Origin: a virus | Virus record (IMG/VR): IMGVR_UViG_3300044946_000118 | Location: 1 to 24,438 of that record | DNA: 24,438 bases | Strand: one strand, 5' to 3' | Part shown: positions 1 to 24,438 of the stretch, piece after piece | How the letters are laid out: each line of letters begins with the position of its first letter | Numbering within the stretch: position 1 is the stretch's first letter | The notes under the pieces: generated by a model | Told to the model about the DNA's origin: nothing | Databases searched by the model: none | Seen by the model: only the letters and a program-made list of their open reading frames with translations | Translations under genes and position numbers: made by a program

Positions 1-1
1 T

Positions 2-1693
2 CCGTCGCAGAACATCGAGAAAGCCAATCGGTTTTACGGTTACAACCGCCAAGACGTGCGTGCCGAGCGCGCTACGGTGGCATGCACGCCGCAGTTGTCT
101 TCAAGCGAGCTGGCATGGTGGCAAGTAGAGCAGGCATGCAACCGGCGTGGCGTACACGTCGACATGCCGCTCGTACACGGGGCCATTGCCATCCTTGATG
201 AGCTCTACCGCGAGTCCGAATTCGAGCTGCGCGACTTGACGCAGGGTGCGGTTCAAGGCGCGACCCAACTCACCGCAATGCAAAACTGGATGCACAGCTA
301 TGACGTACACACCGACTCGATGGACGAAGACGCGATTGCCACGCTTCTACGCCGTGATCTCCCTTCCGAGGTTCGTCGCGTTCTTGAGATCCGGCAGAGC
401 GTCGGTGGTGCTGCCGTTAAAAAATACTACTCGGTACGTCGACTCGTGGCAGCGGGGGATCGGTTACATGATCTTTTCAACTACCACGGTGCTCACACGG
501 GGCGTGAAACGGCCGCCGATACGCAGCCTCAAAACTTCCCCAACTCTGGACCGGAAGTGCGGCGTTGTGCGCAGTGCGGCCATCACCACGGTGCGTCCAA
601 ACCGGTATGCCCGTGGTGCGGCGTGCGGGCCGATACAACCAGTGTGTGTTGTGAGTGGAACCCCCAAGCGGCCAGCGAAGCCATTCTTTGCATTGTTGAG
701 TCGTCGCGAACTTTGCTTGAGAGGTATTTTGATAATGTGGCGGATGTCCTCTCGGCCTGTTTACGCGGCGTCTTTAAGGCCACGCCAGGGTACGTCATGC
801 TCGGCGCCGACTTCTCGTCTATCGAAGGCGTGGGCGCCGCCGAGCTGACGCAGGAGAAGTGGCGGCAGGAGGTGTTCCGCACGCACGGCAAAATTTACGA
901 GATGGCCGGCGCTAAGATGCTGGGGTGCACGCTTGACGACGTGCTCCGTTACAAGCAGGAGAATGGGAGCCACCACCCTATCCGCAAGCGTGCCAAGGTG
1001 GGCGAGCTGGCCGGAGGGTACGGCGGCAGCGTTGGTGCATGGGTAGCGTTCGGCGCGCTCGACTATTTCCCTGACGAGGACGCCATCAAGCAGGCGGTGT
1101 ACGCATGGCGCACCGATAGCCCACAGTTCCCCATGACGTGGTATGCCATGCACGATGTCTTCGTGGCCGCGCTCCTCAATCCGGGCCAGCCGCAGTACCC
1201 GGCCAAGAAAGACCGGAGCGGTGCGATCCAAGGTTACGTGCCTGACGTCGTGCTGACCTACCACAGCGCGCAAGACGTACTTCGTATGGGTCTCCCCAGC
1301 GGACGCCGCATGACCTATCACCGCCCCCGGCTGGAGCAGGAGGAGTACGGTCGCCCGGGTCTCTCTTTCGAGGGATGGAACACCAACCCCAAAATGGGAC
1401 CCTACGGATGGATACGCAAACGTACCTTCGGTGGGCGCCTCTTCGAAAACTTGGTGCAGGCGAGCTGTCGGGATCTCCTCACGCACGCCGCGGTCAACGC
1501 GTACCACGCCGGCTTTGAGATCTGCCTGCACGTACACGACGAGTTGTGCGTCGAAGTGCCCGAGTCGCAAGCCAGCGTGCTCAACACCGAGATGCTGGCC
1601 ACGATCATGATGGACACGCCGGCATGGGCCAAAGCGTGGCCCGTCCGCGTGCCGCTCAAGGACTGCTGGACGGGGCAGCGCTACCAAAAGTAG
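2..1693 (+). CDS. DNA polymerase, family A (Pol I-like), 5'-truncated by window edge
   Basis: Template-directed replicative polymerase of the phage. The frame is open from base 2. A GTG at 56 could be read as a start, but upstream codons give YNRQD (41-55), which fits the Y-x3-D Exo III motif of a 3'-5' exonuclease domain, so the gene continues to the left. Polymerase motif A is GADFSSIEG, with the catalytic Asp codon at 809-811. Motif B is RKRAKVGELAGGYGGS (from 983), with the K and Y eight residues apart as in Klenow. Motif C is HDE, with codons from 1535. The template-binding block TGRETAADTQPQNFPN precedes an unusual CxxC-x10-CxxC insertion (566-619). The stop TAG at 1691-1693 abuts the stop of the convergent minus-strand gene. 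Family assignment is firm. The N-terminal length cannot be known from this window. Confidence 0.93.
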   Translation, partial: PSQNIEKANRFYGYNRQDVRAERATVACTPQLSSSELAWWQVEQACNRRGVHVDMPLVHGAIAILDELYRESEFELRDLTQGAVQGATQLTAMQNWMHSYDVHTDSMDEDAIATLLRRDLPSEVRRVLEIRQSVGGAAVKKYYSVRRLVAAGDRLHDLFNYHGAHTGRETAADTQPQNFPNSGPEVRRCAQCGHHHGASKPVCPWCGVRADTTSVCCEWNPQAASEAILCIVESSRTLLERYFDNVADVLSACLRGVFKATPGYVMLGADFSSIEGVGAAELTQEKWRQEVFRTHGKIYEMAGAKMLGCTLDDVLRYKQENGSHHPIRKRAKVGELAGGYGGSVGAWVAFGALDYFPDEDAIKQAVYAWRTDSPQFPMTWYAMHDVFVAALLNPGQPQYPAKKDRSGAIQGYVPDVVLTYHSAQDVLRMGLPSGRRMTYHRPRLEQEEYGRPGLSFEGWNTNPKMGPYGWIRKRTFGGRLFENLVQASCRDLLTHAAVNAYHAGFEICLHVHDELCVEVPESQASVLNTEMLATIMMDTPAWAKAWPVRVPLKDCWTGQRYQK

Positions 1694-2335
1694 TCAGACG
1701 GTACCCGACGGCGGCGTGCCGATGGCCAGGTAGTTGATGACCACGGGCTTGTTGATGGGGTACGCATCGTTCGGGTCATTGGCCAAGTTGTTGTCGACCA
1801 CACCGACGAAGCTCACACCACCATTAATGGCTGTCACTGCAAGCACAGGGTTGAAGCCGACCGACGTAATGCTGGCTGTAGCGCCGATCGGGAGAACCAA
1901 CTGGCAAGTGGCGAACGTGTTGGCTGGAAAGGAGAACGTCTGCGTGATGGCGTGCGTACCGTTCGGCGTGAACGTCCCGGTACCGATGAAAAACCGCCAG
2001 CCGAGTACGTCAAGGTACTGTTGGGTGCCACCGCCGGCTACCAGTGCGCCGAGGAAAGAGAGGTCGAGTAGGCCGGCCGCGTTGAGGAGTGGCACGTTGC
2101 CTACGTTGGCCGACCCGAGCGACTTGGAGACGCCCTTGAAAAACGAAGGGTCCAAGTAGCCTGCGGCGTTGAGCTGCGGGATAGCGGCCGCTTGGGCCGT
2201 ACCTCCTGTCGACTGCACCGCGTTGAGCAGGGACGGGTCAAGCACGCCGTTGGAGTTGAGGACCGGGACACCTCCCGCACTCAACGAACCGCCGCTGACG
2301 GACCAGCTCTTAAGAGTTGTGAGAGGGAAGGCCAT
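1694..2335 (-). CDS. tail fibre-like protein with three 29-residue repeats and a C-terminal knob-like domain
   Basis: 213 aa. This is the last gene of the minus-strand operon. ATG at 2335 is preceded by a GAGGAC ribosome binding site. Residues 23-39, 52-68 and 81-97 repeat the pattern [VI]P-x-LN-xx-G-x-LD-x-S-[FL] at an exact 29-residue period; this LN..G.LD motif is common in phage fibre shafts. Residues from about 110 on are beta-rich with little charge and include FSFPANTF and a late YLAIG, resembling C-terminal receptor-binding knobs of tail fibres. The stop is directly adjacent to the stop of the polymerase gene on the other strand. A role in host adsorption is inferred from composition, repeats and position next to other fibre-type genes. 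Homology to a specific fibre cannot be claimed by eye. Confidence 0.7.
   Translation of the reverse strand: MAFPLTTLKSWSVSGGSLSAGGVPVLNSNGVLDPSLLNAVQSTGGTAQAAAIPQLNAAGYLDPSFFKGVSKSLGSANVGNVPLLNAAGLLDLSFLGALVAGGGTQQYLDVLGWRFFIGTGTFTPNGTHAITQTFSFPANTFATCQLVLPIGATASITSVGFNPVLAVTAINGGVSFVGVVDNNLANDPNDAYPINKPVVINYLAIGTPPSGTV
2045..2269 (-). repeat. three tandem 29-codon repeats in a fibre gene
   Basis: Codons 23-97 of the 213-aa gene contain three units of 29 codons. The cores are VPVLNSNGVLDPS, IPQLNAAGYLDPS and VPLLNAAGLLDLS. The period is exact at the protein level, while the spacer residues differ, so this is an old or selected repeat and not a recent tandem duplication. Confidence 0.75.
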
Positions 2336-2344
2336 GACGAGTCC

Positions 2345-2569
2345 TCAGGTAACGGCAAGCGGATTGAAGGTGGGATTCGTAACGACCCACGGGCCTTGCA
2401 CGCCCGTACCGCCTGAGTTGGGCGCGGTGCCGCCGATGATGAACGCTACGTAGCCACGCCGCGGCGGAGGCGTGGGGGGCGCCAAGGCAAAGGTGCCTTG
2501 CACGACCTGACTCGGCCCGATGCTCGTGTAGACGTGGAAGAAGAAATTGACTTGTCCGGTCGCGGCCAT
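2345..2569 (-). CDS. small virion-associated protein, unrecognised
   Basis: 74 aa, MAATGQVNFFFHVYTSIGP at the N-terminus. ATG at 2569 lies just after the TAA of the upstream gene (2581-2579), whose bases form part of an AAGG ribosome binding site. The protein is short, low in charge, rich in Gly, Pro and beta-branched residues, with a proline run (PPTPPPRR) near the middle and no membrane segment. It lies between two fibre/structural-type genes and is most likely a small accessory or fibre-associated structural protein. I do not recognise a family. That it is a real gene is supported by the tight spacing and the absence of a competing frame. Confidence 0.65.
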   Translation of the reverse strand: MAATGQVNFFFHVYTSIGPSQVVQGTFALAPPTPPPRRGYVAFIIGGTAPNSGGTGVQGPWVVTNPTFNPLAVT

Positions 2570-2578
2570 GGGGATGCC

Positions 2579-3574
2579 TTACTGGAAAAGGTAGAGCGGC
2601 CCACGCGCACCGCCCGAAGGGTCTCCGACCGCAAGACCGGAGGCCATATACGTCTGCGTGGCGCCGAACATGGTGGCAGTCACGAGAGAACCCGCCGCGT
2701 TGTCTGCGGTGTACCCCAGCAGGACGTTGAGCTGTGGTGCTTTCAGACCCAAGGCACCTTGGCTACGTGCCAATGGGAAAAGCGACGGAGAACCCGACGA
2801 ACTTGAGGAGAAGAGCGGGTCGCACGTGCCGCCAAAACCCGACGCGACCGCGTTGGTTTGGGACGTCCCCGAACCATAGACGAGCGCTTGGTTGGCGGCG
2901 TTGACCGACTGGCCGAGGCTCGTGCCACCGTTCCACGTCCACGTAACGGCCTGAGCGCTGCCGCTTCCGTTGCTTCCGAAAAAGTACCCCGTAGAGTCGT
3001 AGGACCCTGTCGTGTAGGAACGCGCACGTTCCATATAGGCAGCGCTCCACGCACCCGCGTTGCTGGCACCGCGCGCATTGGTCGGGTCGATGACCCACGA
3101 GATGCTACCCACGCCATCGCTGGCCAGGTTCCACGTTGTCGAGACGTTGGGCGGCGAGAAGGTCGGACCCGGGGTGACCATGCCGTTGACGCTGAACGTG
3201 CTCGAAACTTCCGTAGTGGGAGCGCTGAGCACGCCGGCCGTCGAGACCGAACCGCCGAAGGTCATCAGGATGACGGGCCAGTAGTTCGTATCGGACGACC
3301 CGTACCGCCAGAGACCGTAGTACACATTGATGTAGATGGTCGGAAGACTGCCCCCCGACAGGATGCGCGTCTCGAATCCGAGCTGCTTGAGCTGCGTACC
3401 CGCCGTGAAGGTGGGCAACGCGATCGATCCGCTGGAGTAGTTGATCTGCCCTGTGACCGCGCTGTCGATCGGCAAGCCGATGGCCGTGAGCGCTTGGGAG
3501 ATGGCTTGCACCCACGACGCGTTGCCGGCCGCCGTGTTGATCTGGCAAGGAATGCTGGGAGACGAAGTGGCCAT
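2579..3574 (-). CDS. putative virion structural protein (fibre module), unrecognised
   Basis: 331 aa. ATG at 3574 follows an AAGGA ribosome binding site that overlaps the TAA of the upstream gene (3586-3584). The protein is Ser/Thr/Gly/Asn-rich and poor in charged residues, with many aromatic residues (for example IYINVYYGLWRYGSS around residue 85), a composition typical of beta-structured virion surface proteins. There is a run of serines (LFSSSSSGSPSLFP) near residue 265. No enzyme motif or transmembrane segment is visible. It sits between the fibre head-like gene (3584-4312) and two smaller fibre-type genes. A structural role is inferred from context and composition only. Confidence 0.65.
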   Translation of the reverse strand: MATSSPSIPCQINTAAGNASWVQAISQALTAIGLPIDSAVTGQINYSSGSIALPTFTAGTQLKQLGFETRILSGGSLPTIYINVYYGLWRYGSSDTNYWPVILMTFGGSVSTAGVLSAPTTEVSSTFSVNGMVTPGPTFSPPNVSTTWNLASDGVGSISWVIDPTNARGASNAGAWSAAYMERARSYTTGSYDSTGYFFGSNGSGSAQAVTWTWNGGTSLGQSVNAANQALVYGSGTSQTNAVASGFGGTCDPLFSSSSSGSPSLFPLARSQGALGLKAPQLNVLLGYTADNAAGSLVTATMFGATQTYMASGLAVGDPSGGARGPLYLFQ

Positions 3575-3583
3575 GACGAATCC

Positions 3584-4312
3584 TTACGCGAGCAAAACAG
3601 CGGGTGAAAGGTCCATGATGAGGCTGGTATTGTTGAGCCCTACGCCCAACTTCTGATAGAGCTGGCCCGACTGACTGGCGCCTGTCGAGCTGATAGCGCC
3701 CGAGCCCGTTCCGAGGTAGTAGTCCTGGCCAGGCGTCAAGCCCGCCAGCCCCGAGACGACGCCGTTAATATACACGGTGGCCTGCTGGCCCGGCGCAACC
3801 GCCGTTGCGTTGAAGGCGTGCGCCTCGCGCTGCGACGTGCTGGCGGCGTTGGCGTTGCGACAGGCGGGCGTGCCGCCGGAGGTGAAGAGGTTGACCGGTG
3901 CGCCAGCCGCGATAGCCTCACCAGCCACCACGTTGGTGACATAGATGCCCACGCTGCTGGTGCCGGTGCTCCCGTTCGTGCCGATACCCGAGACGCCGCC
4001 ACCACCGCCCCCTCCCGACGAGCCGTTGGAGTTGGTGCCCGAGTCCACGACCTCGTCCCATTGGAGGGCACCGGCCGCATTGTAGACCATCTGCCGATAG
4101 GAACCCACGCCATACGCGCTCATGCTGCCGAGGTCGTCGAGCACGATGGGGTTGGGATTGGCGATAGTCATGCCCGGGTTCGCCCACGTGGTCATGGGGA
4201 TCTCGGTACCGACCTCGTAGAAATAGACGGAGCCGCCCACCAACGGGTTGCCGTTGGCGTCGAAGATCTGCTGGCGCCCGTTAGGGAGAAGGCTGGCTTG
4301 CGAGGTTGCCAT
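3584..4312 (-). CDS. tail fibre/tailspike head-domain protein
   Basis: 242 aa when started at ATG 4312, preceded by ACGGAG about nine bases upstream. A longer reading back to 4513 would run against the coding frame of the upstream gene and is rejected. The N-terminus has the recurrent phage fibre/spike head pattern: LLPNGRQQIFDANGNPLVGG, then YFYEVGT, TTWANPG, PIVLDDLG and YRQMVYNAAG. This pattern usually forms the part that attaches a fibre or spike to the virion. A glycine run follows near residue 100, then a Thr/Gly/Ala-rich C-terminal half with no obvious enzymatic domain. The first 32 nt overlap the end of the upstream transglycosylase gene (stop at 4281). The family call is good; whether it binds receptor or acts as an adaptor is not known. 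Confidence 0.78.
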   Translation of the reverse strand: MATSQASLLPNGRQQIFDANGNPLVGGSVYFYEVGTEIPMTTWANPGMTIANPNPIVLDDLGSMSAYGVGSYRQMVYNAAGALQWDEVVDSGTNSNGSSGGGGGGGVSGIGTNGSTGTSSVGIYVTNVVAGEAIAAGAPVNLFTSGGTPACRNANAASTSQREAHAFNATAVAPGQQATVYINGVVSGLAGLTPGQDYYLGTGSGAISSTGASQSGQLYQKLGVGLNNTSLIMDLSPAVLLA

Positions 4313-6803
4313 TGTTCGGCGCTCCGTTAATGAGGGCGTTGGTACTGGCACGCACCAAGGCATTCGTGGCTTTCTGGCCGCCAGCCGAACGCACGTACTG
4401 CGACGGCGAGACGTTGGGTACCGGGCTCCCTTGCGGGTTGAGCAGCATGTCGGCCATGGCGTCGCGGACGGCGCCCGGCGAACGTTCCGAAGAGCGTGCC
4501 AACGCACGACCAATGGCTCCGCCGCCCAGGCCGCCCATCATCGTGGCCGTCGCAGCAATAGCCGGGTGAAGGTGCGCCAACTCCAAGAAGTTGCTGGCCA
4601 TGCCCGCGGCCATGCCACCCGCCGTACCCGCGTGCTGAGCATACAACAAGGGATTCCATGCCCCCGTGTTGGACATGGTCCCCACGATGGAGTTGATGGA
4701 GTCCTTGACGTCCTTGCCCGGCTGCATCTTCTGCGCGTTCTCGCGGTTGGCGAGCACGTCGTGGAGGTCGCTAAGCTGCTGCACCTGGTCCGACGTCAGG
4801 GACTTGGCCGGATTGGCGCCGCTGGCGGATTGGTCGTTGTTGATGTTGGTGAGCACACTTTGGAGCTTTGACGCGGTGAGTTTCGAGCCGTCAGTGAACT
4901 TTTCCGGAGAAAGTTGACCCTGAAGGTATTCTTGCTGATTGATGCCCTGACTCATCTGCGAGAAGGTCTGGCGCGCTTGGGCGAGTGCCGGGTTGGCCTG
5001 AGCCAACTGGTCGTCGATAACATCGCGAACCTGCATCAACGGTCGAGCCGCGGCACGCATGTCCTGACCGCTGCTATCGGTCGTGAACTGCTTGCCGATG
5101 TCCGTGCTCATCTGGTTGCGCACGTTGGTGAGCCGTTGGATATCGTTGGTCAGGCGATACCCCGGCTGGCCGTTAGGAAGTGTCACTTGGTCGTACAGCG
5201 AGCCCGGTTGCAGGTACTTGCCCAGGGCGTTCGTCACGGACGTCTCGCCCTGTTTGCCTTGGATGAGGTTGGTCAGCGTCGTCCACACGGGCGTGGCGTC
5301 CACACGGGCGCCTTGCGCGACAGCTTGCTGCGCGGCTTGCTCATATAGCGGCGTGGTAGCCGCCGAACGGTCTGCGTAGAGTTTGGCCAAGGTCGACCGG
5401 TCGCCACGCATGTTGTCGACGACGTTCTGCATGGCTTGGTTGTTGGACTGATCCGTCGCATCTGCCTTCGCGCGGTAGTCGTCGAACTGGGAGCGCATCT
5501 GCTTGTCGAGCCATGCCACGCGCGGGTCTTGCGTCGCCTCCGCGGCCGTCACGTTGTAGCCAGGGATCTTGGCGGCCGCGTCGAAGTTGGGCGCACCCAT
5601 ACCGCCCGGTACCGCCGAAGCGATATTGCCGGCCGCGGTGCGCTCCGCACCACCGAAAAGGCTGGTCAGTTTGTTGGTGACCCCCTGCGCCGCTTTGCCG
5701 AGGCCCGTACTGACGCCTTCGGCCACCGGAGAAAGCACAGCGCCCGCGCCCGCGCCAAGCAACGCATTCTCGCCACGCGCCGCGGCCTCTTGCCCGAGGG
5801 GGAGCGCGTTGCCTTGCTTATCCGTTGGCGTCGAAGCCACGCCACCAATAACGCCCCCAGCCAGAGCGTTGCGGCCGGCGGCGAGAGCCACCCGAGATAG
5901 TAAAGCTCGCGCGCCGGCCGCCTCCGGACCCCCGACCGGAGCCGACGCAACATAAGGGAGCGCTTGACCGACGAAATTGGCCAAGCCGTGCTCGCCCGCT
6001 TCGTAGGGGGCATTCTGCGTGGCCTCCTGCGCGAGGCGTTCACGGTCAGCCTGACCGCCCTGCTCCAACGAAGGAATGCCGAGCACGTGGCCCATGCCCT
6101 GACGGATCATGGCGTCGAGGCCCTGCGCCCCGTGGTAGACGTCCAGCAACCCGGACCCCGCGCTCGTAAATACGCGTTCGGGGAACGACATGGCGTCGTA
6201 GGTACTCTGCGCGTCCTGCTGAGGTGTCGTCGAATGCGGGGTTGCAACCGGAGTTTGCGCACCTCCTGCCGCCGCGTGCGCTTGGTCTACCGTAGCAAAC
6301 GGATCGCTGCCCGCGGTCGCCTGCGCTTGCGTGGCATGCGCTTGGTCCACCGTAGCAAACGGGTCGCCGCCCGACGTCGGAGGCGCCGTCTGAGCCGTGT
6401 AACTGGGAACCTGCTGGAAATTGCTGCGGTACTGCAACGCGGCGGGCGAGACCCGACCTTCCGCTACCGCCGTGGGGCCGTCGTGATAAGCCAGCAGCGT
6501 CTTGCCCCACGAACCAAACTGCTTGTAGTAGCCCGCGTCCGCTTTGGCCGCGGCGTCGATGCTGGCCAGCGGGTCCGTGGGGTCAACACCCAACTGCTGC
6601 GACGTGGCCGGTTGGAACTGGGCGATACCGGTGGCGTGACTGCCCGGCGTGGTCGACACGGCGGAGGGATTCAGCGACGATTCCACGATGAGCTGCTTGC
6701 GGAGGAAGCCGGGCGGCAACCCGTACTTCTGCTCCGCTTGCGAAATCGCGGCGTCGTATGGCGACGACTGCGTAGCCCACGCGCTGTAGTCAGGATTCGC
6801 CAC
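4281..6803 (-). CDS. internal virion / ejection protein with N-terminal lytic transglycosylase domain (P22 gp16 position)
   Basis: 840 aa from GTG 6803, which follows the upstream stop as TGA-C-GTG and has a GGGGGA ribosome binding site. A TTG 12 codons earlier lies inside the upstream gene and is less likely. Residues 24-130 form an SLT-type transglycosylase: KYGLPPGFL, the catalytic Glu in IVESSLNP (about E41), GIAQFQPAT (from about 59), then a GYYKQFGSWGKTLLAYHDGP block. A duplicated DPFATVDQAHA follows. Residues ~280-400 are Ala/Gly-rich and hydrophobic, and the C-terminal half is helical and Gln/Asn-rich. As in podoviruses, such proteins are packaged and injected, opening peptidoglycan for DNA entry. 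It is third in a row of ejection-type genes, matching the gp7-gp20-gp16 order of P22-like phages by position. Confidence 0.85.
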   Translation of the reverse strand: MANPDYSAWATQSSPYDAAISQAEQKYGLPPGFLRKQLIVESSLNPSAVSTTPGSHATGIAQFQPATSQQLGVDPTDPLASIDAAAKADAGYYKQFGSWGKTLLAYHDGPTAVAEGRVSPAALQYRSNFQQVPSYTAQTAPPTSGGDPFATVDQAHATQAQATAGSDPFATVDQAHAAAGGAQTPVATPHSTTPQQDAQSTYDAMSFPERVFTSAGSGLLDVYHGAQGLDAMIRQGMGHVLGIPSLEQGGQADRERLAQEATQNAPYEAGEHGLANFVGQALPYVASAPVGGPEAAGARALLSRVALAAGRNALAGGVIGGVASTPTDKQGNALPLGQEAAARGENALLGAGAGAVLSPVAEGVSTGLGKAAQGVTNKLTSLFGGAERTAAGNIASAVPGGMGAPNFDAAAKIPGYNVTAAEATQDPRVAWLDKQMRSQFDDYRAKADATDQSNNQAMQNVVDNMRGDRSTLAKLYADRSAATTPLYEQAAQQAVAQGARVDATPVWTTLTNLIQGKQGETSVTNALGKYLQPGSLYDQVTLPNGQPGYRLTNDIQRLTNVRNQMSTDIGKQFTTDSSGQDMRAAARPLMQVRDVIDDQLAQANPALAQARQTFSQMSQGINQQEYLQGQLSPEKFTDGSKLTASKLQSVLTNINNDQSASGANPAKSLTSDQVQQLSDLHDVLANRENAQKMQPGKDVKDSINSIVGTMSNTGAWNPLLYAQHAGTAGGMAAGMASNFLELAHLHPAIAATATMMGGLGGGAIGRALARSSERSPGAVRDAMADMLLNPQGSPVPNVSPSQYVRSAGGQKATNALVRASTNALINGAPNNGNLASQPSP
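6277..6373 (-). repeat. two direct copies of a 37-nt unit, 60 nt apart, inside the transglycosylase gene
   Basis: Copies at 6277-6313 and 6337-6373 differ at three bases (6287/6347, 6303/6363, 6308/6368). All three changes are synonymous, and both copies encode DPFATVDQAHA. The offset is exactly 60 nt (20 codons), so this is an in-frame internal duplication in the linker after the transglycosylase domain. Confidence 0.85.
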
Positions 6804-6804
6804 G

Positions 6805-8361
6805 TCAGTCCCCCGCGTCTGCTTGGCCGTAGCGCGCAAGGTCGCGCGGATTGACGAGCCCGCTCTGGATCATATCCGCCAGATGCGAACGCGCCAAGGA
6901 TGCCGCTTGCGGACCCATTTTGGCCATCACGGCGTTGCGCTGGTTCGCCGGCAGCGTCGCAAGGTAGAGCGCATTGGCATCGTAGTGTTGCGCCCACGAC
7001 TGTTCCGCATCGCCAATCTTGGTCTGGTCGCCCTGCGCCGCGTTGTGCACGTACTGCGACATGAGCGCCTGACCGATGGACTGCGACCGAACGTAAGCCA
7101 GTGCCGCTTTCAGTGCCTGCGGAGGCATCTTGTCCGGGTCGGGCTGGCCGGCCTTCCACGCGTTGAGACGCGCATCAGAACCATTGAAACCGGCGTCTTG
7201 GGCGGAGGTATTGATGGCGTTCTCCAAGTATTTCACCATCGACGCCCGGCTGTTGACCTGGCTCTGGTCGACGTGGAGACCCGCCGTGTTGAGTGTGGCC
7301 AGCACGTTGGCCAACTCGCCCGACTTCGGACCGGCGGCCCAGTCGGTGTCCTTAAGATTGGCAAGTTGCTGGCCGGCCTGCGCCAGCGAGGCGATGCGAT
7401 TGGGCACGTCCAAGGCTTGCTGTTCGCGCTGCTGCTGGCGCGCGGTGGCGGCCGTCCACGCCTGCTGTTGCTGAGTGCTTGGACCAACTTGCACGCCACC
7501 GGGGACTGGCGACGCATTGGTCGGATGGTCGATGCCGGGCAGGTCGTAGCTCTGCTGGGGACTGGGCTGGCCCGACTGGTTGACTCCCTGCGCTTGAAGC
7601 ATCTGCCCAAGCGTGGTTTGGTACGGACGACCGTCCGGCCCCGTCACCGTCACCTGCTGCGTCAGCGCTTCCGGCGAGAGCTGGGGGGAGAACGTGGCCG
7701 CCACACCCTGGCCGCCCGGCGCAGTCTGACGGCGCCCGTACAGCATCGAGCCGCCGCCCGGAAGCGAGAACTGCTGGTATTCTTGCGTGTTCATCTCCAA
7801 CTGTTGCTGCGCGCTGGCCACGCGGTTGGCATGCCCCACGACGTAGTTCTTGAGCGCTGCGGGGTCGTCGGGGAGGCTATTGATCTCGCCAATGCTGTTG
7901 ACCGCCATGTCCAACGGCACGATGCCCTGCTTGACGAGATTGCCGGTAGCCTCAGAGATCTTGTCCTTGGTCAACTGCGGGTCTTGAGCCAGACCGTAGA
8001 GCGTCTCACCGAGAATGCCGAGGCGCTCGTGCGTCTGCTCCAGTTGAGCAGATGCGTTACCGATTTGCGCACCTTCACTCTGCTGCGCCGCAGACGTGGC
8101 CGCCTGCAAGTTGTAGGCCGCATTCGGATCGCCAGCGGCGAGCTGATGCAACTTGCGATAGTCGATCGTGCCGTCCGGATTGGTCGCCTGCTGGATGATG
8201 CCCGACATGGCCGAGTTGGCTGCGATGCTTTTGGCCGCGTTGATGTTGGCGAGCTGCGATCCCTGCAAGTTGACGAGCTGGTTTGCGAGCTGCAAAGGGT
8301 TGCCCTTCTGCACGTCCGACAGCTCAGGGTTGGCGATGAAATTGGAGTCGAAGACGGCCAT
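6805..8361 (-). CDS. putative internal virion / DNA ejection protein (P22 gp20 position)
   Basis: 518 aa. ATG at 8361 lies four bases after the TGA of the upstream gene, with a weak GGGTGA just upstream. The protein is very rich in Gln, Ala and Asn and predicted by eye to be largely helical (for example LQLANQLVNLQGSQLANINA near residue 25), with no transmembrane segment and no catalytic motif. It lies between the gp7-like gene and the transglycosylase ejection gene, the position of gp20 in P22-type ejection modules, and has similar size (P22 gp20 is about 470 aa). A role as an injected channel-forming protein is inferred from position, size and composition. Sequence-level homology to gp20 is not evident by eye. 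Confidence 0.65.
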   Translation of the reverse strand: MAVFDSNFIANPELSDVQKGNPLQLANQLVNLQGSQLANINAAKSIAANSAMSGIIQQATNPDGTIDYRKLHQLAAGDPNAAYNLQAATSAAQQSEGAQIGNASAQLEQTHERLGILGETLYGLAQDPQLTKDKISEATGNLVKQGIVPLDMAVNSIGEINSLPDDPAALKNYVVGHANRVASAQQQLEMNTQEYQQFSLPGGGSMLYGRRQTAPGGQGVAATFSPQLSPEALTQQVTVTGPDGRPYQTTLGQMLQAQGVNQSGQPSPQQSYDLPGIDHPTNASPVPGGVQVGPSTQQQQAWTAATARQQQREQQALDVPNRIASLAQAGQQLANLKDTDWAAGPKSGELANVLATLNTAGLHVDQSQVNSRASMVKYLENAINTSAQDAGFNGSDARLNAWKAGQPDPDKMPPQALKAALAYVRSQSIGQALMSQYVHNAAQGDQTKIGDAEQSWAQHYDANALYLATLPANQRNAVMAKMGPQAASLARSHLADMIQSGLVNPRDLARYGQADAGD

Positions 8362-8365
8362 GGGG

Positions 8366-9268
8366 TCACCCGCTCACTGGAGCCAACGTAAGGGAATTCG
8401 GCGAGATCGCGGAGCTTGCGTAGGGGTCATACGTCCCCGTCGTGTCGACCGCCGGCAAGTAGGAGGAGCTGTTGGCCGCCGAGCCGAGGCCGGTGAGCGC
8501 ATTGCCTGAGCCCAAGACCTGAGAGGTGAGGTAGCCGGACCCGATACCGTTGACCGCACCGGCCAAGGCATTCGCCGATCCCACGGTACCTGCCGCCTGT
8601 GCTTGGCCGGCGCCCATGATGGCTTGACCCTGCGCCTGCGCCGTACCCGTCGCAGCTTGCGCGAGCGACTGGCCCGCGGTAAGGCCCTGCTGCGCCAGAC
8701 CGGAATAGCGGTTGTACTGGTTGGCCGCCACGTTGTAGTTCGTGTTGAAGGCGTTCAGCGCGTTCCCGTAGCTGGACGTATACGCGTTCAATTGGTTCTG
8801 GAACTGCTGGTTGTACGTCGTGTCAGCCAAGCCCGTCACGTAGCTCGCCATCGCCTTTTGCTGGGCACCCGACACATTGAGGCCCGACGCGCTCTGCGCG
8901 TTATTGACGGCGTTCTCGCCCTGCTGGAGCTGGAACTGGTAGCCTGGGGTATTGGCGAGGTCGCTGCCATTGAAACTGAAGGCGCCCTGCGAGTTGGCGT
9001 AAGGAATGCCTGCGGAGCCCGGATTGAAACCCGTGCTTCCGTTGAGGTATCCATTCGACGCCATGTACCCTTGGGCGAGATTGAGGTTGTTCGTGCCCGC
9101 GGTCACGTACGGGCTGAGATAACCGGATGCCTGCTCGAACGATTGATGTTGCAGGTTGGCCGCACTCATGGCGGCATTCGATTCCTCATCCGCAGCGTTC
9201 GAGGCGGCATTAGCTTGCATCACGCCGCCAATAACGGCGCCTGCGGCTACAACGGCTCCGACTGGCAT
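8366..9268 (-). CDS. gp7-like DNA transfer (ejection) protein
   Basis: 300 aa. ATG at 9268 has a GAGGTG ribosome binding site and overlaps the end of the upstream gene by 22 nt. The N-terminal ~25 residues are hydrophobic Ala/Gly/Val (GAVVAAGAVIGGVMQANAAS). The middle has the pattern typical of phage DNA-transfer/gp7-like proteins: FEQASGYLSPYVTAGTNNLN, then NTPGYQFQLQQGENAVNNAQ and an ASGLNVSGAQQKAMASY block, followed by Asn/Gln/Tyr-rich helices (YNQQFQNQLNAY). Such proteins are packaged and ejected with the DNA. It heads a run of three ejection-type genes. Family recognition is from the PGYQF...GLNVSG pattern. The gp7 name is used by analogy with P22. Confidence 0.75.
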   Translation of the reverse strand: MPVGAVVAAGAVIGGVMQANAASNAADEESNAAMSAANLQHQSFEQASGYLSPYVTAGTNNLNLAQGYMASNGYLNGSTGFNPGSAGIPYANSQGAFSFNGSDLANTPGYQFQLQQGENAVNNAQSASGLNVSGAQQKAMASYVTGLADTTYNQQFQNQLNAYTSSYGNALNAFNTNYNVAANQYNRYSGLAQQGLTAGQSLAQAATGTAQAQGQAIMGAGQAQAAGTVGSANALAGAVNGIGSGYLTSQVLGSGNALTGLGSAANSSSYLPAVDTTGTYDPYASSAISPNSLTLAPVSG

Positions 9269-9987
9269 GGCGACACCTCATATCCGTGATCGGTGACCGT
9301 CACTTGGACGTTCCCGAATTTCGCAGTGTTCGGGTCGACGTACTCGATCGGGGCGTACCCGCTCGAAACGGCCCACCGGTTGTAGTACAGGATGCCCCTG
9401 TGGGGCACCTTGGCGCGGAAACATTCTGCCACAAACCCCACGGCGCGTTCATGGACGGGGTCGTACCCGTGCTCGACGGGATGAAGGCCGCTGCGCTCCA
9501 AGGCTTCATGCACATCCGCCCCTACCTCTTCGAGGTCCTGGCACTCCTGCATCCACTGCTCGGGGCGCAAGGTGAGCACGCGGATGTCTTCCTTGCCGTT
9601 CGGGCCGTTCCAGATGTCCCGGATGGTATGCGGATCGCGCATGCCTCCGGAGACGGCAAAGTCGTAAGCCCGGCGGTTGCTGAGTGGTACCCGCGTTGTC
9701 AGCAGGTTGCAACTGCGGATAAACATGAAGTGGAGCACTTCACGCGCATACTGCGCCGCGTGCCGGCTGTCCTCAAAAAGCGTGTGGATCTCCCACATGC
9801 CCGCGTCGTCCAGCTTGATGAAGAGGAAGCCACCTTCTGGCCACAAGAACCCGATGCAGTGCTCCCACACCGGGCTCAAGTCGAGATCGCACGAACCCTC
9901 TTCCAGCACGTAGGGCCGGACGCGCGGATGCTTCGACAGGGCGTGGAAGCGATCCGGGGTTCGTGCGATCTCGAACGTGTACCTCAC
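9247..9987 (-). CDS. GNAT-like (N-acetyltransferase fold) phage protein in the virion operon
   Basis: 246 aa from GTG 9987, which overlaps the upstream stop as GTGA. No strong ribosome binding site is visible, so translation probably depends on coupling. Residues ~45-125 look like a GNAT core: GFLWPEGGFLFIKLDDAGMW, EIHTLFEDSRHAAQYARE, then LLTTRVPLSNRRAYDFAVSG, matching the usual strand, CoA-loop helix and NRRA...GG segment. The acyl-CoA loop (R/Q-x-x-G-x-G/A) is degenerate, RHAAQYA, so activity is uncertain. The C-terminal ~100 residues contain ILYYNRWAVSSG and show no known domain. It sits just before the ejection genes. T7 gp13, an internal virion protein, is a known case of a GNAT-like fold in this kind of setting. 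Function here is unproven. Confidence 0.62.
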   Translation of the reverse strand: MRYTFEIARTPDRFHALSKHPRVRPYVLEEGSCDLDLSPVWEHCIGFLWPEGGFLFIKLDDAGMWEIHTLFEDSRHAAQYAREVLHFMFIRSCNLLTTRVPLSNRRAYDFAVSGGMRDPHTIRDIWNGPNGKEDIRVLTLRPEQWMQECQDLEEVGADVHEALERSGLHPVEHGYDPVHERAVGFVAECFRAKVPHRGILYYNRWAVSSGYAPIEYVDPNTAKFGNVQVTVTDHGYEVSPCQSEPL

Positions 9988-10232
9988 GTCGCGTCGGGCT
10001 GCGGGCCGTGGCCGGCCAAGGCTTCGGCCAACTTCTGCTCGACGGTCGCCTCCACGGCGGCCATCTTGCTGTCGATGTAGGCGTTCACCTGCTCGGCCGT
10101 CACCTGCGGCACAACCGGCGGGGCGCTGCCGCCCACTTGGCTGCTGATGAAGTCGACCAGGTCGCCGACATTGACGCGGGTCTGACCGTCGGCCAGCATG
10201 ATGTTGAGATCGCGGGTTACCTTGACGCCCAT
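9984..10232 (-). CDS. small conserved-type phage protein, unrecognised
   Basis: 82 aa. ATG at 10232 is preceded by a strong GAGGAGA ribosome binding site, ten bases after the upstream stop. The sequence begins MGVKVTRDLNIMLADGQTRV, continues with a Pro-rich turn (GGSAPPVVPQ), and ends with an amphipathic helix (VNAYIDSKMAAVEATVEQKL). The C-terminal helix could mediate oligomerisation. No membrane segment or catalytic motif is seen. Its stop overlaps the start of the GNAT-like gene (GTGA), so the two are probably translated together. Confidence 0.65.
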   Translation of the reverse strand: MGVKVTRDLNIMLADGQTRVNVGDLVDFISSQVGGSAPPVVPQVTAEQVNAYIDSKMAAVEATVEQKLAEALAGHGPQPDAT

Positions 10233-10242
10233 GGCACTCTCC

Positions 10243-10560
10243 TCAGAACGGGATGAACTCGACGGTCGGGACGACCGAGTAGGTCACGGAAAGCGTATCG
10301 CCTTGCGAGACCGGGAAAATGCCGGAGGTGCCCGGCAACGTGGTACTCACGCCGTTGCGCACGAGGGCAATCGCCGACACGGTGCCGCCGGACACAGTGA
10401 AGTGGCCGCGGGCGGACGCAAGAAGTTGAGCCGGGCTGGTGCCGGGAGTCACCGCCGTGGCGGCCGTGGTTGAACCGTTGGCGACGGACGAAGCCAGCAC
10501 CCCGGCAATCTTGCCGTCCGACGGGAACTCGTCGGTCATCACGCCTTTGTAGTTGGCCAT
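10243..10560 (-). CDS. small beta-rich putative virion protein
   Basis: 105 aa from ATG 10560, preceded by GAGGA; a longer frame to 10620 would enter the upstream gene and is not needed. The first half is Ser/Thr/Ala-rich (VASSV-type segments, TTAATAVTPGTSPAQLLAS). The second half is a beta-sandwich-like block: GHFTVSGGTVSAIALVRNG, then SGIFPVSQGDTLSVTYSVVP. This arrangement is seen in small phage structural or decoration-type proteins. It follows the 281-aa fibre-type gene after a 29-nt gap and precedes the 82-aa gene by ten bases. Its exact role, decoration or fibre-associated, is inferred and uncertain. Confidence 0.65.
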   Translation of the reverse strand: MANYKGVMTDEFPSDGKIAGVLASSVANGSTTAATAVTPGTSPAQLLASARGHFTVSGGTVSAIALVRNGVSTTLPGTSGIFPVSQGDTLSVTYSVVPTVEFIPF

Positions 10561-10589
10561 TTTCGTGTCCTCAGGTTGGGGGTTTAGGG

Positions 10590-11435
10590 CTATCGTATCG
10601 CAATGCCATCCCAGTCGCATACCGCACCAGACAGCGGGGCTTGGCCGAAGTTTACGGTAGCACCACTTAAAGAGTAATCGATCAAAGATGCGCTAGAACT
10701 TGTTGTTCGAATGTATGCTCGTGGGGTATTCCCGCTTTCTGCCTGAGCACAATGGACAATGATTTGCCCGGCGACGTTGCCTGCCCCGGTGGGAAAAAAG
10801 GTTACGGAGGTCGTATGGCCACTCGTTACTGTTCCCGATACCCAAAATAGGTAAACAACCCCACCATTTGGACCACTGTTTGAGAGCACTGAGGCCCCGT
10901 AGGTGCCCGACCCCGCGTAAAGCGAGGCTACCCCCGTCGAGAGGTTCAGCGTAGCTCCAATGACGTAAGCGCTTCCTGTCGCGTCATAAATACGAAGGAT
11001 GCAAGAGGGGCTCTTATTAGTAGAAGCCACTTCTAAAATTATCCACGCGCAACTTAAACCGGAAGAGCCTGTCGAACCCGTGGGGGAAATAGAAGCCGAA
11101 GCAGTCGTCCCCGCATTCGTAACCAACTGCGGGGACATCGAAGTGCCCGAAAAAGCCGTCGCAGAACTTTCTGTAATGCCCGATGCTTTTGACCAAGAGG
11201 AGATGATGTCGGATGGATAAATGGAATTTGTTCGAGAGGTGGTCGACAATAAAAGTCGTCCCTCCCAATCTGTACGATGAACGTCTTTTACAGTTTTAAG
11301 TAAACTTGAGTTGATAGGGTTTCCGTGCCTATCCAATAAGGAGGCGCTTGCAGTACTTCCATTCCCCGTAAAGAAGGGTGTCCCGTAAAAACGAGTAACG
11401 CCGCTGTTATACAAGAAAGCGGGGCGAATACTCAT
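10590..11435 (-). CDS. tail fibre-type protein with lectin-like domain pattern, lower GC
   Basis: 281 aa. ATG at 11435 overlaps the upstream stop (ATGA) and has a GAGGAC ribosome binding site. After an N-terminal segment with LLDRHGNPINSSLLKTVKD, the protein follows the order seen in phage fibre domains that bind sugars (concanavalin-like sandwich): SRTNSIYPSDIISSWSKASG, a beta-rich Ser/Thr/Gly body, then HCAQAESGNTPRAYIRTTSS near the end. It is almost certainly a virion surface protein that contacts the host. Base composition is clearly lower in GC than in the flanking genes: 22 of 60 bases are G or C in 11281-11340. This suggests exchange of this gene between phages. Confidence 0.7.
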   Translation of the reverse strand: MSIRPAFLYNSGVTRFYGTPFFTGNGSTASASLLDRHGNPINSSLLKTVKDVHRTDWEGRLLLSTTSRTNSIYPSDIISSWSKASGITESSATAFSGTSMSPQLVTNAGTTASASISPTGSTGSSGLSCAWIILEVASTNKSPSCILRIYDATGSAYVIGATLNLSTGVASLYAGSGTYGASVLSNSGPNGGVVYLFWVSGTVTSGHTTSVTFFPTGAGNVAGQIIVHCAQAESGNTPRAYIRTTSSSASLIDYSLSGATVNFGQAPLSGAVCDWDGIAIR

Positions 11436-12730
11436 CCCACGTCCTCAACAGGGTACCCAATCCAATTCAAGCCGTTGTCCGCAGAGATGCCTACGACATC
11501 CATCGTATTGGCCGCAGTCGAAAGGACGAAGGGGGAAGCTCCTGGCCATTTGCCATTAGCTGGCCATGTTGCAATACGACTGCCCGTAGCGTCTTGAGTA
11601 AGACGCAATTCCATATCCGCCACGTAACCCGAGGGAGGCGCGTTGACCAAGGTAAACGTGCAGTTTCCTGTCATCGTTGCGGTAATGACCCCCCCACTCG
11701 ACAAGTCGATATTGACTGCCCCAGTAATGTTCCCAAGGGCATTGATCTTGCGACGAAGATTGGTTGCAGCTACCTGCGAGGAGGCATCGAGAGTCGCAAG
11801 CCCAGAAGCAGCTCCCACGGAGGGGATATCTGCAAGAACAAGTGCCCGATACGAGGGCGTCGCAGCAGAGCCACTGGCCGGTCCAGCCTGCACGGTATTG
11901 GCGGTCTGCGTAGCGCGAGTGACCGCTAAAGTGCCGGAGGAAGTGATAGGACTGCCCCCTACCACGAAGTCTGCCGGCATGGAGAGCGCTACACTCGTAA
12001 CCGTCCCCGCGGCGGCGGATGGCGGCGAAACCCACGTGTTCAAGACGGTCTGAACGAGAGTAACGGAACCGTACTGTGCGCTGATGGAGGTTGACCCTTC
12101 AAGCGTCACTCCCGACCCAGGCGTCAGACTCGTAGCGCCCGTCCCTAACTGGATAATGTCTACGCGCGTTCCTACCGGAAAAATTCCAGGAGGGATCGTT
12201 ACGGCATTAGCCGCGGCATTGCTCATGGTTACGATGCCAAAATACCCCGCAACCCCGGGGGCATCCGTCGCTTGCAACGTGTACGCCGTGCCCGTCTGAG
12301 CATTCACCGGGGCGATCTCTACCACGCCGTTGGCTCCGGGAGGTCCGTAGGGCCCTGCCACACCTACCACGTAGCCGTAGGCATTGAAAATGCACCAAGA
12401 GTGGGGGGTAGTGAACTGGAGGCTATCCCCCGGATTAAGCGTAGCGTTAAAAACGCCCGCAGCAAAAGCTCCCGAAGCACCTGTTCCGATTTTTACTTGA
12501 TGGGCAACCGTGTCGAGATTTACAAAATTAATTCCGGAGATAACACGAGCGCTCGAACCCGTCGCTTGCGTCAAGACCTCCGGGGTATTTCCATGCGTAG
12601 AAACCGAATTAGCCCCTACCGTTCCCGTGACAGTATCCGCGTAAGAAACGCGCGCCTGTAGCTCCGTAGTCGTGGCGAGAACGTCCGACGCAATGAGGAG
12701 TTGTTCCGAAGGATTGAGGATAATCGACAT
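11432..12730 (-). CDS. tail fibre protein
   Basis: 432 aa. ATG at 12730 follows the upstream stop as TGA-C-ATG; only a weak GGGG precedes it, so coupling is likely. Residues ~10-115 form a beta-rich N-terminal domain; PYGPPGANG (about 128) is a short collagen-like turn. The middle has the widespread fibre motif GTVTSVALSMPADFVVGGSP followed by ITSSGTLAVTRATQTANTV and YRALVLADIPSV. Then comes GLATLDASSQV and a C-terminal domain with FTLVNAPPSG and ATWPANGKWPG, typical of fibre tips. A trimeric fibre role is inferred from these patterns. GC content is lower than in the neck genes upstream. Confidence 0.8.
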   Translation of the reverse strand: MSIILNPSEQLLIASDVLATTTELQARVSYADTVTGTVGANSVSTHGNTPEVLTQATGSSARVISGINFVNLDTVAHQVKIGTGASGAFAAGVFNATLNPGDSLQFTTPHSWCIFNAYGYVVGVAGPYGPPGANGVVEIAPVNAQTGTAYTLQATDAPGVAGYFGIVTMSNAAANAVTIPPGIFPVGTRVDIIQLGTGATSLTPGSGVTLEGSTSISAQYGSVTLVQTVLNTWVSPPSAAAGTVTSVALSMPADFVVGGSPITSSGTLAVTRATQTANTVQAGPASGSAATPSYRALVLADIPSVGAASGLATLDASSQVAATNLRRKINALGNITGAVNIDLSSGGVITATMTGNCTFTLVNAPPSGYVADMELRLTQDATGSRIATWPANGKWPGASPFVLSTAANTMDVVGISADNGLNWIGYPVEDVG

Positions 12731-12731
12731 G

Positions 12732-13208
12732 TCAAAGCCCCAAGGCTAAAGCAAATCCGTAGTTGAATCCTCCTGCCGCCCCTCCACCACTTCCCGCGGT
12801 AACTCGACCCTTAGCGTCGACAGTCACCGACGTATAGATACCGGGAGCTACGCCCGTAGGGTTCAGGGTCAACGCCCACGTATCTGTCGTTTCGGAATAG
12901 GTGCCAAAGGCGTCACCCCCATTTAAGCCCGTCGCAACGTCCTCTAGGGTCAAGTCACTAGTACCCGCTCCAATAGCTTCCCGCGCCGTTGCCTCGTCGG
13001 GTGCGGTAAGCACATCGAGCCCTATCGGGCTGGCATCCGTGATCTGCTCGGAGGTGATCTTGACATTGTTGACGTCGGTGCCCGGCGCTCCGCCCGTGCG
13101 GCTGAGCATCGTCACGAAAAAGTTGTGCCACACCGTTTGCAGCGGCTTGGCGCCGTCGAACAAGGGCGCGTTGGGCACGGTGGCGTTGATGGGTGCAGGA
13201 ACGCTCAT
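12732..13208 (-). CDS. fibre-associated / tail adaptor-type protein
   Basis: 158 aa from ATG 13208, overlapping the stop of the gp10-like gene (ATGA) with GGGG upstream; starting further upstream at 13283 would lie inside the gp10-like gene. The N-terminus has LFDGAKPLQTVWHNFFVTML followed by SRTGGAPG, a pattern often found at the start of short phage fibre or fibre-adaptor proteins. The C-terminal half carries the common fibre motif GIYTSVTVDAKGRVTAGSGG. The protein bridges the conserved neck genes and the lower-GC fibre genes, and its own GC content falls from 5' to 3'. It may link the fibre to the neck. That role is inferred. Confidence 0.72.
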   Translation of the reverse strand: MSVPAPINATVPNAPLFDGAKPLQTVWHNFFVTMLSRTGGAPGTDVNNVKITSEQITDASPIGLDVLTAPDEATAREAIGAGTSDLTLEDVATGLNGGDAFGTYSETTDTWALTLNPTGVAPGIYTSVTVDAKGRVTAGSGGGAAGGFNYGFALALGL

Positions 13209-14659
13209 TTGCGACCCCGCTGCGCCGAGACGAAAGCCCCATTGAGCGACATCTTGTAGGGATGCGCCCACGAAAGCTCCCACACGCGGTCACGGCCTCG
13301 ACCCAACCGCTGCCACTTGACGTTGCGGGAGGTCTGGCCGAGCAGTCCTACGTCACGCTGCACGTACTGCCCCCAGCTCTTGCCCCCATCACTGCTGTAA
13401 CGGAGGTTGAGCTGAGGAGGTGCAGGCGGATTGGTCTGCGTGCCGGCCGGTCCGTTGCCCACCTCGACCGCTGCGACGAACTCGGAGTAGAACAGCTCGT
13501 AGTTGAACTCGTCGTCGATGCTGTGGGGAAACGACCGCACGCGGCGAATGGGGGCGCCATTGTCCGTCCCGTTGTTGACGTCGAGCGAATAGATGTTGCC
13601 GTTCTGCCAGTCGCCCACGAGATGCAACCCGAACGCCTGGCAATACGTGTTAGCGCGCGTGCGATGGAAGACCCCCTGGGTATCCATCCAGTTCCATTCG
13701 TGCCACTGCTGCGTCGTGACGTCGTACACCCACGTCTTGTCGGCCAGGGGGAAGGTCACGACGTAGAAAATGTGGCTTCCGAGCTGATAGGTGAACCCGA
13801 CCGCGTCAGCGATCGTCGAGTATGTCTGCCACTCGTTGACAATGGCCGGCGTACCGATGGGAATGGCTTGGTAGTTGGCGCCCATGTAGGGCATCGCCTT
13901 GCCTTGCGGACCTTGGCCCACCCAAAAAATATTCTCGTTGGCCTTGGCCACGCTCCAGACCGCCGCGACGCCCTGCTGAATGAACACGCCGGGAATGCGC
14001 GCAAACGGGAAGGTCTCGCCTCCGACGTTCATCCAAATCTCAGTGGTCTGAGACCCGAGCAGCCAGATCTCCCGATGCACCACCGCGATGGCTTGGATGA
14101 GATCCGGAGCGCCGTTCTTGGCGGCGGAATAGGTCGCGTCGAAGGTGATGCTGTTGTCGAGCGTGCAGTACATCTCCCCGTTGCCCGGCCACCCGAAGAT
14201 CATGAAGCCGTCCATCACGTCGGCCGACTGCGATCCATACCATGCGGCTTGAGTGATCTGCGCCCACGCCTGACTGGCGATGTTGAGCGTAAACCCGTCG
14301 CTTGTGCCGTCGCAAAAGATGATATTGGCACCGTTGTCCGTGGCACGCACGGGGCCGTTGATCGTGTTGAGCTGCCCCACCAAGGCAAGCGACCACGAAG
14401 AGGCACCATTGTACGTGGCGTTATAGACGTTGGGGCCGGAGACCACATACAGGTTGTTGTGGCTGTCGAGGTAGATGTAGCGGATAGGGCCGCCGTCCGG
14501 CGTCGATACCTGCAAGGTCAGGCCCGGCGTCGTGTAGTGCGTCACCGGGAAAGGCGCGTCTTGAGGATTCTGCTCGGGGAACAGGTTGATGCACCGCTGC
14601 GCGTTGGCCAGCAGCGAGCGGGCATAGTACGCACCCCCCATAAGTACCTGCTTGGCCAT
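13205..14659 (-). CDS. P22 gp10-like packaged DNA stabilisation / tail accessory protein
   Basis: 484 aa from ATG 14659, overlapping the gp4-like stop as TGATG; a longer frame to 14821 would lie inside the gp4-like gene. The N-terminus AKQVLMGGAYYARSLLANAQ leads into RCINLFPEQN. The protein is built of beta-strand repeats of propeller type with characteristic blocks: EIWLLGSQTTEIWMNVGG, FARIPGVFIQQGVAAVWSVA, ENIFWVGQGPQGKAMPYMG and FYVVTFPLADKTWVYDV, ending in an SSDGGKSWG turn. Length is close to P22 gp10 (about 470 aa). Proteins of this family join the portal-gp4 assembly and close the head after packaging. Position right after the gp4-like gene supports the call. Confidence 0.83.
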   Translation of the reverse strand: MAKQVLMGGAYYARSLLANAQRCINLFPEQNPQDAPFPVTHYTTPGLTLQVSTPDGGPIRYIYLDSHNNLYVVSGPNVYNATYNGASSWSLALVGQLNTINGPVRATDNGANIIFCDGTSDGFTLNIASQAWAQITQAAWYGSQSADVMDGFMIFGWPGNGEMYCTLDNSITFDATYSAAKNGAPDLIQAIAVVHREIWLLGSQTTEIWMNVGGETFPFARIPGVFIQQGVAAVWSVAKANENIFWVGQGPQGKAMPYMGANYQAIPIGTPAIVNEWQTYSTIADAVGFTYQLGSHIFYVVTFPLADKTWVYDVTTQQWHEWNWMDTQGVFHRTRANTYCQAFGLHLVGDWQNGNIYSLDVNNGTDNGAPIRRVRSFPHSIDDEFNYELFYSEFVAAVEVGNGPAGTQTNPPAPPQLNLRYSSDGGKSWGQYVQRDVGLLGQTSRNVKWQRLGRGRDRVWELSWAHPYKMSLNGAFVSAQRGRK

Positions 14660-15396
14660 CAGCGCATCGTATCCGAGTAGGGATTGTAAATACCGCGACG
14701 CAGCAACTCTTGCGGCATCTTCTCCGTCGGGATCTGCGCATTGGCGCGGCGGAGCATCGAAAGCCCGGCCTGAGCGATACCCTTGACCTCCGGCGGCAAC
14801 GGTTTGCCGAACATCGCGCACAGGCGCGCGGCCAGGTTGTATATGATGACCTCCGCGTACTCCGGCGGCAGGTTCATGCTGTCCGTGAGGTTGACGTAGT
14901 TGCCGAGCGGCTGCATCACGCTCACGAAGATCTGGTAGATCGTCGGGGGAATGGGCCAGATATAGAGCGTGCCCAACGGCCAGTCGCTCTCGTAGAAGTA
15001 GTATTCAGGGAAACTGTTGAGGAGCTTCGTGCGGATGCCGTTGTAGTCCTCGCGGGCCTCAATGCACGTCAACGTATAGTCGACGGCGTAAGGGCTCTCG
15101 CCGAGGTTCTGACGGAAGTAGCACGAGTCGATACGGTTGGGTCGAACGGGGATGTTGATGTCGCCGCCCGGTCCCACCGTGTAGGTCTGCTGGTTGGTAC
15201 TCTGGATTGTGTACGTGTTGAGCACGTAGACCAGCCACCGGAGCTTGCTCCAGGCGGCCAGCATGTTGTTGAGTGCTACGAGGGAGTCAGCGACGTTTTC
15301 AGCGCTGGCGATTTGCCCCTCGCCCAGTACGCCCGCCAGTTTGAGCGCGAAGAGGATTAGCGTGTTGGCGGTGGGAAGTGCCTGAGCCTGTGTCAT
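14659..15396 (-). CDS. P22 gp4-like tail accessory factor / head-completion protein
   Basis: 245 aa. ATG at 15396 has a good GAGGAG ribosome binding site. The sequence shows the layout of gp4-like head-completion proteins: an N-terminal helical part (ANTLILFALKLAGVLGEGQ, then LVALNNMLAAWSK), a middle YTVGPGGDINIPVRPNRIDS segment, LGTLYIWPIPP, and a C-terminal helical part with NLPPEYAEVIIYNLAARLCA. The family binds the portal after packaging and forms the platform for gp10-like proteins, which fits the adjacent gene. It is longer than P22 gp4 (166 aa), as is common in relatives. Its first 98 nt overlap the end of the small upstream gene in a different frame. Confidence 0.8.
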   Translation of the reverse strand: MTQAQALPTANTLILFALKLAGVLGEGQIASAENVADSLVALNNMLAAWSKLRWLVYVLNTYTIQSTNQQTYTVGPGGDINIPVRPNRIDSCYFRQNLGESPYAVDYTLTCIEAREDYNGIRTKLLNSFPEYYFYESDWPLGTLYIWPIPPTIYQIFVSVMQPLGNYVNLTDSMNLPPEYAEVIIYNLAARLCAMFGKPLPPEVKGIAQAGLSMLRRANAQIPTEKMPQELLRRGIYNPYSDTMR

Positions 15397-15556
15397 CTTC
15401 GGACTCCTCGCCCGTCTGTCCCGCCAACTGAGCCAGCAGCTCGGCTTCCTCCACCTCGTTCTGCACCGTGACGTCCCCGATGACCTTGGGGTATTCCTGG
15501 TACTTGTAGGGCGGGAACTCGATGCCGCGGTAGGTTTCGCCGATACGTTGGTTCAT
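15299..15556 (-). CDS. small phage protein between capsid and gp4-like gene, unrecognised
   Basis: 85 aa. ATG at 15556 has a good AAAGGTG ribosome binding site and lies just downstream of the capsid terminator hairpin. The N-terminal 55 residues look like a real short phage protein: NQRIGETYRGIEFPPYKYQE, YPKVIGDVTVQNEVEEAELL, then an acidic EESEDD. The last ~32 residues are Arg/Gly-rich and encoded within the 98-nt overlap with the gp4-like gene, so they may be constrained by the other frame. The start and N-terminus are well supported. The exact C-terminus is less certain, since a sequence difference near 15400 could move the stop. Function is unknown. Confidence 0.65.
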   Translation of the reverse strand: MNQRIGETYRGIEFPPYKYQEYPKVIGDVTVQNEVEEAELLAQLAGQTGEESEDDTGSGTSHRQHANPLRAQTGGRTGRGANRQR

Positions 15557-15583
15557 GGTTGCACCTTTCGGTTGGAAGCACTC

Positions 15584-15627
15584 TTGAAAAAGACCCCGCT
15601 ACGCCAAGAGAGGAAAACGTAGCGGGG
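15584..15627 (-). terminator. intrinsic (rho-independent) terminator after the major capsid gene
   Basis: On the minus strand, downstream of the capsid stop at 15653, a perfect 10-bp stem (CCCCGCTACG / CGTAGCGGGG; plus-strand arms 15594-15603 and 15618-15627, 14-nt loop) is followed at once by TCTTTTTC. There is no T-tract on the plus-strand side, so it acts on the minus-strand transcript. It lies between the capsid gene and the 85-aa gene and probably lowers transcription of the downstream neck and fibre genes relative to head genes. Confidence 0.82.
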
Positions 15628-15652
15628 GAAGGCTGGCTCACTGCATGAAAGC

Positions 15653-16900
15653 TTACGGCAGGTCGAGCGCCGCGAAACTCCACTCCGGACGGGGCGCCGC
15701 GTAACCGTACAGGATGTCCAGACGCGTGATGAACTGGTCGGACATGATGTTGTACGCGGTGACCGCACGCATGCTGATGCCGCCCCATTCCGCACGCGAT
15801 GCCTCGTGCACGCCACGCGGCAATTCGAGGTCAGCGGTCGCCAGCGTGAACGCGTCGCGGTAGAAGCCGAGGTTCTTGCGCACGGTGGCACCGGACGGGG
15901 TAGCCAGCGTCACGGTCGCGCCATTGGCCGGCGAGGCCACGACGGTCTGATACTGCGTGGACGGATTGCCGTACGGGTCGGTGAACGGCACCACGATGGC
16001 CGGGTAGATGCTCAGCGAGGTGGCGCCTGCCACCGCCGGGGCGGTCAACACGAACTGCATGGCTTGGCCGGTCGACTGCTTGGTCACCCGGTTGACCTGC
16101 GTCACGTTCTGGATGTTGATGACGTCACCGGCCGACAGGCTGGTGCCCGACGGCAGGGCATTCACCACCAGCGACGTGCCGGTCTGGTTGGCGCCGTTCA
16201 CGGTGATACCGCCCGAGCCGATGGTGCCAGTGGTGAAGGTCACCACGGTCTGGTCCATGAACCAGTCGAAGCCCAAGGTATCCTCGGACATCGCGCCAGT
16301 CTCGAACTGCTCGCTAACCTTGCGCTGCGGGTTGAACAGGCCAGCTAGGCTCGACACGGTGCGGGCCTGCGTCATCGGCGAGATCATCAGGCGACGATCG
16401 TTGGCCGGCGAACTGTACTGATCGAGGCGAGCGCCACCCTCCAGCCACGTGCCGGCATCCGGCGAGACGAGCGTGCCGCTCTCCGGTCCGGTGCTGCCCT
16501 TCCACACGACGTTGGGCACGGTGTTGATGAGGCCGCTCATCAGGTCGTACGCCACGGCGCCCGCCAGGTTGTTCATGGCCGGCCGCAGCACGCGTTCGCT
16601 GTAGTCGTCCAACGACAGGGCGCGCTCCGAGGAGCTGAACGCAATGTCGACGCCCTTCTGCGTCGCCACGGTCAACAACGTCTGTTGTTCGTTGGTGTCC
16701 TGCGGCAGCGCGGTGCGGCCGGTGCGGACGGTGTAGTCGTTCGGCAGGCGGATCTTGAGGGTCGAACCGATCTTGGCGCCTTCGCGGGCGAACTGATCGT
16801 CGTACTGACGGTTGACATTCCGCAGGAACGCGTTGCTGTTGATGAACAGGCGCAACGCTTCGCGCGTGATGACGTCTAGGGTGAGAATCGAGTTTGCCAT
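15653..16900 (-). CDS. major capsid (coat) protein, P22 coat-like, HK97 fold
   Basis: 415 aa. ATG at 16900 is preceded by AGGAG. The protein follows the P22-type coat layout: N-terminal TREALRLFINSNAFLRNVNR (N-arm), LKIRLPNDYTVRTG, a helix with VLRPAMNNLAGAVAYDLMSG (spine), MISPMTQARTVSSLAGLFNP, and a C-terminal block with MRAVTAYNIMSDQFITRLDI then LYGYAAPRPE. Residues ~225-305 (GITVNGAN to the IYPAIV segment) form a beta-rich insertion in the position of the P22 I-domain, including LSAGDVINIQNVTQVNRVTK. Length is close to P22 coat (430 aa). It lies directly after scaffold and portal and is followed by a strong terminator, consistent with high expression. Confidence 0.88.
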   Translation of the reverse strand: MANSILTLDVITREALRLFINSNAFLRNVNRQYDDQFAREGAKIGSTLKIRLPNDYTVRTGRTALPQDTNEQQTLLTVATQKGVDIAFSSSERALSLDDYSERVLRPAMNNLAGAVAYDLMSGLINTVPNVVWKGSTGPESGTLVSPDAGTWLEGGARLDQYSSPANDRRLMISPMTQARTVSSLAGLFNPQRKVSEQFETGAMSEDTLGFDWFMDQTVVTFTTGTIGSGGITVNGANQTGTSLVVNALPSGTSLSAGDVINIQNVTQVNRVTKQSTGQAMQFVLTAPAVAGATSLSIYPAIVVPFTDPYGNPSTQYQTVVASPANGATVTLATPSGATVRKNLGFYRDAFTLATADLELPRGVHEASRAEWGGISMRAVTAYNIMSDQFITRLDILYGYAAPRPEWSFAALDLP

Positions 16901-16918
16901 GATGGCCGGCTCCTAAGC

Positions 16919-17698
16919 TTAGTGACGACGGGAAGTGTTTCGCTCCCTCATGAAGTCGTCGATAGGCATGGTGGCGTAGTCCTTGGAGTCGGTACGGTTG
17001 CCACCACTGTCTACCTGCGTCGTCGGTGGGGGAGCACCGGACACGGTCGGCGGAGTCGGGGTGGCGGAGATTTTCGCGCTCAAGCGCTCCAATTCCCGGC
17101 CCTGCTCCAACGGCGACGAAGCAAAGAGACGGGCCGCATAGTCGAAGTCTTTCGTCAGATGGCCCAGGACCTTGGCGGCGTCAGGCTGCGTAACGAGCTG
17201 CCGCAGGAACGCGTCGGGCACGCCACCGAGAGCTTTGGCCATCCCCTGGTACGCGGTAGCGAACGTGGGGTCGGCCGTCACGGCGTCATTCCAGACGGCA
17301 TTGCAGCGGTTGTCGAACTCGCGCTGAGCGACAATTTCCTGTGCCCTCCGGTCGATGTCGTCCGAATGGGGCGCCGGAGCGGGAGCAGTCGCGGGAGCAG
17401 CAGGGGCGGAGACTGGAGCCGCGCCAGGTTGGCCCAGGAGGGCCTTCAGGCGTTGGTTCTCAGCACGCTCCATGTCGCGCTCGCGTTCCGCGGAGCGGCG
17501 GGCATGTGTCAGCTCGTCGATACGCGGTTGCACCCATCCGGGGGTACCGTTTCCTTGCGTGCCACTGGGCTGAGCGGCGGGGGTTGCGCCCGGTTGCCCT
17601 TCCGTACCCGGCGGGGTTGCTAGCGCGGAAGCGGCGGCCGGAGCCGGAGCAGACGCGGGAGCAGACGCAGGTGCGGCGGTCGAAATGGTATCGGTCAT
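16919..17698 (-). CDS. scaffolding protein
   Basis: 259 aa. ATG at 17698 overlaps the portal stop (ATGA), with AAGGGG upstream. The N-terminal ~50 residues and a second stretch near residues 92-112 are Ala/Pro repeats (for example APASAPASAPAPAAASALA). Between them is a charged coiled coil (RIDELTHARRSAERERDMER and NQRLKALLG). The C-terminal half is helical (DDIDRRAQEIVAQREFDNRC), and the tail ends basic, FMRERNTSRRH, comparable to the basic C-terminal coat-binding end of P22 scaffold. Position between portal and coat, lack of catalytic motifs and composition make this the scaffold that guides procapsid assembly. Sequence identity with known scaffolds is low, as is usual. Confidence 0.8.
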   Translation of the reverse strand: MTDTISTAAPASAPASAPAPAAASALATPPGTEGQPGATPAAQPSGTQGNGTPGWVQPRIDELTHARRSAERERDMERAENQRLKALLGQPGAAPVSAPAAPATAPAPAPHSDDIDRRAQEIVAQREFDNRCNAVWNDAVTADPTFATAYQGMAKALGGVPDAFLRQLVTQPDAAKVLGHLTKDFDYAARLFASSPLEQGRELERLSAKISATPTPPTVSGAPPPTTQVDSGGNRTDSKDYATMPIDDFMRERNTSRRH

Positions 17699-19842
17699 TG
17701 AGGCGCCCCTTGAGACGGGTTGGCAGGCACCGGCTGTCCGGCCGGAGGCGGGTTTGCACCATTAGGGGGAACGCCCCCGTTTGGTGCAGTTGGGGGTAAC
17801 GGTAACACCCCCTGTAGGGCTTCCGCAACCGTCGCCATGATGAGCGCTTTAGCTTCGCGCGGATCGAAGGACTCGTGGTCCAAAAGCGCGTGCATGCGGT
17901 CGGTCGTGGCGCGGTAACTTTCAACTTCGGTCTTGTCGCTCTTCTCCTTGAGCGCGTATTGTGCGGTCTGCAACATCGTTTCGAGCTGCTGGACCTGCTT
18001 CTGGAGGGTGACAACCTGCGGGTTCGGCTGACCGGTCTTGATCTCCTCAGGAATGGTACGCGCCAAACGCTCGGCAATCTCGTCCGCCAGCGGAAAATCG
18101 GCCGACTTGAACATGAGATCACCGCAGAGATTCAGCAGTTTTTCGTTCTGACCGATGATCTGCGTCATCGCAGCGAACGCTTCTTCGCGCCGGGTCTGAT
18201 AGTTCGGACCGGCCTCAGCCACTACGTCGAATTTGCCGACGTTCGGGTTGAAAATGACGCGTACCTCGTCCGGCGAGATCCGCTGCTCCTGCACGCCCTG
18301 CTGCGCCGTGGGATCGACGGTCACGTGGGACTGCTTGCCGTCCACACCGATGACGCGAAGCACGCGCTTGGTGTCGTACACGCGGGGGATCATGTTGATG
18401 AGGATGCGGCACGAGAAGCGGATGGAGGCCGCGAAGTTATCGCTGTAGTGGAAAGTGCTGATACCGCCCTGCCGGCGCCGCATCTGGATGGCCACGCCGG
18501 CCTCCTCCGGGCCTGGCGCACCGAACTGGTTCTGGTACTGACCCGACACCATGGCCATTTCGTTCGAGGCGTTCTGCAACCCTTGGATGTACCCCTGCGC
18601 CATGACCGGCGGCTGCTGGCGCTGCGGCGCGGCGATAGGCTGGCCCGCATCGTCGATGTCGTTGAACGGCATGTACGCGTAGTTTTCGAGGTTGGAGGTC
18701 TGCCAGTATTTCTCCAAGCCCTCGAACGCGCGAAGTGGTCCGATATACGGCTGTTTGCCCTGCAACGCTACGTACTCCACCGAGCTGGAGGCCCAGTAGT
18801 TGTACATGCGGTTGGGATCTTTCAGTTGGCGCGTATGCCCCTTGCGGTCCAACTTGCCGTCAATGATGGTCTCCCAACCGATGCAACGCACAATCGGGAT
18901 GTAGTCACACGGAATCTCGCTCTTTTCGAGCACGGTGGCGCCTGCGATAAGGTACCAGAGCACCTTGCACGTCTTGATGGGACGACGCTTGATGCCCTCC
19001 CGCTCCAAAAACGAGTCCATCATGTTCTCGGGAATTTCCGACTTCTTGACGTAACCGTAGTCGGTACCCATGGCGTTCGGCACGGCCCACAACTCGTCGC
19101 GCGTGTACTCTTTTTTGTAGTACTCCGCGACGCGCAGCGTGTCCTTCAAGATCCACGTGTCGCCATCGCCCACACCGGCACTGCTCGACGCGATCTCGGC
19201 CGCTTCTTTGCCGAATTTCTGCTTGAAATTGTCGAACGAGTAGTCGCTGAACACGAAGCCCCACTGGGCGTCGCTACCGTCACTCTCGTTGCAGTCGGGA
19301 TCGAGCAGCACCGAGAGACCGTCCTTGATGCGGCGAACGAAAATCTCCTGATCGAAGGTGTTCTCGTCGGCATAGTCGGTCACGATGCGCCAATAGCCGA
19401 TACCACCCTGTACCTGTTGCTCGACCGCCGTTTGGTAGGCGGCCCGCGCGTTCGACTGGTACTCGACGTGTCGGATGAGGTCCTGAAAGACCTCGGCACT
19501 CTTGTACGTGCCCTCGTCGCCCACGGGATGCACGGTCGGCGTCGGCATGTTCTGCCGGATGTCGTTGATGATGAGGAGGTTGTGCTGAAAGGTCTTGTTG
19601 ATGGTAAGGCACGGCTTGGCGTCGAAGTCGCGCGTCTTGCGTTGCGCGTCGGGCCACTGGTAGCCATTGTCGCTGTCGCCGTTGGAGAACTTCAGGTCCT
19701 CCTTGTAAAGCTTGCGCGCATCGTCCTCCCAGTCCGACGCCCGGCGAAAGCGCTTCTGCGCCTCCAACACGAGGGCGTGGTCGGGGGACGGGTTGCTACT
19801 TTCCGTCGTGCGCGGCATCACGTTCGAGTTTGAAGTGCTCAT
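17695..19842 (-). CDS. portal protein, P22 gp1-like
   Basis: 715 aa, close to P22 portal (725 aa). ATG at 19842 follows the terminase stop as TGA-C-ATG, with GGATGAG upstream. Recognisable portal blocks are FRRASDWEDDARKLYKEDLK, FSNGDSDNGYQWP, LTINKTFQHNLLIINDIRQN, HVEYQSNARAAYQTAVEQQV and GGIGYWRIVTDYAD, then SVLLDPDCNESDGSDAQWGF. A central block has PNRMYNYWASSSVEYVALQG, and the later QYQNQFGAPGPEEAGVAIQM fits the clip/stem region. The C-terminal ~60 residues are Pro/Gly/Asn-rich and disordered, preceded by a long coiled coil (VVTLQKQVQQLETMLQTAQY), which matches the barrel helix of P22-type portals. The dodecameric portal is the DNA entry channel and binds terminase, scaffold and the gp4-like plug. 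Confidence 0.93.
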   Translation of the reverse strand: MSTSNSNVMPRTTESSNPSPDHALVLEAQKRFRRASDWEDDARKLYKEDLKFSNGDSDNGYQWPDAQRKTRDFDAKPCLTINKTFQHNLLIINDIRQNMPTPTVHPVGDEGTYKSAEVFQDLIRHVEYQSNARAAYQTAVEQQVQGGIGYWRIVTDYADENTFDQEIFVRRIKDGLSVLLDPDCNESDGSDAQWGFVFSDYSFDNFKQKFGKEAAEIASSSAGVGDGDTWILKDTLRVAEYYKKEYTRDELWAVPNAMGTDYGYVKKSEIPENMMDSFLEREGIKRRPIKTCKVLWYLIAGATVLEKSEIPCDYIPIVRCIGWETIIDGKLDRKGHTRQLKDPNRMYNYWASSSVEYVALQGKQPYIGPLRAFEGLEKYWQTSNLENYAYMPFNDIDDAGQPIAAPQRQQPPVMAQGYIQGLQNASNEMAMVSGQYQNQFGAPGPEEAGVAIQMRRRQGGISTFHYSDNFAASIRFSCRILINMIPRVYDTKRVLRVIGVDGKQSHVTVDPTAQQGVQEQRISPDEVRVIFNPNVGKFDVVAEAGPNYQTRREEAFAAMTQIIGQNEKLLNLCGDLMFKSADFPLADEIAERLARTIPEEIKTGQPNPQVVTLQKQVQQLETMLQTAQYALKEKSDKTEVESYRATTDRMHALLDHESFDPREAKALIMATVAEALQGVLPLPPTAPNGGVPPNGANPPPAGQPVPANPSQGAPQ

Positions 19843-19843
19843 G

Positions 19844-21238
19844 TCAGCGGCTCATCCATCCCATGCCTGCGTTGAGAATAGCCGGGCCGGCGCGGTTGTC
19901 GCTAGGGCGCGGTGAAACGGGCTTCTTGGGCTTCTTGCCCACCATCGGAAAGATATTGCTCATCACCCACACGAGCGCATCGGCACGGTTGGGCGAGCGC
20001 TCGCCCGTGTACTGGCCGTTCGTCTGGAAGCCGGCAAGCTCGTCCTCCAACTCGCTGAAATAGCCCACGTGTACGACCTTGTTCTCCTCGTAGAGCTGCC
20101 CGATGGGCTCGGCACGCACGACCTTGCCGCGCGATGCCGAAACCTCGCGGAACGCCACACGCGCGTCCAGCTCACGGGCCGCGGTACGAAGCACCATCTC
20201 GACCATCGCACCACCGAAATTCTTCTCGTACACGATGACGCTGGCGCTGTGCCGCAAAAACGCCTGGACAGCGATGCGTCCCCACGTGGCCGGGCCGGCC
20301 TTGACCGTCAGGTCCTCCAGCACGTAGCCGCGGCCGTCGACGCCGAGGCCGCCCACGACGATACCGATGGCATCGTTCCGCGAGTTGTCCTTGTCGCCGG
20401 CACCGGAGGGGTCGACGCCTACCACGACGCGTACCATGTCGGGCAACTCGCCCTCCAAATGCCGGTTGCGGTCGATCGACTCCTCCGGAAACAATGCCTC
20501 AGGATTGGCGTCGGCAAACTCGCCGTCCCAGAAGCGCTTGCGCATGCGCGCCGACATGTTCTGCAACGTGTCGAGGTAGGACGCCTCAAGGTTCTCCTCG
20601 TTGTCGCGCGGGTTCATCTGCATGGCCGCGTAACTGTCGGGATTCTTGACCGGCCGGTTGTTCATCTCCGGGTCCGGGTCGACCTTCTTGATGAAAAGCT
20701 TGTACGTCCAGTGCGCCTTGTTGGGCGGGTTGCAATCGAAGTAGGCGCGCGCCTTGAGCACGCCCCCGATGGTCTGCTCGACACGCTGTGCCAAGCGCGT
20801 CAAGGCCATCTGGATCGACGACCACGGGATCTGCGAGCACTCGTTGAAATAGAGCGTGACGAATTCCATGCCGAGAATCTTCTCGGTGCGCTCCTTGTCG
20901 TCAAGGCCGCCGAACCAGATCTCCGACCCGCTGGCCAGCGTGGCGTACAACTCGCCCTTGTTGAGGTCGTACTCCACCTCCGGAAAGCACTTGCGCATGA
21001 CCTCGGGGAAGGTCTGGAGCATGATGGAGGCTTTCACGTGGGCCAGGCGGAAGCGGAAGATGGCGTGCCGGCTCCCCGGCGCCTTGAGCGCGCGCAACAC
21101 CACGCTGCGCACCAGCAGGAACGTCTTGCCCGAGCGCGAACCTCCGAAGAGCATGAGGAAGATGGCCACGCTGGCCAACATCTCCTGCGCGACGAGCTGC
21201 TTGGGCGTCAACGCAGCAACGGAGGGCTTGGCGGTCAC
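19844..21238 (-). CDS. terL: terminase large subunit
   Basis: 464 aa from GTG 21238, overlapping the small-subunit stop (GTGA), with GGAG upstream. The ATPase domain has Walker A GGSRSGKT (residues 32-39) and a Walker B-like FVTLYFNE ending at E133, followed by CSQIPW and a DCNPP coupling segment (from about 168). The nuclease domain starts with VVVGVDPSGAGDKDNSRNDA (catalytic Asp about D276), then FLRHSASVIVYEKNFGG, and ends with the usual SPNRADALVW (third acidic residue about D420). This is the motor that packages DNA into the prohead and cuts it. The layout is complete with no missing catalytic residue. It is followed two bases later by the portal gene. Confidence 0.95.
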   Translation of the reverse strand: MTAKPSVAALTPKQLVAQEMLASVAIFLMLFGGSRSGKTFLLVRSVVLRALKAPGSRHAIFRFRLAHVKASIMLQTFPEVMRKCFPEVEYDLNKGELYATLASGSEIWFGGLDDKERTEKILGMEFVTLYFNECSQIPWSSIQMALTRLAQRVEQTIGGVLKARAYFDCNPPNKAHWTYKLFIKKVDPDPEMNNRPVKNPDSYAAMQMNPRDNEENLEASYLDTLQNMSARMRKRFWDGEFADANPEALFPEESIDRNRHLEGELPDMVRVVVGVDPSGAGDKDNSRNDAIGIVVGGLGVDGRGYVLEDLTVKAGPATWGRIAVQAFLRHSASVIVYEKNFGGAMVEMVLRTAARELDARVAFREVSASRGKVVRAEPIGQLYEENKVVHVGYFSELEDELAGFQTNGQYTGERSPNRADALVWVMSNIFPMVGKKPKKPVSPRPSDNRAGPAILNAGMGWMSR

Positions 21239-21867
21239 AGCGCTTGCTCCGCAGGCGACAGGATGAATTGGATGGGCGCGCCACCGGCACCGGTATGCTC
21301 GACCTGGTCCTTGAACATGCCGAGGTACTTGCCGGCGTCGCGCAGCATGGCGTCGCGGTCGCGGTGCTTGACCTCGATATTGCCGTTCTTGTCCACCTTC
21401 GCGCCGTCGTAGAGCAGGCGCGCGGCCGGCGACAGGTCGCGGTAATCGGTGAGCACGACACGGGCCACGCCGTCACCGAAGCAGGAGGGACAGGTGGGAG
21501 AGGGCTTGCGGTGCGGGTCATAGCCGAAGCCGCCGTCGCACGTCTTGGGCTCCTTGCCACGGTCGATGGCCTGCGCCACCTCCAAGGCCCACTCGTCCTC
21601 GTTGGTCCAGTGGTACCGGTGGTCGAGGCCGTGACAGTAGCGGCAGGACTGGCACTCGACGCGGGAGAGCTCCGTCACGTCGGCGGTGGCCAAAGCGGAC
21701 CACGTCTGGAGAACGTGCATCGCCGTCAACGCGGCGTAGCGTTGCAGCTCAGGGTTGTTGGAGAGCGCCTCGATCACGACGGGCAGGCTCTCGTCCTTGG
21801 GCACGAGGACGCCAACCGTTGCAGGCACGTGGTTCTTGGGTTTGCCTGCGAACTTGCTGCGTGCCAC
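21235..21867 (-). CDS. terminase small subunit, Cys-rich type
   Basis: 210 aa from GTG 21867, preceded by AAGGGG; the upstream stop lies three bases before the start codon. It overlaps the large subunit (GTGA). After an N-terminal helical region (VIEALSNNPELQRYAALTAM), it contains a Cys-rich module: VECQSCRYCHGLDHRYHWT, then KTCDGGFGYD, and PTCPSCFGDG, probably binding zinc. The C-terminal part (LSPAARLLYDGAKVDKNGNI and an ALR-type helix) is typical of phage small subunits of this kind. The role would be recognition of the packaging site and handing DNA to the large subunit. The call rests on this Cys pattern and on position directly before terL; DNA binding is not shown. Confidence 0.75.
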   Translation of the reverse strand: MARSKFAGKPKNHVPATVGVLVPKDESLPVVIEALSNNPELQRYAALTAMHVLQTWSALATADVTELSRVECQSCRYCHGLDHRYHWTNEDEWALEVAQAIDRGKEPKTCDGGFGYDPHRKPSPTCPSCFGDGVARVVLTDYRDLSPAARLLYDGAKVDKNGNIEVKHRDRDAMLRDAGKYLGMFKDQVEHTGAGGAPIQFILSPAEQAL

Positions 21868-21870
21868 GCG

Positions 21871-22056
21871 TCACCCCTTGAATTTGACCCCGTACCGGTG
21901 TGCCAGCTTGCGGTCGTTCGTGTCGTCGATGCGCTGCACCTTGCGGGCCTCGCGCTCGGTGGAGCGGCCCTTGATGGGCGCGAACTCCATCTCCCGGCGC
22001 CGGACCTTGGCGTTGCCGGGGCGAGCCTCCTTGCTCGCCTCGACGGTGCGTCTCAC
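21871..22056 (-). CDS. small basic protein, unrecognised
   Basis: 61 aa from GTG 22056, which overlaps the upstream stop (GTGA) and has AAGGTG upstream. A longer reading to 22161 would be entirely inside the upstream gene and is not favoured. Sequence begins MRRTVEASKEARPGNAKVRR and includes FAPIKGRSTEREARKVQRID. It is strongly basic and has no hydrophobic segment, so nucleic-acid binding or interaction with the neighbouring terminase is conceivable but not shown. It is one of a series of tightly coupled genes leading into the terminase pair. Confidence 0.62.
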   Translation of the reverse strand: MRRTVEASKEARPGNAKVRRREMEFAPIKGRSTEREARKVQRIDDTNDRKLAHRYGVKFKG

Positions 22057-22613
22057 CGGGTCACCTTGATCTTGCGGCTGGCGTCGTGCCGGCTCAGCAT
22101 GCCGTTGCTGCGCTCGCCGATGGTGTGATGGCCCCGGCCCTTGTACTCGTCGTGCGGCCACGGCATGGACGGCGGTACCTTGACGGGGGTCGAATGCTCG
22201 CTCTCGCGATTCATCTCCCGGTCGTAGCGCGGCGAGCCCTTGCCGGTCATGCCGCGACCGGTCTCATGCTTGCCACGGCCCTCACGCTCGTGGTGCTCAC
22301 CGTGCTTGTGGTGAGTCTCACCCTTGTGCTCGGCACGCTTGCGTTCGTGGCCGTGCTCCTTGCGCTTGGCGTGCTTGCGCTCGCGGCGCTCCTCGTGCTC
22401 TTCCCGCTCATGCTTCTCGCGTCGCATCGTCTTGCCCTCGTGGTGGAAACCTTCCAACGTTTCGGCCAGGCGCGCACGACGCCCCACTTTGCCGCCCTCA
22501 TGGGCCGCTTTGGCGAGTTTGCGCTTGGGGATGGGTTTACCCTCCGGCACGTGCAGCTCCTTGTGCAAGGCACCCGGACGCTTGATGGCGCCAGCGATCC
22601 ACTTCTCAGCCAT
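22053..22613 (-). CDS. conserved-type phage protein with a KWI-GAIK N-terminal block and a long His/Lys/Glu/Arg-rich tail
   Basis: 186 aa from ATG 22613, preceded by GAGGG; an in-frame earlier codon at 22664 is less likely because it lacks a comparable site. Residues 3-52 form a compact block seen in many phage proteins: EKWIAGAIKRPGALHKELHV, PEGKPIPKRKLAKAA, then GRRARLAETL. Residues ~55-120 are almost entirely His, Glu, Lys and Arg (for example EKHEREEHEERRERKHAKRK), and the whole protein has about 22 histidines. The tail is probably disordered and might bind metal or nucleic acid. The N-terminal pattern is known from phage genomes, but I know of no established function. It is coupled to the small basic gene by GTGA. 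Confidence 0.72.
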   Translation of the reverse strand: MAEKWIAGAIKRPGALHKELHVPEGKPIPKRKLAKAAHEGGKVGRRARLAETLEGFHHEGKTMRREKHEREEHEERRERKHAKRKEHGHERKRAEHKGETHHKHGEHHEREGRGKHETGRGMTGKGSPRYDREMNRESEHSTPVKVPPSMPWPHDEYKGRGHHTIGERSNGMLSRHDASRKIKVTR

Positions 22614-22639
22614 GACACGGCCCTCACGAATGACGGATG

Positions 22640-22660
22640 GTGGAGGTAGCGTACCCCCAC
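22640..22660. other. short inverted repeat upstream of the His-rich gene
   Basis: Arms GTGGAGGTA (22640-22648) and TACCCCCAC (22652-22660) pair over nine positions with one A/C mismatch around a GCG loop. There is no T-tract on either side, so it is not a typical terminator. It lies in the 72-nt gap between the 157-aa gene and the His-rich gene and could affect mRNA stability or processing. Confidence 0.4.
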
Positions 22661-22685
22661 GCACCCGGATGGCGCAACGGCCCGG

Positions 22686-23159
22686 TCAGAGGGCCTTGAC
22701 GACGCCAGCCACATCCGAGATGGCCGCGGCGACCGCTCCGAAGCCGCCAGACTGTGTCGCGACAGCCGGCGCGGTAGAGGGCGTCGAGATAGCCACCTTG
22801 GGGGCCGGGTCTGTCGCGACGGTGGAATGCAAACCCGTGATGATGCTGGTGATGGCCGAGATGGGCGACGTCAGGTCGTTCTCCACGGTCTGGATGCCGT
22901 TGAGCACGCTGATGACCTGGTTGAGCTTGGCGTCGACCGTGGCGTTGGGGAAGGCGGCCTCGACGATCTGGACCAGCTTCACGACCTCCGGAAGCAGCGC
23001 ATTGACGGACTGGAGAAAGGCGAGGATGGCGGCAAGGTTCATGTCTTGGATCTCCGGAGGCTGGACGAAGGGTAGCGGGACGGTGACGACCACGCCCGCC
23101 GGCTTGAAGGTCGGACGGACGTAGCGCAACAACACGCCGAGCCAGTATGGAATGGCCAT
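22686..23159 (-). CDS. hydrophobic protein in the lysis region, unrecognised
   Basis: 157 aa from ATG 23159, ten bases after the preceding stop but with only a poorly placed AGG. An internal ATG at 23042 (118 aa, MNLAAILAFLQSVNALLPEV) has a much better CCGGAG at proper distance and may be the true or a second start. The N-terminal 40 residues are hydrophobic (YWLGVLLRYVRPTFKPAGVV). Residues 40-110 look like amphipathic helices with TSPISAITSIITG. The end is Ala/Pro/Thr-rich and then helical (FGAVAAAISDVAGVVKAL). It could be membrane-associated. Location between a membrane protein and the terminase region suggests lysis or packaging support, but no family is recognised. Confidence 0.6.
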   Translation of the reverse strand: MAIPYWLGVLLRYVRPTFKPAGVVVTVPLPFVQPPEIQDMNLAAILAFLQSVNALLPEVVKLVQIVEAAFPNATVDAKLNQVISVLNGIQTVENDLTSPISAITSIITGLHSTVATDPAPKVAISTPSTAPAVATQSGGFGAVAAAISDVAGVVKAL

Positions 23160-23169
23160 AACCTAACCG

Positions 23170-23445
23170 TCAAGGGGATGGGAGGGTGCGGTGGGTGTTG
23201 AGTCGCGCCTCGACCCACTCCTGCCGGATCTTGAGCGTGGTCACGTCGTCGTGCATCTGCGGGAGGTTGGCGTCCTGCACGGTGGCGCTCAACGCCCGTA
23301 CGTCGCCCCTCAGGTTGTTCACGGTGTCAAGCAGACCGCCGAGGATGTGCGCGAAGCCCAGGAGTGCGGCCAACACGAGGGCTTGCAGGACGTTGAGGAT
23401 GCGGGTGGAGAGGTTTGAGCTGCTGTCGGCTTGACGAGTCGGCAC
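23170..23445 (-). CDS. single-transmembrane protein, holin candidate
   Basis: 91 aa from GTG 23445, which follows the endolysin-gene stop as TGA-C-GTG and has GGGGGAT upstream; a longer frame to 23556 would overlap the endolysin gene. Residues 16-39 form one clear membrane helix (ILNVLQALVLAALLGFAHIL), followed by a heptad-like region (LLDTVNNLRGDVRALSATVQ) and a charged C-terminal tail (TLKIRQEWVEARLN). One N-terminal membrane span plus a soluble coiled coil, next to a putative lysis enzyme, fits a small holin; an inner-membrane spanin subunit is an alternative, although it is short for that and no embedded outer spanin was seen. Confidence 0.62.
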   Translation of the reverse strand: MPTRQADSSSNLSTRILNVLQALVLAALLGFAHILGGLLDTVNNLRGDVRALSATVQDANLPQMHDDVTTLKIRQEWVEARLNTHRTLPSP

Positions 23446-23446
23446 G

Positions 23447-24019
23447 TCATGATCCCCCGGTGAAATGCTGGAGAGCGGCTCCATAGTTGGAGGCCCAGCT
23501 TTCGGGCCGCGGCGATCCTGGTCGCCAGGTGGCATCGTAATAGTTCCATGCGCCATTGCAATCCCCCAGGTCCGGTAAAGGGTTAGGGTTATCCCAAAGC
23601 ATTAGTCGAGCTAAGCACAGTTGAAGCGTTTGAAAATTCAAGAATTTTTGGCGCATCACCACGATGATGGGGGGTAGGCTCGTCGAGGGGTACCCCCCGT
23701 GCCCAACGACCGAAGCGGCCGTCTCGACCTGGAACACTTCTGGAATTTGTGACGCGCCTCTCAGTATGCCAGAGGCCGCGACGCACTGCCGAGCCAGCTC
23801 AGCGCTCGTGGGATTGCGTAGGACGGCCGCGATGCCCGCCTCCTCCTGCCAGTAGCCCTGGCCAGGTCCGCCGGCCTCCTGCGCGATGTCACGACCTCCT
23901 GACTCCTGAAGACCGATCGCCCCCAACAGTACGCAAGCCTGCGGCGTCCATGGCGTGGTGGGGAGGATGGCGCGTGCCTGCGGAATGAGGGATGAACTGA
24001 GCGTGGTGAGGAAGTCCAT
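23447..24019 (-). CDS. putative endolysin (lysozyme-like muramidase/transglycosylase)
   Basis: 190 aa from ATG 24019; the ribosome binding site is weak. This is the first gene of the minus-strand operon. The N-terminal block CVLLGAIGLQESGGRD with E39 as the likely catalytic acid, followed by AGGPGQGYWQEE, is a lysozyme-like pattern found in podoviral proteins. The C-terminal block MLWDNPNPLPDLGD, then GAWNYYDATWRPGSPRPESW, is the other hallmark of that family. No signal peptide is visible, so release would need a holin, and the next gene encodes a membrane protein. A packaged cell-wall enzyme is an alternative, but the operon already has a transglycosylase ejection protein. Part of the C-terminal half (23570-23650) is AT-richer than its surroundings. 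Confidence 0.72.
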   Translation of the reverse strand: MDFLTTLSSSLIPQARAILPTTPWTPQACVLLGAIGLQESGGRDIAQEAGGPGQGYWQEEAGIAAVLRNPTSAELARQCVAASGILRGASQIPEVFQVETAASVVGHGGYPSTSLPPIIVVMRQKFLNFQTLQLCLARLMLWDNPNPLPDLGDCNGAWNYYDATWRPGSPRPESWASNYGAALQHFTGGS

Positions 24020-24069
24020 GCGGGCGGCCCGGGCGTGAAATTTGAGGGGACTCTACCACGGGGCCAACA

Positions 24070-24091
24070 CGCGGAGGCGGCTTTCTCCGCG
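24070..24091. other. leader hairpin 1
   Basis: Perfect 7-bp stem: CGCGGAG (24070-24076) pairs with CTCCGCG (24085-24091) around an 8-nt loop. It lies about 50 bases upstream of the endolysin start and has no T-tract on the minus-strand side. Confidence 0.5.
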
Positions 24092-24121
24092 CGCCAGAAA
24101 TCTCGGCTCCCTCTGAGGGTT

Positions 24122-24139
24122 TGGCGGCCCAAACCGCCA
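24122..24139. other. leader hairpin 2
   Basis: TGGCGG (24122-24127) pairs perfectly with CCGCCA (24134-24139) around a CCCAAA loop. No T-tract follows on either strand. Confidence 0.5.
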
Positions 24140-24150
24140 CGTTCGTAACG

Positions 24151-24166
24151 GACCGCAAAAACGGTC
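24151..24166. other. leader hairpin 3
   Basis: GACCG (24151-24155) pairs with CGGTC (24162-24166) around a CAAAAA loop. It overlaps the spacer of the TTGACA box on the minus strand, so it could be an operator-like dyad or an RNA hairpin. Confidence 0.45.
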
Positions 24167-24215
24167 AAATTGTCAAAAAGTGTGTAGGCCGACACGTGGT
24201 GACCTGAAATTTCAC

Positions 24216-24247
24216 GTTACCCGAAACCTTAAAAAAGGTCAGGTAAC
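24216..24247. other. leader hairpin 4 (two-part stem, terminator-like on the plus strand)
   Basis: Outer stem GTTACC (24216-24221) / GGTAAC (24242-24247) and inner stem ACCTT (24226-24230) / AAGGT (24235-24239) with an AAAA loop. On the plus strand TTTT follows almost directly (24248-24251), so it may end plus-strand transcription; on the minus strand it would form an mRNA-leader hairpin. Confidence 0.5.
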
Positions 24248-24284
24248 TTTTCGTGGTAAACCATTCATGAACTGTTAAGCTTCG

Positions 24285-24302
24285 ATGGCTCTGCAAAGCC
24301 AT
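24285..24302. other. leader hairpin 5
   Basis: ATGGCT (24285-24290) pairs perfectly with AGCCAT (24297-24302) around a CTGCAA loop. TTTATATTT follows on the plus-strand side, making a weak plus-strand terminator possible. Confidence 0.45.
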
Positions 24303-24438
24303 TTATATTTCACTACCCTAAATCTCTATAGTTTAAACGTGGTATATCAATACGAATACGTCACACATACCGTACACCCCCATGACCCGCACTACCCCTT
24401 ATATTTTTAACCTACCCCCCATGCTATTGGTGTTGCGT

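Follow-up and report, generated by a model that had tools for sequence, protein, structure and literature searches.

The window analysed here is a 24,438-base virus record whose right edge, position 24438, is where the contig stops. Its minus strand carries a P22-type portal and coat together with scaffold and terminase subunits, starting with endolysin and small genes and continuing through the small and large terminase to portal, scaffold and coat, and the plus strand begins at the left end of the window with a truncated family-A DNA polymerase. The polymerase (2-1693) has its nearest phage matches at about 40%, to phages of 42-44 kb that include Shewanella phage SppYZU01, Acinetobacter phage Scuro and Stenotrophomonas phage B2, and its joining to a P22-type morphogenesis operon makes this a mosaic genome. 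The first product of the operon (Table 1) shares 33% identity with the annotated endolysin of Achromobacter phage Mano, and its gene is separated from the contig end by 419 bases without a credible gene (24020-24438). Of the open frames in this stretch, the longer ones are out-of-frame overlaps with the endolysin gene and none of the others exceeds 45 aa, so that an earlier description of 24020-24310 as a gene-free leader holds up to the contig end. Hairpin A starts with ATG on both strands, giving short frames of 45 aa (minus) and 41 aa (plus), and this double ATG is probably a by-product of its inverted repeat.

Table 1. Features at the right end of the window, with positions counted from its first base.
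Feature	Position	Strand	Basis or remark
Endolysin-family protein, 190 aa, first gene of the operon	23447-24019	-	PHROG 3108, E 2.1e-22
Closing repeat, 3' arm in the minus sense	24034-24047		13/14 complementary to 24203-24216
Hairpin E, inside the closed domain	24070-24091	-	stem search and fold
Hairpin D, two exclusive registers (24122-24139 or 24118-24135)	24118-24139	-	stem search and fold
Hairpin C, inside the closed domain	24151-24166	-	stem search and fold
Closing repeat, 5' arm in the minus sense, containing the TGAAATTTCA palindrome	24203-24216		inverted-repeat search and fold
Hairpin B	24216-24247	-	coexists with the rest of the fold on the minus strand only
Hairpin A	24285-24302	-	followed by a T-rich tail when read on the plus strand (terminator-like)
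AT-rich unstructured stretch, likely promoter region as inferred	24311-24438	-	GC and fold z

All five stems that the first-pass annotation had placed in the leader are present where it located them (Table 1). In the case of hairpin D, the register 24118-24135 comprises 7 Watson-Crick pairs, and the probabilities of the two registers on the minus strand are about 0.64 and 0.35. Stems in the 291-nt stretch were counted against 500 dinucleotide shuffles and also against the contig itself, taken as 805 overlapping windows of the same length. There are 6 stems with arms of at least 5 where 2.9 are expected (a count reached in 14/500 shuffles), 3 with arms of at least 6 where 0.98 are expected (27/500) and 2 with arms of at least 7 where 0.25 are expected (12/500), and the leader's counts for the two longer arm lengths are reached by 48 and 19 of the 805 contig windows, respectively. 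The supposed dense cluster of hairpins is therefore real in its stems, but its density is just mildly above chance, as the shuffle figure for arms of at least 6 indicates.

The fold of the region as a whole is a stronger signal than the hairpin counts. The 291 nt of 24020-24310 fold with -107.3 kcal/mol as minus-strand RNA (z -3.72) and with -108.7 kcal/mol as plus-strand RNA (z -3.41), and on neither strand did any of 200 shuffles fold as well. The organising feature, overlooked in the first-pass annotation, is an inverted repeat (24034-24047 / 24203-24216) whose helix is extended by the pairing of CCACG (24056-24060) with 24195-24199 and which closes a domain of about 180 nt around hairpins C, D and E, with A and B lying outside it to the right. 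The score of this repeat is equalled in 6/300 shuffles and in 3/167 contig windows, the leader's own being among the three. Taken alone, the closed domain at 24031-24218, limits that were picked after the fold had been seen, reaches z -4.29 on the minus strand and -3.84 on the plus strand with 0/200 shuffles as good on each. A spacer of 14 nt separates the closing helix from the start codon of the endolysin gene. Parts of this repeat had been noted before: TGAAATTTCA at 24205-24214 is indeed a perfect palindrome, and CGTGAAATTT (24034-24043) does recur inverted, though at 24207-24216 and not, one base off, at 24206-24215. The leader also contains short direct repeats in two copies, CGTGGTAAACCA / CGTGGTATATCA, which lie 86 bases apart.

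As to the strand that works, the minus strand is favoured, without certainty, on account of hairpin stability, the coexistence of all five stems and the AT-rich unstructured stretch upstream. With small flanks, the minus-strand RNA gives the more stable form of 5/5 hairpins, and in three of them (A, C and D) a U-G pair there closes a loop of 4 nt; with the exact stem ends of the first-pass annotation 4/5 favour the minus strand and hairpin E is slightly better on the plus strand. In the whole fold, hairpin B forms alongside the closing helix with pair probabilities of 0.88-1.0 on the minus strand versus 0.01-0.04 on the plus strand. The closing helix itself has a probability of 0.97-1.0 on the plus strand versus 0.77-0.87 on the minus strand, where the outermost pair stands at 0.11, the mismatched position being excluded from both figures. 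The AT-rich stretch 24311-24438, which directly adjoins the leader on its upstream side in the minus sense, has a GC content of 0.43 versus 0.62 for the window and gives fold z values of +0.88 (minus) and +0.95 (plus). Against the minus strand stand the near-equal fold of the plus strand, the total energies of the two differing by at most 1.4 kcal/mol, and the fact that the one terminator-like site in this stretch is a plus-strand one.

No relative of the leader was found in the sets searched. Neither the endolysin protein nor the 157-aa protein yielded a relative among the viral contigs. Searches with other genes of the operon found viral loci for terminase (79), portal (15) and coat (best 80 of 162), and terminase gave a further 8 genome loci. 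Comparison of the leader with 189 loci, a set exclusive of L191-L199, gave no match (best blastn E 0.38; 0 nhmmer hits), and a 17-mer scan picked out a single locus, L199, which by eye shares little beyond the searched word. Phages and plasmids searched in distant mode returned just short matches with E of about 1 or more, and records near the window may be absent from the searched sets.

Folded intergenic stretches are not rare in such phages, as seen from two comparisons. In phages PAE2 and P26218, 5/24 intergenic segments reach z <= -3.4 on some strand, and the leader ranks third by fold among 20 gaps, a sample made up of every gap of at least 200 nt among 40 (19 gaps, with the leader cut to 24020-24310) and one annotated PAE2 gap. 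Within the window, a scan covering 258 combinations of strand and 190-nt stretch, in which position 24028 was deliberately included on both strands, puts the leader fourth (minus) and fifth (plus) by energy gain over 12 shuffles. The strongest fold of the window, at 9881, is a perfect 18-bp inverted repeat (9881-9898 / 9957-9974) with 58 nt between its arms, located towards the 5' end of ORF 9247-9987 on the minus strand. It may represent a genuine hairpin or an invertible segment, or may have arisen as an artefact of assembly. The nearest comparator in position is the gap 33146-33653 of Rhodoferax phage P26218, which precedes the TerL operon with the same strand arrangement and place and folds with z -4.1 (sub-stretch 33290-33492, z -3.55), but which forms other hairpins and has no convincing sequence similarity to the leader. 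A forced gapped pairwise alignment of the two is no evidence of kinship. The P26218 gap holds repeated hairpins of the CTGCTACAAC / GTTGTAGCAG type.

A scan of 24020-24438 found no sigma-70-like promoter at a score of at least 9/12, and a simple consensus scan of the same stretch found no minus-strand intrinsic terminator. The sequence CTATAG, which resembles the T7 promoter core, occurs at one palindromic site in the window (24326), and a promoter for a phage RNA polymerase was set aside, as the surrounding 21 bases have no second copy within 7 mismatches. The endolysin start shows weak Shine-Dalgarno pairing, equally weak in 6/25 tested starts with endolysin included, and an accessibility of 0.40, where the 25 starts, several of them mechanical ORF starts, span 0.15-0.59. 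Since both values are ordinary among the 25, masking of this start is not specially supported, although with 250-300 nt of upstream sequence included the start codon is mostly paired (0.05-0.13 unpaired). A mobile element with terminal inverted repeats was also considered and rejected: the two-ended pattern at a fitting distance has 0 matches in viral contigs, and a target-site duplication was not seen by eye.

The order of the operon recalls that of phage lambda, whose late operon likewise places lysis first, then terminase and head genes, and the leader is both untranslated and structured, so that the put-like or Q-type antitermination put forward in the first-pass annotation merits consideration; we nevertheless regard it as very improbable. 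Our comparisons with put and Q draw on PMC9378689 and PMC6606751. PMC9378689 describes put RNA as an early-operon element of about 70 nt that consists of two stem-loops. The HK022 put RNA, which acts through RNA polymerase to suppress pausing and terminators further downstream, has in common with the leader its adjacent stem-loops, hairpin C and a small neighbouring hairpin being one base apart in the minus-strand minimum-energy fold, but the leader has at least five hairpins and a long closing helix, arranged as a closed multi-hairpin domain plus two hairpins, and stands before a lysis gene. In Rfam, 0 families reach their gathering score over the window, and 23900-24438 gives two chance-level matches (E 3.4 and 5). 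Lambdoid late leaders (PR'-tR', lambda 6S RNA, Q antitermination) resemble this one in preceding a lysis-first late operon as untranslated sequence. They differ in the terminator on the operon's strand that Q-dependent leaders of lambda and 21 possess, in a recognisable promoter and in lacking so large a multi-hairpin fold; as for a promoter with a Q-binding element and a -10-like pause element like those of lambda and 21, no sigma-70-like site reaches 9/12 and the direct repeats present are not attributable to Q, and no Q gene is visible just upstream, since the contig ends at 24438. A terminator inside the operon had been offered as fitting antitermination, but the terminator-like sites in 18000-24438 number 3 against a shuffle mean of 5.5, terminators in the operon being at chance level, and the two on the minus strand are stems of 5-6 pairs inside the terminase gene, while the third, the leader's sole such site, lies on the plus strand (24284-24303). 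The suggestions of an origin and of a packaging signal fare no better: the patterns tried found 0 DnaA-box-like words in 23901-24438, where the direct repeats are short and two-copy, and no test points to packaging, the small terminase gene beginning about 2.1 kb off.

Three further explanations deserve weighing against a leader RNA. The stretch might be an ordinary spacer that folds without serving any particular function, a common situation in phages of this kind, and the mild excess of hairpins, the PAE2 and P26218 segments, the third rank among 20 gaps, the coding stretch at 9881 that outfolds the leader and the lack of visible conservation in the loci compared are all in keeping with this; we consider it unlikely, if to be taken seriously, given that none of the 200 shuffles folds as well on either strand and that the domain is closed, orderly and ends near a start codon. 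Alternatively, the region may act as DNA, as a possibly divergent promoter-operator in which the two inverted CGTGAAATTT[G/C]AGG copies about 170 bp apart would be bound by a regulator of phage or host origin, with the repeated CGTGGTA words as additional sites and the RNA fold as a by-product. This explanation, which we judge rather unlikely, would account for the two occurrences of GTGAAATTT in the whole window, both within the leader (at the 24034-24043 and 24207-24216 sites), for the palindromic core and for the 86-base spacing of the repeated words, and the plus-strand polymerase at the other contig end allows a divergent arrangement past 24438; yet the pairing runs beyond the palindromic core (13/14, then CCACG/CGTGG), the inner part without the closing repeat still outfolds shuffles (2/200 as good), there is no known regulator, and the neighbour to the right lies outside the contig. 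A small RNA read from the plus strand, complementary to the operon's 5' end and terminated by the hairpins at 24216-24250 and 24284-24310, would make sense of the plus-strand location of the terminator-like site, of the TTTT that follows hairpin B in the plus sense and of the surer closing helix on that strand, but we think it improbable, as no plus-strand promoter-like site was found at the left, hairpin B barely forms on the plus strand in the whole fold and the scanned stretch has no more terminator-like sites than chance would give.

A structured leader of a lysis-first operon is the most economical reading, one that is plausible but ordinary, and we tentatively prefer, at somewhat less than even confidence, to regard 24020-24438 as the control region of the minus-strand lysis, packaging and head operon, made up of an AT-rich promoter stretch and a structured 5' leader RNA. 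The earlier proposal of a structured 5' leader is consistent with the anatomy of the minus-strand operon and with the fold statistics, though the specific roles then attached to it gain no support. The hairpins, the closing repeat, a fold better than chance and the order of the genes are observed; transcription of the leader, the choice of the minus strand as the one at work and the leader's role are what we infer. The AT-rich stretch 24311-24438 would serve as the promoter stretch, and a transcript running from about 24303 to 24020 would form a leader with two 5' hairpins (A and B) followed by the domain closed by the inverted repeat and holding C, D and E. Its likeliest roles would be to shield the 5' end of the mRNA and to damp or time the translation of the first lysis gene. 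That the closed domain and the two 5' hairpins represent a new class of phage leader RNA timing a lysis-first late operon, possibly by register switching of hairpin D, seems to us quite improbable. For now this is a single structured leader with no known relatives, of use mainly for annotation and as something to probe for structure; should it prove functional, it would control when lysis and packaging set in for a P22-type phage that carries a family-A DNA polymerase of its own.
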